A stretch of DNA of 64,000 nucleotides from positions 1 to 64,000 of the forward strand of contig JAJEIP010000114.1 in the NCBI GenBank assembly GCA_022827885.1, read 5' to 3'. Position 1 is the first letter of the stretch. The number at the start of each line of letters is the position of its first letter. Below, in pieces: positions 1 through 64,000 of this stretch. This stretch comes from Candidatus Poribacteria bacterium. Lineage in GTDB: Bacteria; Poribacteria; WGA-4E; WGA-3G. The notes beneath the pieces are model-generated. The model searched no databases and was not told where the DNA came from. It worked only from the letters and a program-made list of their open reading frames with translations. The translations under genes and the position numbers were made by a program.

Positions 1-1
1 T

Positions 2-325
2 TATGAATTAGTAATTATCACGAATGACGCTTATTTGGAAAACCATCCAGAAACTACGAAAAAACTGATGATAGCGATTCAGGAAGCGATTAAATTTACG
101 AAGGAAAAACCGGATGATGCGCTGCAACTCTTTTTTCAGGCAAACCCTGATGCCACCAAAGAATTAGAGGAACTTGCTTTTCGGGATACGCTGGATTTAT
201 TCGCGACAACACAGGTGCAATCCGCAGAAAAATGGGCTGCCTTCGCGAAATTCGCCTACGAAAAAGGATTGATTTCCAAAACAGTTGAAGCAACAGACTG
301 TTTCATCAACGTTTTAGAAGAATAG
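2..325 (+). CDS. thiY: ThiY-like thiamine precursor binding protein, 3' part
   Basis: The open frame enters from the left edge of the window without a start codon and ends with TAG at 323-325, so only about the last 107 residues are present. The sequence (YELVIITNDAYLENHP, then EAIKFTKEKPDDALQLFF) resembles the C-terminal lobe of NMT1/ThiY-type periplasmic proteins that bind pyrimidine precursors of thiamine for ABC import. The call is supported by position: thiO, thiS and thiG follow on the same strand, starting 60 bases downstream. A TTG at 35 is probably internal because the upstream codons continue the same protein. The C-terminal lobe alone cannot fix the ligand; other NMT1-family binding proteins remain possible. 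Confidence 0.6.
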   Translation, partial: YELVIITNDAYLENHPETTKKLMIAIQEAIKFTKEKPDDALQLFFQANPDATKELEELAFRDTLDLFATTQVQSAEKWAAFAKFAYEKGLISKTVEATDCFINVLEE

Positions 326-385
326 TAAGACGATGACCGGTTTTTGACAGGGGTCCCAAGGGAAAAAACCGCCATCGTTAGAAAA

Positions 386-1522
386 ATGGCAAATAAAAAG
401 ATTCTCATCATCGGTGGCGGTGTGATTGGTCTCGGTATCGGATGGCAATTGGCGAAATCGGGTGCTTCCGTCACCATCTACGAACAGGCAAAAGCCGGGC
501 GTGCTGCTTCTTGGGCAGCTGCTGGGATGCTCGCGCCACTCGCGGAAGCACATACCGAAGAACCGGAACTATTGAAACTCGGATGCCAAAGTTTAGCACT
601 CTATCCGCAATGGGCTCAGGAATTAGAGGCAGATGCCGAGATGTCTATCGGATATCGGGTGGAAGGCACGCTGATCGTCGGGCTGGAACCTGATGATACA
701 CATCAACTTCGACACCTTTACGCCTCACAACAGGATTTAGGTCTGGATGTCGAATGGTCGACAGGACGAGCGGCGCGTGAGATCGAACCTGCCCTTTCAC
801 CCCGCGTGACGGCGGCGATCCGATGCGAGAGCGACCATCAGGTGGATAACCGATTGATGGTGGAAGCACTCGGACGCGCCTATCAGAGATATGGCGGTGT
901 GTTGTGTGAAAGCAGTAACGTTGAAAGAATCGTCATAGAAAGCGAAGTCGTAACGGGTGTTCAAACGCAAGAAAGTTTTCAAGCAGCAGACGTGATCATT
1001 CTTGCGGCAGGATGCTGGTCAGCGCAAATTGAAGGGTTACCCGATGCTATTCTTCCGCCGGTGCGCCCTGTGAAAGGACAAATGCTGGCGTTGCAAATGG
1101 AAGATGGGATCACGATTAAAAACGTCATCCGCACTGTCAGGGCAAGGTATCCGACATCGGTATATTTGGTGCCGAGAACCGATGGCAGGCTTATCGTGGG
1201 GGCAACAAGCGAGGAGATGGGATTTGACACACGTTTGACAGCGGGTGGTATATTTGAACTCCTCCGGGGCGCATGGGAAGCCGTGCCGGGTATTTATGAA
1301 CTGCCACTGCTGGAAACATGGACAGGCTTGCGTCCCGGTAGTAGAGACAACGCACCGATACTTGGCGAAACACCCATTGAGAATCTAATATACGCCACGG
1401 GACATTACCGCAACGGCATCTTACTCACACCCATCACGGCTTACGAGATCTCCAAACTGATTCTGACCGGTAAGACTTCAGAGACAATTGCCCCGTTTGC
1501 GTTAGACAGATTTTTGGCATAG
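386..1522 (+). CDS. thiO: glycine oxidase ThiO
   Basis: FAD-dependent amine oxidase of the DAO family that makes dehydroglycine (iminoacetate) for the thiazole ring of thiamine. The N-terminus carries the dinucleotide-binding motif IIGGGVIGLGIGWQLA followed by an acidic strand end (VTIYEQ). The C-terminus has the family signature TGHYRNGILLTPITA. About 378 residues is normal for ThiO. The ATG at 386 is preferred over the upstream TTG at 344 because the flavin-binding strand begins just after it; the 14 extra residues do not look conserved. It lies between the thiY-like gene and thiS. ThiO implies the aerobic route to dehydroglycine rather than the ThiH radical route, and no thiH is seen. Confidence 0.9.
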   Translation: MANKKILIIGGGVIGLGIGWQLAKSGASVTIYEQAKAGRAASWAAAGMLAPLAEAHTEEPELLKLGCQSLALYPQWAQELEADAEMSIGYRVEGTLIVGLEPDDTHQLRHLYASQQDLGLDVEWSTGRAAREIEPALSPRVTAAIRCESDHQVDNRLMVEALGRAYQRYGGVLCESSNVERIVIESEVVTGVQTQESFQAADVIILAAGCWSAQIEGLPDAILPPVRPVKGQMLALQMEDGITIKNVIRTVRARYPTSVYLVPRTDGRLIVGATSEEMGFDTRLTAGGIFELLRGAWEAVPGIYELPLLETWTGLRPGSRDNAPILGETPIENLIYATGHYRNGILLTPITAYEISKLILTGKTSETIAPFALDRFLA

Positions 1523-1534
1523 CGGGAGTGAAAA

Positions 1535-1741
1535 ATGAAGATACGCGTTAATGGTGAAGCAAAAACAGTTCATCCGAATTTAAACGTCCATGCGCTGCTC
1601 ATCGCTTTAGAAATGGATCCACTGCAGTCGGGCATTGCTGTCGCCGTGGATCGGGAAGTTATCCCGAAAACGGAGTGGCAAGCGACGGCACTTCGCGAGA
1701 ACAGCGAAGTTGAAATCATCCGCGCCGTCCAAGGTGGATAA
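1535..1741 (+). CDS. thiS: sulfur carrier protein ThiS
   Basis: Small ubiquitin-fold sulfur carrier of thiazole synthesis. The 68-residue product ends in Gly-Gly (RAVQGG), the tail that is adenylated by ThiF and converted to the thiocarboxylate donating sulfur to ThiG. The MKIRVNGEAKTV start and the beta-grasp length are typical. A GGGAG ribosome site lies just before the ATG, and the gene starts 12 bases after thiO, so the two are probably cotranscribed. No thiF is present in the window; the activating enzyme must be elsewhere or shared. Confidence 0.9.
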   Translation: MKIRVNGEAKTVHPNLNVHALLIALEMDPLQSGIAVAVDREVIPKTEWQATALRENSEVEIIRAVQGG

Positions 1742-1790
1742 TAGACCGGCAAAGCATGTCCGTTCGGAAATGAAGACCTTCGTTTAACGC

Positions 1791-1820
1791 TTGATAAAGA
1801 GGTTTTGAAGGTGTTATACT
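1791..1820 (+). promoter_or_regulatory. possible sigma-70 promoter before thiG
   Basis: TTGATA (1791-1796) and TATACT (1815-1820) are 18 bases apart in the unusually long 166-base gap between thiS and thiG. This would let thiG be transcribed separately from thiOS. Sequence match only. Confidence 0.4.
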
Positions 1821-1907
1821 AATTCAAACCATTCTTCAGATTTGATGGAACTTCGCTTTGAACAGCGGACAGAGTTCAGGGAAAACGCAATAGCAAAAAA
1901 ATAAGAA

Positions 1908-2678
1908 ATGCAAGAATTTAAAATTGCTGACAAAATATATACATCAAGACTCCTTATCGGAACGGCGGGGTATCCGAATTTCCATATAATGACGGCGTCT
2001 ATTGCTGCGAGTGGTGCCGAAATTGCGACGGTGTCAATGCGTCGCGTGAAATTTACAGATACACCGGGAGAGAATTTGTTCGCCCTCCTACGCGAACGAG
2101 ATATAACAATCCTCCCAAATACCGCTGGCTGTTTCACAGCAAAGGACGCCATCCTAACTGCCACCCTCGCGAGAGAGGCACTTGAGACATCACTCATCAA
2201 ACTCGAAGTTATCGGGGACGAGGAAACCCTGTTTCCAGATGTGGAGCAGCTGCTGCGTGCAGCGGAGACCCTTGTCAAAGACGGCTTCACTGTGCTTCCC
2301 TATTGTAACGACGATCCGATCACGTGTAAGAAATTAGAAGACCTTGGTTGTGCAGCGGTGATGCCGTTAGGTGCCCCGATCGGCTCAGGGATGGGGATCC
2401 GGAATCCATATAATATCCAGATCATCCGAGATCTCGTGCAAGTGCCGCTTATTGTAGATGCCGGCGTTGGCACAGCATCGGATGCAGCGATAGCGATGGA
2501 GTTAGGGTGTGACGGTGTTCTGCTCAATACGGCAGTCGCGAAAGCACATCGTCCCGTGCTGATGGCGGAGGCGATGAAAAAAGCAGTCGAAGCGGGTAGA
2601 GCGGCGTTTTTGGCTGGACGCATCCCCAGGAAACTTTACGCCACCGCCTCAAGTCCCCAAGCTGGCATTATTGAATAG
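1908..2678 (+). CDS. thiG: thiazole synthase ThiG
   Basis: TIM-barrel enzyme that condenses 1-deoxy-D-xylulose 5-phosphate, dehydroglycine and ThiS thiocarboxylate sulfur into the thiazole phosphate. The 256-residue length is typical. Recognisable segments are [12 protein letters not shown] near the N-terminus, the segment with the probable Schiff-base lysine ([16 protein letters not shown]), the phosphate-binding region [13 protein letters not shown], and [17 protein letters not shown] near the C-terminus. The ribosome site before the ATG is weak. It is 166 bases after thiS, with a candidate promoter in the gap. Together with ThiO and ThiS it completes the aerobic thiazole branch; phosphorylation and coupling genes are not in view. 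Confidence 0.93.
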
Positions 2679-2713
2679 ACAGAAACTTATATACATAGAA
2701 TTGGAGTCGGTGT

Positions 2714-3940
2714 GTGAGAAAAATATCCCACTTTTTTTGGATATGCCTGATTATTTTTACGCAATTCGTAGGCAGCGTCCTTTTACTCGATACGCAAAAT
2801 GCCTTTGCACAACTCCAGAGTGAATTCGGACAGAGTCTCCTCGAAAGGAAACCCGAAACCCCTGAAACGGATTCCGCAGAACTGACAATTGACTCCCACT
2901 TCTCTAACACATTCAACAACCATATTGAATTCGGTCTAAGCGTCGATCCATACACCAGCGGCCTCGCCGGTGAGGAAGATTCACAACTTGAAGGTATGAT
3001 TAACCGTTTCGGGGTCAATCTGCTCGGGGATTTACCGATAACTGATAAACTCAGGCTCAAATTGCAATACGCGCCACAAGTTGAAAACTACACGGGTGCT
3101 GATGGAAAACTCAACGAATTCGACGCCTTCAGCGATGTATTTTCAACTGAAGTGAGTTTCCAACCCGTCGCGAATTTGCCGCCTCTCGTCACGTCCCATC
3201 AACTGCAACGCTTCGTGCGAAGTTCAAACGTCTATAATAACACCGACCGGCAATTCGGTCTCCGCTTTGGGCGCGTCTTGGAGTATAATCTGCGGTTACA
3301 CCGCTTCGACGACGAAGATGCGCGAAGAGAGGATTTCCTACTTGTCGGCTCTACCAACCATAAAATGACTGCACGCTTGCAATTCGGGATTCTTAAACAG
3401 ATCCTTGGTAAACTGGAATACGGGATAGAGCGGAGTAGCTACCAAACCAACCTGAACAATCTTATCTTGGGGATAACGGGACTTGACGACAATGAACGCC
3501 GAAACGATTGGCGACACATCGGTTCCACAAAACTGATACAGGTCGCAATGGATAGACTCGTGTTTCAGGAAGAGGTGAACCTATTTCTGAATCGTTCTAA
3601 TGTCGATTTCTTTAACTTTCTCAGTACCGAAGTCGCCGCAAGTGCCTTTTATCGCTTTGAGACGGGACGCTGGCTTCGGCTTCGATTCTCCAGACTCTGG
3701 GTGCTTTTTGAAGGTAGACAGATTCCAGACGAAATCGGGAATATAGTGGAAGACGCACCAAACCGTCGGGATACACAGATAGGTGCGAATGTACAGTTGA
3801 ATTGGGAATTGAATCCATATCTAACACTCAATGCCGATTATCAGGTTACTCAGAACCGCACGAATGAGGTAGATCCACTGCTCGATTTTCTTAATTATAC
3901 GCAGACCATCGCAACCCTCACGCTCCGCGGTCAGTATTGA
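2714..3940 (+). CDS. putative outer-membrane beta-barrel-like protein
   Basis: A 408-residue protein starting at GTG 2714, with GGAG about ten bases upstream. The first 32 residues form a signal peptide with likely cleavage after AFA. The mature part is rich in alternating aromatic/polar strands (LRLKLQYAPQVENY, FGLRFGRVLEYNLRLHRF, LTLNADYQVTQNRTNE) and the C-terminus TLTLRGQY is strand-like with a terminal aromatic residue, as in outer-membrane barrels. No named family is recognised. It follows thiG by 35 bases but the content gives no link to thiamine; a role in thiamine precursor uptake would be speculation. Confidence 0.6.
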   Translation: MRKISHFFWICLIIFTQFVGSVLLLDTQNAFAQLQSEFGQSLLERKPETPETDSAELTIDSHFSNTFNNHIEFGLSVDPYTSGLAGEEDSQLEGMINRFGVNLLGDLPITDKLRLKLQYAPQVENYTGADGKLNEFDAFSDVFSTEVSFQPVANLPPLVTSHQLQRFVRSSNVYNNTDRQFGLRFGRVLEYNLRLHRFDDEDARREDFLLVGSTNHKMTARLQFGILKQILGKLEYGIERSSYQTNLNNLILGITGLDDNERRNDWRHIGSTKLIQVAMDRLVFQEEVNLFLNRSNVDFFNFLSTEVAASAFYRFETGRWLRLRFSRLWVLFEGRQIPDEIGNIVEDAPNRRDTQIGANVQLNWELNPYLTLNADYQVTQNRTNEVDPLLDFLNYTQTIATLTLRGQY

Positions 3941-3976
3941 CTTTTTAATTTACCTTGCGGGTAAAGCAACGCGTCG

Positions 3977-5518
3977 TTACCGCTTCCCCTTAAATAACTT
4001 CAATTTTCCCTCAGACGCCACCAAGGTATAACACGCCTCAATCGCTTCGGCGACAATAGGTTCGTCCGGCGTGTCCCACAACAACAGATAATCCACATTG
4101 TCAGCATAATCGCAGAGGTCAATCCTTTCGGGCTGCCAGTGCACGACCTGCACCCACTCCTTCTCTTCCAAAGGGGTCTCAAAATCGGCGTTGAATCGGA
4201 TTGGAAAGTAGTCGAACTGTATCTCATAGTTGCCGAGGTTGATGCCGCCATTGTCAAGACAGTAGTAATTGGCAGCGTTGACAAAGATGCCGACGCGCTT
4301 AGAACTGCCCCTCGGATCAAAGTGAAGCGGAAGGATAACCTCGTTCTTTCCAACCTGTTCGACAAAAGCGTTAAACTGGCGTATCTCGGCGTTGAGATTC
4401 TTGAAGCGAATGCCAACATAGAGGATGTTAACGAGCGCAAGCAGGACAACTATCGCTGTAAATACGCGTCTCCATGGGAGAGGATCGAGAACACGGAACC
4501 ATGCAAATATGGCAAGGACCGCCAAAATAGCGAGCCTGTCATTGACCCACCCCCCAGGTCCTATAGAATTTGGCAAGATGAAATAGAGTCCAAAAAGCAC
4601 ACCCGCAAGACAGAGAAATGCCCGCTGTCCAAAGGGACTTTTTTCGGGGTCTTTCCTATTTTGCCAGATTGTTCCAGCAGCAAGAAAGAGCAAGAGGACG
4701 GCAACTGCAGCGGAAATCCAATTCGGGGGTTCGGCGTAGGCAACAAGCACGTGCATCCCGATGAGGTTACTGAACAGTTCTCCGATCCTCCCAAACCCAA
4801 ATTCGGGCGGTTCTCCTGCAAGGAGGTCGGAGGTGGGAAGATAGACGAGGATGAGTACAGCTGCGGGTAGTAGATAACAGCCTGTCATCAGAATTCGCCT
4901 GAAGTCCCGCTTGAAATGGAACAGTGCCAGCAAGGCTATAGAGAACAGAATGAAAGCGTAGGAGATGAGGTGCGCAAAGTAGGTAATCACGATAAGCAGG
5001 TTGAGCAGAACAATCCGCGTCCTGTTCATCGCATCTTTGTGTTTCCACCAGTAACCGAGGGCGAGGAAAAAGAGGGGCACGCTGACGGCGAAATTGTAGA
5101 ACCCCATGAGAAAGAGATAATTGTAGATAAAGGTGAAACTGAGTATTACGAGAGCCTGTCGTCCGCGTTGGACAGCCTCAAGAAAATAGTGGATTGCAAG
5201 CGGGAACAGGATGACATAGAGACTCAGAAATATTTTCTCCGCGACAAGCGGCGGAAAGACGAACATTAACACCGCCAACGAAAAGTGGGAAAGCCAGTTA
5301 GGGAAAGGATACCAGTTAATCTCGTAATAGTCGCGAAACTGATATTCTGCGTTGTTATACTCGGTCAAAATTTGCGAGTTATAAACATGGCTCACACCAT
5401 CTTGTGTCGGAAAATAGGGGAACAACCATATCGGCAGCAAATAGACAACAATGAATGCACCAACCAAAAGCGATCCGTTTTTGCGTAGAAGCATGTGGCA
5501 TCGGGAAAAGAGTGTCAT
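3977..5518 (-). CDS. polytopic membrane protein, GT-C glycosyltransferase-like
   Basis: About 513 residues with roughly ten or more hydrophobic segments and a soluble C-terminal domain of about 130 residues. An acidic residue in the first extracytoplasmic loop (PTQDGVSHVYNSQIL) is reminiscent of the catalytic aspartate of GT-C, lipid-linked sugar transferases; this is the only basis for the family suggestion. The start at 5518 is chosen over an ATG at 5536 because AAAGGAAAG lies directly before it, while the upstream ATG has no ribosome site. It converges with the barrel-like gene and diverges from the glutamine-synthetase-like gene. The substrate is unknown. Confidence 0.6.
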   Translation of the reverse strand: MTLFSRCHMLLRKNGSLLVGAFIVVYLLPIWLFPYFPTQDGVSHVYNSQILTEYNNAEYQFRDYYEINWYPFPNWLSHFSLAVLMFVFPPLVAEKIFLSLYVILFPLAIHYFLEAVQRGRQALVILSFTFIYNYLFLMGFYNFAVSVPLFFLALGYWWKHKDAMNRTRIVLLNLLIVITYFAHLISYAFILFSIALLALFHFKRDFRRILMTGCYLLPAAVLILVYLPTSDLLAGEPPEFGFGRIGELFSNLIGMHVLVAYAEPPNWISAAVAVLLLFLAAGTIWQNRKDPEKSPFGQRAFLCLAGVLFGLYFILPNSIGPGGWVNDRLAILAVLAIFAWFRVLDPLPWRRVFTAIVVLLALVNILYVGIRFKNLNAEIRQFNAFVEQVGKNEVILPLHFDPRGSSKRVGIFVNAANYYCLDNGGINLGNYEIQFDYFPIRFNADFETPLEEKEWVQVVHWQPERIDLCDYADNVDYLLLWDTPDEPIVAEAIEACYTLVASEGKLKLFKGKR

Positions 5519-5631
5519 TGCTTTCCTTTTATCCATTTTGGCGTAACGGGTAGGTTTTTAAAACTTACTGTTAAAAGATGCGTCTTGAAATTTTCAGGAC
5601 TTCAGTTATAATACTATCATGTTTCCGCACT

Positions 5632-5654
5632 TTATGAATAACATTTTTTCATAA
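5632..5654. promoter_or_regulatory. inverted repeat in divergent intergenic region
   Basis: TTATGAA (5632-5638) and TTCATAA (5648-5654) form an inverted repeat in the AT-rich gap between the divergent membrane-protein and glutamine-synthetase-like genes. It could be an operator or simply part of the promoter region. Confidence 0.3.
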
Positions 5655-5740
5655 TAAAGTATATTAATTTTGCACCTTAATAAATCGGCTTTTCAGGAAT
5701 CATTATTCTTTCAAGGTGCGAACGATTGGAGAACAATTTC

Positions 5741-7075
5741 ATGAATCGAGATCAGGTCAAACGTTTCGTTGAAGAGAAGGGTATTGAGTTTTTCCTCTGC
5801 TCCTTCGTAGAGATGAGCGGTGCCCCGAAGGCAAAGGTTATCCCCTCCACACACCTTGAAGATATGGCAGAAGAGGGTGCGGGGTTCGGTGGGTTCGCTG
5901 CAGGTGAGATCGGGCAATATCCGCACGACCCAGAGATGGCAAGTATCCCTGACTTTAACTCGCTGACAATTGTGCCGTGGCGGAAAAACATAGCGTGGGT
6001 CGCAGGAGATATGTTTGTCGAAGGCGAAGCCTGGCACTACTGCCCGAGAACCATCCTGCGGCGACAGTTGGAAAAAGCGCGTGAAAAAGGTTACGTCTTC
6101 AACGTCGGCATAGAGGCAGAATTCATGCTGTTGAAACAGGATGAGACGGGTTCCTATGCCCCATGGGACAAACTGGATACCTTGGATAAGCCGTGCTATG
6201 ATCTCAGGGCACTCCATCGCAACCTCGATACGATGACCACCTTGATCAAATATATGCAAGAATTGGGATGGGACCCCTACGCCAACGACCATGAAGATGG
6301 AACGTGTCAATTCGAGGCAAATTGGACCTATTCGGACGCACTGACGACAGCGGATCGACATACCTTCTTTAAATGGATGGTCAAAACGCTCGCAGAGGAA
6401 CGTGGGCTGCTGGCTACGTTTATGCCGAAACCCTTCACCAATTTGACGGGGAACGGGGCACATTTCCACATGAGCCTTTGGGATGACGGAAATCAAACGA
6501 ATCTGTTCCTGGATGAGGCGGATAGAAACGGTTTGTCCCAACTCGCTTACTGGTTCACGGGGGGCATTCTCAAACATGCGCAAGCAGTGACAGCGGTCAC
6601 GAATCCGCTTGTGAACAGTTACAAACGTTTAGTCCGCAGACCTCCGCGTTCCGGCTCGTCATGGGCACCGGTCTACGTCACTTATGGGGCAAACAATCGG
6701 ACACAAATGATTCGGATTCCTGCACCGGGACGGATTGAGAACCGATTAGGCGATGGCGCGGCAAATCCTTACCTCGCAGCGACAGTTCTGCTTGCCGCTG
6801 GCTTGGACGGCATCGAAAATAAGATTGATCCGGGGGTACAGAACGAAGACAACCTCTATGAAGTGCCGGAGGCGGAATTGCAACAGCGGGGTATCGGTTC
6901 GCTACCTGCGACACTCGGCGACGCGGCAGCTGCGCTCGACGCAGATGAAATCATCAAGAAGGCACTCGGGATGGAGTACGCTGACTATTACATCCAAGTT
7001 AAACGCAAGGAATGGCGGAACTACCATCTGAGCGTTAGCCAATGGGAGCTTGATAACTACTTGGAAGTCTATTAA
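5741..7075 (+). CDS. type III glutamine synthetase family (GlnT / gamma-glutamylmethylamide synthetase-like)
   Basis: ATP-dependent ligase of the glutamine synthetase superfamily, about 444 residues. It has the N-terminal beta-grasp region, the metal-binding EAEFML, the NDHEDGTCQFEANW segment, the ATP-site NGAHFHMS and the C-terminal NNRTQMIRIPAPGRIENRLGD region. The sequence style is that of the type III GlnT group, which includes gamma-glutamylmethylamide synthetase of methylamine users as well as true glutamine synthetases; the two cannot be separated here, and no N-methylglutamate synthase or dehydrogenase genes are nearby. Start 5741 is chosen because GGAG at 5728-5731 sits nine bases before it; TTG at 5726 is an alternative. 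Confidence 0.8.
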   Translation: MNRDQVKRFVEEKGIEFFLCSFVEMSGAPKAKVIPSTHLEDMAEEGAGFGGFAAGEIGQYPHDPEMASIPDFNSLTIVPWRKNIAWVAGDMFVEGEAWHYCPRTILRRQLEKAREKGYVFNVGIEAEFMLLKQDETGSYAPWDKLDTLDKPCYDLRALHRNLDTMTTLIKYMQELGWDPYANDHEDGTCQFEANWTYSDALTTADRHTFFKWMVKTLAEERGLLATFMPKPFTNLTGNGAHFHMSLWDDGNQTNLFLDEADRNGLSQLAYWFTGGILKHAQAVTAVTNPLVNSYKRLVRRPPRSGSSWAPVYVTYGANNRTQMIRIPAPGRIENRLGDGAANPYLAATVLLAAGLDGIENKIDPGVQNEDNLYEVPEAELQQRGIGSLPATLGDAAAALDADEIIKKALGMEYADYYIQVKRKEWRNYHLSVSQWELDNYLEVY

Positions 7076-7128
7076 AGGTGTGTGAAGATTGGCACAGATA
7101 GAAATTGGAAAACAAAAGGAAAGAATCG

Positions 7129-8277
7129 GTGAAAAAATTATTTAAACTTATCCTTATATGTCTGTCGACTATTTATATCGTGAGTTGCGGAACGCGTGAA
7201 GACGAGGTCGAAATTACCGCAGTAGGACTGGTAAGCGCAGAACCGGTAGATGGGAGTACCATCGATGCAAACGGAATTATTACTGTTACTTTTAACGATA
7301 TTCCCGAAAACGTGTCAGTAAATATAGGTGTTGTTAAAAAAGTAGGCACAACGGTTACAATCGCAGGACCTTTCAATCCAGGTTCACTTACCCTCACAAT
7401 TACTTGGGACGATGGCGAGCAAACACTCACCTACACCGTCGCAACCCCTAAATCGGTGCCGTCTGAGCCGATCCTTGAAACTGAACTGGAACCCATCCTC
7501 GAACCCGAACCGATTATTCCAGACGGAATGGTCCTGATTCCAGAAGGCGAGTTTAAGATGGGCAGCAATGATGGCGGTGCCGATGCTGATGAACAACCGG
7601 TGCACACCGTTCACCTTGATGCGTTTTATATAGACGCAAACGAGGTAACGAATGGAGAATTTAAGGATTTCGTTCTCGCGAACCCAGCGTGGCAAAAAGA
7701 CCGTATTGCGGACAAATTCGCTGACGATAATTACTTAAACGACTGGAACGGTAATAACCATCCTCTCGGTGAACGAGAGCATCCAGTCCGCTATGTGAGT
7801 TGGTATGCAGCGATGGCTTACGCCGTGTGGGTCGACAAACGTTTACCGACAGAAGCGGAATGGGAGAAAGCGGCACGCGGTGGATTAGACAAAAAACAGT
7901 ATCCGTGGGGCAATGGCATCAATCTCAATAGAGCCAATTACGGTAAGCGTCTTGGCGAGACAACCCCTGTCGGCGATTACCCGCCGAACGACTATGGTGT
8001 ATATGACATCGCGGGAAACGTGTGGGAATGGTGTCTCGATGGATACGAGGTTGATTTCTATGCTAACTCTCCACGTCGGAATCCCACGGCAGGCGCGGAT
8101 ACTGCCGAAGAGATCGTCAACAATTTCAAGAACACTGTAGATTTTCGCGTGTTGCGGGGCGGCGGGTGGAACAGTGAACCCGAGTGGCTACGTGCAGCGA
8201 ACCGCCACGGAACAAGTCCCGCCTACGCTGGCATCGGTGCCCTCGGATTCCGTTGTGCGAAATCCGTATCACCTTAA
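7129..8277 (+). CDS. lipoprotein with SUMF1 (formylglycine-enzyme-like) domain
   Basis: A signal peptide ends in a lipobox (IYIVSC), so the protein is probably lipid-anchored. An Ig-like region follows (VSAEPVDGSTIDANGIITV), then a Pro/Glu linker, then a SUMF1/FGE-sulfatase domain: MVLIPEGEFKMGS, DANEVTNGEF, RLPTEAEWEKAARGG, GNVWEWC and a final GFRCAKS. The cysteine pair used by aerobic formylglycine-generating enzymes is missing: the expected stretch reads VLRGGGWNSEPEWLRAANR. A non-catalytic, binding or structural role is therefore likelier than sulfatase activation. GTG 7129 is preferred because GGAAAG lies just upstream and it opens the signal peptide directly; TTG 7105 is the longer alternative. 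Confidence 0.8.
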   Translation: MKKLFKLILICLSTIYIVSCGTREDEVEITAVGLVSAEPVDGSTIDANGIITVTFNDIPENVSVNIGVVKKVGTTVTIAGPFNPGSLTLTITWDDGEQTLTYTVATPKSVPSEPILETELEPILEPEPIIPDGMVLIPEGEFKMGSNDGGADADEQPVHTVHLDAFYIDANEVTNGEFKDFVLANPAWQKDRIADKFADDNYLNDWNGNNHPLGEREHPVRYVSWYAAMAYAVWVDKRLPTEAEWEKAARGGLDKKQYPWGNGINLNRANYGKRLGETTPVGDYPPNDYGVYDIAGNVWEWCLDGYEVDFYANSPRRNPTAGADTAEEIVNNFKNTVDFRVLRGGGWNSEPEWLRAANRHGTSPAYAGIGALGFRCAKSVSP

Positions 8278-8316
8278 CACGTGCCGAACCTGAGGCACAC
8301 CACTCAATTTTGTGTG

Positions 8317-8345
8317 TTGAGACAAAAACGAAAATCTGTTAGAAT
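8317..8345 (+). promoter_or_regulatory. sigma-70-type promoter before LamG gene
   Basis: TTGAGA (8317-8322) and TAGAAT (8340-8345) are separated by 17 bases, about 90 bases before the LamG start at 8438. A small hairpin (GTGCC...GGCAC, about 8281-8298) just upstream may end transcription of the preceding lipoprotein gene. Confidence 0.5.
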
Positions 8346-8437
8346 GTAGTTCAAGTAGAAAATAACATCGCTTGCTTTCTGCTTTTGTATTTCAGGACAA
8401 TGTTAGAGTCTACGTACTTTTCAATTAAGGAGATTCA

Positions 8438-8815
8438 ATGAAAATCTTTTCAATAATCACGCTCTGTTTACTCTTATGTGCAGCACTTTCGTACGCCGAC
8501 TTAACGGAGGGACTTGTTCTATACATGCCGCTCGATGAAGGCTCTGGAACCGCAACGCAGGACTTCTCTGCAAACGGTTTTGAAGGCGAATTAAAGGGCA
8601 ACGCGAAATGGATTGAAGGGCAACACGGCAACGCCCTGCAATTTGCGGCTGCTGCAGATCATGTTCTCATTGAAGACGATGCCGCTTTTCATCTTGAAGG
8701 TGCAATCACGCAAGCCGCATGGGTACAACTTGACAGGTTGCCGGGCGCACACGCCATCATCTTCGGCACTCGGCAGGATGGGCAACTCGGCATATCGGTT
8801 TCGGGTTCGGTATGA
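8438..8815 (+). CDS. secreted LamG protein, N-terminal half (frameshifted gene)
   Basis: A signal peptide (cleavage probably after LSYA) is followed by the first part of a concanavalin/LamG-type jelly-roll domain: GLVLYMPLDEGSG, FEGELKGNAKW, GNALQFAAAADHVLIED. The frame stops at TGA 8813-8815 after ISVSGSV. The rest of the domain continues in another frame from 8812. The bases just before that ATG, read in the second frame, give IGFGFG and continue naturally into MNPTNGIKVW, so a one-base shift near 8785-8795 best explains the split. A good AAGGAG site precedes the start. Together the halves have the length of the intact LamG gene at 9308. Confidence 0.75.
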   Translation: MKIFSIITLCLLLCAALSYADLTEGLVLYMPLDEGSGTATQDFSANGFEGELKGNAKWIEGQHGNALQFAAAADHVLIEDDAAFHLEGAITQAAWVQLDRLPGAHAIIFGTRQDGQLGISVSGSV

Positions 8816-9204
8816 ATCCAACGAATGGTATCAAAGTCTGGACCAACGGTGCAGCCGGTGGATTCAAAGACATCAATGATAACGAAACAGAACTGGAAAC
8901 AGGTAAATGGTATCACCTTGCCTATACCCACACAGACGATAGCAACGGCTTAGTGGAGATTTATGTAAATGGCGAGGTAACATACTCGGAGGAATCCGGA
9001 AATCCTGTTGCTCCTGCCGAAAATACGAGTGCGGTGACCATCGGCACTTGGGGCGGTGAAGCGTGGACTGGGAGCGTTGACGAGGTTATACTTTGGAACC
9101 GTGCCCTCTCGGCAGACGAGATTCAAGCGATCATGAATCAAGGTCCGACCCCAGTAGAACCACAAGGTAAACTCGCCACGACCTGGGCGACTCTTAAGAA
9201 GTGA
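8812..9204 (+). CDS. LamG protein, C-terminal half (frameshifted gene)
   Basis: This carries the second half of the LamG-like jelly roll: GIKVWTNGAAGG, KWYHLAYTHT, VEIYVNGEVTYSE, SVDEVILWNRALSADEIQ. It ends in the tail PVEPQGKLATTWATLKK found on other secreted proteins in this window. It has no signal peptide or ribosome site of its own. Its ATG overlaps the TGA of the first half as ATGA, so coupled translation is formally possible, but the domain is cut in the middle, making a frameshift mutation or sequencing error likelier. See the entry for the first half. Confidence 0.7.
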   Translation: MNPTNGIKVWTNGAAGGFKDINDNETELETGKWYHLAYTHTDDSNGLVEIYVNGEVTYSEESGNPVAPAENTSAVTIGTWGGEAWTGSVDEVILWNRALSADEIQAIMNQGPTPVEPQGKLATTWATLKK

Positions 9205-9250
9205 AACAAATAATCTGTAAATGAATCACCCAATTTTGTGCTAAGTTTCC

Positions 9251-9280
9251 GAAGGGTTGATGCTTAAGCACCAACCCTTC
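9251..9280. terminator. hairpin between the two LamG genes
   Basis: GAAGGGTTG (9251-9259) pairs perfectly with CAACCCTTC (9272-9280) across a 12-base loop. No strong T-run follows, so it may be a terminator, an attenuator or an RNA-stabilising stem. Confidence 0.45.
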
Positions 9281-9307
9281 TGCTGATATAAGAACAAGGA
9301 GGTCATC

Positions 9308-10093
9308 ATGAAAACGTTGTTATTTTGCTTGGTTTCCTTTGGCGCGATTCTCGCGCTTTCTATGAACGTTGAGGCAATTCGGAATGACGCAGACCTGGTA
9401 ATCTACTACTCCTTCGATGAAGATGATGATAAAGAGGTTGCGGACGACAGCGGTAACGGGTTTGATGCTGAAGTCGACGGAGCGGAATGGAGCAAAGATG
9501 GCAAACTCGGCGGTGCAATGGAATTTGACGGCGGGAGTGCTATCAAAAGCCCACCAGAGGTTCCAGGGCTCACCGATACCGAGTTAACAGCGATGACCGT
9601 GGAGCATTGGGTCATGATTACCGCGGCCACCGGCGACACACAGCAAGTTTGGGAAGCATTGAATGCTGCAGGGGCATGGCCCGCCGAGACTTTCATTGAA
9701 GGGACCGCGGACATGGTGTTTTATATCTATGACACTAAAAACACGGAACATCGCACACCTATCCCAGTCCTGCCGACGAAAAAGTGGGTGCATATTGCTG
9801 GCACGTATGACGGCAAAGTCCAGAAATCTTATTTTAATGGCAAAGTGGTCGGTGAAGAAGCGTGGAGCGGAAAAATCTCGATCTTCGCAGCACCGACGGG
9901 TGCCATCGTCCTCGGTAAGGACAACGAAGCAGATATTCAATACCTGAATGGGTTTATCGATGAGTTCGCTTTCTATACGCGTGCTTTGAGTGAAGATGAG
10001 ATTAACGCCGACATGAATGACGGTGTTTTATTTGCCGTTGATCCGAGAGAGAAACTCAGCACTACCTGGGCAAATATCAAGGCTGAGTATTAA
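9308..10093 (+). CDS. secreted LamG/concanavalin-fold protein
   Basis: A 261-residue protein with a signal peptide (likely cleavage after MNVEA) and one LamG-type jelly-roll domain: DLVIYYSFDEDDDKEVADDSGNG in two parts, GAMEFDGGSAIKSP, KKWVHIAGTYDG, SYFNGKVVGEE and FIDEFAFYTRALSEDEI. Such domains bind carbohydrate or protein at the cell surface; no catalytic residues are evident. The C-terminus VDPREKLSTTWANIKAEY is one of the shared W-containing tails. A strong AAGGAGG site precedes the ATG. It is a paralogue of the split LamG gene directly upstream, which suggests tandem duplication. Confidence 0.85.
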   Translation: MKTLLFCLVSFGAILALSMNVEAIRNDADLVIYYSFDEDDDKEVADDSGNGFDAEVDGAEWSKDGKLGGAMEFDGGSAIKSPPEVPGLTDTELTAMTVEHWVMITAATGDTQQVWEALNAAGAWPAETFIEGTADMVFYIYDTKNTEHRTPIPVLPTKKWVHIAGTYDGKVQKSYFNGKVVGEEAWSGKISIFAAPTGAIVLGKDNEADIQYLNGFIDEFAFYTRALSEDEINADMNDGVLFAVDPREKLSTTWANIKAEY

Positions 10094-10111
10094 TCAGAGT
10101 CGTCAGCCATC

Positions 10112-10163
10112 AGTTTTCAGTTAACAGTGACCCTCCATGAAGTGTTACCGTTAACTGAAAACT
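10112..10163. repeat. hairpin of degenerate CAGTTRTC-type repeat
   Basis: A perfect 14-base inverted repeat (AGTTTTCAGTTAAC at 10112-10125 with its complement at 10150-10163) encloses a 24-base loop. It belongs to the interspersed family built of short CAGTTNTCAGT-like units also seen near 12271, 14356, 15591 and 23619. It lies over the 5' end of the longest epimerase frame. Confidence 0.7.
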
Positions 10164-10210
10164 ATCTTATCGCTAAGTTTTCAACCGCTCAGATCTACAG
10201 GATCCCTCCC

Positions 10211-11230
10211 TTGATTAAAACAGAAATCCAGTTAGAATCATATCTGTCGGAACCGACAGACGAAGTGATAGCGTCCATGGCTGCGCTGGAGGGGGATCTT
10301 CTTATCCTCGGTGTTGGTGGAAAAATGGGACCGACGCTCGCCAAACAGGCGAAACGCGCCATTGATCTGGCGGGGATAACCAAGAAGGTCATCGGTGTAT
10401 CCCGTTTTTCGACACCCGGTGTGCGAGAAGGTTTGCAGGCAGCCGGCATTGAAACGATTGCCGCGGATCTGTTGTCGGAAGACTGTCTGAAACATCTCCC
10501 TAAGGTTCAAAATGTGGTCCTGATGGCGGGTAGGAAGTTCGGTTCCACAGATAATGAGAGTTTAACCTGGGCGATGAATAGTTACATGCCCGGACGCGTG
10601 GCAGATACGTACAAAGATTCACGATTCGTTATTTTCTCAACAGGGAACGTCTACCCACTGACGCCAGTTTCCCATGGGGGTGCGACAGAATGTTTGCCGC
10701 CTGTTCCAGTCGGTGAATACGCCCAATCGTGTCTGAGCCGTGAGCGGATCTGTACCTATTTTTCATCGCAATTCGGGACGCAGATGACGATTTTGCGATT
10801 AAATTACGCGATCGATCTCCGCTACGGGATACTCCTGGATATCGCCGAAAAAGTTTACACAGAACAACCAATTTCACTTGAGATGGGCAATGTGAATGTA
10901 ATATGGCAAAGAGATGCAAACGCTGTGGCACTGCAGGCTTTCGCATACTGCCAAAGCCCACCGTTGATCCTCAATCTCACGGGACCGGAGACGGTGGCTG
11001 TCCGATACCTTGCTTCACGGTTCGGCGCGCTTTTCAATAAATCACCACATCTCGAGGGCAGTGAAGCAGAAACGGCACTCTTAAGTAATGCATCTCGGTG
11101 TCATCGATTGTTCGGATACCCACGTGTTTCTTTGGAACAGATGATCGAGTGGGTGGCAGAATGGGTTCGGATAGGCGGTCCAACACTCCGAAAACCGACG
11201 CATTTCGAGGTGCGTGACGGAAAATTCTGA
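10211..11230 (+). CDS. NAD-dependent epimerase/dehydratase family protein
   Basis: Rossmann-fold protein of the extended SDR type, about 340 residues. The nucleotide-binding segment is DLLILGVGGKMGPTLAKQA. The later region with FSTGNVYPLTP and a GEYAQSCLSRE stretch corresponds to the usual catalytic area, where the expected YxxxK is replaced by YAQSC; the catalytic lysine is not obvious. The frame is open back to GTG 10127, but those 28 residues are encoded by the hairpin repeat. TTG at 10211, with AGGA at 10199-10202, is a better start. Substrate unknown. It lies within the block of secreted-protein genes but has no signal peptide. Confidence 0.7.
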   Translation: MIKTEIQLESYLSEPTDEVIASMAALEGDLLILGVGGKMGPTLAKQAKRAIDLAGITKKVIGVSRFSTPGVREGLQAAGIETIAADLLSEDCLKHLPKVQNVVLMAGRKFGSTDNESLTWAMNSYMPGRVADTYKDSRFVIFSTGNVYPLTPVSHGGATECLPPVPVGEYAQSCLSRERICTYFSSQFGTQMTILRLNYAIDLRYGILLDIAEKVYTEQPISLEMGNVNVIWQRDANAVALQAFAYCQSPPLILNLTGPETVAVRYLASRFGALFNKSPHLEGSEAETALLSNASRCHRLFGYPRVSLEQMIEWVAEWVRIGGPTLRKPTHFEVRDGKF

Positions 11231-11268
11231 TATTTTCTACTGGGGCGTAAAAACAACATAGACAAAAA

Positions 11269-12243
11269 ATGAGAATTCTGTTAGCATATCAGAGCAGTAT
11301 TTTTCTGACGTTTGCACTTTTAATCAGTAGTGCTTTGTGCCAACCGCTCCCACCGATGACTATTGCTTTTGCTTCGGACGTGAGCGGTGATTGGGAAATC
11401 TATCTGACGGATACGACCGGAAACCAACGTCCGGTGAACCTTACACAGAATCCCGCCGCGGATTACTATCCGACGTGGGCACCTGATGGCGTTCATATCG
11501 CTTTCTTCTCCCGGCGCGATGGGAATCATGAAATTTATAGGATGCGGGCTGATGGAACACATCAGCAACGTTTAACACACCACCCAGCAACAGATAAGGC
11601 TCCTGCGTGGGCACCCGATGGTAAGCGACTCGCTTTCACGTCAAATCGAGATGGGCATTTCAACATTTACCTGCTCCACCTCGATAGCGGCGAGGTAACC
11701 CCCCTCACCGATAACCCATTTGAAGATGAAGCTCCTGCGTGGGCACCCGATGGAAATACCTTAGTTTTCCACTCAAAACGGGAACTTAACTGGGATATCT
11801 ACGTGATTGATGCAGGCAGCCGGGTGGAACGGCGATTGACAGATCAACCGCTCATGGACACCTATCCCGCCTGGTCTCCCGATGGCACACGGATTGTATA
11901 CGCGTCTATGCACCAAGAGGCAGAACTCGCCGATTTCGATTTGTACCTGATGGACGCAATTGATGGTGGGAATAAGCAAGCACTCACCGACACACCAACG
12001 GATGAAGCCGTTCCTGCTTGGGCACCGAACGGCAAAACGCTCGCTTTCCAATTTGAAAAAGACGGCAGATGGGTTATACACCTGATGCATGCCGATGGAA
12101 CTGAACGTCGTGAATTGATTAACAATGGGGCATGGGCGGCACAACCGAAATGGTTCAGCGGAACCTCAGATGTCTTGCCTATAGAACCGTCAACATTACA
12201 GATTCAGCAATGGGGCAAAATTCGGGCTCATAAGAAAATGTAA
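11269..12243 (+). CDS. secreted TolB-like WD40/PD40 beta-propeller protein
   Basis: A signal peptide (cleavage near ALC) is followed by about six PD40 blades. Each has the pattern DxxIYxxxxDG...LTxxPxxDxxPAWAPDGxxLAF, for example YYPTWAPDGVHIAF, KAPAWAPDGKRLAF and EAPAWAPDGNTLVF. The fold matches the propeller of TolB; there is no TolB N-terminal domain, and no pal or tolQRA genes are nearby. It is probably a periplasmic or surface binding protein. The C-terminus (LPIEPSTLQIQQWGKIRA) resembles the shared W-containing tail of its neighbours in degenerate form. Confidence 0.85.
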   Translation: MRILLAYQSSIFLTFALLISSALCQPLPPMTIAFASDVSGDWEIYLTDTTGNQRPVNLTQNPAADYYPTWAPDGVHIAFFSRRDGNHEIYRMRADGTHQQRLTHHPATDKAPAWAPDGKRLAFTSNRDGHFNIYLLHLDSGEVTPLTDNPFEDEAPAWAPDGNTLVFHSKRELNWDIYVIDAGSRVERRLTDQPLMDTYPAWSPDGTRIVYASMHQEAELADFDLYLMDAIDGGNKQALTDTPTDEAVPAWAPNGKTLAFQFEKDGRWVIHLMHADGTERRELINNGAWAAQPKWFSGTSDVLPIEPSTLQIQQWGKIRAHKKM

Positions 12244-12270
12244 GGTAAATAGGTAGAACAGACTATACAA

Positions 12271-12327
12271 CAGTTTTCAGTATCAGGATACAAATCAGAC
12301 CCCTCTTTAACTGACAACTGACAACTT
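12271..12327. repeat. CAGTTNTC-type hairpin repeat
   Basis: CAGTTTTCAGTATCAG at the left and CTTTAACTGACAACTGACAACT at the right form imperfect inverted arms. The repeat lies directly before the ribosome site (AAAGGAGAC) of the gene at 12345. Same family as the copies near 10112, 14356, 15591 and 23619. Confidence 0.6.
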
Positions 12328-12344
12328 ATAAAAGGAGACATTTT

Positions 12345-12998
12345 ATGCGTTTCAAAACGTTAGTATTAGGTACGCTTTTCATATTTGGCTTACTGCTAAC
12401 AAGCGGTACGAGTTACGGCTATGAACGAGCGATCGAAGCAGAGATGGCGGATGTGATCGAAGCACCAATGGTAGTTGCCGACGATGCAGATGCTTCCGGC
12501 GGACAGTTCATCTGGATGGAGGGTGAACCCGTTGCTGGTGGTGGCGGCGAAGGGTGGGCGGAATACACGCTACATATCCCGGCACCCGGCACTTACGCAC
12601 TCTGGGGCAAAGTCATCGCATGGGATGGCAATAGCGACTCCTTCTGGGTGACATGGCAACCCGCCGACCCAGACGAAGATGCACAAGCAACTCAGAATAC
12701 TGAGTTCCGCTGGGGCGTTGCTCAAGGCAACGATTGGCACTGGGATCGCATCAACCACTGGTTAGACGGTGGAACCTTTGAACGGGAATGGGAAATAGAC
12801 GCAGCTGGGGACACCACACTGCGTATCGGCGTTCGGGAAGATGCTACGATGCTGGACGTGATCTATATCACTGACAATCTCTCAGAAGACGAAGCAGAAG
12901 TGAATCCACGGGATCCGATTCCTGAAGATTCCCTAACACCTGTCGAGCCACAAGACAAATTGACTACAACCTGGGGCAAACTCAAAGCGGGTTTTTAA
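12345..12998 (+). CDS. secreted carbohydrate-binding-like protein (copy 1)
   Basis: A 217-residue protein with a signal peptide (cleavage near SYGYE). The mature domain begins AIEAEMADVIEAPM and includes DASGGQFIWMEGEPVAGGG, a beta-sandwich core (YTLHIPAPGTYALWGKV), and TTLRIGVREDATMLDVIYIT. The layout EAE...GGQYIW...Y.L.ipapG.Y.lW.rv...l..d.iyit resembles CBM6/CBM35- or malectin-like modules; this is a fold-level guess. The tail PVEPQDKLTTTWGKLKAGF is shared with neighbouring secreted proteins. The next gene is a close paralogue. A strong AAAGGAG site is present. Confidence 0.75.
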   Translation: MRFKTLVLGTLFIFGLLLTSGTSYGYERAIEAEMADVIEAPMVVADDADASGGQFIWMEGEPVAGGGGEGWAEYTLHIPAPGTYALWGKVIAWDGNSDSFWVTWQPADPDEDAQATQNTEFRWGVAQGNDWHWDRINHWLDGGTFEREWEIDAAGDTTLRIGVREDATMLDVIYITDNLSEDEAEVNPRDPIPEDSLTPVEPQDKLTTTWGKLKAGF

Positions 12999-13027
12999 TT
13001 TTACCTTGCGGATAAGGACGCAGCAAC

Positions 13028-13088
13028 GGGCGGGGGGATTTCGTCTGGAGAGAGACGAAATCCATTCCTTGTATTACACACCCCGCCC
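13028..13088. repeat. nested hairpin element
   Basis: GGGCGGGG (13028-13035) pairs with CCCCGCCC (13081-13088), and inside lies a perfect 11-base stem GGATTTCGTCT/AGACGAAATCC with a 6-base loop (13036-13063). It lies between the two carbohydrate-binding-like paralogues and could act as a terminator for the first, but the CCCCGCCCCTAC end matches hairpins elsewhere in the window, suggesting a mobile repeat family. Confidence 0.65.
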
Positions 13089-13116
13089 CTACGAAAAGGA
13101 GGTCATACATTAAAAA

Positions 13117-13791
13117 ATGAGATACGGAATAATTTTTTCACTGATTATACTGACAGCGTTTTTGTGCGGTATTGTGGGACTTAGTGCTGAGGTAGAAATT
13201 GCGCTCGAAGCAGAACTCGCAAACGAAATTGTAGAACCGATGATTATTGATGAAGATAAAGACGCCTCTGACGGACAGTTCATCTGGATGGAAGGTGAAC
13301 CCGTTGCTGGTGGTGGTGGCGTAGGTCACGCAGATTTTATTGTCAATATCCCGGAACCGGGGAAATATGCCCTCTGGGGTCATGTCATTGCGTGGGATGG
13401 CAACAGTGATTCGTTCTGGGTAACATGGCAACCCGCCGACCCAGACGAAAATGCACAGCAGACGCAGAACACCGAGTTCCGTTGGGGGGTTGGTCAAGGC
13501 GCTGCGTGGCATTGGGATCGCATCAACCACTGGTTAGATGGCGGAACATTTGATCGTGAATGGAAGTTTGACAAAGCCGGCGAAACGCTCTTACGTATCG
13601 GAGTGCGGGAAGACGCGACGATGTTGGATGCAATTTTCGTGACGACTAACGTGAAAGCAACGGCTGCCGACCAAGCGAATGTCCGTCTTCCAACCGATAA
13701 AGATAGGAAGATACAGGTTGAGGGGCTCGCTGTGGACGCGAAAGGCAAAGCCGCAACCACGTGGGGCGGTCTGAAACAGGTGTATCAATAA
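13117..13791 (+). CDS. secreted carbohydrate-binding-like protein (copy 2)
   Basis: A 224-residue paralogue of the preceding gene. The segments DGQFIWMEGEPVAGGGG, VIAWDGNSDSFWVTWQPADPDE, NHWLDGGTF and LRIGVREDATMLDAIFVT (each nearly identical in both copies) point to a recent tandem duplication. Signal peptide cleavage is probably after LSAE. The C-terminus differs: a longer linker then KGKAATTWGGLKQVYQ, still keeping the T-T-W motif. AAGGAGG lies 14 bases before the ATG, a longer spacing than usual. Function is inferred only from fold resemblance to CBM6/35-like domains. Confidence 0.75.
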   Translation: MRYGIIFSLIILTAFLCGIVGLSAEVEIALEAELANEIVEPMIIDEDKDASDGQFIWMEGEPVAGGGGVGHADFIVNIPEPGKYALWGHVIAWDGNSDSFWVTWQPADPDENAQQTQNTEFRWGVGQGAAWHWDRINHWLDGGTFDREWKFDKAGETLLRIGVREDATMLDAIFVTTNVKATAADQANVRLPTDKDRKIQVEGLAVDAKGKAATTWGGLKQVYQ

Positions 13792-14247
13792 GAAATGGCG
13801 TTTGATTGGAAGGTCGGAAGGTTGGGGGTTCCATTCTTCCATTCCTCCTTTCTTCCATCCGAGGGTCCTCCAAGGAAGTCTCTCTATGGAACAAGAACAG
13901 GAAACCTTCAGAGCTGCCTTGCCTACCAATCGGTTGTTGCGAAACAGATAGCACTGCTCCCCGTAATCGTTGATACACCATCGATCAAATCCACGTTCAA
14001 ACTGGATAACACGGTCAGGCGGGCCGAGGTGAAGCTGCAACTTCTCCACTGCCCGCTTGTCGCGTGTTACAAGCGCATACGTCACATACGCCAAACCCGA
14101 AAGAATCCCACCTAACGCTATTTTTCCTCTCAATTTGACCGAAACACTCTCCGCTCTTGGTGTCAATCCGTAAATTAGGCAGACAATAAGGACGAATGCA
14201 TAGATTTTTTTTCGTTTTAGCGGGAAAATATGGCATAAATTTAACAT
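13591..14247 (-). CDS. hypothetical exported protein with 3' end altered by a repeat
   Basis: The first 130 residues look like a real small protein: a hydrophobic export segment (IYAFVLIVCLIYGLTP), a second hydrophobic stretch (IALGGILSGLAYVTYALV), then LGPPDRVIQFERGFDRWCINDYGEQCYLF. The frame then runs through a GGAAG/CTTCC hairpin repeat at 13804-13860 and on for 200 bases antisense to the well-supported gene at 13117. The last 85 or so residues are therefore probably not native; a repeat insertion seems to have removed the original stop. Function unknown. Confidence refers to the 5' part. Confidence 0.45.
   Translation of the reverse strand: MLNLCHIFPLKRKKIYAFVLIVCLIYGLTPRAESVSVKLRGKIALGGILSGLAYVTYALVTRDKRAVEKLQLHLGPPDRVIQFERGFDRWCINDYGEQCYLFRNNRLVGKAALKVSCSCSIERLPWRTLGWKKGGMEEWNPQPSDLPIKRHFLLIHLFQTAPRGCGFAFRVHSEPLNLYLPIFIGWKTDIRLVGSRCFHVSRHENCIQHRRVFPHSDT
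13804..13860. repeat. GGAAG/CTTCC hairpin repeat
   Basis: GATTGGAAGGTCGGAAGGTT on the left and CCATTCTTCCATTCCTCC / TTCTTCCATCC on the right form inverted arms of short GGAAG-type units. The same element appears at 40204-40270 inside a coding region. Confidence 0.65.
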
Positions 14248-14275
14248 TTGCGTGTCCTTTTGAATATATTAGGGC

Positions 14276-14304
14276 TTGACAAAAAAAATTTTTGGCGGTA
14301 TCCT
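14276..14304 (+). promoter_or_regulatory. nadA: sigma-70-type promoter of nadA
   Basis: Consensus TTGACA (14276-14281), a 17-base spacer and TATCCT (14299-14304). The resulting leader of about 150 bases contains the hairpin repeat at 14356-14440 before the nadA start. Confidence 0.6.
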
Positions 14305-14355
14305 AATTGGAACGAATAAAAATGGTTTTCGGTTCGGATTTTCTAACGGAAATCC

Positions 14356-14440
14356 TTTCGGTTCTCAGTTTTCGGTGAAGAGGTATGCGTTTAACAAAAA
14401 CCTCCTGTAACCGACGACCGACAACCAATAACCGACAACT
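14356..14440. repeat. CAGTTNTC-type hairpin repeat with AGAGGT/ACCTCC core
   Basis: Left arm TTCGGTTCTCAGTTTTCGGT and right arm made of CCGACAACC-like units are imperfectly complementary. The inner ends read GAAGAGGT and AAAACCTCCTGTAAC. The same inner core recurs in the copy at 15591-15679, which shows these are copies of one element. Confidence 0.65.
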
Positions 14441-14460
14441 ACTTGGAGCGTGTAAAAACA

Positions 14461-15588
14461 ATGACTGTCATGCATTCTAAGGGAGAGATTCCCGACACAG
14501 CAGATGCACCGAATTGTACGACAGAACTGAGTCTTGAGGACGTCAAACAGGAACTCTATAACCGTCACCATCCGAGTTTAACGTTTCTCGACATAGAAGC
14601 CCATGCGAAGACGATTCACAAGATACGAACACTGAAAGAGAAACACAACGTTGTGATGCTCGGTCACAACTACATGGAACCATTGGTCTTTGGACTTTCT
14701 GAGAGAGAGGAACAGGGCGATTCGCTCGGTCTGAGCATGTACGCCGCAAACACAGAAGCTCCCTATCTAATATTTAACGGCGTACCCTTCATGGCAGAGA
14801 CGGCGAAAATTTTAAATCCGAGTAAAACGGTGCTGGTCGCAGACAAAACAGCAGGATGCTCGCTCGCCGATAATTTCGGTGCCGAAGATGTCAAGGAGTT
14901 GAAAGCACTTTATCCGGATGCCCCCGTAATGATTTACGTCAATAGCTACGCCGACGCGAAAGCAGAATCGGATATCTGCTGTACGTCAGCGAATGCAGCA
15001 CACATCGCGAAAACGATGCCAGGGGATACCGTGATTTTTGTGCCTGACATCTTCTTTGCACAGAATTTGGAGGAAGAACTGAAAGGCGAGAAAAATGTCG
15101 TCTATCCCGGCAAAGACAACACAGCGCGCGGCGCAGTCTGTGAAGTTCATGAAAGATTCACACTTGATGACCTTCTGGGAATCCGAGAATCGTTTGAAAT
15201 CCCGAAAGGGCATCCTCGTCGTAAACTCTACGCACACTGGGAATGCCGCCCAAACGTTTTACAGGAAGCAGATTTTTACGGGAGCACCAGTCAGATTATG
15301 AAGGATATCGCGGAACGTGTCGCAGCAAACCAACTCGAGCGGGCGTTTGTTGCCTCGGAGTGTGAACTCACCTCAAATCTGGCACAAGAGTTTCCAGAAG
15401 TCCAGTTCTGGACGGCTTGCTCGGTCCGATGCACACACATGGCACAGGTGAGCTTGGGTAAAATAGCGAATATTCTGGAAGCGATAGATCAGAACGCGGA
15501 CCTCGGTGAATACGAAATTACACTGAGTCCGGAGATTATCAATAAAGCCCGAACACCGATTGAGCGAATGCTTGAAGCAAGTGTGTAA
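14461..15588 (+). CDS. nadA: quinolinate synthase NadA
   Basis: Iron-sulfur enzyme that condenses iminoaspartate with dihydroxyacetone phosphate to quinolinate, the NAD precursor. The product is about 375 residues. Landmarks are HNYMEPLVFGLSEREEQGDS, the three conserved cysteines that bind the 4Fe-4S cluster (in TAGCSLADN, HWECRP and TACSVRCTHM), and the segment YVNSYADAKAESDICCTSAN. ATG 14461 is chosen over TTG 14443; a GGAG lies 14 bases upstream, a rather long gap. It has its own promoter. No nadB or nadC is visible. It converges with the PorV-like gene, with a hairpin repeat in between. Confidence 0.93.
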   Translation: MTVMHSKGEIPDTADAPNCTTELSLEDVKQELYNRHHPSLTFLDIEAHAKTIHKIRTLKEKHNVVMLGHNYMEPLVFGLSEREEQGDSLGLSMYAANTEAPYLIFNGVPFMAETAKILNPSKTVLVADKTAGCSLADNFGAEDVKELKALYPDAPVMIYVNSYADAKAESDICCTSANAAHIAKTMPGDTVIFVPDIFFAQNLEEELKGEKNVVYPGKDNTARGAVCEVHERFTLDDLLGIRESFEIPKGHPRRKLYAHWECRPNVLQEADFYGSTSQIMKDIAERVAANQLERAFVASECELTSNLAQEFPEVQFWTACSVRCTHMAQVSLGKIANILEAIDQNADLGEYEITLSPEIINKARTPIERMLEASV

Positions 15589-15590
15589 TT

Positions 15591-15679
15591 AGCGGTCAGC
15601 CGTCAGCCGTCAGCAATCAGTTAAGAGGTGAATCAAAACCTCCTGTGACTGACGGCTGATAGCCGAAAGCCGAAAGCCA
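15591..15679. repeat. CAGTTNTC-type hairpin repeat between convergent genes
   Basis: Left arm GTCAGCCGTCAGCAATCAGT with inner TTAAGAGGT, right arm AACCTCCTGTGACTGACGGC and further units. The long imperfect stem sits between the convergent nadA and PorV-like genes and could act as a two-way terminator. The inner core matches the copy at 14356. Confidence 0.7.
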
Positions 15680-16666
15680 TTAAAACCGCGTGATGAAAGA
15701 GACGCGATGCGCATTGCCGACATACGCGTCCGGTACGAAAGCGTAGTCAAACTGGAAGTCCATGTTCGCCAATGAATCTTCACCGCTGCGCCGGACACCG
15801 ATACCGAGTGCCAACCCATCGCTGGGATTCTCATTCATCCCGATTCGGTACCCGATCCGCGCAGCAACGCTCTCGTAAAACCACCGCTCTGCCCCGATGT
15901 GAAAACTTGGATTTGCATCAATGAGCGGAAGGTTTGCGTCTGCGACGAATGCCCACAGTTCACTTGGTGGCATTGTTTCCTCTGCTTCGGTTTCCGCGGA
16001 TTGTTTCCAAGTTCTATAAGCTAGCCCTGCCCGGAGTGCCATCGGCAGATTTTCCCCGCCATCTAAGACGCCAGCATTTTGGACAGCAACCCCGATTCCG
16101 AGGTGATTGTCAAGCAACCGCAAGATTACACCGACATCCGCTGCAACACCATAGGCATTCTGAATGTCGAGTTGTTGCGAAATCATCTTTGCCGTGCCAC
16201 CAACCGACAGTGCAGTGCCAAGTGGGTAGGCAAGCGACAATCCCGTCGCGAAACCTCCGACCGTCACAGTACTATCCGGGTCTTCCGTTGGTCCTTGTCG
16301 GCGTTCAATTTCAGTGAAACTTCCGAGAAAACTTGCTCCCCAGACGAGCCGGTCTATTCGCTGTGCGTATCCGATGGTTTGATTGTTAATGTCCGCAAAT
16401 GAGAAGTGTTGCATTGCGGTGAGTTCCTGATCGTGGACAGCGGTTAATCCTGCCGGATTCCAAAAAATAGTGCTAACGTCATTCGCAAGTCCAGCGAAGG
16501 CACCCCCCATTCCAACAGGCCGGCTTCCACCTTCAATTTTTAAGAAAGCGGCACCGGCTGTTCCCGCGCCATCATGGATATTAACTGCGTGTGCACTTGG
16601 AACAGTCGCGGTTACGATAAGAAGCAGTATTGCGATTTTTTGAAAAGGTGAGCAGTTTATTTTCAT
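15680..16666 (-). CDS. PorV/PorQ-family outer-membrane protein
   Basis: A 328-residue protein with a signal peptide (cleavage after SAHA). The start of the mature part is characteristic of the PorV/UPF0164 group of FadL-like barrels: GAAFLKIEGGSRPVGMGGAF and AGLANDVSTIFWNPAGL. The rest alternates barrel strands and the C-terminus (YVGNAHRVSFITRF) ends in phenylalanine. In Bacteroidota, PorV carries type IX secretion substrates to the attachment complex. Here the gene follows, in the same direction and 68 bases away, a giant repeat protein with a FlgD-like C-terminal domain, so a substrate/carrier relationship is plausible but inferred. Confidence 0.82.
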   Translation of the reverse strand: MKINCSPFQKIAILLLIVTATVPSAHAVNIHDGAGTAGAAFLKIEGGSRPVGMGGAFAGLANDVSTIFWNPAGLTAVHDQELTAMQHFSFADINNQTIGYAQRIDRLVWGASFLGSFTEIERRQGPTEDPDSTVTVGGFATGLSLAYPLGTALSVGGTAKMISQQLDIQNAYGVAADVGVILRLLDNHLGIGVAVQNAGVLDGGENLPMALRAGLAYRTWKQSAETEAEETMPPSELWAFVADANLPLIDANPSFHIGAERWFYESVAARIGYRIGMNENPSDGLALGIGVRRSGEDSLANMDFQFDYAFVPDAYVGNAHRVSFITRF

Positions 16667-16734
16667 TTTTTAACTATGGTCTCCCAGTAGAGTGTCCATT
16701 CTTTTGTGGGTGTCAGTTATCAGTTATTAAACAA

Positions 16735-19700
16735 CTATTCCACGACCAACACTTTTCCGACAACGTTGGCGCGATTTCCAGCTGAATTGATAGCTTCCAA
16801 CCTGAAGATATAGAGTCCCCGTGCGACAGGGGTGCCCGCTTGATTCTCCAAATTCCATTTCACCAACTGATCATTGCGCTGCCCCGATACAACATCCGGA
16901 TACGTTTGTGAGAGTATCATGTCTCCACCCCAATCGTAGATACTCAGTGTGAGTTCAATCGTGTCTCCCCGTGGCACATTGACATCAAAGGAGAAGAAAG
17001 CAACATCCCGTTTTGAAAGTCGGAGTGGGTTTGGCCATCCAAAAGTCGACCCTCGGAAAGTGAGAGACACAGACATCGTATACTCGCCAATGTCGTAAAC
17101 CTCGTAGTTCCCCGCATTGTCGGTGACCCGGACATCCAAGTCGTATTCACCGGAACGTGTTGGCAAAAAGTCAATGGACCAGACGCTCCACGGCTCCTGT
17201 TCCGCATCGCTATCATCAACAACCGGAACAGGTTCTATAGGTTGTTTGTCAGGTCCAATGCCGACGATCTCAACGAGCCACACGCCAGACGCTGGGACTG
17301 TCATTTCGTCTTGACCGATCCGCTGCGTGCCACTTGGGTCGGTGGCTGTGCCTTCCAATGGCAATGCTTTATCGGTGAGTTCGGTTTCACCCCCATCGCT
17401 CGTTAGCGTGGCAGTCGGCACGGTAGTTTCATACAGAAATTCGGTGGTCAGTGAATCAGTCGGTGCGAATCCGAGGAGTTCGGAGTCATTTCCGATACTT
17501 ATAACTGTGACTTTATAAACGCCTTGGACGGTAAGTCCGTCGGATTTGAAAACGAGGGTGTCCACGCCGTTCTGCTGCGTACTACCAGAAATCTCCGAGC
17601 CATCCGGACTTCGCACCACAATCTTCGATTGTGCCAAGTTGACCCCTAATCCAGTGTCAAAGATATTCGCCTGGATGACAACACCGCCAGTTGTGGAGAC
17701 CGCAGTCGGGTAATATTCCGCATTGATGTCAACAAGGAGGGGTGCCTCATTGATAAGCAATGTGCCCGAGTCAATCATCGGTGGACTGGTATCGTAGATG
17801 AAGACCTTTTCATAAGGTTTATCGTCGTTCCCTGCTCGGTCTTTCGGGTTAAGGGTGATCCGATATTCACCATCTGCGGACCCGTTGTCTGCGAGTGGCA
17901 CCGTCAGCCGGAACGTGAGGTTGTCTTCTCCATCGTCAGAGATGCGTCCCGAAATCTTGGCTGGATTCGGTGAGAGACGTTCAAAGGTTAACCATTCCTC
18001 ATCAAGGTTGTCCCAATCAATGCCAGACGTTTCATCCGTAAGATTGACGTGAATCTCTGTCAGAGAGTTATTAACTTCGGGTTGTGCGACAACAAGGTTA
18101 ATCACTTCATCAGATTCAATTTCAGGTGCCTGTGTGTCGTAGGTAAAGGTTAATCGCTGCAGTTCACCTGCGCGTCCAGACGCACTAATAGGGGTGAACT
18201 CAATCGTATAAACCCCATCTTCGGAACCGTCGGTAGCGAGTGGACGCACCAGGTTATAGATTAACTGATCATTTGTGCGCTCCAGCTGCCCTGCGACGAC
18301 CTGAGTGGTGGGATTTAGTAAACGAAGTGTTGACAGATGATTTTCGTCATCGGTTTCGAGCGTTACTTCTATCTGCTCCACTTCCTCATTCATAAACGCT
18401 TCATCCGCTGGTGCTGTCACGGGTTCCGTTGAAAGGATAGTCGGTAAGCGTCTTGACAGGATAAAACTCTGTCTAAAATCGGTAGCGCCTCCATTGCCTG
18501 CGCGATCAACGGCTTGCACACGGATAACATATCGACCATCTTCAATAAGCTGACGGGTCGTGAGCGTTAACGCCGTTTCGCCATCACTGACGAGTTCACC
18601 TGATATTTCAGTGCCATTTGGATTAATCAACGTCACCGTAGTCCCCGTCCAGTCAATACCACTACCGCCGTCATCATTGAGCTTCACTTGTATCTCCGTA
18701 ACATCCTCCGTAAGTAGGGCACCATCGGAGGGCACTGTACTCACTAATGTTGGGGCTTGGGTATCATAGACAATCAAGTGCTCAATCGTGTAAAGATTCC
18801 CCGCCTTGTCTGCCAACTCAACAAGGATAGTGTATTCCCCATCCATACTGCCATCGAGCGGTAACGGTTGGTCTAACGTGAGGAAGAGTTGGTTTTCAGT
18901 ATCGTTCGTGAGTTGTGCCGGGACCAAACTCCCCTCCGCATCGTGGAGGGTGACCGTCTGATCGGACAGTTCGAGATCTGCGGGACCGATATCTGCGACA
19001 GTGAAGTTGAATTGTGTTAAACTCTGGCTGATATAGGTAACGGGTTGACTCAAATTGATTGGACTTGGACCAGCGGCTATAATCTCGGGTTCCTGCGTAT
19101 CATAGATAAACTCACGATATACCGTGCTTCCCTGTCTTCCCGCTTTATCAATGGGTGTAACGTATACACTATACCTTCCATCCGTAGTTCCATCCGATGT
19201 AAGGGTTACCGGTTGCCAAACGATCAAGTCTTCTCCATTGGAACCTATCGCACCGGGAACGACTGCTTCAGCAGCATCCACCACAGTAATAGTCGACCCT
19301 TCACTCCCAAGGGATAATCCTGTCTCTGTCGGGTCAAGGAGAAACGCTCCGATGCGCATATTGCTTGCGTTGACATAAACGACATCGCTGCTCGTCTCTG
19401 TCTGCGTCTGCCCAATAACAACAGCACTGACCTGCGGTAAGGGTATATCCAATATGAACCTATACGCAACGGCACCTGCCGCGGCATTGCCCGCTACATC
19501 TTGTGGTGTGACAGATAAAGTATACGTGCCAATTTGTTCCAAGTCTAAGAAACTCAGGGTAATCTGAGATACACCATCATCTTCTAACGTGAGCGGAATT
19601 GAGGGTGTAGTAGACTCACCGGATGCATCGGTCGATTCGGGTCCCATCAACGTGATCTGCGTATTGGCAAAATTAATTCGCGTCGCCTCTTCAAACTGAA

Positions 19701-22700
19701 GGGTGATACTGTTTATAGATTCCACGATCTCAGCAATCCGATTGGGGATAAGTTCCATCGGTGGCTCTGTATTCACCATGACCGAACCTAACTGAGGTGC
19801 CTTAGAATCATAGACGACGGTATATTCCGAATCCGAACGATTCCCCGCCTTATCAACGAGCGATATTTTTACGGTATACTCACCATCCACACTCCCGTCT
19901 CGGGGGAACGACGCAGGAAGTGCCAAAAAGATCTGATTCGTCAGTTCGTCATACGTCACAGCGACCGGAATATTCACCCCAGCTGCATTCATTACTTCAA
20001 GGGTCTGTTCCTCTAAATACAGATCCGCTGGACCTACGTCTTCAACAGTAAACGAGAACTGAAACTGTCTTAAAGCATTCCCGATATACGTAATAGGTTG
20101 TTGGTTAAATATCAAAGGTGTGGGCAGAGTGATGCGAGGGGCTTCCGTGTCGATCAGAAACGCGTAACGGATGGCACCGCGCGCCGTATTCCCGAGGATA
20201 TCCTGCGGTATTATCGACAACGTATAGGAACCGTCTTCTATTAACTCAACAAAACGGATAGCAAGTTGCGTGGCACTATAAACAGAGACATTGGTCGGAA
20301 TCGTCCCTGCCGGTCCTGTTAACTCGACCACAGTATCAGCAAAGTCAATATCGGTTAAGAGACTTTCCGGTGGAATGTCCCCTTCTTGCTGATTGCTGAC
20401 CACTAAGGGTTTCCGATCATCCGCATTAAAAGTTACGATGATTTGCGAAAAATTCTCGGTAAGTGTTGCGATGGTATCCGCGGAGAGTTCGGGACGAGTG
20501 TCGATCGCCACATGGACGCTTTCCACTTCTGGAACTTGCGTGTCCACAACGAAAGAGAACTGCTCTGTAAAGCTTTGCCCAGCAAAATCGATAAACGTCG
20601 CAGTGATGGTGTATTCACCATCATCCGTTCCATCAGGACGGAGAGCGGCTTCAGTCGTCCAGGTTAATGTACCGACTTCATTGTGTTCAAGGGGTCTTTG
20701 TGGAACCAGAACACCCTGGGGATTTCTAACAGTCACGGTTGACGCATCAAAATCGACACCCGCACCGATATAATCTATCAGCTCAACAACAATCGTCGGT
20801 AAACCGTTGAGGGTTGACGTTTCAGGCATCACTAACCGGACTTCAGGTTCATGCTTCTGGCTGACGAGATAAAACTCCCGGACAACAGCAACCCCCGTGT
20901 TGCCTGCGCGGTCAGTCGGAGATACTCTAATTGCATAGGTCCCATCGTCTGAACCGTCTAACGCAATCGATGCCGCGAGTGTCAGTATAACTGTATCTGC
21001 ACCGTTGCTTGTGATATTCACAGGCACTTCTGCCTCACCGTGAGTGAGTTGGAAGGTACTCTGAAGGAAATCAATGCCACTCGTTAGCTCGCTGAGTTTC
21101 ACCTCAACCTGTGATAACTCCGAGACGATTTCATTCGCTGCTGGTACTGTAGAAACGAGTGCGGGAATTTGGGTGTCTAAAACGATCGGAAATTCCCGTG
21201 TGAAGCGGCGTCCGGTAAAATCTACAAATGTTGCCGTTATGGTGTATTGACCATCTGCACTCCCATCACGGGCGATGCGTGCGGCCGGAGTCCAGGTCAA
21301 GGTCCATATCGAGGAATCGGGGTTGTAAACATCTTCTACGGTGCGTTCGGAGTCTACTTGTGGCACGAGAGTCCCTTGAGGGTTTTTGAGGGTCACCGTT
21401 GACGCATCGACATTGATACCCGCACCGATATAATCAACCAGTTCCACGGGAATCGTCGGTAAACGGTTGACTCTTGTGGTTTCAGGCATTGCCAATCGGA
21501 TTTCGGGTTCATGCCCCTGGCTGACGAAGTAGAACCCCCGTACAACAGGGAGCGTATTGAAGTCTACAAGGTCGTCGTTAGGCTTGTTGGCCGCACGGTC
21601 GCGAGGCTTGTTGCCTGCTTGGTCGACGGGAATAACTTCAATTGTGTAGGGCCCATCATCCGAACCATCTAATGCAAACGGTTTCATGAGTGTCAGTGTG
21701 AACGTATCTGTGCCGTTACTTGTAACATTCACAGGCACCTGCACTGACAGCGTTGCGTGTTCCTCAAGTGCATCCTTAAGAACATCTTCCACTGTCCCTT
21801 TCCACAGTCGAAATTCGCTTTCAATAAAATTAATACCGCTGGTTTTTTCATTGAGTTTCACCTGAACCTGTGATAACTCTGAAACGGTCTCATTGGAGGC
21901 AGGTGTTGTAGAAACGAGTGTGGGAACTTGTGTATCATAGATAAGTTGGTAATCGTAAGTTTTGGTATTGCCAGCAATATCTGTTGCCCGAACATTGAGT
22001 GTATAGGGGCCATCCTGGCTTCCATCCCGGCGGACAATGGGTTCATCGAGGACGTAAGTTAATGTGTTCTCCTCGCTATCAGTGACGACTCGTCCTTTAA
22101 GGGCATTAATACCCTCCCCAGATTTTTTCGGTGTCCCAAACACAAGCTGCGTCGATTGCCGCTCGCCGGTAAGATGCACCCCTACTCCAGAATCATCGTT
22201 AAAGGTAGCGACAAATCCATTGATTGGGAGATTATAATAAACCGTATCGCCAACCGTATAGTTAGTGAAGTCAACCGGCTCATCACCACTTGGTATGGGG
22301 CTTAACGAAACAAGGCTCGGCGCGCGGTTATCGTAAACAAATGACACACTTTGGGAAGTTGGGTTGCCCGCTTTATCAACCGCTGTAACTGTAACGGTAT
22401 ATCTACCCTCTTGGGATTCGTCCGTGCCTAACAAGGGTGACAGCAGATCCCACCGGATTCTACCACTATTAGAATCCACCGTCTGGTTTCCGGGTATAAC
22501 ATCATCAGGACCACCAGGTCCAGTGAGTTTTATTTCGGATGCTAAAGGATCTATACCGTCCGGAAGGTTATCCGTGAGCGTGGCTTCAACGAAACTAATC
22601 CGTTGGTTAACACTCCCACCGGGCACAATTGCCCTTCTGTTCGTGGAGACTCTTGCTATACGGGGCGCTACGTTATCAAAGGTGAATTCCCTTATGTTTT

Positions 22701-23568
22701 GGACCACATTCCCGGCTTTGTCCAGTAAGATGAGAATCAGGGTGTACTTTCCATTCTCATCAGGTTCGTCTAAGGGATCTGCCAAAGTAAAAGTGAGGGC
22801 GTCATTGGCGTAATTGAGGGTTCCGCGAACGACAGACTGTCGAGCATTTCTCAGGAAAATAGTGTTTCGTCTGTTACTGAGATCAATATTCTCGTCGACT
22901 CCTTCATCTATCCCTTCTACGTCAATGAATTGGAGTGGTCCCTTGATAAAACTGCCATCGGTAATCGGTTCTGGCTCTAGACCGCCCCTCGCAACGACAT
23001 CGGAAACACGCGGCGCGCTCGAATCCAACTCTACGGGATTAGATGTGAGAATATTCCCAGCAGCAGCAGCATCATCAACAATAACACGAATTCTGTACTC
23101 CCCATCTGGCAGTTGCCTGCCGTTAAGGGTGCCATCCCAAAAAAGCTCCACCGTCTCATTTGCCGACACGACTCCTTCATCAATGGTCCCCAGAAGAATA
23201 TCGCCTGCCTCGCCTTCCAGCACCCGAACGACATACGGAGCCTCGTCGTCCTCGTCATCAACAGTGAAAATAATACGCACCCTATCTGTGCCGCCTCTAA
23301 AACGGTCATCCCCACCTGCATCGACTATCAGACCGGTCAGTTCTGCCCAACCGGCAGTGGGTATCGTTAGGAGTGCGAAACAGACAAAACTGAAAAAAAA
23401 GAGAAAATTCGCTTTTTTAGTGGATTGTTTCTGGGCTGCCTTCTTTGCGGGCTGGATTCCGCAGCCCCTACGCTTCGTTTCAGGCAGGTTTTTGGTTAAT
23501 TCGGTACTGGGATTGGAGACCGGTTGGTTCTTACAAACTGCGGCATATATATATTTATTTTTTGACAC
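16735..23568 (-). CDS. giant Ig-like repeat surface protein with FlgD-like C-terminal domain
   Basis: A 2277-residue protein starting at GTG 23568 with AGGGAG six bases upstream. Residues 1-53 are a basic leader, followed by a hydrophobic signal (FLFFFSFVCFALLTIPTAGWA). About 18 Ig-like units follow; their ends repeat the pattern DGxYxIxxxxxDxAGN, for example YTVTVTAVDKAGN, YTVKISLVDKAGN and YRITLNPKDRAGN. The last 90 residues resemble a FlgD-type Ig domain (LTLSIYDWGGDMI ... ARGLYIFRLEAINSAGNRANVVGKVLVVE split here), the fold of many type IX sorting domains. It is probably a secreted or surface adhesin-like fibre. Part of the leader is encoded by a hairpin repeat. The PorV-like gene lies downstream. 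Confidence 0.85.
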   Translation of the reverse strand: MSKNKYIYAAVCKNQPVSNPSTELTKNLPETKRRGCGIQPAKKAAQKQSTKKANFLFFFSFVCFALLTIPTAGWAELTGLIVDAGGDDRFRGGTDRVRIIFTVDDEDDEAPYVVRVLEGEAGDILLGTIDEGVVSANETVELFWDGTLNGRQLPDGEYRIRVIVDDAAAAGNILTSNPVELDSSAPRVSDVVARGGLEPEPITDGSFIKGPLQFIDVEGIDEGVDENIDLSNRRNTIFLRNARQSVVRGTLNYANDALTFTLADPLDEPDENGKYTLILILLDKAGNVVQNIREFTFDNVAPRIARVSTNRRAIVPGGSVNQRISFVEATLTDNLPDGIDPLASEIKLTGPGGPDDVIPGNQTVDSNSGRIRWDLLSPLLGTDESQEGRYTVTVTAVDKAGNPTSQSVSFVYDNRAPSLVSLSPIPSGDEPVDFTNYTVGDTVYYNLPINGFVATFNDDSGVGVHLTGERQSTQLVFGTPKKSGEGINALKGRVVTDSEENTLTYVLDEPIVRRDGSQDGPYTLNVRATDIAGNTKTYDYQLIYDTQVPTLVSTTPASNETVSELSQVQVKLNEKTSGINFIESEFRLWKGTVEDVLKDALEEHATLSVQVPVNVTSNGTDTFTLTLMKPFALDGSDDGPYTIEVIPVDQAGNKPRDRAANKPNDDLVDFNTLPVVRGFYFVSQGHEPEIRLAMPETTRVNRLPTIPVELVDYIGAGINVDASTVTLKNPQGTLVPQVDSERTVEDVYNPDSSIWTLTWTPAARIARDGSADGQYTITATFVDFTGRRFTREFPIVLDTQIPALVSTVPAANEIVSELSQVEVKLSELTSGIDFLQSTFQLTHGEAEVPVNITSNGADTVILTLAASIALDGSDDGTYAIRVSPTDRAGNTGVAVVREFYLVSQKHEPEVRLVMPETSTLNGLPTIVVELIDYIGAGVDFDASTVTVRNPQGVLVPQRPLEHNEVGTLTWTTEAALRPDGTDDGEYTITATFIDFAGQSFTEQFSFVVDTQVPEVESVHVAIDTRPELSADTIATLTENFSQIIVTFNADDRKPLVVSNQQEGDIPPESLLTDIDFADTVVELTGPAGTIPTNVSVYSATQLAIRFVELIEDGSYTLSIIPQDILGNTARGAIRYAFLIDTEAPRITLPTPLIFNQQPITYIGNALRQFQFSFTVEDVGPADLYLEEQTLEVMNAAGVNIPVAVTYDELTNQIFLALPASFPRDGSVDGEYTVKISLVDKAGNRSDSEYTVVYDSKAPQLGSVMVNTEPPMELIPNRIAEIVESINSITLQFEEATRINFANTQITLMGPESTDASGESTTPSIPLTLEDDGVSQITLSFLDLEQIGTYTLSVTPQDVAGNAAAGAVAYRFILDIPLPQVSAVVIGQTQTETSSDVVYVNASNMRIGAFLLDPTETGLSLGSEGSTITVVDAAEAVVPGAIGSNGEDLIVWQPVTLTSDGTTDGRYSVYVTPIDKAGRQGSTVYREFIYDTQEPEIIAAGPSPINLSQPVTYISQSLTQFNFTVADIGPADLELSDQTVTLHDAEGSLVPAQLTNDTENQLFLTLDQPLPLDGSMDGEYTILVELADKAGNLYTIEHLIVYDTQAPTLVSTVPSDGALLTEDVTEIQVKLNDDGGSGIDWTGTTVTLINPNGTEISGELVSDGETALTLTTRQLIEDGRYVIRVQAVDRAGNGGATDFRQSFILSRRLPTILSTEPVTAPADEAFMNEEVEQIEVTLETDDENHLSTLRLLNPTTQVVAGQLERTNDQLIYNLVRPLATDGSEDGVYTIEFTPISASGRAGELQRLTFTYDTQAPEIESDEVINLVVAQPEVNNSLTEIHVNLTDETSGIDWDNLDEEWLTFERLSPNPAKISGRISDDGEDNLTFRLTVPLADNGSADGEYRITLNPKDRAGNDDKPYEKVFIYDTSPPMIDSGTLLINEAPLLVDINAEYYPTAVSTTGGVVIQANIFDTGLGVNLAQSKIVVRSPDGSEISGSTQQNGVDTLVFKSDGLTVQGVYKVTVISIGNDSELLGFAPTDSLTTEFLYETTVPTATLTSDGGETELTDKALPLEGTATDPSGTQRIGQDEMTVPASGVWLVEIVGIGPDKQPIEPVPVVDDSDAEQEPWSVWSIDFLPTRSGEYDLDVRVTDNAGNYEVYDIGEYTMSVSLTFRGSTFGWPNPLRLSKRDVAFFSFDVNVPRGDTIELTLSIYDWGGDMILSQTYPDVVSGQRNDQLVKWNLENQAGTPVARGLYIFRLEAINSAGNRANVVGKVLVVE
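23441..23535 (-). repeat. interspersed hairpin repeat inside coding sequence
   Basis: On the minus strand the region contains GTAGGGGCTGCGG and its partner (GGGCTGCGGAATCCAGCCC forms a stem), preceded by ACCGAATTAACCAAAAACCTGCC. The last block shares ACCGAATTAA and AAAACCTGCC with non-coding sequence near 30750-30791. It encodes part of the leader before the signal peptide of the giant protein. Confidence 0.5.
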
Positions 23569-23618
23569 TCGTTTCTCCCTGCTTGTCGCGAGTCCGAAGG
23601 TAACTAAAGGAGAATAGA

Positions 23619-23713
23619 AGTCAGCAATCAGCAGTCAGCATACCCCACAGTGAGCGTTACAAGCGGTTTCCCGCATGCGGATATCCTCTTTTAGACTGAT
23701 AACTGATAACTAT
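23619..23713. repeat. CAGTTNTC-type hairpin repeat in a 339-base gap
   Basis: GTCAGCAATCAGCAGTCAGC at the left and CCTCTTTTAGACTGATAACTGATAACT at the right form imperfect arms around a GC-rich centre (AAGCGGTTTCCCGCATGCGG). This is the main content of the gap 23569-23907; the remainder is AT-rich and I see no gene in it. Confidence 0.6.
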
Positions 23714-23907
23714 TAAGGATTGATTGCTTTCGATTTTTTTGATTTCATGTTCTTGGGGAATAGACCTGCAATAAGCATCCCCTTATTTTGATTAGACGCA
23801 GAAACTTCAATTAGGTTGATAAAATTATAGAGACGCCAGCGGAACGAAACGCCGTTACAATGCGCGGTTAACTGTCAATCGCGCATTGTAATTTGTAGGC
23901 AAAGTGT

Positions 23908-24915
23908 CTAACCGACATCACCAGTGGCGACCATCGTCAGCAACGCAGAATCGTCCACTGTCAGAGGTAAATCAATCCTTGCGCGCTGTCGGCTCGACTG
24001 ATACGTCGCGAAAATGAGTTCAGTTGCCTGAAGTGCTTTCCGACCACTGAGTTCCGGCTCACGTCCCGTCTTTACACCGTGAACAAGGTCGAGGACAGAG
24101 AGTGTTGTTGCGTCGCGCTCAGCGGCTAAACCACTTAAATCAGGCGCTTCCCATCCGTCTCCATCCTCGCGGAGCATCCGTATCGGTGTCCCACGCCCGC
24201 CGACATCAATGATGCCTTTCGTGCCGATGAGACGATTGGAGAAGCCACTTAAAGACGCATCTCCCGTCGCGAGCAGCCCTTCAACGCCGTTCTTCCAGCG
24301 AATCCATGAGACCCCACTCGTCTCAACCTGAACACCGAAGACCGTCTTTTCTTCCGCTACATCTATTTGACCGATAACCCAATCAACAGGTTCGTCATTA
24401 TTGTAGAAAAAGAACATATCGAACCAGTGCGTCCCCCAGTCCAGTAAATTTGGGCAGGCGGCTTCGAGTCGACGCAATTCACCGATCGCGCCTTCGTTCG
24501 CCAAGCGTTTCGCTTTGACGAACTGCGCACCGAAACGGCGTTGATGACAGAACGTTATCACTACGTTGTTATCAACACATGATTGATAAAGCGCCTTCGC
24601 ATCCCCCCAAGTCGGTGCCATCGGTTTCTCACAATGGATGGCTCTAATCCCACTCTTGGCAGCGGCGATTACCATGTCCCTATGGAGTTCGATCCAAGTG
24701 CAGACGCTGACGAAATCCAAGGATTCCGTATCCAGCATCTCCTGATAACTTTCATAGGTGTTAGGGACCTTAAACTCTTCAGCGAAAGCGTTTCGGGCAT
24801 CTTCTACCGGATCGGAACAGGCGACAATCTCCACATCGGGGGATGCCTGATACCCGCGTGCATGTGAGCGACCACGTCCGCCACAACCAATAACGCCTGC
24901 TTTAAAAGTTGCCAT
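23908..24915 (-). CDS. Gfo/Idh/MocA-family oxidoreductase
   Basis: A 335-residue NAD(P)-dependent oxidoreductase. The N-terminal Rossmann motif is AGVIGCGGRGRSHARGY, and the family's conserved segment with the catalytic-region lysine appears as IHCEKPM. The C-terminal half is the alpha/beta dimerisation and substrate domain. Enzymes of this family oxidise or reduce sugars, inositols or related compounds. Its place downstream of a sulfatase and an Ldh2-type dehydrogenase suggests a role in breaking down a sulfated sugar; the substrate is unknown. The start is preceded by AAGGAGTAATTAAAAA, the recurrent leader of this genome. Confidence 0.88.
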   Translation of the reverse strand: MATFKAGVIGCGGRGRSHARGYQASPDVEIVACSDPVEDARNAFAEEFKVPNTYESYQEMLDTESLDFVSVCTWIELHRDMVIAAAKSGIRAIHCEKPMAPTWGDAKALYQSCVDNNVVITFCHQRRFGAQFVKAKRLANEGAIGELRRLEAACPNLLDWGTHWFDMFFFYNNDEPVDWVIGQIDVAEEKTVFGVQVETSGVSWIRWKNGVEGLLATGDASLSGFSNRLIGTKGIIDVGGRGTPIRMLREDGDGWEAPDLSGLAAERDATTLSVLDLVHGVKTGREPELSGRKALQATELIFATYQSSRQRARIDLPLTVDDSALLTMVATGDVG

Positions 24916-24995
24916 TTTTTAATTACTCCTTCTTTTAACTATTCCTTGCAGTCCGGTCAAATTATTAACAGGCGAGATAACCTCGCCGACACAAT

Positions 24996-25964
24996 CTAAC
25001 ACGTTAATTGATTTACAAGTGCGTCCTCTAAATGGATACCCTTAGCGAGGTGTACTTCTCTTTGACGATAGGCACGTTCGCCTGGAATCAGGATTTCCGC
25101 AACCCCTGCTTCTCGTCGATTCTCTTTGACGCGCGCAATGAGGGTATCGACTTCCGTCTTGAACTGGGGCAATGGAACAAAACTTGTTGGGTCTATCGCA
25201 ACAATGAGTAAGCCGTAGTTTTTACCGGGAGGCGGGATTGTAGCAGCGTTGACCAAAGCACCCGCAAGGATTTGTGTAATGAGCGCAAGCCCAAACCCTT
25301 TATGCCCACCGAACGGACGAACACTCCCCTTCAACGCCGCATCAGCATCCGTGGTTGGTTCGCCCTCCGGACTAAAGGCGATCCCTTCAGCAATTAAGGT
25401 GCCCTCCTGCATGGCGACGAGCAGATCGCCATTGGTAATCGCAGCAGTAGACATATCGAAGAGAAGTGGGACTGTGTTGGATGGGATTCCAACAGCGATT
25501 GGATTGGTGCCTAAAATGGCTTCGGTTCCGCCCTCAGGCGTAATTCGGGGGAGACAGTCAACAAAGAGCAGTCCGATGACATCCGCCTTTCGTGCCATAT
25601 CGACGTAGTATCCTGCCATACCACAATGCGATGTATTGTGAACACCGACGATGCTTGCCCCGCTCTGTTTTGCGCGTTCAATGGCGAGCGCCATTGCACG
25701 ATAAGCGACGAGGTAACCCGGTTGATTTCCACCATCAATCCGCAGGCAGGGTCCTGTTTCCGCGTCAATCTGGATGTCGGTTCGTTCACCCTGTTCATAG
25801 CGACTTTTAATTCCGGTTAATCGGATAAAGCCGTGTGTTTTTCGCCCGCGGAGTTCTGCTTCCAACAGGATATCTGCAATAATGGCGGCATCCGTTGATG
25901 GCACGCCGCTTTCTGCCAAAAAAGTTTCCGCAAGCTGCCGCGCATCAGTGATCGAAATATGCAC
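24996..25964 (-). CDS. Ldh2-family (malate/L-lactate/ureidoglycolate-type) dehydrogenase
   Basis: NAD(P)-dependent dehydrogenase of the non-Rossmann Ldh2/ComC fold. Landmarks are RGRKTHGFIRL, the segment SHCGMAGYYVDMA with the catalytic histidine, LGTNPIAVGIP and PFGGHKGFGLALITQILAGA. GTG 25964 is chosen as start because GGAG lies eight bases before it and it begins the family's normal N-terminus (HISITDARQLAETFL); a longer frame to 26066 would overlap the sulfatase end. It is probably cotranscribed with the sulfatase upstream and the Gfo-type gene downstream. The exact 2-hydroxy-acid or sugar-acid substrate is not determined. Confidence 0.82.
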   Translation of the reverse strand: MHISITDARQLAETFLAESGVPSTDAAIIADILLEAELRGRKTHGFIRLTGIKSRYEQGERTDIQIDAETGPCLRIDGGNQPGYLVAYRAMALAIERAKQSGASIVGVHNTSHCGMAGYYVDMARKADVIGLLFVDCLPRITPEGGTEAILGTNPIAVGIPSNTVPLLFDMSTAAITNGDLLVAMQEGTLIAEGIAFSPEGEPTTDADAALKGSVRPFGGHKGFGLALITQILAGALVNAATIPPPGKNYGLLIVAIDPTSFVPLPQFKTEVDTLIARVKENRREAGVAEILIPGERAYRQREVHLAKGIHLEDALVNQLTC

Positions 25965-26044
25965 GTTGTCGCTCCATTTCTTCAAATAGCAATTTGATTC
26001 AGATTCTTCCCACCTTATGGGACAAGCAGCACAACCGTGACGAT

Positions 26045-27475
26045 CTACGAAGGTGGCAACGGCCAATGGACGCCACGCTGTCCCGAGAACCTCTGACCGG
26101 CAGACGAATTATATGTTCGGTTGGGCAATCCAACGATCGCGTCCCCCTGAACCCAGTTTACATCTGTCCCGTAAAATTCATTGATAAGAAGATGTGTTAA
26201 CCGCGCTCGGATCTCAGCGTGTTCTTGTGAATCTACGAGATTATTTAATTCCTTCGGATCTGCTTGCAAATCAAACAACTGGAAGCGGTTCCCTACGGCA
26301 TAGTAGATGAGTTTGAAGCGGCCGTCATGAATCATCCGAGTTGCTTCTATATCCTCACCATACTGTCCATATAACCACTCCCGTTTTTCTTCACCTACCA
26401 TCGGAATACCTTCAACTGTGTCGGGGATGTCGATTCCCGCGAGGTAAAGCAACGTAGGCATCACATCCTGCCATCCGACAAGCCGTTCATCAATACGGTG
26501 GTGTCCCACACGTTCATCACCAGCAACCCCCACGAGGAGCATTGGCACATTGGCAGAATCTTCATAAAAGAGTCGTTTTCCCCAAAGACCATGATTGCCA
26601 AGCATATCACCATGATCAGACGTAAACAAGAGAATCGTATTGTCCAACATACCCTCTTCTCGCAACGTGCCAATAACCACGCGAAGCTGATGGTCGATGT
26701 GCGTGCAGAGCGCATAAAACGCTTGTCGAGCCGTCCAGACGAGATTTTCCGTAAAATGAGCATATTTTTTTTGTATTGATTTCAACGAAAACGGCAATCT
26801 TTCCGTATCTTCCGCCCACTCACCCCAATAAGGTATATCCACATCAATAGAGCGATACATGTCCATATAACACTGAAGTGGAGTCAAGGGTGGATGTGGA
26901 TAGCAGTGGGAGAGATACCAGAACCCAGGACGGGTTGGGTCCCGGCGTTTAATCATTCGGACCATCTGTTGCGTGGTCCAGTTTGTCAGGTGACAATCTT
27001 CCGGGAGATGCCAGGGTCTGTTGAAATAGTCGTTATTGGACACCCCGTGAGCGAACTGCTGACCGACATAGCCTCTATCGCCAAGGAACAACTCATAGTC
27101 ATCTATCGCCCCATCCTGAATACGACCTTCTTCTGCCAACATCACATCATCAAACCCGATGCGGCTGCGTTGGGGATGGACATGCAGCTTGCCAGCAGCA
27201 TAGGCTTGATAGCCAGCATCCCGAAATGTTTGGGCAAGTGTTGGAAGTTCACCTAAACTTAAACTTTCATTGAAACGAGGAGCCCTACCAGTCATCAACG
27301 TCTTTCGCGCCGGGGCACACACTGGACACTCGCTATACCCACGCGTGAAGCGTGTACCGTTATGTGCAAGCGCGTCCAATGTTGGCGTTTGGATAACTGG
27401 ATGCCCACTAACACCCAATAGAGAATTCGGCCAATGATCTGTTGTAATCAAAAGGACATGGGGTTTATCTCTCAT
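26045..27475 (-). CDS. sulfatase (type I, formylglycine-dependent)
   Basis: A 476-residue arylsulfatase-family hydrolase that removes sulfate esters, probably from polysaccharide or mucin-like substrates. The modification motif is CAPARKTLMTGR with the cysteine at residue 53, the CxPxR form recognised by formylglycine-generating enzyme. Other active-site features are TTDHWPNS near the N-terminus, AGKLHV and FTSDHGDMLGNHG with metal ligands. There is no signal peptide, so it acts in the cytoplasm or leaves by another route. It heads a three-gene group with two dehydrogenases. The SUMF1 protein in this window (7129-8277) lacks the catalytic cysteines, so a true activator must be elsewhere. Confidence 0.9.
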   Translation of the reverse strand: MRDKPHVLLITTDHWPNSLLGVSGHPVIQTPTLDALAHNGTRFTRGYSECPVCAPARKTLMTGRAPRFNESLSLGELPTLAQTFRDAGYQAYAAGKLHVHPQRSRIGFDDVMLAEEGRIQDGAIDDYELFLGDRGYVGQQFAHGVSNNDYFNRPWHLPEDCHLTNWTTQQMVRMIKRRDPTRPGFWYLSHCYPHPPLTPLQCYMDMYRSIDVDIPYWGEWAEDTERLPFSLKSIQKKYAHFTENLVWTARQAFYALCTHIDHQLRVVIGTLREEGMLDNTILLFTSDHGDMLGNHGLWGKRLFYEDSANVPMLLVGVAGDERVGHHRIDERLVGWQDVMPTLLYLAGIDIPDTVEGIPMVGEEKREWLYGQYGEDIEATRMIHDGRFKLIYYAVGNRFQLFDLQADPKELNNLVDSQEHAEIRARLTHLLINEFYGTDVNWVQGDAIVGLPNRTYNSSAGQRFSGQRGVHWPLPPS

Positions 27476-27573
27476 TTTTAAGTCTTTTTTGTAGTTTAAT
27501 TCCCTATATTACGTGAGTCCCATTGAATATACCGTGACAGAAAGCATCAACCGATGGTTTTTTAATTTAGATG

Positions 27574-27602
27574 TTGACTCTTGTATTTAACGATGCTATA
27601 CT
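27574..27602 (+). promoter_or_regulatory. sigma-70-type promoter before the nnr operon
   Basis: TTGACT (27574-27579) and TATACT (27597-27602) are separated by 17 bases, about 95 bases before the gene at 27699. Confidence 0.6.
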
Positions 27603-27698
27603 TTAGCGCAAATCTGTTTCAAATTCAAGTCACTTTTTTATCCTGGTCCTGTTAGACGCGACTATAATCGCGTAGAAACACCCAAGGAGGGTCTACAG

Positions 27699-28106
27699 AT
27701 GGCGAATGAAAAACACGACCTGGTTGAATACCCCATCCAGGAGAACGTCCGGTTAGAATCATACTGGCGCGACGATGCTGGTGGACGCGGTCCCGCGGCT
27801 TCGTTATTTGTTTATGACGATGAGATCATGCGTTTCGATTGCTTCGGTGGTGATAATGGGCATTGCCATTTTAATCTGCGGCAGACCCGCGGTAGACGGT
27901 GGATGTACCCAGACGGCACCTTCCAAGACCACATTCAGCAGAGCCTGTTCGATCTCCGCACAAATTTGAATTTCTGTCTCCAAACCCACCAAGATGAAAG
28001 GGTTCAAGAAATACAGATAGCGCAGGAAACCTTAGAACAGGCAATCCCGCAAATGGAAGCACACCTGTTAGGGCTCGCGGACAAATTGCAGAGCAATGCT
28101 GCATGA
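27699..28106 (+). CDS. conserved-looking hypothetical protein
   Basis: A 135-residue soluble protein with a strong AAGGAGG ribosome site. The first half is polar with aromatic residues (ESYWRDDAGGRGPAASLFVY, FDCFGGDNGHCHFNLRQTRG); the second half is predicted helical and acidic (QIAQETLEQAIPQMEAHLLG). No family is recognised. It ends in an ATGA overlap with the NnrE/NnrD gene, so the two are translationally coupled, which may point to a shared housekeeping or stress role, but the function is unknown. Confidence 0.7.
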   Translation: MANEKHDLVEYPIQENVRLESYWRDDAGGRGPAASLFVYDDEIMRFDCFGGDNGHCHFNLRQTRGRRWMYPDGTFQDHIQQSLFDLRTNLNFCLQTHQDERVQEIQIAQETLEQAIPQMEAHLLGLADKLQSNAA

Positions 28107-29695
28107 AAGTCGTGACAGCGGCGGAAATGCGCCAGATTGATCAGGACACCATTGAAGGTATCGGCATTCCCGGCATCGTTCTGATGGAAACCGCTGGGAG
28201 TGCCATCGTCCGCGCAATCGAACAACACTACCCAACCTGCCAACGGATTGGCATTTTTGCGGGTAAGGGGAATAACGGCGGGGATGGTATCGTTATCGCA
28301 CGCCAACTCGCCCACATAGGGCGCGATGTGCGTCTTTTCCTTGTCTCTGCACCAGAAAGTTTTACCGGCGAGGCACAGATCAATCTTGAAATTGCGACAA
28401 AGCTTGGGTTACAAATTGAGAAAATTCTGACCGGTGCAAGGTTTGACGGCACAGGGACTGTGCCTACTACCTTAGCGAGTTGCGAACTTCTTGTGGATGC
28501 GATCTTCGGGACAGGGCTGCGGGGTGCGGTGCGCGATCCAATCGCTACCATAATTACTGCGATTAATAGACTTCCGACCCCCATCCTTTCTGTCGATTTA
28601 CCCTCCGGTCTGGATGCCGACACGGGACATCCGTTGGGTGTCTGTGTTCAAGCGGATCGAACGGTAACGATAGGTTTACCCAAAAGAGGACTGTTGATGC
28701 ATCCGGGTGCCGAATTCGCCGGAAAACTGGAAGTCGTTGATATCGGTTTTCCAGAACAGGTTGTAAACGCACAAGACATCAAGGTAAACTGGACATCAGC
28801 AGCACAAGCATCACAATGGATGCCACCGCGTCCGCCCTTCTCTCATAAAGGGAGTTATGGGCGCGTTCTTGTCGTCGCTGGTTCGACAGGGATGACGGGA
28901 GCTGCCGCACTCGCCAGCGAAGCCGCTTTACGCGCCGGGGCGGGGTTGGTGACGCTCGCAATTCCGAAACGTCTCAACCCAATTTTAGAGGGTCTCCTCC
29001 CTGAGGTGATGACGCTCCCTTTACCAGAAACGGATGTCGGAAGCTTAGCAGCATCCGCGACCTCACCCATCCTCGAATTTGCAAAAAAAACGAAATCGAT
29101 ACTGGCAATCGGTCCCGGACTTTCCCAACATCCCGAAACAGTGTCCCTTGTCCATCAATTGATACGCGAAAACCGAGAACAGCGGGTTGATTTACGGATG
29201 GTTATCGATGCAGATGGCCTGAATGCCCTCGCGCAAGATAGAGAAACCCTCTCACGCCTCAATAGCGAGGCAGTGCTCACACCGCATCCTGGTGAGATGG
29301 CGCGGTTAACGAATACCGCGGTTCCTACATTAGAGGCAGACAGGATTGGTACCGCTCAACAGTTTGCAAGTGAACACGGTGTAACCCTCGTATTTAAAGG
29401 GGCACCTACTGTTACCAGCGATCCAAATGGAAATCTATGGATAAATTCAACGGGGAATCCCGGCATGGCAACAGGCGGTATGGGCGACGTATTGACCGGC
29501 GTAATTGCAGGGTTAATGGCACAAGGCATACCGAGTGAAAGTGCAGCTGCACTTGGGGTCTATCTACACGGGTTATCGGGAGACATCGCCGCTGAGACGT
29601 TAGGGATGCACGGACTTATCGCAAGCGATGTGCTAAAAACAGTCCCGCAAGTAATTTATTCTTTAACCCAAAAAATGCCAGAGCCAAAACGGTAG
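28103..29695 (+). CDS. nnrD/nnrE: bifunctional NAD(P)H-hydrate epimerase / ADP-dependent dehydratase
   Basis: Repairs damaged NAD(P)H. The N-terminal YjeF/NnrE domain (about residues 1-215) epimerises R- to S-NAD(P)HX and carries MKVVTAAEMRQID, GKGNNGGDGIVIARQL and LLVDAIFGTGLRG. The C-terminal ribokinase-fold NnrD domain (about 230-520) dehydrates the hydrate using ADP and shows KGSYGRVLVVAGS, LTPHPGEMARL, and the nucleotide-site segment NPGMATGGMGDVLTG. The 530-residue length is normal for the fused form. The ATG overlaps the stop of the upstream gene (ATGA). Confidence 0.93.
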   Translation: MKVVTAAEMRQIDQDTIEGIGIPGIVLMETAGSAIVRAIEQHYPTCQRIGIFAGKGNNGGDGIVIARQLAHIGRDVRLFLVSAPESFTGEAQINLEIATKLGLQIEKILTGARFDGTGTVPTTLASCELLVDAIFGTGLRGAVRDPIATIITAINRLPTPILSVDLPSGLDADTGHPLGVCVQADRTVTIGLPKRGLLMHPGAEFAGKLEVVDIGFPEQVVNAQDIKVNWTSAAQASQWMPPRPPFSHKGSYGRVLVVAGSTGMTGAAALASEAALRAGAGLVTLAIPKRLNPILEGLLPEVMTLPLPETDVGSLAASATSPILEFAKKTKSILAIGPGLSQHPETVSLVHQLIRENREQRVDLRMVIDADGLNALAQDRETLSRLNSEAVLTPHPGEMARLTNTAVPTLEADRIGTAQQFASEHGVTLVFKGAPTVTSDPNGNLWINSTGNPGMATGGMGDVLTGVIAGLMAQGIPSESAAALGVYLHGLSGDIAAETLGMHGLIASDVLKTVPQVIYSLTQKMPEPKR

Positions 29696-29756
29696 CCTGC
29701 AACAACGGCGCAGGCGGACCTCAGGAAGGCACGGCACACATTCAACTCATGTCGTT

Positions 29757-29782
29757 TAACCGCAAGGAAAATTAAAAATATG
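29757..29782 (+). promoter_or_regulatory. recurrent leader CCGCAAGGAAAATTAAAAAT before SDR start
   Basis: The sequence ACCGCAAGGAAAATTAAAAA runs directly into the ATG of the SDR gene. It contains the AAGGA ribosome site and an A/T-rich spacer. Almost the same leader precedes the genes starting at 36317 and 52655 (+) and at 24915, 45408, 46185, 47113 and 47566 (-). Confidence 0.6.
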
Positions 29783-30562
29783 GAACTCGGATTAACTGGA
29801 AAAGTTGCTGTTATTACTGGCGGTAGTGAAGGGATCGGCAAAGGTATCGCGCGCCGTCTGTGTGAAGAGGGTGCGAAAGTCGCGATTTGCGGTAGACGTG
29901 AAGATATTTTAGCGAACGCCGCCGAGGAGATCCGCGCCCAAACCAGGGGTGAAGTCCTTGCCATCCCCGCAGATGTAACGATACCGGAGACGCTGGAAAA
30001 TTTTATCGGACAGACTGCCAGCCATTTCGGAAAAATTGATATTTTGATCAATAACGCCGGACGTTCAGCGGGTGGTGATTTTGAAACCATGAGCGACCAA
30101 GCATGGTACGAGGACTTGGATCTCAAGTTAATGGGTGCTATCCGCTGCGCGCGCTTGGTGATTCCACACATGAAAAGCAACGGCAGTGGTCGGATTATCA
30201 ACATCACGCATCCGGGTGGCAAACAGCCCAGCGCAGGTTCCTGTCCGACCTCCGTCAGTCGAGCCGCAGGGATCGCTATGACGAAGGCACTCTCTAAGGA
30301 ACTGCTACCCCATAAAATCTTGGTTAACACGGTCTGTCTGACCTCGATTAAGACTGCCCAAGGGGAACGCGCATGGAAAGCCGCGGGTTCACCCGGAACG
30401 CTTGAGGAATATTGGGAAGAACAGGGCGCGGCGCATCCACTCGGACGTTTAGGGGAACCGGATGAGGTAGGGAATCTCGTCGCCTTCCTCGTTTCGGAGT
30501 GTGCATCGTTTATTACTGGAACGGCTATCAACATTGATGGTGGACTCTCGGCAGTCGTATAG
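29780..30562 (+). CDS. SDR-family protein with altered catalytic residues
   Basis: A 260-residue short-chain dehydrogenase/reductase. The cofactor motif TGGSEGIG (residues 13-20), the NNAG segment (91-94) and the C-terminal ITGTAINIDGG are intact. The active site is not: the usual YxxxK reads T157-S-V-S-R161, and the catalytic serine region reads NITHPGG instead of NxSS. So the protein should bind NAD(P) but probably lacks ordinary dehydrogenase chemistry, or uses other residues. A terminator follows. It is separated from nnrD/E by 84 bases. Confidence 0.85.
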   Translation: MELGLTGKVAVITGGSEGIGKGIARRLCEEGAKVAICGRREDILANAAEEIRAQTRGEVLAIPADVTIPETLENFIGQTASHFGKIDILINNAGRSAGGDFETMSDQAWYEDLDLKLMGAIRCARLVIPHMKSNGSGRIINITHPGGKQPSAGSCPTSVSRAAGIAMTKALSKELLPHKILVNTVCLTSIKTAQGERAWKAAGSPGTLEEYWEEQGAAHPLGRLGEPDEVGNLVAFLVSECASFITGTAINIDGGLSAVV

Positions 30563-30588
30563 TAGACCTTTTCTAAACGTAGAGAAAT

Positions 30589-30621
30589 GGGCGGCTCCTA
30601 TTCCTCGGGACCGCCCTTTTT
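30589..30621 (+). terminator. rho-independent terminator after the SDR gene
   Basis: GGGCGGCTCC pairs with GGGACCGCCC (one mismatched region) and is followed by a run of T's (30616-30621). Confidence 0.75.
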
Positions 30622-30672
30622 AGCGCGACTTGCAAGTTTCATGAAGTTTCAGAAAATAATTCAGTAATCCTC

Positions 30673-30708
30673 TGTTCCCCCAGGCCCGGTAGGTGCGGTT
30701 TCTAACCA
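30673..30708 (+). repeat. GGTAGGTGCGGTTTC repeat, copy 1
   Basis: The block TGTTCCCCCAGGCCCGGTAG followed by GTGCGGTTTCTAACC matches, with few differences, the complement of 37922-37958. It lies in the leader between the SDR terminator and the gene at 30825. Confidence 0.6.
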
Positions 30709-30824
30709 GGGTTCCCACCCGTTACTGGGAAGGGACACCGGACTCGTTAGGAAATTACCGAATTAAAAAGTTAATTTTCATCAAAACCTGCCATATACAA
30801 AACCAACAATGCATGGAGAACAAC

Positions 30825-31235
30825 ATGGAAATCTATAAAATTTATCCTGTCCCAGCGGCGGATGCATCGACTGCGTTTCAAGTGGAACTGGATCCGCGCG
30901 CAATTGCCGCAGCAGAAGAACTCGAAAACAGCGGCGCACAAGGCACTGAAAGAGAAGAAATTCTACAAAAACACCTCGGTGCCGATTACGAGAAAGGCTA
31001 CCGAGGGACAGCATGGAGTCTGCATGGGATCTCTGAGGGGTTGACCCCTGCACGCTTGGCGGTTTTGCTGGAAACGCACGGTGAATACTTCGACCCTTGT
31101 GTCGAACGCGAAACGTTCGACCACAGCCTGATGGTTAACGTTGAAGAAGAGTTAGCGTCGCAGTTGGAGGATATCCCTGAATCCATTTTAGATACAATTG
31201 TTGAAGAATATAAGGCCGAACTGTTAGGCACGTAG
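30825..31235 (+). CDS. hypothetical acidic protein
   Basis: About 137 residues, soluble, acidic and largely helical (DPRAIAAAEELENSGAQG, LASQLEDIPESILDTIVEEY). The ATG at 30825 is preferred because GGAG lies seven bases upstream; the upstream part of the frame back to 30693 runs through repeat sequence. No domain is recognised and the neighbours give no clear clue. Confidence 0.6.
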   Translation: MEIYKIYPVPAADASTAFQVELDPRAIAAAEELENSGAQGTEREEILQKHLGADYEKGYRGTAWSLHGISEGLTPARLAVLLETHGEYFDPCVERETFDHSLMVNVEEELASQLEDIPESILDTIVEEYKAELLGT

Positions 31236-31350
31236 GATTCGCGGTCTTTATAGGTATATTTTTTCAGAAACTTTTTTGGAAAGGGGGTGTGCAATCCGAT
31301 AACAGAATATCGCGCCTTACAAAATTGTAAGCACTAAGGAGAATTTGAAT

Positions 31351-32931
31351 ATGCCAAACACAATCGGACGATTGAAGTCTCGCGTCCTCTTGTACACAGT
31401 CACATCCCTCCTGGTTACTACCCTATTAATCTTGACTTCTGCTACTTTTGCTGATGGAAATCAACTCCTATTTTCCCTCAAAGATCTCAAAGACCCCGGA
31501 AGTCTGGCAGTCAAACTTCAAGACACACGCGCCGCGGTATCCAAACCCATAGTTACGCAATTGTCAGTGGAAACCCAGCGGCGGCTGGGTGAATATGATG
31601 GTATAAGTATCCCTTCCTCGGCTTTTCAGAAAGCACTGCTCGACGACTTGAACCGGTTGCTCCGAGTTCCCGCCCTCTATGATGCACAGCATCTCGCTAA
31701 TATCGACCTCAGTGAACAGACCCAAGAACTCCTCGCACAAAACCCGCAAAGCGGCGGAGACTTAATCCGTTTGAACCGCTTCCTTTTGGCAGACCTCTAC
31801 CCTTATGAGTTAACTTCACCCTCAGAAAAACAAGCACTTGACGGTTCCAAAGAGACTCAGACATGTCGAGAGAATTTAAGACAAATACAGCGCGCTCTCG
31901 AAAACCACCGTGCCGATGCCGATAGAACCCCACAATGGCTCTCCGAACTTTCTCCACAATATCTGGAGAAAAAAGTATTGCTCTGCCCCGCAGATCCAAC
32001 GACAGGAGACCCCGGGGTTCTTACCGAAGGTGCATCGGACCCGACACTGCCGTGTAGTTATCTCTATGAATTTCGTCCTGAGCAGAAAATCGGTCAGGAA
32101 TTTCTATTGGAAATAGAAGGCGATATGATACCGATCGTGCGCTGCCAGCATCATCTGCTGAACCTAAGCGTCAGTGGAAAACTGTATCGAAATGGACCGC
32201 AAAGAAACATCTATGACAGAACAATCGTGAAAATGATTTCCACCCAAACGCAACTGCCGGAAGATTTACCCGCAGAAGTCAGAAAGCAAATGGAAGCGCA
32301 GCTGCTCAAGAACCCCAAAGTGATAAAAAGGACCACTTTCCGAATCAATCCGTCGGACAACTTAGAGGCGAAACTTAAAGAGCAATTGGGTGAAGCGTTT
32401 CTTGACTCCGTAGAGGGAAAGGAACTGCTCAAGGAATTAACACCGACATCCCCGGTGTCTATAGATCGGGAGGAATTGGCACTTCTATTGGGCAAACCCA
32501 TGCCAGGTATCACGCTGACGGACCTTTCAGGCAAACCCGTCACGTTAGAAACACGCCGCGGCAAATTTGTTCTTGTGAACCTTTTTTCACCAGATTCTCC
32601 CACTTGTGGACCGAAGTTAAAACGATTAGAGAAGCTACTCGAAAACCACGATTTCAGCCAATTGCAAGCGATTGGCATTAGCACCGATGGTTCCGTAAAA
32701 ACTATTGAGGCGTTCAAGGAGAAACACCAACTTTCGATGCCCATCTGGGTTGATAAAAACGACCAGATTCAGACGCTCCTCAATATACAGTCGCTTCTCA
32801 ATAGAGATACCACCGAACCGCAAATGGAACTCATAACGCTCCTTTTAAATCGGGAACTGGTTGTCAAAGATGTGTTTATAGACTTCGACTCAGAGAATCT
32901 TTCAACGAAGATTAAAAGTTTAATTCGGTAA
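31351..32931 (+). CDS. exported thioredoxin-fold protein
   Basis: About 526 residues with a signal peptide (cleavage near TFA). The middle (residues 170-230) resembles a pilin-like segment of the type CRENLRQIQRALE ... LLCPAD. The last 150 residues are an AhpC/TSA or TlpA-like thioredoxin domain beginning GKPMPGITLTDLSGKPVTLE. Its active-site loop reads SPTCGPKL, so only the first cysteine of the usual CGPC remains; a peroxiredoxin-like or binding role is likelier than disulfide exchange. AAGGAG precedes the ATG. It lies 49 bases upstream of the first ABC-2 permease and may be cotranscribed with it. Confidence 0.7.
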   Translation: MPNTIGRLKSRVLLYTVTSLLVTTLLILTSATFADGNQLLFSLKDLKDPGSLAVKLQDTRAAVSKPIVTQLSVETQRRLGEYDGISIPSSAFQKALLDDLNRLLRVPALYDAQHLANIDLSEQTQELLAQNPQSGGDLIRLNRFLLADLYPYELTSPSEKQALDGSKETQTCRENLRQIQRALENHRADADRTPQWLSELSPQYLEKKVLLCPADPTTGDPGVLTEGASDPTLPCSYLYEFRPEQKIGQEFLLEIEGDMIPIVRCQHHLLNLSVSGKLYRNGPQRNIYDRTIVKMISTQTQLPEDLPAEVRKQMEAQLLKNPKVIKRTTFRINPSDNLEAKLKEQLGEAFLDSVEGKELLKELTPTSPVSIDREELALLLGKPMPGITLTDLSGKPVTLETRRGKFVLVNLFSPDSPTCGPKLKRLEKLLENHDFSQLQAIGISTDGSVKTIEAFKEKHQLSMPIWVDKNDQIQTLLNIQSLLNRDTTEPQMELITLLLNRELVVKDVFIDFDSENLSTKIKSLIR

Positions 32932-32980
32932 TGCTGGTTTTAATTGTCTGAACCAAGATTTTCGGGATTAGAGGTAAAAG

Positions 32981-34396
32981 ATGTTACGAACGCTTATCCA
33001 GAAAGAGATAATGCACCATGTTCTCAGTGTTCGGTTTGTCGCGCTCCTTTTGATGTGTGTTTTACTCATCCCACTCACGCTCTCTATTAATTATCAAAGT
33101 TATCGCCAAAACTTGGTGGACTATCAAGAAGCCGTTAAACTGGCGAACATTGAAGAGAAGACAATGAACCCGAAGATGCCACTGGAACCGGAGATTGAGG
33201 TCTCCAAACTTATTCTTAAACCGACCCCTTTGAGTATCTTCGCAAAAGGATTAGGAGACTCACTCCCCAGTTACCTTGGAATGACGCGCAACGGAATTAC
33301 ACAGGGACCCCCAGCAACGTTTTCAGCACCGCTCTCTCAGCTTTTAGGACATCTCGACTTTCTATTTGTGGTAGGGACCGTCTTCAGTCTGCTTGCTTTA
33401 TTATTCACATTCGATGCTGTTGCCGGGGAACGAGAGACAGGAACGTTACGGATTACGTTAGCAAATTCCGTGCCGCGCGATCTCTTTTTGTGGAGTAAGT
33501 TGATAGGTGGCTACCTTGTGTTCGTGGTTCCGTTTTTGGTGTCGTTTTTATTCGGCTTACTTCTGCTTGTCTGGCAAGGCTTTCCGCTCGGCGAATCAGA
33601 TATTTTTCCGCGAGTCCTCAGTTTGACAGCTGTTTCACTACTTTACATTGGGGTGTTTTTTGGGATAGGAACGGTGATTTCTACCTACTTGGACAATGCC
33701 AAGACGGCACTCATCGTCGCTTTCACCGTTTGGGTGTTCGCCGTGCTGATTACGCCACGCATCGGGTTTCTTGCGGCGAAGGTTATCGCCCCAACACGGA
33801 CTTCCCAGAGCGTCTATATGGAAAAGACAGCCATGCGAGACAATTTTGATGCAGAGCTGTCAGAAATAAAAAAGAAGATTGTCATGGAGACACCCGCAGA
33901 TGAACGGGGCATGCGTGTAATAGCTGGGGAGGTTCTGAACGAAGTTGATGAACGTATGAAACCCTTTGAAGAGTCGTATCGACAGAGATTTCAAGATCAC
34001 GCTAACAAACTTAATCGGGATTACAAACGTGAAATAGAACGACAAGAACAGGTAGGGGAGACATTTTCCCGAATCACGCCTACATCATCTCTCATCTATC
34101 TGGCTACGAACTTGACGCAGACAGGGAAGCGAAAAAGGAGCAATTACTTTCAAGCGGGTGAGCGTTATTATAATGCTCTCCATACGGATCTCTTCAGTAA
34201 AATTATAGATCATGCTTCCGCAAGAATGTGGAACCCGGCGACCGATATTGTCAAAATCACACAGCCGCCACCTTTGGAAATAACAACCTTAGGGGAGGCA
34301 TTCCGCCAATCAATCGTGGATGTGCTCCTGCTTTGTTTCTTTGCAGTCGCGTTGACGACCATGGCATTTCTGAAATTCTTCCGTTCTGACATTTAA
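32981..34396 (+). CDS. ABC-2 type transporter permease 1
   Basis: A 471-residue membrane protein. One helix lies near residues 17-38, then a soluble loop of about 85 residues, four to five helices between 127 and 268, a long charged loop (about 270-440) and a last helix near the C-terminus. The conserved ABC-2 segment FTFDAVAGERETGTLR (142-157) links helix 2 to the ATPase contact region. The two genes at 34671 and 36317 are paralogues with the same plan. The likely ATPase is at 39422. The substrate is unknown. The start has GAGG directly upstream. Confidence 0.85.
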   Translation: MLRTLIQKEIMHHVLSVRFVALLLMCVLLIPLTLSINYQSYRQNLVDYQEAVKLANIEEKTMNPKMPLEPEIEVSKLILKPTPLSIFAKGLGDSLPSYLGMTRNGITQGPPATFSAPLSQLLGHLDFLFVVGTVFSLLALLFTFDAVAGERETGTLRITLANSVPRDLFLWSKLIGGYLVFVVPFLVSFLFGLLLLVWQGFPLGESDIFPRVLSLTAVSLLYIGVFFGIGTVISTYLDNAKTALIVAFTVWVFAVLITPRIGFLAAKVIAPTRTSQSVYMEKTAMRDNFDAELSEIKKKIVMETPADERGMRVIAGEVLNEVDERMKPFEESYRQRFQDHANKLNRDYKREIERQEQVGETFSRITPTSSLIYLATNLTQTGKRKRSNYFQAGERYYNALHTDLFSKIIDHASARMWNPATDIVKITQPPPLEITTLGEAFRQSIVDVLLLCFFAVALTTMAFLKFFRSDI

Positions 34397-34548
34397 TGCA
34401 ACCGACTTACTGCATGGATCACAGATAGAAAAATTCTCCTATCTCCCCATCCCGCGTAGTTTTACTATCCTTTTCATCTCAAGTGTCTCTAATAGACAAA
34501 CCCCTAAAACCTGCATCGAAATTCAGATTTTTCATAAGCTTTGTCAAA

Positions 34549-34634
34549 TTATGCAACCTTTCTGCCCTTAAAACGCGACATTATAATATAAGCCAAAATG
34601 TCGTTTGATGGCTCGACCCGAAAAAATAGAATGA
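34549..34634 (+). promoter_or_regulatory. duplicated promoter block, copy 1 (ECF-like or sigma-70)
   Basis: ATGCAACCTT (34551-34560), AAAACGCGAC (34570-34579) and TATAAT (34582-34587), then GAAAAAATAGAATGAA. The whole 85-base block is closely matched at 39214-39299, upstream of the ABC ATPase gene. AAC, 18 bases, then CGAC resembles ECF-type -35/-10 spacing; TATAAT could instead serve sigma-70. It serves the permease at 34671. Confidence 0.65.
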
Positions 34635-34670
34635 ACGGATATAATGTCTCTAAACTTTTAAGGAGATACC

Positions 34671-36146
34671 ATGTTCCGAAACCTTATCCGCCAAGAACTT
34701 CTATCGCATCTGATGAGTGCTCGCTTTTTTGCTGCTGTCGTGATTACCCTTCTCCTCGTCGTCGCCAATGCCGTCGTCCTCCTTGAAGATTACGAGCGTC
34801 GATTGGCGAGATATAGCCAGCAAGAAAATACGCATCGCCAGAAAGCACAGGAAGCGAAAACCTACTCCACTTTAAAACTCTCTGTTGAACGTCCGCCGAA
34901 CCCTCTAAGCCTCTTTAGTGCGGGATTGGATAAGCGACTGGGAAGTACCTTTGAAATTTACCACGGTTCTGTCCCACTGATTTCGGACGGCTCGGCGCGC
35001 AGTCTCGATAACGCGTTCCTGAACCTCTTTTCAAAGATCGATCTCGTCCTCATTTTTCAAGTCGTCTTGAGCCTGATGGCACTGCTCTTCGCTTACGACG
35101 CAATTGCAGGAGATTGGGAAAACGGTACCTTGCGCCTGGTTATCTCCCACCCAGTGAGACGCGGGACTATTCTGCTTGCCAAATATATTGGGGCAATGGT
35201 TTGTCTGCTGCTTCCAGTGCTGATGAGTCTCCTGATGGTCCTGATTCTATTATCCACTGTCGGTTCGATCCAATTGGATGGAGAAGATTTTCTTCGGATC
35301 GGTGGAATAGTTTTGACGACAACCATCTACTTGTCTGCTTTTTATCTGATTGGCTTATTGATCTCCACAGCAACACGCCGCACTGCCACATCTCTGATGC
35401 TCTGTATGTTTTTGTGGGTAGCTTTGGTACTCGTCTATCCGAATTGGAGCCGGTTTGCCATCACCCCCGTTGGCGATACGCGCGCCGTCCGGTCATCAAG
35501 CGATCAACAGATTGCGCAGATTTGGGAAGAGGTTGATAGAGAAGAAGCTCAATTTTTAGCAAACAGTCCCCTTGAAGGCAAACCTCAACGTTTTAATCTG
35601 GATGTCATACAGTCAAGTGGTTTCTCGGGAGGCAGACGGTATGGGATAGATATGAAATTAAGCAATCAATCAGATCCCCTCGTGCCGCATGTTCAAAAGT
35701 ATCATGCGACCATGGGTGCTTTGTACATCCGCTCGGCAGAACAGATCGCTTTAGTCCGAAAACAGACTTTGGACCGCACCTCTCTTCGGAGAGCGATATG
35801 GCATGAACGCCTGATGAAACTCAGTCCTGCGAGCCTGTACACGTTTGCAACTGCGGCGTGGGCAGGGACCGACCTGGAGGGTATGTCTGATTTCGTCCAA
35901 GCCGTCCAAAGTTACCGGCGCACCCTCATTGACTATTTCCACGATAAAGATGCGTTCGGCAGTCGGCAATGGTTCGCCTCTGACAAAGGCGCAGTGGACT
36001 GGTGGGATTTACCGCAGTTCCGTTTCGCACGGGCGGATGTCTCCGAAAACGCAACACGGGCACTGCCAGAACTGTTTTTGCTGCTACTCATCAACCTATT
36101 CCTGTTCACAGCGACATTTCTGATTTTCACCAAACTTGAAGTTTAA
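34671..36146 (+). CDS. ABC-2 type transporter permease 2
   Basis: A 491-residue paralogue of the permease at 32981, starting MFRNLIRQELLSHLMSARFF with a helix directly after, a soluble loop, a cluster of helices (about 125-265), a long charged loop and a C-terminal helix. The ABC-2 signature reads FAYDAIAGDWENGTLRLV. It has its own promoter block (34549-34634), shared with the ATPase gene, and a good AAGGAG site. The 274-base gap before it otherwise holds no gene. Confidence 0.85.
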   Translation: MFRNLIRQELLSHLMSARFFAAVVITLLLVVANAVVLLEDYERRLARYSQQENTHRQKAQEAKTYSTLKLSVERPPNPLSLFSAGLDKRLGSTFEIYHGSVPLISDGSARSLDNAFLNLFSKIDLVLIFQVVLSLMALLFAYDAIAGDWENGTLRLVISHPVRRGTILLAKYIGAMVCLLLPVLMSLLMVLILLSTVGSIQLDGEDFLRIGGIVLTTTIYLSAFYLIGLLISTATRRTATSLMLCMFLWVALVLVYPNWSRFAITPVGDTRAVRSSSDQQIAQIWEEVDREEAQFLANSPLEGKPQRFNLDVIQSSGFSGGRRYGIDMKLSNQSDPLVPHVQKYHATMGALYIRSAEQIALVRKQTLDRTSLRRAIWHERLMKLSPASLYTFATAAWAGTDLEGMSDFVQAVQSYRRTLIDYFHDKDAFGSRQWFASDKGAVDWWDLPQFRFARADVSENATRALPELFLLLLINLFLFTATFLIFTKLEV

Positions 36147-36164
36147 ATGTTGCTTGCGCGCGAG

Positions 36165-36305
36165 CAAGATTACCAAACAAACCCCATCGAACCGTGAGAA
36201 AAATTTATACGTGTTAGTTAGAGACCGGAAGCCCAAGCAACGCGCCGGGCTGGCACAACGGAAACGGACTCTAATCACCAAACGAACCGCATCGAACCGC
36301 AAGGA
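36165..36305 (+). repeat. imperfect direct repeats before permease 3
   Basis: ACCAAACAAACCCCATCGAACCG and ACCAAACGAACCGCATCGAACCG (each 23 bases, near 36171 and 36278; shown here as related units) flank a stretch containing GCGCCGGGCTGGC. The second unit runs into the leader CCGCAAGGAACATTAAAAAC before the ATG at 36317. Confidence 0.55.
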
Positions 36306-36316
36306 ACATTAAAAAC

Positions 36317-37843
36317 ATGATTTGGCATATTATTAAACGAGAACTCTTTGACCACATCAACAGCCTGCGTTTCATTCTAACCGTTGTGATACTCTTCATC
36401 TTAATGGTTACCAACGCCGTAGTACATCTTCGGACCCACCCAGAAAGGGTTCGTGATTATTCTGAGAACGTTACCGGTTCCCTCAACACGTTGAAATCCC
36501 GGGCGGATTTGTACACCTTAGCGCAAAAGGGACCGGGTAACCTTTATAAAAGTCCATCTTCACTTGCCTTCATCGCAGACGGTGGCGATGCATATTTGCC
36601 GAAAAATATATCAAACGAAGGGTCTTGGTCCAAAAGTGGTCCCGGATGGAAGGCACAAAGCAACTGGTGGCTGAGTTACGGATCCGCGAATCCAGATGCC
36701 AAAGACCTACGTCCGCAGGCAACAAAGATAGATTGGGTATTCATCATCACCTACCTGCTCTCCTTTATCCCGCTTTTATTCACCTTCGACGCGCTTTCTG
36801 GCGAACGACAGCAGGGAACCTTGCGATTGTGTTTGGCGAATCCGATTTCGCGACCTGTTCTGTTAATTGGTAAATTCTTAGGGACCTTAATAACTGTGCT
36901 TATTCCTTTCGTTTTCGCGGTGTTGCTGAATTTGACAGTGATCTCTGCCGACACCTGGACGCAACTGAGCACAGCCGACTGGGGACGTTTAGGGTTGATT
37001 CTGTTAATTGCTTCCAGTTACGCGGGTATCTTTGTTGGATTGGGATTGATGATCTCGGCTGGGACGCGAGAGCCTCGGGTGAGTCTGGTCATTCTGCTAC
37101 TGATTTGGGTAGCCACCGTGGTTTTTATGCCATCGACGCTCGGCACCCTCTCCACAAAATGGATGCCACCCCTCCAAACGATCGATCAATTTCATGCCTC
37201 AAGAGAGGCTGCCCTCAAGCAGATTGACACAGACTATAACGACCGATTGAACGCAGTCAAAGAGAAAAAGACCCCTAACCTTCTCAGTCTCAGCGATCTT
37301 CAGAAACTTTTTGAAACGGACCCTGAAACTGCCAGAGCGGAAGCAGAAAAACTCATGGCAGCGTGGGAGGTAGAGGGTGACGAGGAGCTGGTCCTCAAAG
37401 CGGAACTCATCACCAGAGATGTAGAAACCCGAGAACGTTTTAACCGCGAGTATTTAGAGGCACAAATCGCGCAGGTCCAACGCGCCAGAATCGTGACCCG
37501 GTTTTCGCCAGCAGCGATTGTCCAATACGCACTCGAATCAATGGCGGGTACTGGTTTTAATCGCCACCTGCAATATTTAGAACACGTCCATGATTACACA
37601 AGACAATTTCGACAATTCATCGTAGAAACCGATAGCGCAGACACCCAAAGTCGCCATCTCATCGGCATCCCTGAGGGTATGTCTGAGGAGCCAATTGCGA
37701 GTGAGGCGATCCCGAAATTTGAGGATAAAATCGCCTTCAGCGATACGCTCAACACCGCGACTTTGGATTTACTGTTACTTGTCTCGCTGCTCGGCGTATT
37801 TTTTTTGGGAGCATTTCTTATCTTTATACGCGCAGAGGTATAA
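36317..37843 (+). CDS. ABC-2 type transporter permease 3
   Basis: A 508-residue member of the same permease group, with N-terminal helix (FILTVVILFILMVTNAVV), soluble loop to about residue 140, helix cluster to about 280, a long charged loop containing heptad-like stretches (QKLFETDPETARAEAEKLMA) and a final helix. The signature is FTFDALSGERQQGTLRL. The start uses the recurrent CCGCAAGGAA leader. Three related permeases with one ATPase is unusual; they may form alternative heterodimers. Confidence 0.85.
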   Translation: MIWHIIKRELFDHINSLRFILTVVILFILMVTNAVVHLRTHPERVRDYSENVTGSLNTLKSRADLYTLAQKGPGNLYKSPSSLAFIADGGDAYLPKNISNEGSWSKSGPGWKAQSNWWLSYGSANPDAKDLRPQATKIDWVFIITYLLSFIPLLFTFDALSGERQQGTLRLCLANPISRPVLLIGKFLGTLITVLIPFVFAVLLNLTVISADTWTQLSTADWGRLGLILLIASSYAGIFVGLGLMISAGTREPRVSLVILLLIWVATVVFMPSTLGTLSTKWMPPLQTIDQFHASREAALKQIDTDYNDRLNAVKEKKTPNLLSLSDLQKLFETDPETARAEAEKLMAAWEVEGDEELVLKAELITRDVETRERFNREYLEAQIAQVQRARIVTRFSPAAIVQYALESMAGTGFNRHLQYLEHVHDYTRQFRQFIVETDSADTQSRHLIGIPEGMSEEPIASEAIPKFEDKIAFSDTLNTATLDLLLLVSLLGVFFLGAFLIFIRAEV

Positions 37844-37921
37844 AAGCCCATGGCACACACTGAGAGTCGAGACTAAAGAGTCTCCGTTTTGGAAGATGTA
37901 TGGTTTCTGGCTCAGATGCGG

Positions 37922-37958
37922 TGCGGATAGGAAACCGCACCTACCGAACCTGGGGACA
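37922..37958 (-). repeat. GGTAGGTGCGGTTTC repeat, copy 2
   Basis: On the minus strand this reads TGTCCCCAGGTTCGGTAGGT followed by GCGGTTTCCTATCCGCA, matching the copy at 30673-30708. GTGCGG and CCGCAC form a small hairpin. It lies in the 183-base gap between permease 3 and the next gene. Confidence 0.6.
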
Positions 37959-38026
37959 GAATACCAAGGTTACAAAATTGAGGTTCGTCATCACAAATTA
38001 TTCTTACGAACAGAGAGGCATCTATC

Positions 38027-38905
38027 ATGTTGAACAAATTTCGCGTCGTTTTGCGTCTGTTGCTCATTTTTGGCTTCAGTACTACGCTATTGGCGAAGGA
38101 AAGTAAAGATGTGTATTTCCCACACGTGCCAGGGAGCTACTGGGTTTACGAGGATCAGGATGGAAATGAATTAACGCGGTCGACTGTAGAGAAAAAGGAA
38201 ATTGAGGGTGAGATGTATAGCAGCTTCAGCTATAAACCCGCCTTGGAGGATTGGATAGTTTATGACTATCACATCCACCCAAATTTCTACAAGGTTGGTG
38301 AAGAGAGGGTTACGTTCTTGATCGCGGATGAGACACAGAAAGCAGTCACGGCACGCCTTACCAAAGAGATGGAGACCCTCCGGACAATTCTCCTGGTGAA
38401 TATGATGGAATTTGATATCCTCTCTGACATTGAAGTGGAGGTGAACGACTCATTCTATGTGTTTCCAACGCCTGTCACTTTCAACGAAGCGTGGGAAGCA
38501 CTAGAGATAAAAGCTAAAATTACGATGCGATCTGATCCACCACAAGATCCTGAAGAAATTATACTTGAATTCACTATTGTTGAAACAGGCAAGGTGTTAG
38601 ACACAGAAACTGTTGAGACACCCGCTGGCACTTTTGAAAACTGTTTGAAGATTGAATACCAGACAAAAACAGAGGTGGAAACGTTCCCGATGGACCAGGC
38701 CGACCAGGTACCAGATCCACCCGGCGAATCCGTTACGAGGCTGTGGGTAGCCCCTAATGTCGGAATTGTCAAGTTTCACCAAAAAAGGGAGGATACCGTT
38801 CTGAAAACTCTTCCTCCTCTTCCTGGACTTAAGGCTTCAACCACGGTCAAAACCCTTGAATTAAAGAGGTATGAAATCAAATCTGCTGATGTTGAGGGCG
38901 AATAA
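38027..38905 (+). CDS. exported hypothetical protein
   Basis: A 292-residue protein with a signal peptide (cleavage near LLAKE) and a strand-rich mature part. Segments such as PGSYWVYEDQDGNEL, ETPAGTFENCLKIEY and RLWVAPNVGIVKFHQ recall periplasmic proteins of the DUF3108/lipocalin-like kind with an internal 'pAGtF.nC..i.Y' strand, but no family is assigned. GAGAGG precedes the start. It lies between the permeases and the ATPase of the transporter module and is followed by a terminator. Confidence 0.65.
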   Translation: MLNKFRVVLRLLLIFGFSTTLLAKESKDVYFPHVPGSYWVYEDQDGNELTRSTVEKKEIEGEMYSSFSYKPALEDWIVYDYHIHPNFYKVGEERVTFLIADETQKAVTARLTKEMETLRTILLVNMMEFDILSDIEVEVNDSFYVFPTPVTFNEAWEALEIKAKITMRSDPPQDPEEIILEFTIVETGKVLDTETVETPAGTFENCLKIEYQTKTEVETFPMDQADQVPDPPGESVTRLWVAPNVGIVKFHQKREDTVLKTLPPLPGLKASTTVKTLELKRYEIKSADVEGE

Positions 38906-38970
38906 GCAACTTCTGGCAAAAGGATCCCTAAATGACCAAGTCTAAATCGTGGGCGAGAATATTGGTAAGA

Positions 38971-39003
38971 AAGGGTGCAGGCGTCACATTCTGCACCCTT
39001 TTT
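38971..39003 (+). terminator. rho-independent terminator
   Basis: AAGGGTGCAG (38971-38980) pairs perfectly with CTGCACCCTT (38991-39000) and is followed by T's. It ends the transcript of the gene at 38027. The remaining gap to 39422 carries the promoter block at 39214 and no gene I can support. Confidence 0.8.
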
Positions 39004-39213
39004 GCCCCTGAAATGTCTCTTTAAATTATAAGAGAGGGTAGCGATGGTCTTATACACCCTCGGAACAATGCGCAGGACCGGATTGAACTGCCAGCTGTAA
39101 TTCCGAAAAGGTATCCATCTTCACACAATACAATCCCGATCCGAGTGAATCGATTTGAGAAACTTCTCTATATAAATGGTGTGTACAGAGGCACGCGGGA
39201 ATAAAAATAAAAT

Positions 39214-39300
39214 AATGCAACCTTTTCACCTTCAAAACGCGTCACTATAATACAAGTTCAAATATTGTTTGTTGGCTAAACTTGAAAAATAGAATGAATC
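39214..39300 (+). promoter_or_regulatory. duplicated promoter block, copy 2
   Basis: ATGCAACCTT (39215-39224), AAAACGCGTC (39234-39243), TATAAT (39246-39251) and GAAAAATAGAATGAA. It aligns base for base, with about one gap, to 34549-34634. It drives the ABC ATPase gene with a leader of about 160 bases. AAC-N18-CGTC fits an ECF-type promoter. Confidence 0.65.
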
Positions 39301-39421
39301 AATGTAACACTTCTTACAGTTACATCAATAAAGGCATAGAATAGACGTGAGTCTTAGTTGAAAGCGTTCTACATTTCCGGTATCATATACAGAGCAGAAA
39401 ATCAACCGTAGGAGGAACCTC

Positions 39422-40156
39422 ATGTTAGAAACCCGTGATCTTACGAAAGTTTATAACGAAAGCGTTTTAGCCGTTAACAAGTTGAACCTGAAAGTGGACG
39501 ATGGCGAAATCTATGTCGTCCTTGGCGCGAATGGTGCTGGGAAAAGCACGACCATCTCCATGCTCCTGAACTTCATCGAACCGACAAGCGGCACTGCATT
39601 GGTAGGCGACATTGAGATTCCAAAGTTCCCACTGGAGGCGAAGAAGCATCTCGCCTACGTCTCTGAGAACGTCGAACTCTATCGCAATTTTACGGCGCGT
39701 CAAAACCTATCCTTCTTCGCAAAACTCGGTGGACGTAAGAAGGTATCCAACGAGGAACTCGATGCCACGCTTGGACGTGTCGGCTTACCAGAAGAAGCCT
39801 TTACGCGACGCGTCAAGACCTTTTCCAAAGGGATGCGCCAACGCCTGGGCATTGCCATTGCGATTATGAAGAATGCACAAGCCGTCCTCCTCGATGAGCC
39901 GACTTCGGGTTTGGACCCTAAAGGGGGTGCCGATTTCCTGAATCTTCTGCGTGAGTTGAGAGAGGAAGGCAAAGCCATCTTCATGTCCACACACGACATC
40001 TTCCGTGCGAAGGAAATCGCCGACAGGATCGGCATTCTCGTGGAAGGCAACCTTGAACGCGAGTTGACACGCGAAGAGATTCTCAAAGAAAACCTTGAGA
40101 CGTTGTATCTGCACTATGTTGCCGGATACGAACAGGAAGAAGGCGCGACCGAGTGA
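39422..40156 (+). CDS. ABC transporter ATP-binding protein
   Basis: A 244-residue ATPase. Walker A is GANGAGKST (residues 35-43), the signature is FSKGMRQR, Walker B is AVLLDEPTSGLD, and the switch histidine lies in MSTHDIF. It resembles the CcmA/NatA-type ATPases that work with ABC-2 permeases, so it is the probable motor for the permeases at 32981, 34671 and 36317, which lack their own ATPase. AGGAGG precedes the ATG. It shares a promoter block with permease 2. Confidence 0.92.
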   Translation: MLETRDLTKVYNESVLAVNKLNLKVDDGEIYVVLGANGAGKSTTISMLLNFIEPTSGTALVGDIEIPKFPLEAKKHLAYVSENVELYRNFTARQNLSFFAKLGGRKKVSNEELDATLGRVGLPEEAFTRRVKTFSKGMRQRLGIAIAIMKNAQAVLLDEPTSGLDPKGGADFLNLLRELREEGKAIFMSTHDIFRAKEIADRIGILVEGNLERELTREEILKENLETLYLHYVAGYEQEEGATE

Positions 40157-40175
40157 AAGAGAGAAGGATAAAACT

Positions 40176-42527
40176 ATGGATGGATGCCAGAAAAAAAGGA
40201 AGAGAAGATTGGAAGATTGGAAGATTGGAAGATTAGGACCCTATCCTTCCACCCATCCTTCCTTCCACTCCTGCTTTCAGTCTTTGACGTTTGTACTGAT
40301 ATTTATGAGCGCGATAGCGGTATCACTCACTGTTCCATTGGCAGCAGTGCCAGAAGAGATCCCGCCTGTTAATGATAACAGCCCGAAAACCAAAGAGGAA
40401 CAGAGCCGCCAAATCCTGATAGAAATCGATCGCCTGAAGATGGAGTTGGCAGAAAATCTGATGAAAAAGAAGCAGGTGGAACTCGAAAATCTCAAGGCGA
40501 TGCTGATGGAGGAAAACAACATCGTCACTGTCTCGGAGGTGAATACTGCAGAAGAGGCTTACGAACGCGCCGTCGATGAATATGAACAGGCAAAATTGAC
40601 GCTGCAACAGACAGAACTTGAGTCGCTGCAAGATGAGTGGCATATCACCGTTGAAAAGACAAGACTCTATGAATCCGCTGATGGGCGGGAGTTGTTCTCA
40701 ATTACCTTGCGGAACAGTTCAGTGCCCGTCAAACTCGTTGAAAGCTCGAAAGTGCTGGGCCGAGAGATTATCATCAGTGCACAGATTGATGACATCTTCG
40801 TCGAGATTAAAGAGCAGGAAGGGTATGGCGCAAGCGGAGCGACGATCACCGAACCCTACGAACAACGGATTGAGACGCTCAAAGAGGGGGAGTCTGTTAC
40901 CCTGGAGTTTGAGCTCATCAAAGAGAACGTGCGGGATGTCGTCGTCGAGTTGAAGTACTCGGGTCGTGAGGAGCAGAAGAACATCCACCTTAAACAGGAT
41001 GATCCGTATATCTCGGTCGTGTCAGCGAGACGTTATAAAGAGGGAGATCGGAGGCGTCTGGAAGTTGTCCTGACCTACGGTGCCTTGGAAGGCGAAACAG
41101 AAGAAACAGGTGCCAACACCGCACAAGAAATCAATAACGTCTATGTCTCCATTAAAGACGACACGGAATCCATCATCGGCTATCCTTATGAACCCCGCAT
41201 TCCAACACTGAAAGACGGACAGGAGAAAACCCTCGACTTTGAACTGCGGCGGAATGTGGATAACCTCACCGTTAATCTCAAATACCTCGATAAGGATATC
41301 TCCTACAAAATTCATCTTGAGGAGGACACGCGCTACATCTCTATCCTCAGTGCGAAGAAGTTTCGCGTTGACAACCAGATGATGGTGACGATTCAACTGA
41401 AAAACACATCTACGACCGAGGCAATGCCCGTCAACGCGACCCCTGAAGAGATTGCAGCCGCAAATGAGATTCGCGGCATCTATGTCTCTTTACTCGACGT
41501 TACCGATGACACGAACATCGTTAAACCGTATGAAGAGAAGATCCCGGTTCTCGGCTACAATGAAATCGCGGAATTGACGTTCCAACTTCAGAAAGATGTA
41601 GAAAGTCTGAAGGTATCGTTAGATTATCCTGAACTTGACGAACCCGATACACGCTTGATTTATCTGCAAAAAGAATCTGCACTGGATGTGGTCAATGTCA
41701 GTTCGCTCCGCTTTTCGCAGGAAGGGAACTTAGGCAGCAGTGTCACCTACGATTTGACGCTCGATCGGTTGGCGGAAACGGAGAACACCTTCCAACTCCG
41801 CGTCATTAACCTCCTTAACCGTCTCTCTTTTGAATTCCAAGACCCAGAGACGCAATCTCGACAGTCTCAGGTAAAGTTCACGCAAGAACAATCAAAGCGG
41901 GATCTTTCGCTGATTGTCTATCTCCCGGAGGAGCTGGATGCGTCCTATCTCGATAGCACGCTTGAGTTCTATGTAGCTGTGATTGATGAGGCGGAAGCGA
42001 ATGAACTCGGCGGTGTCAACAATCGCTTGGATTTACCTGCCGATAGGATTGCGAGTATACAAGGCGGTGTCGAGCGGTTTGAGTTGATTCCAAAGGGGGT
42101 GCCGGAGATTGAGGTGTTTGTGCCGAACGCCTTCCAGACGATCAAGATAGGCGAAGAAGTCAACATGACAGCGACGCTAAAGAACATAGGCACCCGCGAT
42201 CTCGTGGACATTCGTATGCTTGTCGATGTCAACACGGATTGGAAATACACCGTTATCCCTGAAGTTGTCGGCGCATTGGAACGAAACGAGGAGACAGACA
42301 TTCAATTGACGCTGAGTCCACCTGTGGACATCGGCGTGGGTGAATACCAAGCGAAGTTGAACGCAGAAGTCACTGTCGATAATCGTAAGTTTGAGGCACG
42401 CGACCGTTCGATCACGGTGCAAGTTGAGTCTCAGACGCAAATGTCGGTGACGACGCTCCTGTTCGGTGCCTTGATACTCTTGATGATTGGAATTGTTATC
42501 GTCACAGTCCGTATTAGTCGGCGTTGA
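40176..42527 (+). CDS. COG1361/NEW3-like membrane-anchored protein
   Basis: About 783 residues. The N-terminus has about 30 basic residues, a hydrophobic signal (LTFVLIFMSAIAVSLTV), then a coiled-coil (residues about 70-140: IEIDRLKMELAENLMKKKQV), then several Ig-like repeats of the COG1361/NEW3 type with the recurring EPYEQRIETLKEGESVTLEF theme. The second-last domain includes PNAFQTIKIGEEVNMTATLK, and a C-terminal helix (LLFGALILLMIGIVIVTV) is followed by RISRR. Such proteins accompany ABC-2 exporters. ATG 40176 has AAGGA upstream. The leader between start codon and signal is encoded partly by a GGAAG/CTTCC hairpin repeat. Confidence 0.78.
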   Translation: MDGCQKKRKRRLEDWKIGRLGPYPSTHPSFHSCFQSLTFVLIFMSAIAVSLTVPLAAVPEEIPPVNDNSPKTKEEQSRQILIEIDRLKMELAENLMKKKQVELENLKAMLMEENNIVTVSEVNTAEEAYERAVDEYEQAKLTLQQTELESLQDEWHITVEKTRLYESADGRELFSITLRNSSVPVKLVESSKVLGREIIISAQIDDIFVEIKEQEGYGASGATITEPYEQRIETLKEGESVTLEFELIKENVRDVVVELKYSGREEQKNIHLKQDDPYISVVSARRYKEGDRRRLEVVLTYGALEGETEETGANTAQEINNVYVSIKDDTESIIGYPYEPRIPTLKDGQEKTLDFELRRNVDNLTVNLKYLDKDISYKIHLEEDTRYISILSAKKFRVDNQMMVTIQLKNTSTTEAMPVNATPEEIAAANEIRGIYVSLLDVTDDTNIVKPYEEKIPVLGYNEIAELTFQLQKDVESLKVSLDYPELDEPDTRLIYLQKESALDVVNVSSLRFSQEGNLGSSVTYDLTLDRLAETENTFQLRVINLLNRLSFEFQDPETQSRQSQVKFTQEQSKRDLSLIVYLPEELDASYLDSTLEFYVAVIDEAEANELGGVNNRLDLPADRIASIQGGVERFELIPKGVPEIEVFVPNAFQTIKIGEEVNMTATLKNIGTRDLVDIRMLVDVNTDWKYTVIPEVVGALERNEETDIQLTLSPPVDIGVGEYQAKLNAEVTVDNRKFEARDRSITVQVESQTQMSVTTLLFGALILLMIGIVIVTVRISRR
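40204..40270. repeat. GGAAG/CTTCC hairpin repeat inside coding sequence
   Basis: GATTGGAAGATTGGAAGATT units on the left and CCTTCCACCCATCCTTCC / TTCCACTCC on the right are inverted arms of the family seen at 13804-13860. Here the copy is in frame between the start codon and signal peptide of the COG1361-like gene. Confidence 0.7.
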
Positions 42528-42571
42528 AGAATGGTTCCTGATAACCGATAACTATTGAAATGGAGATAGTA

Positions 42572-43963
42572 GTGAACAAGAGGTTAACAAAAGTATTAGC
42601 GATCTGCCTATTCTTTACCATTGGGAGCGTCGTCTCAGCGCAGCGGCGGGTCATACTTCAGCCAGCACGCGCCATCGAACTCGCGCTACAGAACAATGAA
42701 GCCGTGAAAAAGGCAGAAAAAGTGGTGGAACGCGCCAAAGCGAACCTCCGAGTGTCCAAAGCCATCTACCTACCACAGGTGGGGGTCACGGGTGAATATC
42801 AACGCCAAAAAGATGGCGATATTGATGAAAGGGACTATCTCACCCGCGCACAAGCAAGTATGCTTCTCGTCCAATTTGGCGAAATCCCCGAAGGGCTTGA
42901 TGCCGCACAGGAAGATGTCCGTAAGGCAGAGATTGAATATGAACGCTCGAAAAAGCAGAGCGTTCACGATGTCCGCAATCTTTGGAACAACATCGTCCTG
43001 ACACAGGAAGAAATTCAGGAACGTCGTGCGATTGAGGTCGAACTGAATAAAAAACTGAAAGGCACACAAATCAAGCACGCAGAAAAACGGATCCCTTTCC
43101 TCAGTCGCCTCAATACGGAACTTGAACTCTCCGAGCAGCAGCTTGCCCTCAATGAGCTGCAGCGTAGATTGGATGTAGACACCGCGGAACTCATCCGCCT
43201 TACCGGACTCGATCCAATGGCGCAAGTTACGCTCTCAGACCCGCTCCCTGAGGACGACCTGACATTAGAGAATGCAGTTGAACTCGCACTCGCAAACAAT
43301 CTCGATTTACGCGACTTACAAGGCAATATCATGCGTCAAGAACGTCTCGCCGCAGAGACAATCTGGAACCGATTTCCCGAACTCTCTGCCGAAGCACGTT
43401 ACAAGGACCTTCACGTGCTGCTGGAACAACACCAACCCGGTGTAGGTACCAGGGGGCAAACCTGGGACGCAAAGGCGCTCTACGATCCAGTGATACTCGA
43501 TCGGGAGCGAGATACGTCAAGCATTTTTCAAACCAACCCGCGGACCCAAGATGGGTGGGAAGTGCGTTTCAACTTCAACATCCCGTTATACGATGGGAAC
43601 AAAACGAAGCATCTTCGCGCTGTAGAAATCGCAGAACTTGAACGACTTCAGTTGGAATACGTCGAAACAACAAAGTCAATCCGCGTAGAGGTGCGACGGG
43701 CTTACCGTGCCGTGGCGAATGCCAAAGAACGGGCGGAGATCGAAGAGACACGCGTGCGGATTTTTGAGCAAAGGCTACGCACCATAGAACGCGTGCTGGA
43801 TGAAGTCACGGTTGAAATACCCGGGTATCAAAATATGACCTATAACGATGCGTTTCAAACACAAGCACAATTTACAGAGGCGCAACGTGTTTTTTATCAG
43901 GCACGCCGAGATTACGCGAAAGCAAAGGAACAACTCCGAGAAACAATGCAATGGATCGAATAG
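42572..43963 (+). CDS. TolC-family outer-membrane efflux protein
   Basis: About 463 residues. Signal peptide (cleavage near VVSA), then two OEP repeats rich in long helices: RAIELALQNNEAVKKAEKVV and ENAVELALANNLDLRDLQGN mark their starts. The barrel/tunnel plan is that of TolC. GTG 42572 has GGAG seven bases upstream; ATG 42560 is an alternative start four codons earlier. It follows the COG1361-like gene by 44 bases and is likely part of the same export operon, giving an outer-membrane exit for the ABC system. No membrane-fusion protein is evident; the COG1361-like protein may fill that place. Confidence 0.88.
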   Translation: MNKRLTKVLAICLFFTIGSVVSAQRRVILQPARAIELALQNNEAVKKAEKVVERAKANLRVSKAIYLPQVGVTGEYQRQKDGDIDERDYLTRAQASMLLVQFGEIPEGLDAAQEDVRKAEIEYERSKKQSVHDVRNLWNNIVLTQEEIQERRAIEVELNKKLKGTQIKHAEKRIPFLSRLNTELELSEQQLALNELQRRLDVDTAELIRLTGLDPMAQVTLSDPLPEDDLTLENAVELALANNLDLRDLQGNIMRQERLAAETIWNRFPELSAEARYKDLHVLLEQHQPGVGTRGQTWDAKALYDPVILDRERDTSSIFQTNPRTQDGWEVRFNFNIPLYDGNKTKHLRAVEIAELERLQLEYVETTKSIRVEVRRAYRAVANAKERAEIEETRVRIFEQRLRTIERVLDEVTVEIPGYQNMTYNDAFQTQAQFTEAQRVFYQARRDYAKAKEQLRETMQWIE

Positions 43964-43997
43964 GGTACGCACTAAAGATATTTGCAAGGAGAAAAAT

Positions 43998-44627
43998 ATG
44001 AGAAACGCTTTAGCAACACACACTGCCCTCAACCATTTCGATGAGCAGGAACTTGTCGCACGCGCCCAAAATGGTGATACAGAGGCGTTTAACCCGCTCG
44101 TGTACAAATATCAACAAAAAATCTATAATCTGATTTATCGCAAGGTTTGTGACCGTGAGACAGCGAAAGACCTCTGCCAAGAGGTGTTCCTGAAAGCGTG
44201 GCAGGCATTGCCAAATTTCAAGGGGCAATCCGTATTTTACAGTTGGCTTTACCAAATTGCTGTCAACCGTAGCATCGACTTCCTCCGTAAACGCAATAGA
44301 CACCCTGTTATGGGCTTCGAGGAATTACCGCAGAACGCAGACGATACACTTCAAATGGCCGAGGTGCAACCGTCACCCTGTGCGCTTCTCGAAAGGAAAG
44401 AACTCGAAGAGGTTATCCGTAAAGCCGCCTACCAGCTGCCTCTTACCCAACGCAGTGTTTTTTATCTACGTCACCGGGAAGGACTTCCAATAAAAGAGAT
44501 TGCCTCACGCTTGGGCAAGTCGGAGAGCACCGTTAAAACGTACTTACATCACGCCCGTCGGAAACTTCGGAGGATGTTGCTTCCCTACCTACAAAACGAA
44601 CCTATTGCCTGGTACACGGAAACTTGA
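43998..44627 (+). CDS. ECF-type RNA polymerase sigma factor
   Basis: About 209 residues with sigma region 2 (AFNPLVYKYQQKIYNLIYRK, DLCQEVFLKAWQALPNFKG, FYSWLYQIAVNRSIDFLRKR) and region 4 (LPLTQRSVFYLRHREGLPIK, EIASRLGKSESTVKTYLHHA). ATG 43998 has GGAG directly upstream; the frame is open further but the upstream part overlaps the TolC gene. No anti-sigma gene follows. It is the last gene of the ABC/TolC module and could recognise the paired promoter blocks at 34549 and 39214. Confidence 0.9.
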   Translation: MRNALATHTALNHFDEQELVARAQNGDTEAFNPLVYKYQQKIYNLIYRKVCDRETAKDLCQEVFLKAWQALPNFKGQSVFYSWLYQIAVNRSIDFLRKRNRHPVMGFEELPQNADDTLQMAEVQPSPCALLERKELEEVIRKAAYQLPLTQRSVFYLRHREGLPIKEIASRLGKSESTVKTYLHHARRKLRRMLLPYLQNEPIAWYTET

Positions 44628-44637
44628 AGTTAATCGT

Positions 44638-45408
44638 TTAAAACATCTCTTGGAGACAACGTCTGATATAAGGCACATCGTCTACCCATAAGCCGTCAAC
44701 ACCCCCAGCTTTCCGCGGCGAGACCGCCCAATCGACATCTTTCGCCGTCTGAATGAACCCGGCATCTACAACAATCCCGTTTGCCTGGAGCTGCTTAACC
44801 TGGCGCGTGACAGTCCGCGTGAAAGCGTTATAAAGCCCAAAGTGATTAATCCCACTCCAGCCTAAGATGATGCGGTCTGCCTCAATAGCAGCCGCTGCTT
44901 TGAGGAAGTTCGCCGCCGGATTAATGAGAATCGCACTCGTCTGCAACTTCGGTTCTAAACGCTTAGCCTCCACAAGCAAATGCTTTCGAAAGTAAAACGT
45001 GAGGATATTGACAAGATGCACAACTTCAAAATGGCGGATCTGTTCTACGATGATGGGGAGTAATTCTGGCGTGTCCGTCTTCGGTTCAATGAAGCACGGC
45101 ATTTGGTTTTCTCGTGCGAAATGGAGGGCATCCTCAAGGTGGGCAACAGGTTCATTAGATGCCTCCATCGTGAGTTGTTGGACCTCTTTCCATGTAAGTT
45201 CACTGAGGGATTCTGAGCATCCCGTAGCCTTCTGAATACTGTATCGGTTAAAGCCAACGTGAATTAGGACGGGTTGCTTATCTTGGGTGAGACAGACATC
45301 ACACTCATAGCCATCGGCACCGTCCACCAATGCCTGTCTGAAGGAAGCAAGGGTATTTTCGGGGGCGCGCCCCATGCCGCCTCGATGTGCCAAGAGCTTA
45401 ATCTCCAT
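44638..45408 (-). CDS. glycerophosphodiester phosphodiesterase-like protein
   Basis: A 256-residue TIM-barrel protein of the GDPD family. Conserved features are LLAHRGGMGRAPENTLASF with His8-Arg9, the metal-binding ECDV (Glu35, Asp37), and C-terminal GLWVDDVPYIRRCL. The usual catalytic HD pair reads H50-V51 (VLIHVGFNRYS), so the acidic residue after the histidine is missing. Activity is therefore uncertain. Two copies of the CCGCAAGGAAA leader lie directly before the start. It is the last gene of a minus-strand cluster. Confidence 0.75.
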   Translation of the reverse strand: MEIKLLAHRGGMGRAPENTLASFRQALVDGADGYECDVCLTQDKQPVLIHVGFNRYSIQKATGCSESLSELTWKEVQQLTMEASNEPVAHLEDALHFARENQMPCFIEPKTDTPELLPIIVEQIRHFEVVHLVNILTFYFRKHLLVEAKRLEPKLQTSAILINPAANFLKAAAAIEADRIILGWSGINHFGLYNAFTRTVTRQVKQLQANGIVVDAGFIQTAKDVDWAVSPRKAGGVDGLWVDDVPYIRRCLQEMF

Positions 45409-45455
45409 TTTTTATTTTTTCCTTGCGGCTTTTTAACTTTTCCTTGCGGTATTGA
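45409..45455 (-). promoter_or_regulatory. double CCGCAAGGAAA leader before the GDPD-like gene
   Basis: On the minus strand: ACCGCAAGGAAAAGTTAAAA then GCCGCAAGGAAAAAATAAAA immediately before ATG at 45408. Two tandem copies of the recurrent leader, only the second close enough to act as ribosome site. Confidence 0.6.
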
Positions 45456-45459
45456 TGTT

Positions 45460-46185
45460 CTACTCCGTTTTATGCCACATCCGCTCAAAGTTATCCTGAG
45501 GCGCGAAACCTAAAATCCGTTTCGCTTTGAGGTTCGAGAACTGCTGATGCGGTAAATCTGCGAAAATATTGAAAATCTCACAGCGTGATGGGAGGTCCTC
45601 CAAATCGATTTCCAAACCCAGTCGGAAGGCTTCGCCTGCGTCCCGCCAACTGACAGAAAAGGGATTGAGATCGGTGCCTTCTGCAGGATCGTCGTGCTCC
45701 CGGAAACTCAGGAACAGATAGCAGAGAACATAGAGGTCGTAATGTTCAGTGAAAACTTTACAGATTTCTTGCCCTAACCCCTTGGTTAACGGATAGAGTC
45801 CTGTGCTGGTGTGCGGCGGAACATCCGGGTTAATCTCGTAATCGTAGGTGGTATAGTCATCCCCTTGGATGGTGAAATGGGGTCCCGTGTTGATAACGCG
45901 ACGGATACCGTGTTCGACAGCGGCGCGCATTGTGTTGTAACACCCACGCGTGCTCACATCAAAAGCGAGTTGCCGATCGTGTCGTAGGACGGAGCAATTG
46001 AGAATCGCGTCCATTCCCTCAGCGGCGCGCATCACCTGATCCAGCGAACCGACATCAATGTGCATCGATTCATGTTTCGTTTCAATCTCGTTGATGTCTG
46101 TGACGCGCAACGTATAGTAAGGTTCCAACGCCTTGACGACATGCGGTCCGAGATACCCGTTACCCCCTAAAATAAGAACTTTCAT
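45460..46185 (-). CDS. NAD-dependent epimerase/dehydratase family protein
   Basis: A 241-residue extended-SDR protein. The cofactor motif is VLILGGNGYLGPHVVKAL and the catalytic YxxxK is present as YPLTK, with upstream INTGPHF in the serine region. It is short for the family, lacking part of the C-terminal substrate lobe. Substrate unknown. The leader is GAACCGCAAGGAATAATTAA directly before ATG. The next gene upstream is another, more degenerate epimerase-like protein. Confidence 0.78.
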   Translation of the reverse strand: MKVLILGGNGYLGPHVVKALEPYYTLRVTDINEIETKHESMHIDVGSLDQVMRAAEGMDAILNCSVLRHDRQLAFDVSTRGCYNTMRAAVEHGIRRVINTGPHFTIQGDDYTTYDYEINPDVPPHTSTGLYPLTKGLGQEICKVFTEHYDLYVLCYLFLSFREHDDPAEGTDLNPFSVSWRDAGEAFRLGLEIDLEDLPSRCEIFNIFADLPHQQFSNLKAKRILGFAPQDNFERMWHKTE

Positions 46186-46327
46186 GTTTTAATTATTCCT
46201 TGCGGTTCGGTCAGATAGGACTTGGTATTGATGTTCCTTTGCGTAGATATAGAGGAAATCCGCAGAAATACACAAGCAAAAACCCCTCCATTACATTACG
46301 GACTACAATTTTGGTTCAGGAACGGCA

Positions 46328-46350
46328 GGCGAGGTTTGTAAACTCGCCCC
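46328..46350. repeat. GGCGAGGTTT hairpin ending in CCCCTAC
   Basis: GGCGAGGTTTGTAAACTCGC closes into a small hairpin and is followed by CCCCTAC. Similar GC-rich stems lie at 24971-24987 and 13028-13088. It is in the 222-base gap between the two epimerase-like genes, which otherwise has no gene. Confidence 0.55.
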
Positions 46351-46408
46351 TACAACACACGCTGTGCTCCATTACATTTCAGATAGGACAGACGAGGATA
46401 CCTGTCCG

Positions 46409-47113
46409 CTACGGCACGAATTGCGGTTCGAACTTTAGATGCCCCTTGGCTTTCCCGATCGAAAAACGAGAACCGGGGAACTCTGACTGGATGTGAAAGA
46501 TTCGCCACGGCGAGGATGATTCAAGGGCACTCTGGAAGGCAGCGACCGCATCGTTCATCTCAAGCCACATTGAATCCGGTTCGGCGGTTGCCGCGGCATC
46601 AGCAGTAACGAGGTTACCGAGACGAAGGCACGTCACGTTGAGTTTGCCTTCACGCCCGAATTCTCTACATGTGAACTCACCAAGATGCTTTGAAAGCACG
46701 AAACTATCCACAGAAGGACGAGGGCGCCAACTCTCTGTAACCGTCCAGTCTTCACCGTGTTGCTCAAAGAGCCGGAGCGTGCTTGCATAAATGGCATGTT
46801 TCACGCCTTCTTCCGCTGCTGCCATCAGGAGGTTATAAGTGCAGCGCGTCTGATAATCGATAGCGTAATTGTCGGGCTGCTCAGCGTCGGAAACCAAGAG
46901 CTCAGAAGGTGTTTCAGCGATGTGGATAAGGGTATCTATGCCGCGCACCAGTTCGTTGGTTGATTCATCGTGCCCAAGTTCGCTTTGCACGAACGTCCCT
47001 TCAACAGGGTCAACAGGATACAGCTCTGTCAAGCGGAGTGTGTGTTCCTCCGCTAATGCTCCCGCTACGTTGCGCGCCAGTTCAGAACCAGCGGAGGTTA
47101 TCAAGATGTTCAT
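46409..47113 (-). CDS. epimerase-like protein with altered active site
   Basis: A 234-residue Rossmann-type protein related to its neighbour at 45460. The N-terminus MNILITSAGSELARNVAGAL lacks the regular GxxGxxG. The catalytic tyrosine is replaced by phenylalanine: SFVLSKHLGEF keeps the lysine only. It may bind a nucleotide sugar or NAD without ordinary catalysis. The leader AAGGAATAATTAAAAAT precedes the ATG. Function unknown. Confidence 0.7.
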   Translation of the reverse strand: MNILITSAGSELARNVAGALAEEHTLRLTELYPVDPVEGTFVQSELGHDESTNELVRGIDTLIHIAETPSELLVSDAEQPDNYAIDYQTRCTYNLLMAAAEEGVKHAIYASTLRLFEQHGEDWTVTESWRPRPSVDSFVLSKHLGEFTCREFGREGKLNVTCLRLGNLVTADAAATAEPDSMWLEMNDAVAAFQSALESSSPWRIFHIQSEFPGSRFSIGKAKGHLKFEPQFVP

Positions 47114-47158
47114 ATTTTTAATTATTCCTTGTGAAAAGCCCTATGCGCTCGATCGGTT

Positions 47159-47566
47159 CTACAAAGCTTCTCGAATTTTTGCTGCAATGTTGCTGATTTC
47201 CGCCGGATCCCCTTCGCGCGGTCGCCACGGTGACGGGAGTGGGTCGCCTTCCCATCGTGGGATTAGGTGGAGATGGAAATGGAAAACGGTCTGAAATGCT
47301 GCGGCTTCATTGGATTGAAAGAGATTAAGCCCATCAGCCTTCAATGCCGTTCGGATCGCCTTGGCGAGTGGAACCGCGGCTTGCATAATTTTACCGCCTA
47401 CTTCTGCAGGCATATCGTAGATATTTCGATAGTGTCGCTTCGGTATAATAAGGGTATGCCCCGGGTTCGCGGGGGCAATATCCATAAAAGCGAAAACGTG
47501 TTCATCTTCATATACTGTGGTCGCCGGAATGTCACCAGCAACAATCGCACAAAAGATACAATCCAT
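47159..47566 (-). CDS. HIT-family nucleotide-binding protein
   Basis: A 135-residue histidine-triad protein of the HinT type that hydrolyses nucleoside phosphoramidates or similar nucleotide conjugates. The N-terminal zinc-type CIFCAI and the triad HFHLHL are both present; the length is a little above the typical 110-120 because of a C-terminal extension. AAGGAATAATTGAAAGA precedes the ATG. It is within a run of six minus-strand genes with similar leaders. Confidence 0.9.
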   Translation of the reverse strand: MDCIFCAIVAGDIPATTVYEDEHVFAFMDIAPANPGHTLIIPKRHYRNIYDMPAEVGGKIMQAAVPLAKAIRTALKADGLNLFQSNEAAAFQTVFHFHLHLIPRWEGDPLPSPWRPREGDPAEISNIAAKIREAL

Positions 47567-47734
47567 TCTTTCAATTATTCCTTGCGGTTAAACACTGTGG
47601 GTGTTTTTGCTTGGGTGTTTCCCAAGAAATTTGACGTGCCTTTCTTATATCCGCTCTCCAAATGTAAAGCAAAAACAAATTATGCCATTTAAGGAACCTA
47701 ATTTCATTACGAGCTACACATCTTGAATTTTTGC

Positions 47735-49642
47735 TTAACGATACGTCTTAAATCCAGCTTCCACACGCGTTCTACGGTAGAGGTTTAGCACATCACCCTC
47801 AACGCGGGCAGTCGCCTGCCTACCATCGCTGAAGGTCACCTGAAACTGTGTATCCGAGTCCTTTGAGATCACCTCCGGCTCCGGCAACGGAATGTCTTTT
47901 TGTTTCGCCCACGCTTGAATCAATTTCGTGAGGGAATCGGCATCACTCGGTGCGGATTTTGCGTCCTTCAATTCAATACTGAAAGCCGGCATGCTCTTCT
48001 TGACGTAGTTAAACCAACGTGCGGTCCGTAGGAACGGCACGAGTGCCCGCAATGCTTCGGCAGTGCCAATCCGACCCAACGCCTCCGAAGAAAATCCACG
48101 CACATACGCCGACTCGCTCGTCAATGCGTCTCGTAACGCAGGAATAGCCTCCGTTGCATCCGGTCCAATACGGGTTAACGCCTGCGCCGCAAAAAACGCT
48201 AAATCCGTGTCTTCGCGATCTGCCAGAACCTCTACCAACGCCGGGACCGTCTTTGATACTGGTACTTTAATCATGCCCACTGCGGAGGTGGCATGGCGCC
48301 GCACTTCCTCCGATTCGTCCCTTAACAAGGCAATAAGGGCATCAACCGCCTCTGCTGCGACGGGACCCATCTCGCCTAACGCATACGCTGCTGCGGCACG
48401 CACGTTCTCGCGTTCGTCCTGTAGAGCCGTTATGAGTTCGGACACAGCGGGTGCCCCTGTTGCCGCGAGCCCGTGTGCGGCATCACAGATATGGAGAATC
48501 GGTTCCATATCAAACGCCTCCTTTTCTGAATCCAGTGCGTCAGCGAGGGGTTTAACAGCAGGTTCACCGATCGCACCGAGGGCATAGATAGCGTTCCGAC
48601 GGACGGGTTCATAACTATCTTCAAGCGCATCTACGAGTGCGGGGACAGCCTCGGCACTACCCTTGCGCATAAAACCTAACCCGTTCGCCGCTTTCATACG
48701 CTCGTTTCGATCGTCTGCTTTCAATGCTGCAATCGCTGATGCTGTATCTATCGTGGTATCTGGACGCGCGGTTTCATACAAATCCGTCTTGCCGGACATC
48801 CAATTCCAGATATACGTCCAGAGGATCTCCGCATCGTAAGGAACGTGGTTGACTTCAGGCGGTTGCCACAGAGAGGTTTCACTGTTCCACGAAGGTGCTG
48901 TCGGCTGCTCGGTCCGCATAAAGACGAATTTCATGCCGTAGCGATTCAGCGGAACATAGTTCTGCAGGAACGAATGCACCATATCAAAGTGCATAATCCA
49001 CACCGTGCCGAGTTCACCGGACATCGGGACAAGATTGCGATTCAGGAAATCTTCGGAAAGGCGTCGTGTCCCGTTTCCACCCGCCGCGTGTATCTCGTGC
49101 CGTTGACGCTCGCCACCCAGCATAAACTCTCGGAGGTATTGCGTCCCAGGAATGATACAGGTCGGTCCCTGCTCGGCAAGACACGGTTGCGGATAATAGA
49201 AGAGAATCGCCCAACGAGGGGTTCGGTGTCGCGGTCGTTTCCCACCGGCGTGCCCATCTTTATGAAGTGGCATCATCAATCGCTCTTCATCTGCCTTTCC
49301 GCTCGGTGTGCTTCCGGCAAAATTGGGATGGCAATGCCGATGCGGATGCATGACGTACCCGTTCCCCAAAATGCTGGTGAGCGCGCCGCGCACCTCTGGC
49401 GATTCTAAAACTACCTGTAGTTCCGGCACTAACGGTAAAATGTTATTGAGTGGGTTGTGTTGCCTATCGGCTCGGAAATCCGTCGCGCCATCAAAGAGTT
49501 CGTCGGTTTTGTCGTAGATGGTTTCGTGGATGTGCGTCGGTACGTCGGCGGTGACGTTGACATACCCATTCACAATAAAATGGCGAATCTGTTCATCCCC
49601 AAGCAAATATTGAGATGTGAAGGTGCTGTTTGTCAATTTCAT
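47735..49642 (-). CDS. phytanoyl-CoA dioxygenase domain fused to HEAT repeats
   Basis: About 635 residues. The first 310 residues are a PhyH-type Fe(II)/2-oxoglutarate oxygenase: LHKDGHAGG gives the HxD pair and the distal part GTVWIMHFDMVHSF a histidine. Residues about 325-560 form HEAT/PBS-lyase-like repeats (VPALVDALEDSYEPVRRNAI, YALGAIGEPAVKPLADAL, YALGEMGPVAAEAVDALI), and a short C-terminal domain follows. ATG 49642 has AAGGGG upstream; the frame extends 54 codons further but overlaps non-conserved sequence. Substrate unknown; the HEAT part probably mediates protein binding. It lies 52 bases after the dehydrogenase gene. Confidence 0.85.
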   Translation of the reverse strand: MKLTNSTFTSQYLLGDEQIRHFIVNGYVNVTADVPTHIHETIYDKTDELFDGATDFRADRQHNPLNNILPLVPELQVVLESPEVRGALTSILGNGYVMHPHRHCHPNFAGSTPSGKADEERLMMPLHKDGHAGGKRPRHRTPRWAILFYYPQPCLAEQGPTCIIPGTQYLREFMLGGERQRHEIHAAGGNGTRRLSEDFLNRNLVPMSGELGTVWIMHFDMVHSFLQNYVPLNRYGMKFVFMRTEQPTAPSWNSETSLWQPPEVNHVPYDAEILWTYIWNWMSGKTDLYETARPDTTIDTASAIAALKADDRNERMKAANGLGFMRKGSAEAVPALVDALEDSYEPVRRNAIYALGAIGEPAVKPLADALDSEKEAFDMEPILHICDAAHGLAATGAPAVSELITALQDERENVRAAAAYALGEMGPVAAEAVDALIALLRDESEEVRRHATSAVGMIKVPVSKTVPALVEVLADREDTDLAFFAAQALTRIGPDATEAIPALRDALTSESAYVRGFSSEALGRIGTAEALRALVPFLRTARWFNYVKKSMPAFSIELKDAKSAPSDADSLTKLIQAWAKQKDIPLPEPEVISKDSDTQFQVTFSDGRQATARVEGDVLNLYRRTRVEAGFKTYR

Positions 49643-49694
49643 ACCCCTTTTTCTCACGGCACAACGGCGTGTGCCTACGACCTTCTGAAATGCT

Positions 49695-50660
49695 TTAATA
49701 CCATGCCGCCTTATTGACGATGTTCTGTAACGGTGCTCCTTCAACAAACCGACGTGCATTTTCCAAGAGAATCTCAAACCGCCGTCCGAGAAGGTTCTCC
49801 GCATCTTTTACAGCGATATGTGGTGTTATTAACACATTGGGCAGATGCCACAATGGACTTTCAGCAGGTAAAGGCTCAACCTCAAACACATCTAAGCCGC
49901 AGCCCGCAATACTTCTCTGCTCAAGTGCGTCAATAAGGTCGGCGAGTTTTGTCGTCTTACCGCGCCCGATATTAATGAAGTAAGCCGTCCGTTTCATCAG
50001 GGTGAAACGGTCTTTACCCCACATTCCCTCGGTTTCTGGTGTGTGTGGTGTCGTCGTTATCACAAAATCGGCGAGCGGGAGGAGTGCGTCAAGTTCCGCG
50101 GGTTCGTGCTTCTCTACAAAAGGCACTTCATACTCCCACCTCGGATCGACACCGATCACTTTCATCCCGAATTGATCGCAGAGTCGTGCGGTTTCATGCC
50201 CAATACCGCCAACACCGACAATTAACGCTGTCGCTTGTGCGAGGTCGACGTATCCACTTTTACGGGCATCTTTCTCCCAAACACCTTCACGTTGTGCATC
50301 CATATAGTAAGGCAGCCCACGCGAAAGGGCAAGCACGAACATCATGATATGTTGTGAAATATGGTCGTTGTAAATACCACGCGGGTTACAGGCGACGACG
50401 GGATGTTCGATCAACGCTGGATAATAGTAGCCGGGGAAGGGACCCGCAGCGGGGTTCTGTAGCCACTTCAGATTTTTCGCTAACGGCAGTTGTTCAGGGG
50501 ACACCCAACCGTAGACAGCATCTGCATCCGGGAGGTGCTCGTTCACTGCTTCGTCTGTCTCTGGTAAAACGACGGTGTATGCGGGCAATTCGTTCTGGAG
50601 ACGTTCAGCCCATTCGTGTGATTCCGCGTCCTGTGGCGGCATGATTATGAGTTTCGGCAC
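49695..50660 (-). CDS. D-2-hydroxyacid dehydrogenase family protein
   Basis: A 321-residue NAD-dependent dehydrogenase. The cofactor domain has LIVGVGGIGHETARLCDQFG, then the catalytic-region segments TPHTPETEGM, NIGRG and the conserved histidine in LITPHIAVKD; the glutamate lies in VFEVEPLP. The start is GTG 50660 with AGAGAGGAA upstream. It heads the six-gene minus-strand cluster that ends with the GDPD-like gene. The substrate could be a sugar acid or hydroxypyruvate-type compound. Confidence 0.88.
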   Translation of the reverse strand: MPKLIIMPPQDAESHEWAERLQNELPAYTVVLPETDEAVNEHLPDADAVYGWVSPEQLPLAKNLKWLQNPAAGPFPGYYYPALIEHPVVACNPRGIYNDHISQHIMMFVLALSRGLPYYMDAQREGVWEKDARKSGYVDLAQATALIVGVGGIGHETARLCDQFGMKVIGVDPRWEYEVPFVEKHEPAELDALLPLADFVITTTPHTPETEGMWGKDRFTLMKRTAYFINIGRGKTTKLADLIDALEQRSIAGCGLDVFEVEPLPAESPLWHLPNVLITPHIAVKDAENLLGRRFEILLENARRFVEGAPLQNIVNKAAWY

Positions 50661-50799
50661 GGGTTCTGTTCCTCTCTGTAGATTTTAACGTCCATTTTAG
50701 CAGGGAAAGTGGCTTCATTTTCAAATCACCGGTAGTTTATTGGAGAGAAATGGAATAGGATGAGATACATCCATTTTTGACAGGGAACTAATCTGTTTC

Positions 50800-51036
50800 T
50801 TACTTCACCCAACTAATAATGAGTCCGATGAGGCTTCCAATACCAACAACAATACTAATACCGATAGCAAGGTTCGCTCGGTGCGTTGATGATGACTCAG
50901 AACGACCTTCCATTTTTCCCTTTATCCAACTTACATCCTGTTCAAGTGAACCAAGGCGAGCATCCACGCGTTCTAGGCGAGCATCCACGCGTTCTATCCA
51001 ATTTAAGACGTGTCTTTGGAATTCTTGATTGTCCAT
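50800..51036 (-). CDS. small membrane protein with coiled-coil
   Basis: About 78 residues. A helical N-terminus with an exact heptad duplication (ERVDARL twice) is followed by LEQDVSWIKGKMEGR and a C-terminal membrane helix (LAIGISIVVGIGSLIGLIISW). The plan (coiled coil then one helix) recalls XhlA-type small membrane proteins, but no firm family call is made. ATG 51036 has GAGAGG eight bases upstream; GTG 51045 is an alternative. Confidence 0.65.
   Translation of the reverse strand: MDNQEFQRHVLNWIERVDARLERVDARLGSLEQDVSWIKGKMEGRSESSSTHRANLAIGISIVVGIGSLIGLIISWVK
50954..50995 (-). repeat. 21-base tandem duplication inside the small gene
   Basis: The unit AGGCGAGCATCCACGCGTTC plus T occurs twice back to back (50954-50974 and 50975-50995), encoding two identical heptads. 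It suggests length variation by slippage. Confidence 0.8.
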
Positions 51037-51243
51037 GCTTAACACCTCTCTATTAAAAGGCTAAAACGAATCTTCTCAGAATTCTAACACTTTTCCGCAG
51101 AAATGTCAAATTCCTCCTTGACAAATTCTGCGAAAAGGTAAAAAATAAAAAACAGTATTTCAAGAACCGCACGCCCTACTCTCTAAACGCTTAGATACGC
51201 CGATTATCTCACGTACCGCCCTCCTGAAGTGAAGGTGTGATTT

Positions 51244-52647
51244 ATGGAAACACCGTTAAAAATCGACTTCGACAAAGGCACTCTCATCTTACAGAACGTT
51301 CCAGAGACACTCGAAACCCGATTGCCAGATCTCCGCTGGGATGAACGCACCCTCACCTTTCGCGCACCCGCCTATCGCTATCGGCATATCGTTTCGCAGC
51401 TGCGCGCACACGATATCGTGTATCAGGACACGGCGCGGCAGTTCACAGTCGAAGCCTTCACACACCAACACCCGATGTCCCCGTACCCTTATCAGACCGA
51501 GGCAATAGACGCGTGGCACGCCAACGGCAAACGGGGTGTAGTGAGCCTCCCTACCGGTGCCGGTAAAACCTTTATCGCGATTCTGCTCATCGCCGACACG
51601 CAACGTCCCACACTCGTGCACGTGCCGACAATCGACCTAATGCAGCAATGGTACACCGTGCTGAAAGAACACTTCGGACAAGAAGTGGGACTGTATGGCG
51701 GTGGTTATCACGAACTGAAAGATCTCACTGTCACCACGTATCAATCCGCTGTCATGCATGCACCCTATTACGGAAATCGGTTCGGCTTTGTTATCTTCGA
51801 TGAATGCCATCACCTACCGAGCGATCAGTATCAATATGCCGCAATCAGTAGCATTGCTCCTTTTCGCCTCGGGTTGACAGCGACACCGGAACGGACCGAT
51901 GGAAAAGAAAGTCGGCTCTATACACTTATCGGTGAACCGTGTTATGAAGCGAAGGTGCAAGAACTCTCTGGGAAAACGCTCTCCGAGTACCGAGTTGTCA
52001 CGATTGCGGTTGAGATGGAAGATACAGAGCGGGTTCGGTACGAAGAAGCCCGACGCACCTATTTGAACTTCCTTAAACAGGAGCGCATTAACATGGGGAC
52101 CCCGCGCGGCTGGCACTATTTTCTCTGGAAAGCCTCTCAAACAGAGGAAGGGCGCGCTGTCTTTAAAGCGTATCTCGCGCAGAAGCAGCTCAGTTTTGCC
52201 TCAACAACAAAGCAGGAATGGGTGTGGAAACTCATTCAGCGGCACCGCGGGGATCGGATCCTCATCTTTACACAGGACAACGATACGGCGTATCAACTCG
52301 GCATGCGTTTCTTTCTGCCAGTGCTAACGCATCAGACGAAACTTAAGGAGCGGAATGATTTTTTGAACAGGTTTCGCGATGGCACCTATTCCATCCTCGT
52401 CACTTCTAAAGTCCTCAACGAAGGCGTAGATGTCCCGGAAGCGAATGTCGGCATCATTGTCTCTGGAAGTGGCAGTGTCCGAGAACACGTCCAACGGTTA
52501 GGACGCATCCTCCGCAAGCGAGAAGGCAAACAAGCAGTGCTCTACGAACTCATCTCCAAACAGACCGGTGAACACTATGTCAACAAGCGGCGCAGACAAC
52601 ATCACGCCTACCAGTCTTCTAACAGGACACCGAACCGCAAGGTATAA
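51244..52647 (+). CDS. XPB/ERCC3-like DNA helicase
   Basis: A 467-residue superfamily 2 helicase. After an N-terminal damage-recognition-like domain come the Q-type YPYQTEAIDAW, motif I LPTGAGKT (102-109), motif II DECHH (186-190), motif III LTATPERTDG and motif VI QRLGRILRKREG. The compact layout with N-terminal domain matches archaeal-type XPB, which opens DNA for nucleotide excision repair or similar. The next gene, 8 bases away, is a DUF790/Bax1-like protein, the known partner of archaeal XPB. Such pairs are uncommon in bacteria. Confidence 0.88.
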   Translation: METPLKIDFDKGTLILQNVPETLETRLPDLRWDERTLTFRAPAYRYRHIVSQLRAHDIVYQDTARQFTVEAFTHQHPMSPYPYQTEAIDAWHANGKRGVVSLPTGAGKTFIAILLIADTQRPTLVHVPTIDLMQQWYTVLKEHFGQEVGLYGGGYHELKDLTVTTYQSAVMHAPYYGNRFGFVIFDECHHLPSDQYQYAAISSIAPFRLGLTATPERTDGKESRLYTLIGEPCYEAKVQELSGKTLSEYRVVTIAVEMEDTERVRYEEARRTYLNFLKQERINMGTPRGWHYFLWKASQTEEGRAVFKAYLAQKQLSFASTTKQEWVWKLIQRHRGDRILIFTQDNDTAYQLGMRFFLPVLTHQTKLKERNDFLNRFRDGTYSILVTSKVLNEGVDVPEANVGIIVSGSGSVREHVQRLGRILRKREGKQAVLYELISKQTGEHYVNKRRRQHHAYQSSNRTPNRKV

Positions 52648-52654
52648 TTAAAAA

Positions 52655-53878
52655 ATGCTTACCAAAGATCTGCTCCGTTACAAAACCCAGAACGGGCAGA
52701 TTTTACCACAGTTTGTGAATCCAGCAGATAATCGGTTATTGGGAATCGCCGAGCAATTAATCGCTGTTTTTGAAGAATCACCAGCCAAGCCGCGCGCGAC
52801 GCTTTTGGAAAGCAGCAAACACATTATTGATAGCACACCGGGAACCCCTATTGTCAAGCGCGGTCTCGAAAAACTTCTGTTAGATCGGACAGAGTTCGAT
52901 ACGACACCCAACGAAGAACTGATCGCATTTCGACAAAAACTCTTCACGGAGACAAGCCGCCTACTTTCACAAGAAACGTTCGAGAATTACGCCGATTACC
53001 AGGGCAAAGTGTTGGCAGAATCGCAACCAGAAGTTGATCCGACAGACGGAGCGGACCTAACTGCTAAGCTTTACGCAGATCTGCCGAGCAATCAACAGGT
53101 CTTGACATTCAAGACGCTCTCTGCTGAACACTTGCTCCACCGCTATAACACCGCACAGGTCCAAGGGTTACTTCTCCATAGCAATAGTCTCACGCTAAAA
53201 CTCGTCGACGCCATGACAGCCGAACTCCGTCAACTGTTCAAGTATCTCAGATTCAACCAACTCCTCTCCACGATTCGGAAAGCAGAAGAACGCTATCAGA
53301 TTACGGTGGACGGACCGCTCAATCTCTTTTACAAAACAAAACGATACGGCATGAATTTGGCGAATTTCTTCGTCGCCGTGCTGCATCAACCGAAATGGGA
53401 ACTCACTGCGGAAATCCAGTTCCGAAATACTCGCTGGCGGTTATCTCTCGATGAATCGTGCGGGATTAAGCCGATTTCGCAACAGTTCCTCGCCTATATC
53501 CCTGAAGACATTCAACTCTTTCAGACAATGCTGGGGAACAAAACCGATGACTGGCAGATCCGTCCCGGCAGTCAGTTCCTTCCTTTACCGGGCGATCTCT
53601 ACTGCTTCCCAGACTATCAACTCGTTCACAAAAGCGGTGTAGAGACCGCCATTGAGTTATTTCATCCGTGGCATCAAGGACATCTCATCGCGCGACTCAA
53701 CACGCTCGCTGAACAGAAGCATGTGTCCCTTATCCTCGGTGTCTCAAAGGCGTTAGAAAAAAAGCCCCTTATCGCTGACGCACTCGCGGCCTCTGCGTAT
53801 TTCTCACAGTTTGGCTTCACATTTCGAGAGGTCCCAACCATACGCACCCTACTCCCAATCCTGAATGCCCTTGTGTAG
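52655..53878 (+). CDS. DUF790 / Bax1-like nuclease
   Basis: A 407-residue protein of the DUF790 family. In archaea Bax1 is a structure-specific nuclease that binds XPB. The sequence follows the family order: N-terminal MLTKDLLRYKTQNGQILPQF, a central helical/strand domain (LYADLPSNQQVLTF, LLHRYNTAQVQGLLLHS), and a C-terminal nuclease-like region FPDYQLVHKSGVETAIEL then FHPWHQGHL. The motif is altered compared with the usual EIVGFWTPEYL but keeps the D...E arrangement. It uses the CCGCAAGGTATAATTAAAAA leader and follows the helicase by 8 bases, so the two are surely cotranscribed. Confidence 0.85.
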   Translation: MLTKDLLRYKTQNGQILPQFVNPADNRLLGIAEQLIAVFEESPAKPRATLLESSKHIIDSTPGTPIVKRGLEKLLLDRTEFDTTPNEELIAFRQKLFTETSRLLSQETFENYADYQGKVLAESQPEVDPTDGADLTAKLYADLPSNQQVLTFKTLSAEHLLHRYNTAQVQGLLLHSNSLTLKLVDAMTAELRQLFKYLRFNQLLSTIRKAEERYQITVDGPLNLFYKTKRYGMNLANFFVAVLHQPKWELTAEIQFRNTRWRLSLDESCGIKPISQQFLAYIPEDIQLFQTMLGNKTDDWQIRPGSQFLPLPGDLYCFPDYQLVHKSGVETAIELFHPWHQGHLIARLNTLAEQKHVSLILGVSKALEKKPLIADALAASAYFSQFGFTFREVPTIRTLLPILNALV

Positions 53879-53996
53879 CCTAAGAAGGCATATTGCGCAA
53901 AAAATGTGACATTCTATCGCTGATGTGGTATCCTTAACAGGAGAAACCCGTGAATCCTTAGCACTCGAAACTCTCCTGAAAAAATAGAACGCCATT

Positions 53997-55280
53997 ATGG
54001 AAACCGTAGGACTAACTTCCAATCTAACCGCGGCACCACACGAGGTAGGACTCTCAGCAAAACGACTTGCGTGTATCTCCACGACGTCGCAAAAGTTTAT
54101 TGACGAAGAACGACTCGCGGGTGCGGTCACAGTTGTGGCACGGCGTGGTAAAGTGGCATACTTTAAGGCATCCGGTATGATGGACATTGCAGCGAATAAG
54201 TCGATGCAAAAAGATACGATTTTCCGTATCTATTCAATGACCAAACCGATCGCCGCAGTGGCAGTGATGATGCTCTGTGAGGAAGGAAAACTACAACTGG
54301 ATGTCCCGGCTTCGACCTACCTACCCGAATTGGGTAAGTTGAAAGTGGCAGTGGATGCAGATGGAGAATCGCTCCGGTTGGTTGAAGCAGATCGAGAGAT
54401 GACCGTCCGAGACTTGATGCGTCATACCGCTGGATTGCCGGGTGCCGCACGATATATGGCAGGCCAAACCGCAGTCGATAAACGTTATCGCGAGGCAGGT
54501 CTGCACCGTCTGCATGCGTGCGACCTACAGGAGATGGTTGAGAGGCTCGGCAGGATTCCGTTGTTGTACCCACCCGGAACGAAATGGCACTATAGCATCG
54601 CCGCAGATGTCTTGGGTAGATTAATTGAGGTAGTTTCCGGTCAGCCCTTTGATGTGTTTTTAGCCGATCGGATCTTCGAACCGTTGGGTATGCCCGATAC
54701 CGGATTTTACGTGCCAAAGGAGAAAATAGATCGGTTCGCGAATATGTACGGTCCAAAACCGGGCGGAGGTCTACAAACGATTGATGCTCCGGAGGGCGGA
54801 ACAGGTCATGTATCCAAAAATAGTTTTATACAGAAACCGAAATTCCTATCTGCCGGTGGCGGCTTGGTCTCTACCGCTGCTGATTTTACCCGATTGTGTC
54901 TGATGCTCTCAGGCAGAGGCACACTTGCCGGAAAACAGCTCCTGAAGCCTGAATCCGTCGAATTGATGACGCGCAATCATTTACCAGCGCATTTGATACC
55001 GTTGGATAAAAAACCGGATGAACGTTACGCCGGACTCGGTTTCGGCCTCGGTGTCTCGGTTCGCGTCCAGCAGACGGACTGGATACCCGCTTCCCAAGTG
55101 GATGAATACGGCTGGATTGGCGGGACAAGCACCGAATTTTGGATTTCACCGCGAGACGAATTGGTGGCAATCACCCTCGCACAACATATCCCATTTTCCG
55201 AATTGAGCCAGACCCTTAAACCGCGCATCTACGCCGCAATTTTAAAAGAAACGCCTGATGTACGCCAGAAACCGCTTTAA
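53997..55280 (+). CDS. beta-lactamase-family serine hydrolase
   Basis: A 427-residue class C beta-lactamase/DD-peptidase-like hydrolase. The SxxK motif is SMTK in IYSMTKPIAAVAVMML; the tyrosine motif is WHYSIAADVLGRL; a GxG-type region near the C-terminus reads YGWIGGTS. No signal peptide is visible, so it is probably cytoplasmic, as in many esterase-like members. Its role (esterase, lactonase or peptidase) cannot be told. It lies between the repair pair and a glycosidase-like gene with no obvious link. Confidence 0.85.
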   Translation: METVGLTSNLTAAPHEVGLSAKRLACISTTSQKFIDEERLAGAVTVVARRGKVAYFKASGMMDIAANKSMQKDTIFRIYSMTKPIAAVAVMMLCEEGKLQLDVPASTYLPELGKLKVAVDADGESLRLVEADREMTVRDLMRHTAGLPGAARYMAGQTAVDKRYREAGLHRLHACDLQEMVERLGRIPLLYPPGTKWHYSIAADVLGRLIEVVSGQPFDVFLADRIFEPLGMPDTGFYVPKEKIDRFANMYGPKPGGGLQTIDAPEGGTGHVSKNSFIQKPKFLSAGGGLVSTAADFTRLCLMLSGRGTLAGKQLLKPESVELMTRNHLPAHLIPLDKKPDERYAGLGFGLGVSVRVQQTDWIPASQVDEYGWIGGTSTEFWISPRDELVAITLAQHIPFSELSQTLKPRIYAAILKETPDVRQKPL

Positions 55281-55315
55281 CTGACACCTGAAGACGGATA
55301 ACCGATAACTACAAC

Positions 55316-56773
55316 ATGATTATCAAAAACAATCCCGAACACGTTAGTACAGATCAGATAGTGCTTTTTCCTTTCGATGACTACAGCATCCCGTTTCAAC
55401 ACTGCGTCCGTCTACAACTCGTGCCTTACAGAGCCGGGGTCGATCGGACGCAAATTGTGGTGCGTCCTGGTTCGCCCGGCGCGCCAGACAGTGCCTGCGT
55501 CATCTATTACGGGTCCGTCCATCGCGTCGGCGACGAACTCTGGATGTGGTATCTCGGACACGGAGACGACGAGCGTTGGCACCAACGGGTGTGTTTCGCA
55601 AAAAGTCGTGACGGATACACCTGGGAGAAACCGGAACTCGGACTGGTCGCATATAACGGATCCACCCGAAACAATCTCGTCGATATACAAGGCGGACAAT
55701 ATCACATCCAAGCCTGCGTGGTCTACTATGAGCCGGACGATCCCGATCCCGCACGTCGGTTCAAAGCCATTATTGAGACTTCAAAATATTCCCCAAAATT
55801 CGCAGTCATGTTCAGTGAAGACGGACTCCGATGGCGAGAAGCTGAACGGCACCCGAATCCACCCTCCTGTGAGATGTCCGGCGTTACGAAATTCAAGGGA
55901 TGCTACTATCTGAGTGGCCACGGTGGAAGCCACATCGGTCCTACACGGCAGATGGTGATGTATGCGTCCTACGATTTTGAACAGTGGAGCGAGGCATCGT
56001 GCTTGGGGTTCAGACGCGGCAATATCCCGCCAAGACCTGTCGTCTACGGCGCACACCAAGGGGAACAGGTCCATCTCGGTGCGGCACTCTGGAACCGTGG
56101 GAATGTGATCCTCGGTTTCTATGGACAGTGGCACGGACCGGAGAACAACGATCGTCGGCACGTGACGATGGATCTCGGTTTGGTTGTCAGCAATGACGCA
56201 CTGCATTATCGCGAACCGATTCCAGATTTTCAGATGGTAGAGGCGGCGGAAGACGATTTTGAACACTTGCCAACACCGATGAATTTCAAACATGCCTCAC
56301 TTATGCAGGGACAAGGTTTTGAGAACGTTGGTGATGAGACACTTTTCTGGTATGCCCCGTGGCCGGAGCAACTGAGTAACGGGGTTCGGATCGCAACGTG
56401 GCAACGGGATCGACTCGGCTATTTTCAGGCGGCGGATATGCGTCGAAAAACAGAACAACCGCACCACGTAATTTCGACACTCATTGACCTTGAAGGAGAA
56501 TCTTGTACGGTGGCACTGAATGTTGACGGTTTGTCGGAATACGGTCAGGTTACACTTGACATCTTAGACGAGCGTTTTCAACCCATCGAAGGGTACATCA
56601 GAGACGACTGTCTTCCTCTCACATCGGGGTTTCATCAGACGGTGGCATGGAAAAAAGGGAAACGGATTGACGGGAGAAATGGAACAATCCGAATCAGGCT
56701 GAATTACGCCGGAATCCGTCCAGAAGACCCGAAAGTCTACGCCATTTACGTGGAAAAATCGGAGACACCTTGA
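55316..56773 (+). CDS. glycoside hydrolase-like five-bladed propeller protein
   Basis: A 485-residue soluble protein. Blade-like repeats with Asp/Trp-rich strands (VGDELWMWYLGHGDDERW, CFAKSRDGYTWEKPELGL, SEDGLRWREAERHP) recall GH32/43/68-type five-bladed propellers, and a final domain of about 110 residues looks like a beta-sandwich. No clear catalytic set is identified, so it may be an enzyme for sugars or a binding protein. No signal peptide. The leader (GATAACCGATAACTACAAC) is made of the CAGTTATC-type repeat and lacks a normal ribosome site. Confidence 0.65.
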   Translation: MIIKNNPEHVSTDQIVLFPFDDYSIPFQHCVRLQLVPYRAGVDRTQIVVRPGSPGAPDSACVIYYGSVHRVGDELWMWYLGHGDDERWHQRVCFAKSRDGYTWEKPELGLVAYNGSTRNNLVDIQGGQYHIQACVVYYEPDDPDPARRFKAIIETSKYSPKFAVMFSEDGLRWREAERHPNPPSCEMSGVTKFKGCYYLSGHGGSHIGPTRQMVMYASYDFEQWSEASCLGFRRGNIPPRPVVYGAHQGEQVHLGAALWNRGNVILGFYGQWHGPENNDRRHVTMDLGLVVSNDALHYREPIPDFQMVEAAEDDFEHLPTPMNFKHASLMQGQGFENVGDETLFWYAPWPEQLSNGVRIATWQRDRLGYFQAADMRRKTEQPHHVISTLIDLEGESCTVALNVDGLSEYGQVTLDILDERFQPIEGYIRDDCLPLTSGFHQTVAWKKGKRIDGRNGTIRIRLNYAGIRPEDPKVYAIYVEKSETP

Positions 56774-56823
56774 TTCCAATCCCATCTTTTGCTAATATTT
56801 AAGGAAGTGATGGAGGGAAAATT

Positions 56824-57360
56824 ATGACTTTTCTATACGGACTGAACAAATTACGCTGTAGTGGGTTAATGTTAATTGTAGGTTTGATGCTTTGTTTCAT
56901 TGCATGCGGTCCGAAAGCGATCCCTTACTCACAAAGCACGGACGTCCCTGAACCGAATCCCGTTGCCGTCGCACACTATAATTGGGGCATGGCGTATGCC
57001 AACGATGGCAACTTTGGACAAGCCATCATGGAACTCAGCTTGGCAATCGAGAATGAACCCGGGTGGGTTATGCCGTTTTTCACATTAGGCGTTGTCTATG
57101 GAAATTTGGGCGAACTCGACAAAGCGATTCAAGCATGGGAACGCGCCACGCAGTTAGATGTTGACTTCGCGAAGGCACACTATAACCTCGCGGTCGCCTA
57201 TTCACACAAGGCAGAAAAAGGACTCTCAATCGCTTCGTTGCGTGAGGCAATTCGCGTGGACAAGGCAGCACTTTCCGCAGCGAAAACGGAACCTGCCTTT
57301 GATAATATTCGTAACTCTCCAGAATTTCGAGAATTAGAGAAAAACACTGAATCGAATTAG
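56824..57360 (+). CDS. TPR lipoprotein
   Basis: A 178-residue protein. The hydrophobic N-terminus ends in a lipobox (CFIAC), so it is probably lipid-anchored. Three TPR units follow: YNWGMAYANDGNFGQAIMEL, FTLGVVYGNLGELDKAIQAW and YNLAVAYSHKAEKGLSIASL. Such lipoproteins serve as assembly or scaffold factors; the partner is unknown. GGAGGG precedes the ATG. It lies 20 bases before the homoserine-kinase-like gene. Confidence 0.85.
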   Translation: MTFLYGLNKLRCSGLMLIVGLMLCFIACGPKAIPYSQSTDVPEPNPVAVAHYNWGMAYANDGNFGQAIMELSLAIENEPGWVMPFFTLGVVYGNLGELDKAIQAWERATQLDVDFAKAHYNLAVAYSHKAEKGLSIASLREAIRVDKAALSAAKTEPAFDNIRNSPEFRELEKNTESN

Positions 57361-57380
57361 TAAGACCACAGCCGGAAGAT

Positions 57381-58370
57381 ATGGCACGCTACACAACCCT
57401 TTCACCTACAGAACTCGCGCGTATTGTCTCACAATATCCGATTGGCACATCGCTGAAACTTGATGAGATCCCCGGTGGATTCGGGAACAGCAACTTTAAA
57501 CTAACAACCACAGCGGGGGAGTTTCTGCTCAAAATTTGCGATGAAAAAGATCCAGCAGAACTTAACATGCAAATTGAACTGTTGCAACATCTCCAGCAGC
57601 ATGCTTACCCCACGGTATATCCGATCCCAACGAAAGACCGGAAATACCTCACCCACGAGACATTCGGCAGTGTGATGCTCTATCCCTTCCTGCAAGGGGA
57701 ACAACCCCAATCTTCACCGGATACGCTGGCACAACTCGGTGAAGCGTTGGCGCAGCTGCATTATATTCCACCCATCGCCGGACTGCCCCGATTTGCAATG
57801 GGTATCTCACAAATGACTCCTTTTTTCGAGGAGGTCCAAGGCACACCCTTCGCCACGCATCCCTTCGTTGAATCGTTGAAATCGCAATTGGCGTCGATGG
57901 AATCCCAACTCAATGCACGACTTCCGATGGGACTGCTACACGGAGACCTTTTTTTGGATAATACCCTTTTCGACGGCAATCAGATGGTCGCGATCCTCGA
58001 CTTCGAGGAGGGATGTTATGATACACTGTTAATCGATGTTGGAATGACGCTTATCGGTTGTTGTTATACACCGGAGGATCGGCTAAATCTTGGAGCTGCA
58101 CAGCGGTTCTTAGACGCTTACAACGCAGTGCGGCCTTTGACAGAAAGTGAGTGGCAGTCCTTAGACTGCTTTGTTCAGTACGCCGCCCTCTCCATAGCGT
58201 TCTGGCGATTCAGGCAATTTAACATCCGGCGTCCAGACGCACATCGCGCCAACACATATCAGGAAATGATTACCCGCAGTACTCAATTTAAACTTCATAA
58301 GAACGATCTGTTGACAGAAACCCGTCACAGAAATAGCAATCAGCGGTCAGTTAGAAAAAAATGTCTTTAA
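57381..58370 (+). CDS. homoserine kinase-like (ThrB type II / APH-fold) phosphotransferase
   Basis: A 329-residue protein-kinase-fold enzyme. The N-terminal LDEIPGGFGNSNFKLTT and the catalytic/metal motifs LLHGDLFLDNTLFDG and VAILDFEEG match the ThrB-type homoserine kinases, which phosphorylate homoserine in threonine synthesis; aminoglycoside-phosphotransferase relatives are the alternative. The last 16 residues or so are encoded by repeat sequence (near 58330-58352) and overlap the next gene by 10 bases, so the native C-terminus may have been replaced. Confidence 0.8.
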   Translation: MARYTTLSPTELARIVSQYPIGTSLKLDEIPGGFGNSNFKLTTTAGEFLLKICDEKDPAELNMQIELLQHLQQHAYPTVYPIPTKDRKYLTHETFGSVMLYPFLQGEQPQSSPDTLAQLGEALAQLHYIPPIAGLPRFAMGISQMTPFFEEVQGTPFATHPFVESLKSQLASMESQLNARLPMGLLHGDLFLDNTLFDGNQMVAILDFEEGCYDTLLIDVGMTLIGCCYTPEDRLNLGAAQRFLDAYNAVRPLTESEWQSLDCFVQYAALSIAFWRFRQFNIRRPDAHRANTYQEMITRSTQFKLHKNDLLTETRHRNSNQRSVRKKCL

Positions 58371-60094
58371 TACGATTAGAACACGTCACCAAATTGTACG
58401 ATCCAGACCTGATTCTCGACGATATTTCGGTTTCAATTGAGCATGGAGACCGAATCGGATTAATTGGTCGTAACGGCACAGGAAAAACAACGTTACTTAA
58501 AATTATAAACGGTCTGCTTGCTAATTTTAAAGGGAAAGTTGTCTCAGCGAAGGGCTTACGCATCGGTTACCTCAGTCAAGAACCGGATCTCGCACATGAC
58601 TGCACCCTAAGGCAAGAGATGCTCAAGGTTTTTGAAAAACGGCGTGCGCTTGAAGACAAGATGCTCTTGCTCGCAGAGGAGATGGAAACAGAAGAGGCAC
58701 CAGACCTCTTAGCAGCATACGCTCGGATTCAAGAACAGCACGAACGACTCGGGGGTTACGATTATGAACACCAGATCAATCGTATCCTCGGTGGTTTAGG
58801 TTTCAGCGAACTGGACTTCAATCTCCCGATTCGTGTTCTCAGCGGTGGACAGAAAAGCCGAGCGACACTCGCAAAGCTGCTCCTTGAAAAGCCAGATCTC
58901 CTGCTTTTTGACGAACCCACGAATCACCTCGACATCAACGCAATTGAGTGGCTCGAAAACTATCTCAACGTTGAATACAACGGCGCAGTCCTCGTCGTTT
59001 CTCACGATCGGTACTTCTTAGATAAGGTCGTTCGCAAGGTTTGGGAACTCGAAGAACACCAGATAAAAATTTATCGTGGAAACTACTCCAAGTACGTCGA
59101 AACGAAAAGGGTTGAACAATTAGTCGCAGAACGAGCATTCAAAAAACAGCAGGCGTTCATTGAACACGAAGAGGACTTTATCCGCCGTAACATGGCGGGG
59201 CAACGCACACGAGAGGCACAAGGTAGACAGAAAAAACTGAATCGCTTGGAAAGAGTCGAAAAACCGAAATCCGATGCACCGACCCTCAGTCTCAGTTTTA
59301 CGCCTGAAACCCGCGGTGGAAACGACATCCTCCGATGCCAAAAGGTTGGTAAATCATTCGGCGATAAGGTCATTTTTACGGATCTGAATTTTGAGGTATA
59401 CCGACGCGATGTTATCGGAATTATTGGGGCGAACGGCACAGGAAAAACAACGTTCTTCCGAATGATCTTAGGCGACGAAGCGCCAACCGAGGGGGAAATG
59501 TGGGTAGGTCCCACACTTAAGCTTGGGTACTATGCGCAGGAATTGGAGGGACTCAATCCAGACAACGAAATTATTGACGAAATCTGGGCACTTCGACCGA
59601 AACATACACAAGGCGAAATACGTAACTTCTTGGGTAAGTTTCTATTTTCCGGTGATGATGTGTTCAAAAGGATCGGAAACTTAAGCGGTGGAGAACAGAG
59701 CCGGGTGCTACTCGCGAAGTTACTATTAGCGAATGCGAATGTCCTACTCCTCGATGAACCAACGAACCATCTTGACATCCCGGCACGCGAGGCATTGGAA
59801 GCAGCACTGGCGGAATATCCGGCAACGCTCTTTATTATTTCTCACGATCGGTACCTGCTGAACAATCTCGCAACAAAATTGCTAATTTTTGATGGTAACC
59901 CCGGAGGGACTGCGGAACTTTTCGAAGGCAACTATGCTGAGTATGTGGCACAGCAGCAACAAGTACTTCAAGTGAATCAACCAAGCAAAAATAATCAAGA
60001 AGCGCAGCACATCCAAAAGAACGCACTGAAACCTAAGTCGAAAGCGAAGCGCAAGCGAAAGATGAAGGCACAACGCCTCGTCGGCAGCAATTAA
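58361..60094 (+). CDS. ABC-F family ATPase
   Basis: A 577-residue soluble protein with two ATPase domains. First: Walker A GRNGTGKT, signature LSGGQKSR, Walker B LLLFDEPTNHLD. A linker (about residues 240-310: KKQQAFIEHEEDFIRRN) leads to the second: GANGTGKT, LSGGEQSR, VLLLDEPTNHLD. The C-terminal tail is strongly basic (KPKSKAKRKRKMKAQRL), as in Uup-type or other ABC-F proteins that act on ribosomes or DNA junctions. Subtype is uncertain. It overlaps the preceding gene by 10 bases and has no clear ribosome site, so translation may be coupled. Confidence 0.92.
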   Translation: MSLIRLEHVTKLYDPDLILDDISVSIEHGDRIGLIGRNGTGKTTLLKIINGLLANFKGKVVSAKGLRIGYLSQEPDLAHDCTLRQEMLKVFEKRRALEDKMLLLAEEMETEEAPDLLAAYARIQEQHERLGGYDYEHQINRILGGLGFSELDFNLPIRVLSGGQKSRATLAKLLLEKPDLLLFDEPTNHLDINAIEWLENYLNVEYNGAVLVVSHDRYFLDKVVRKVWELEEHQIKIYRGNYSKYVETKRVEQLVAERAFKKQQAFIEHEEDFIRRNMAGQRTREAQGRQKKLNRLERVEKPKSDAPTLSLSFTPETRGGNDILRCQKVGKSFGDKVIFTDLNFEVYRRDVIGIIGANGTGKTTFFRMILGDEAPTEGEMWVGPTLKLGYYAQELEGLNPDNEIIDEIWALRPKHTQGEIRNFLGKFLFSGDDVFKRIGNLSGGEQSRVLLAKLLLANANVLLLDEPTNHLDIPAREALEAALAEYPATLFIISHDRYLLNNLATKLLIFDGNPGGTAELFEGNYAEYVAQQQQVLQVNQPSKNNQEAQHIQKNALKPKSKAKRKRKMKAQRLVGSN

Positions 60095-60190
60095 AAACCG
60101 CCAATTTCGGAAAAAATGCAGATAATTTTTAGTCAAACACCAAGTTTGGACGAAAAACTCCCGAAAATTACCATTTTTTTGCAGTTTAAT

Positions 60191-60219
60191 TTGACATCTG
60201 GATAAAGTCGGTGTATAAT
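60191..60219 (+). promoter_or_regulatory. consensus sigma-70 promoter of the MarR-like gene
   Basis: Exact consensus TTGACA (60191-60196), 17-base spacer and TATAAT (60214-60219). The leader to ATG 60348 is about 120 bases and holds two candidate operators. Confidence 0.8.
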
Positions 60220-60226
60220 TATTCTA

Positions 60227-60263
60227 TCGTATACGACGGAAAATATGTCCAATATAGGACATA
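60227..60263. promoter_or_regulatory. candidate operators downstream of the promoter
   Basis: A 10-base palindrome TCGTATACGA (about 60227-60236) and an inverted repeat TATGTCC-N6-GGACATA (60244-60263) lie just past the -10 box. MarR proteins bind such palindromes, so autorepression by the gene at 60348 is likely. Two further direct repeats (TTGAAAGTAT) lie nearer to the start. Confidence 0.5.
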
Positions 60264-60347
60264 ATAACTTTTTGTGATTTGAAAGTATTACCCAACACCG
60301 CCGACTTTCACTCAACAGTAAGTTTGGCTTGAAAGTATCGCCAAAAT

Positions 60348-61226
60348 ATGTCTAAAGACCAGGAATTCCATACTGAAATTGATGTCGTGATGCGAGTGAT
60401 GCGTCATGCGCAGGCGGCTGTCAAATCGAGGTTTATTCAGGAAGTCGTCCCGAATCGCCTGACGATTGTCCAATTCAACGCTCTCCAACATCTTCATTGG
60501 TATGGGCGCGAGGCGGGTATGTCAGTGAGTGAACTCGGCGAGCATTTGGGTCTTGCCCATAATACAACATCCGCCTTAGTGAGTCGTCTTGAACGGCACG
60601 GTTGGGTCGTTCGTCGTAAATGTGATAAGGATCGGAGACGTGCACGGATTCAACTCACCCCACAGTCTGAAAAACTTTTCCGAGAACGCGTCGTCCACGA
60701 GACAAACTTTTGGGAAAGTACTTTTGGACAATTATCCCCACAAGAGCAGGAAACCCTGATTGACAGCCTAAAACGGTTGAAACAGGTGATGGCGAAGCCG
60801 GTGTGGCCAAGTTATGCGCAGTTACATCCACGTGACGCGGACCATCTACAAAAACGGTTTGAAGCGGATCTGGACGAACTGGCACAAGCAAAACTCAAAC
60901 TTGTCGGGATGCGATTGATTCTCGCACAAATCGCCGAAAAACGCAACGAACATGAACTTGCAGCATACCTGAACCAAGCTGCTTCTGAGGAGATACGCCA
61001 CACGAACCAACTGTTGGGAATGCTCGGACATGGTGAGAATTTCGAGAGACTCCTCTCATCACTCATCCAGGAAGATGCCCTGGTCTATGAGGAATTATTA
61101 TCGTTGCTCGAGACAAATCCACATGCCGAAGAAGACGAAGAATTAATTGTCCTACAACAGATGGTTCAAGACAGCCAGAGATATAAACGTTGGTTTCGCA
61201 GTGTCTACAAACAAACGAATCAGTGA
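60348..61226 (+). CDS. MarR-family regulator with extra helical domain
   Basis: A 292-residue protein. Residues about 1-145 form a MarR winged helix (VSELGEHLGLAHNTTSALVS, LERHGWVVRRKCDKDRRRAR). The remaining 145 residues are all-helical with features of a ferritin-like/rubrerythrin-type bundle: ELAAYLNQAASEEIRHTNQL has the EExxH pattern, and later DALVYEELLSLLE and MVQDSQRYKRWF recall the second pair of helices, though the second EExxH is not seen. Sensing of metal, oxygen or peroxide is a plausible guess. It has a strong consensus promoter and candidate operators. The ATG has no clear ribosome site. Confidence 0.75.
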   Translation: MSKDQEFHTEIDVVMRVMRHAQAAVKSRFIQEVVPNRLTIVQFNALQHLHWYGREAGMSVSELGEHLGLAHNTTSALVSRLERHGWVVRRKCDKDRRRARIQLTPQSEKLFRERVVHETNFWESTFGQLSPQEQETLIDSLKRLKQVMAKPVWPSYAQLHPRDADHLQKRFEADLDELAQAKLKLVGMRLILAQIAEKRNEHELAAYLNQAASEEIRHTNQLLGMLGHGENFERLLSSLIQEDALVYEELLSLLETNPHAEEDEELIVLQQMVQDSQRYKRWFRSVYKQTNQ

Positions 61227-61364
61227 CTTCCATTTTGTCAATGACCACTTGCGTTTCTGACTTCCAATAATGGGGTTTAGCGACGCTCGTATAGCCAACT
61301 TCGCTGCCAGAACCTAACAAAGTTAGAAACCCCTTTCCCGGTCAATGACGCTTAAGAGGAGAAC

Positions 61365-61976
61365 ATGAAATCCCAAAGCCCAGAAAGCATCCCTCCAGAA
61401 TGTAACGAGGATGTTAAACTAATCGAGCGATTTCAACAAGGCGACACCGCCGCATTTGATCTGCTCTTTACCCGTTACCAAAAACGCACCTATCGTTTGG
61501 TGCAACGCTTCGTCCCAAACCCAGAAGACGCATCGGACTTGACACAAGACGCTTTCATACGCGCATATCAAGGATTAGGCGACTTCAAGAGTCAGTGTCA
61601 GTTTTACAGTTGGCTTTACCGAATTACGGTGAATCTCTGTATCGATTTCCTACGGAAAAAAGCAAGATCGGAAGTCCTCCTCTACGACGCCGAGGATTCC
61701 GAGGAACTGCCGATGTCCAATATCCCGGATCCCCGCTCAGAATCACCCGCAAAAGCAATGGAAAATAAGGAGTTGAGGGCTCATATCCGGAAAGCTGTCC
61801 GTCGGCTTCCGCCAAAACAACGGCAAATCTTCATTTTACGACACTGGGACGGGTTATCACTTAAAGATATTGCAGCGACCGTTGGGCGATCCGATGGAAC
61901 AGTCAAAGCCCATCTGCTCCACGCGCATCGTAACCTTCGCAAACATCTCCGCCCCTACCTACGAGAAACAGATTAA
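61365..61976 (+). CDS. ECF-type RNA polymerase sigma factor (second)
   Basis: A 203-residue sigma factor. Region 2 reads AFDLLFTRYQKRTYRLVQRF, DLTQDAFIRAYQGLGDFKS and FYSWLYRITVNLCIDFLRKK; region 4 reads LPPKQRQIFILRHWDGLSLK and DIAATVGRSDGTVKAHLLHA. It is similar in style to the factor at 43998. AGGAG precedes the start. No anti-sigma gene follows directly; a strong hairpin ends the transcript. Confidence 0.92.
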   Translation: MKSQSPESIPPECNEDVKLIERFQQGDTAAFDLLFTRYQKRTYRLVQRFVPNPEDASDLTQDAFIRAYQGLGDFKSQCQFYSWLYRITVNLCIDFLRKKARSEVLLYDAEDSEELPMSNIPDPRSESPAKAMENKELRAHIRKAVRRLPPKQRQIFILRHWDGLSLKDIAATVGRSDGTVKAHLLHAHRNLRKHLRPYLRETD

Positions 61977-61996
61977 GAGCGTTAAAAAGTGTTCTA

Positions 61997-62038
61997 AAGT
62001 CCGTAAAGTTAGGAAGTTCTCAGCAACTTTACGGACTT
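61997..62038. terminator. hairpin after the sigma gene
   Basis: AAGTCCGTAAAGTT (61997-62010) pairs perfectly with AACTTTACGGACTT (62025-62038) over a 14-base loop. Without a long T-run it is probably a bidirectional terminator between this gene and ftsY on the other strand. Confidence 0.65.
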
Positions 62039-62084
62039 CGTAATTTTATGGTGGATCCTAAAATAAAAATAGATAGACACAATT

Positions 62085-62101
62085 CCCCCCTGATAAGGGG
62101 G
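62085..62101. repeat. CCCCCC-TGATAA-GGGGG hairpin
   Basis: A short GC-rich hairpin (CCCCCCTGATAAGGGGG) in the gap before the 3' end of ftsY; it could end the ftsY transcript. Confidence 0.4.
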
Positions 62102-62121
62102 TTAGGTCCTGGTTACAGAAG

Positions 62122-63132
62122 TTACACTTGCAAACTTTCCGGTGTGCCTGCTGTCTCTTCTGCAAAGAGGGCTTCAACGAAATCTGCCCCCGCGAAATCT
62201 CGCAAATCGTCGAGCTTCTCACCAATGCCGATGAGTTTGACGGGTGCCCCGATTTCCGCATTCACCGCGATGACAATCCCCCCTTTGGCAGTGCCATCAA
62301 GTTTTGTAACGACTACCCCTGTAATCGGCACAGCCTCATTGAAAATCTTCGCCTGCATCAGTGCATTTTGACCAACCGTCCCATCAACGACCAAGAGTAC
62401 CTCATGGGGTGCCCCGGTATGCGCGCGTCCCATCACACGTCCAATCTTCGACAATTCATCCATCAGCGGTTTTTTGGTATGGAGTCTACCAGCAGTGTCT
62501 ACGATGAGTACATCTGCATCGCGATGTTTCGCGGCGTGGATTGCATCGAAGACGACAGAGGCGGGTTCAGCATTTTCGCCGCCCCGGATGAGTTCCGCGC
62601 CAGCACGTTCACACCAAATACTGAGTTGATCCTCGGCTGCTGCACGGAACGTATCTCCCGCGGCAACAAGCACGCGGTGTCCGTCCGCGATAAAGCGACT
62701 CGCGAGTTTGCCGATAGTTGTCGTTTTGCCTGCACCATTCACACCCAACACTAAAATCGTATACGGTTTCTCATCTTTAATTTGCAACGGCACATCCACT
62801 CCAAGCAAATTGAGTATTTCCGATTTTAGGACGGATGCCAACTCTGAAGAATCGCTTAAGCCTTCCGACTTCACCCGCTCCCTAACGTTATCCATTAGGG
62901 TCAGGGTTGTATCAACCCCCACATCTGACTGGATTAAAATCTCCTCGATTTCTTCCATCAGATCCTCGTCGATTCTTCTGCCAACCCGTAGGAGTCCTGA
63001 TAATTGGGATAGGAACTGGTCCCGGGTTTTCGTCAAGCCGGACTTGAGCCGATCGAACCAACTCCTCCGTTCATCTACACCCTCGGATTCATCGTGGCTT
63101 TTACCACCACCTTTGAATAAATTTCTGAGCAT
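62122..63132 (-). CDS. ftsY: signal recognition particle receptor FtsY
   Basis: SRP-receptor GTPase that docks ribosome-SRP complexes at the membrane. The N-domain (SWFDRLKSGLTKTRDQFLSQ, DEDLMEEIEEILIQSDVGVD) is followed by the G-domain: G1 LGVNGAGKTTTIGKLA, G2-region DTFRAAAEDQL, G3 DTAGRLHTKKPLM, G4 TKLDGTAKGG and the closing GIGEKLDDLRDF. Length (336) is typical for forms with a short acidic A-domain. AGGAGAG precedes the ATG. ffh is not in the window. Confidence 0.95.
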   Translation of the reverse strand: MLRNLFKGGGKSHDESEGVDERRSWFDRLKSGLTKTRDQFLSQLSGLLRVGRRIDEDLMEEIEEILIQSDVGVDTTLTLMDNVRERVKSEGLSDSSELASVLKSEILNLLGVDVPLQIKDEKPYTILVLGVNGAGKTTTIGKLASRFIADGHRVLVAAGDTFRAAAEDQLSIWCERAGAELIRGGENAEPASVVFDAIHAAKHRDADVLIVDTAGRLHTKKPLMDELSKIGRVMGRAHTGAPHEVLLVVDGTVGQNALMQAKIFNEAVPITGVVVTKLDGTAKGGIVIAVNAEIGAPVKLIGIGEKLDDLRDFAGADFVEALFAEETAGTPESLQV

Positions 63133-63214
63133 TGTTTTTCGTTTCTCTCCTCATTCCATTTCTCTGGTATACTCCCAGGTCTAAACGTTTCTTACAATTT
63201 TAGCGAAGTCCCTT

Positions 63215-63454
63215 CTAAACCTGGACCGCAATCAATGCGGACAACGTACCCGGATCGATTTGAACGGGTGAATTTGACGACGATGGAACAACTTCGCCAT
63301 CTGCCCGGATCCCTTCAATATGAAACGCAATAGCTTCTGCAATCAACGTCCACACTTCTTCCATTGTGTCTCCTGCCGCGATGCACCCGGGAAGATCGGG
63401 AACATAAGCACTGTAACTGTTTTCACCTTCTTCAAAAACAACGACGTATTCCAT
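63215..63454 (-). CDS. hicB: HicB-family antitoxin
   Basis: A 79-residue protein with the partially degraded RNase H-like HicB fold: MEYVVVFEEGENSYSAYVPD, LPGCIAAGDTMEEV and an AEAIAFHIEG helix. HicB neutralises HicA and usually represses the operon. There is no separate DNA-binding domain at the C-terminus. It begins 12 bases after hicA and has a GAGG ribosome site. Confidence 0.88.
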   Translation of the reverse strand: MEYVVVFEEGENSYSAYVPDLPGCIAAGDTMEEVWTLIAEAIAFHIEGIRADGEVVPSSSNSPVQIDPGTLSALIAVQV

Positions 63455-63466
63455 GAGTTACTTACC

Positions 63467-63655
63467 TCACCATTTGAGCCCAGCTTGCCTGAGAATACTA
63501 TTCAGCGTGCCGGGGCGGACATCTGTGCTTGGTTTTCCGGCAATCGTTACGGTCCCAGATTTTGTCAGATGTTTAAACTGCCGATGACTGCCTCGCGTCC
63601 GGACAAGATACCACCCATCATCTTCAATCAGTTTTATGAGCAGTCGAACCTTCAT
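63467..63655 (-). CDS. hicA: HicA-family toxin (mRNA interferase)
   Basis: A 62-residue double-stranded-RNA-binding-fold toxin. The motif GSHRQFKH has the catalytic histidine at residue 24, and the C-terminus GTLNSILRQAGL is typical. HicA cleaves mRNA and is blocked by the HicB encoded next to it. The toxin gene comes first, as is common. An additional small gene lies 18 bases upstream. Confidence 0.88.
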   Translation of the reverse strand: MKVRLLIKLIEDDGWYLVRTRGSHRQFKHLTKSGTVTIAGKPSTDVRPGTLNSILRQAGLKW

Positions 63656-63673
63656 TTTAAAATATTTCCGTAA

Positions 63674-63901
63674 TTAACCCTCATATCCATTTCGACTGAA
63701 ATTTGCTGAAACTTTGCCTTCATCATCCTCCGACTTTTCAGCATGAAATGAACATATCACGCGGCCTTCATGAATTATCAGTAATTTACCATTAACGTCA
63801 TATTTTATATTCGCCTTGAAGGCATCCGTTTGGTACACTGTCGCGATAACATCATACCCGAATGAATTTATATCTTTGAGACAAATACTTTGCTCTGGCA
63901 T
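63674..63901 (-). CDS. small hypothetical protein upstream of hicA
   Basis: A 75-residue strand-rich protein (FGYDVIATVYQTDAFKANIK, GKLLIIHEGRVICSFHAEK) with a clear AGAGGAAATTAATCA leader before its ATG. It is 18 bases upstream of hicA on the same strand, so it probably belongs to the same transcript. No family is recognised; it could be an unrelated gene or a third partner of the toxin-antitoxin pair. Confidence 0.6.
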   Translation of the reverse strand: MPEQSICLKDINSFGYDVIATVYQTDAFKANIKYDVNGKLLIIHEGRVICSFHAEKSEDDEGKVSANFSRNGYEG

Positions 63902-64000
63902 TGATTAATTTCCTCTCTTTTGCGAAGGTAGGAGGGAACAAACATACCACTCGTTAAGTTTTGTAGTGTCCCTCAAACTATTTATGTAAAATTATATCAT

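Follow-up and report, generated by a model that had tools for sequence, protein, structure and literature searches.

Two similar blocks of DNA in a transporter module of Candidatus Poribacteria, a group of uncultured sponge symbionts, are predicted to be genuine ECF-type promoters, a known kind of promoter. The first, here called P34552, lies before the gene for permease 2, and the second, P39216, lies before the gene for the ABC transporter ATPase. Both were found in the window, i.e. the whole stretch of 64,000 nucleotides that was analysed, which belongs to a MAG with a genome of 5.1 Mb. We consider it probable that P39216 is read by the clade of the sigma factor encoded at 43998 and is assisted by a basal promoter, with P34552 being partly or wholly under a second factor. 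The initial annotation had proposed that one regulator sets the balance of the subunits. Such control of everything by a single factor is probably not what the module has, because a single letter separates the two blocks consistently and the ATPase has, in addition, what looks like an ordinary promoter.

All genes of the module lie on the forward strand. P34552 would drive permease 2 (34671-36146) and permease 3 (36317-37843), both with matches to ABC2_membrane_2 and DUF3526, together with a DUF3108-like protein (38027-38905). P39216 would drive a run of four genes, namely the ABC transporter ATPase (39422-40156, domain and family matches), a NEW3-type (NPCBM_assoc) protein (40176-42527), an outer membrane efflux protein of the TolC/OEP family (42560-43963), the latter two assigned by domain matches, and at the end the sigma factor (43998-44627). 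The ECF-type identity previously given to this last gene was confirmed, by matches to Sigma70_r2, Sigma70_r4_2 and TIGR02937 (115.8 bits for TIGR02937, cut-off 42.9). Its product of 209 aa contains sigma-70 regions 2 and 4 only, and about 200 aa are expected for an ECF factor. No anti-sigma gene was recognised among the genes examined beside it. Another ECF-type sigma gene of the window, at 61365-61976, was about 46% identical to sigma 43998, and no motif of the TGCAACCTTT-N14-CGWC class was found upstream of it.

Pairwise alignment of 34549-34634 with 39214-39299 gave 65 identical positions in 88 columns and one internal gap, in agreement with the earlier description of two near-gapless copies. 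The AAC-N18-CGWC spacing reported for them was also correct in both copies, where it forms part of a TGCAACCTTT-N14-CGWC core. In copy 1 (34549-34635) the -35 element TGCAACCTTT occupies 34552-34561, the -10 element CGAC 34576-34579 and the downstream part AAAATAGAATGAA 34623-34635. The corresponding positions in copy 2 (39214-39298) are 39216-39225 for TGCAACCTTT, 39240-39243 for CGTC and 39286-39298 for AAAATAGAATGAA. Elements ATGCAACCTT, AAAACGCGWC, TATAAT and AAAATAGAATGAA were each literally present in both blocks. An AAC-containing -35 element and a -10 element with CGT or CGWC were kept at near-constant spacing in both copies and across orthologues, and the same motif occurred upstream of ECF sigma genes, a signature of autoregulation.

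Sigma70_r2 had 53 matches in the 5.1 Mb genome. In many cases the matched region formed the N-terminus of a reading frame 400-1000 codons long, frequently with ABC permeases as neighbours (e.g. L051, L054 and L055). On contig C148, TGCAACCTTT-N14-CGTCAC was located 60-175 bases ahead of three sigma genes, and variants of it preceded many others. The initial annotation had confined the conservation to the regions before permease 2 and the ATPase; this is true of the whole block, but the AAC-N18-CGWC core is not private to the module and represents one flavour of a promoter found directly upstream of many sigma-70-region-2 genes of the genome. When 93 sigma matches from this genome and its relatives were scanned, repeats included, the promoter flavours tracked the sigma groups. 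The flavour was TGCAACC...TTACGTCACC in the C148 group, TGCACCC...GTGTCTTTAA in much of the C33 group, TGCAACC...AAAACGCGAC or ACACGAC in the C81 group and TGCA(A/C)CC...CGCGTC in the group of sigma 43998. Genes closely related to sigma 43998 had this last flavour upstream; among them were the paralogue in L227 and, in L232, a gene outside the module that resembles an orthologue (68%). In a 41-row tree, CGAC was the mark of a single clade, 9 of 9 sigma genes (support 100/99); the sigma loci had been gathered partly through the motif, so that the sampling was not blind. The tenth row with CGAC, L259, does not represent a sigma gene and was excluded.

Two further observations concern these promoter flavours. 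In L051, two near-identical sigma genes at 3636 and 8390, about 4.75 kb apart, have near-identical promoters and alternate with permease genes, an arrangement that reads as a recent tandem duplication. In the window, positions 38956-39040 contain a hairpin (AAAGGGTGCAG...CTGCACCCTTTTT) that is strong, at -24.6 kcal/mol for the whole stretch, and overlaps a second motif, TGCACCCTTT-N-TGTCTCTTTAAATTATAAGAG. Several relatives have this motif 360-700 bases ahead of their ATPase, and it is similar to the promoters that precede the sigma genes of the C33 group. A terminator and a third ECF promoter are both possible functions of this stretch, alone or in combination.

Orthologous modules were collected through the NEW3 protein, giving 42 loci with the window included. 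In 27 of them the block preceded the ATPase, a genus-wide conservation, and its -10 element was CGTC in all 27. Its distance to the ATPase was about 185-300 bases in many loci, 450-510 bases in two, and about 850-1300 bases where a lipoprotein-like or other gene comes after the block. The core was kept in loci where the flanks differ, and in L163, L173 and L184, which lack the downstream part, it was retained at a distance of about 93 bases from the ATPase. A small lipoprotein-like gene (e.g. MKNTFRS...FLSSC) lies between block and ATPase in L104, L109, L111, L113-L115, L120 and L121. The closest relative of the window, L092 in genome G017 (98% in NEW3), has kept the sigma gene (97%) and lacks the block, and other permeases (68% and 62%) directly precede its ATPase, which suggests an exchange at the permease/ATPase junction.

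The matrix score of P39216 was 41.6 with the sigma-43998 class, 38.8 with the C148-type class and 20.1 with the C81 class. The -35 and -10 elements of P39216 also matched the promoters upstream of the genes closely related to sigma 43998. The earlier proposal of sigma 43998 as reader is strengthened by this match, but the spacing on which it was based is insufficient alone, as the motif class is common to many ECF genes. The most likely reader of P39216 would be the clade of sigma 43998, and in that case the operon would provide positive autoregulation.

Between the block and the ATPase, 64 bases before the start of the latter, a sigma-70-like promoter TTGAAA-N17-TATCAT was found at 39358-39386 on the forward strand. 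It has 10 of 12 matches to TTGACA/TATAAT-like hexamers with a spacing of about 17 bases, as a housekeeping sigma-70 promoter would have. It occurred at near-constant distance in about 28 of the 41 ATPase orthologues, with a mean best score of 9.0 compared to 7.2 in control stretches, and it persisted both in loci with a gene between it and the block and in the block-less L092. On this conservation the ATPase run is predicted to carry two promoters, one basal and one of ECF type, and the housekeeping promoter would give a basal supply beneath P39216.

At least 12 modules (L097, L104-L106, L109, L111, L113-L116, L118 and L122) keep the ATPase block, but in the sequence covered TolC is not followed by a sigma gene. 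Since the block persists in these modules, sigma 43998 is a plausible reader of P39216 and not an obligatory one. A paralogue of sigma 43998, about 58-64% identical to it, is encoded in most of the genomes where the block is kept and a local sigma gene is missing, and this paralogue could act on the block in trans. This distribution, together with the wide occurrence of the motif class, would also fit control of the promoters by another member of this broad class of ECF factors, such as the genus-wide paralogue G000:C82:1715-2323 or a C148-type factor, with sigma 43998 only a passenger. We regard this alternative as serious though unlikely, as sigma 43998 is placed at the end of the run and P39216 scored lower with the C148-type class, if by a small margin.

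The block before permease 2 was present in six related genomes (the window, L093, L096, L146, L160 and L174), and its -10 element was CGAC in all six. CGAC is otherwise found in the promoters of another ECF clade, that of sigma C81, so that P34552 would probably answer wholly or partly to this second factor. The matrix score of P34552 was 40.6 with the C81 class and 34.8 with the sigma-43998 class, an intermediate or hybrid character overall. Its orthologues deviated by +0.3 to +10.8 towards C81 in the matrix test, compared to +17.7 to +30.5 for true C81 promoters. In this genome the operon of sigma C81 carries, right behind the sigma gene, a paralogue of the DUF3108 gene headed by P34552, with 60% identity. 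Shared ancestry is the best explanation for the likeness of P34552 and P39216. A more tentative suggestion, on which we would not insist, is that P34552 is a hybrid, a copied promoter whose -10 element was retuned from CGTC to CGAC, which would connect a single transporter module with two ECF factors. Permease and ATPase subunits might thereby be controlled by two different members of a large ECF expansion specific to the lineage.

Reading of both promoters by sigma 43998 alone, coordinating the permease and ATPase subunits, appears rather improbable. It would account for the -35 element and AAAACGCG being common to both promoters, for the sigma gene ending the ATPase run and for the score that P34552 still reaches with the sigma-43998 class. 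However, a single reader would be expected to find the same -10 element at both promoters and to accompany the block, whereas CGAC and CGTC are fixed each in its own set, at least 12 modules have the block without the sigma gene, and the ATPase has its second promoter.

The TATAAT of the blocks, listed in the initial annotation among the kept elements, changes in relatives to TATAAC, TATGAT, TATGAC, TATTAC and so on, and it is therefore not a conserved sigma-70 -10 box. That the blocks are ordinary sigma-70 promoters with TATAAT and a weak -35 element, their AAC/CGWC resemblance being accidental, is very unlikely. TTTTCA-N17-TATAAT scores 10 of 12 in copy 2, but such sites are as numerous in the region as in shuffles, and the relatives contradict this reading by conserving AACC and CGWC and not TATAAT.

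The downstream part AAAATAGAATGAAGGGATACAAC (34623-34652 and 39286-39325) was kept in most blocks and could be a binding site. An upstream open reading frame in this part was rejected, because its ATG was lost in several copies (L104, L146 and L174) or replaced by GTG or TTG in others, and a search of it for RNA structure gave no consensus pairs. A second sigma-70 promoter within the block (TTGAAA and TACAAC) was not adopted either, since the length of the A-run ahead is variable and the hexamers are less well conserved than their supposed spacer.

A 131-base query around copy 2 recovered copy 1 from the 5.1 Mb genome at E = 6.5e-13 (78% over 90 bases), and the remaining matches were partial, mostly of the 35-40 base promoter core, with E >= 5.7e-4. 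The whole block was thus present at two places only, and the many unrelated copies that the initial annotation had named as the sign of a plain repeat were not found. With up to 3 mismatches, the core pattern GCAACCTTTNNNCCNTNAAAACGCGWC matched the window exactly twice, at the two blocks, where shuffles expect 0.00. The exact pattern was found in 26 stretches, all from Poribacteria, among about 85,000 species genomes scanned. Among 60 genomes searched with up to 1 mismatch, it was present in 35 of the 36 that belong to the same genus as the window (counting the window's own genome) and absent from all those of other genera. That the blocks are a plain duplicated repeat or mobile fragment and do not act as promoters is hardly credible: two copies do occur in one module, and related modules have been shuffled and duplicated across genomes, but the restriction to two full copies contradicts it and the core stays upstream of genes across the genus.

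The SigW, SigX and SigM factors of Bacillus subtilis share an AAC -35 element, differ by small changes in the -10 element (CGTA, CGAC and CGTC) and have overlapping regulons. The related ECF factors described here likewise combine an AAC -35 element with small -10 changes that tell them apart. Unlike in B. subtilis, there are 53 sigma-70-region-2 matches in one genome, many of them at the start of considerably longer reading frames, and a single transporter module contains two -10 variants. A literature search combining Poribacteria, ECF and sigma factor found no relevant paper. ECF promoters are generally marked by AAC in the -35 and CGT in the -10 element and by positive autoregulation (PMC8103513). 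As in such autoregulated operons, AAC-N18-CGWC precedes ECF genes here and also a run that ends in one. In contrast to them (PMC8103513), the promoter predicted for sigma 43998 is found four genes upstream, in front of an ABC ATPase, none of the genes examined next to this factor was recognised as an anti-sigma gene, and one clade uses the CGAC variant.

Because many of the 53 sigma-70-region-2 genes are preceded by their own readable promoter, pairs of sigma factor and promoter are predictable by comparison alone in this organism. The fixed split between CGTC and CGAC within one module offers a concrete case of related ECF regulons separating or staying linked, and the point of interest is that a single transporter module may be wired to two sigma factors.
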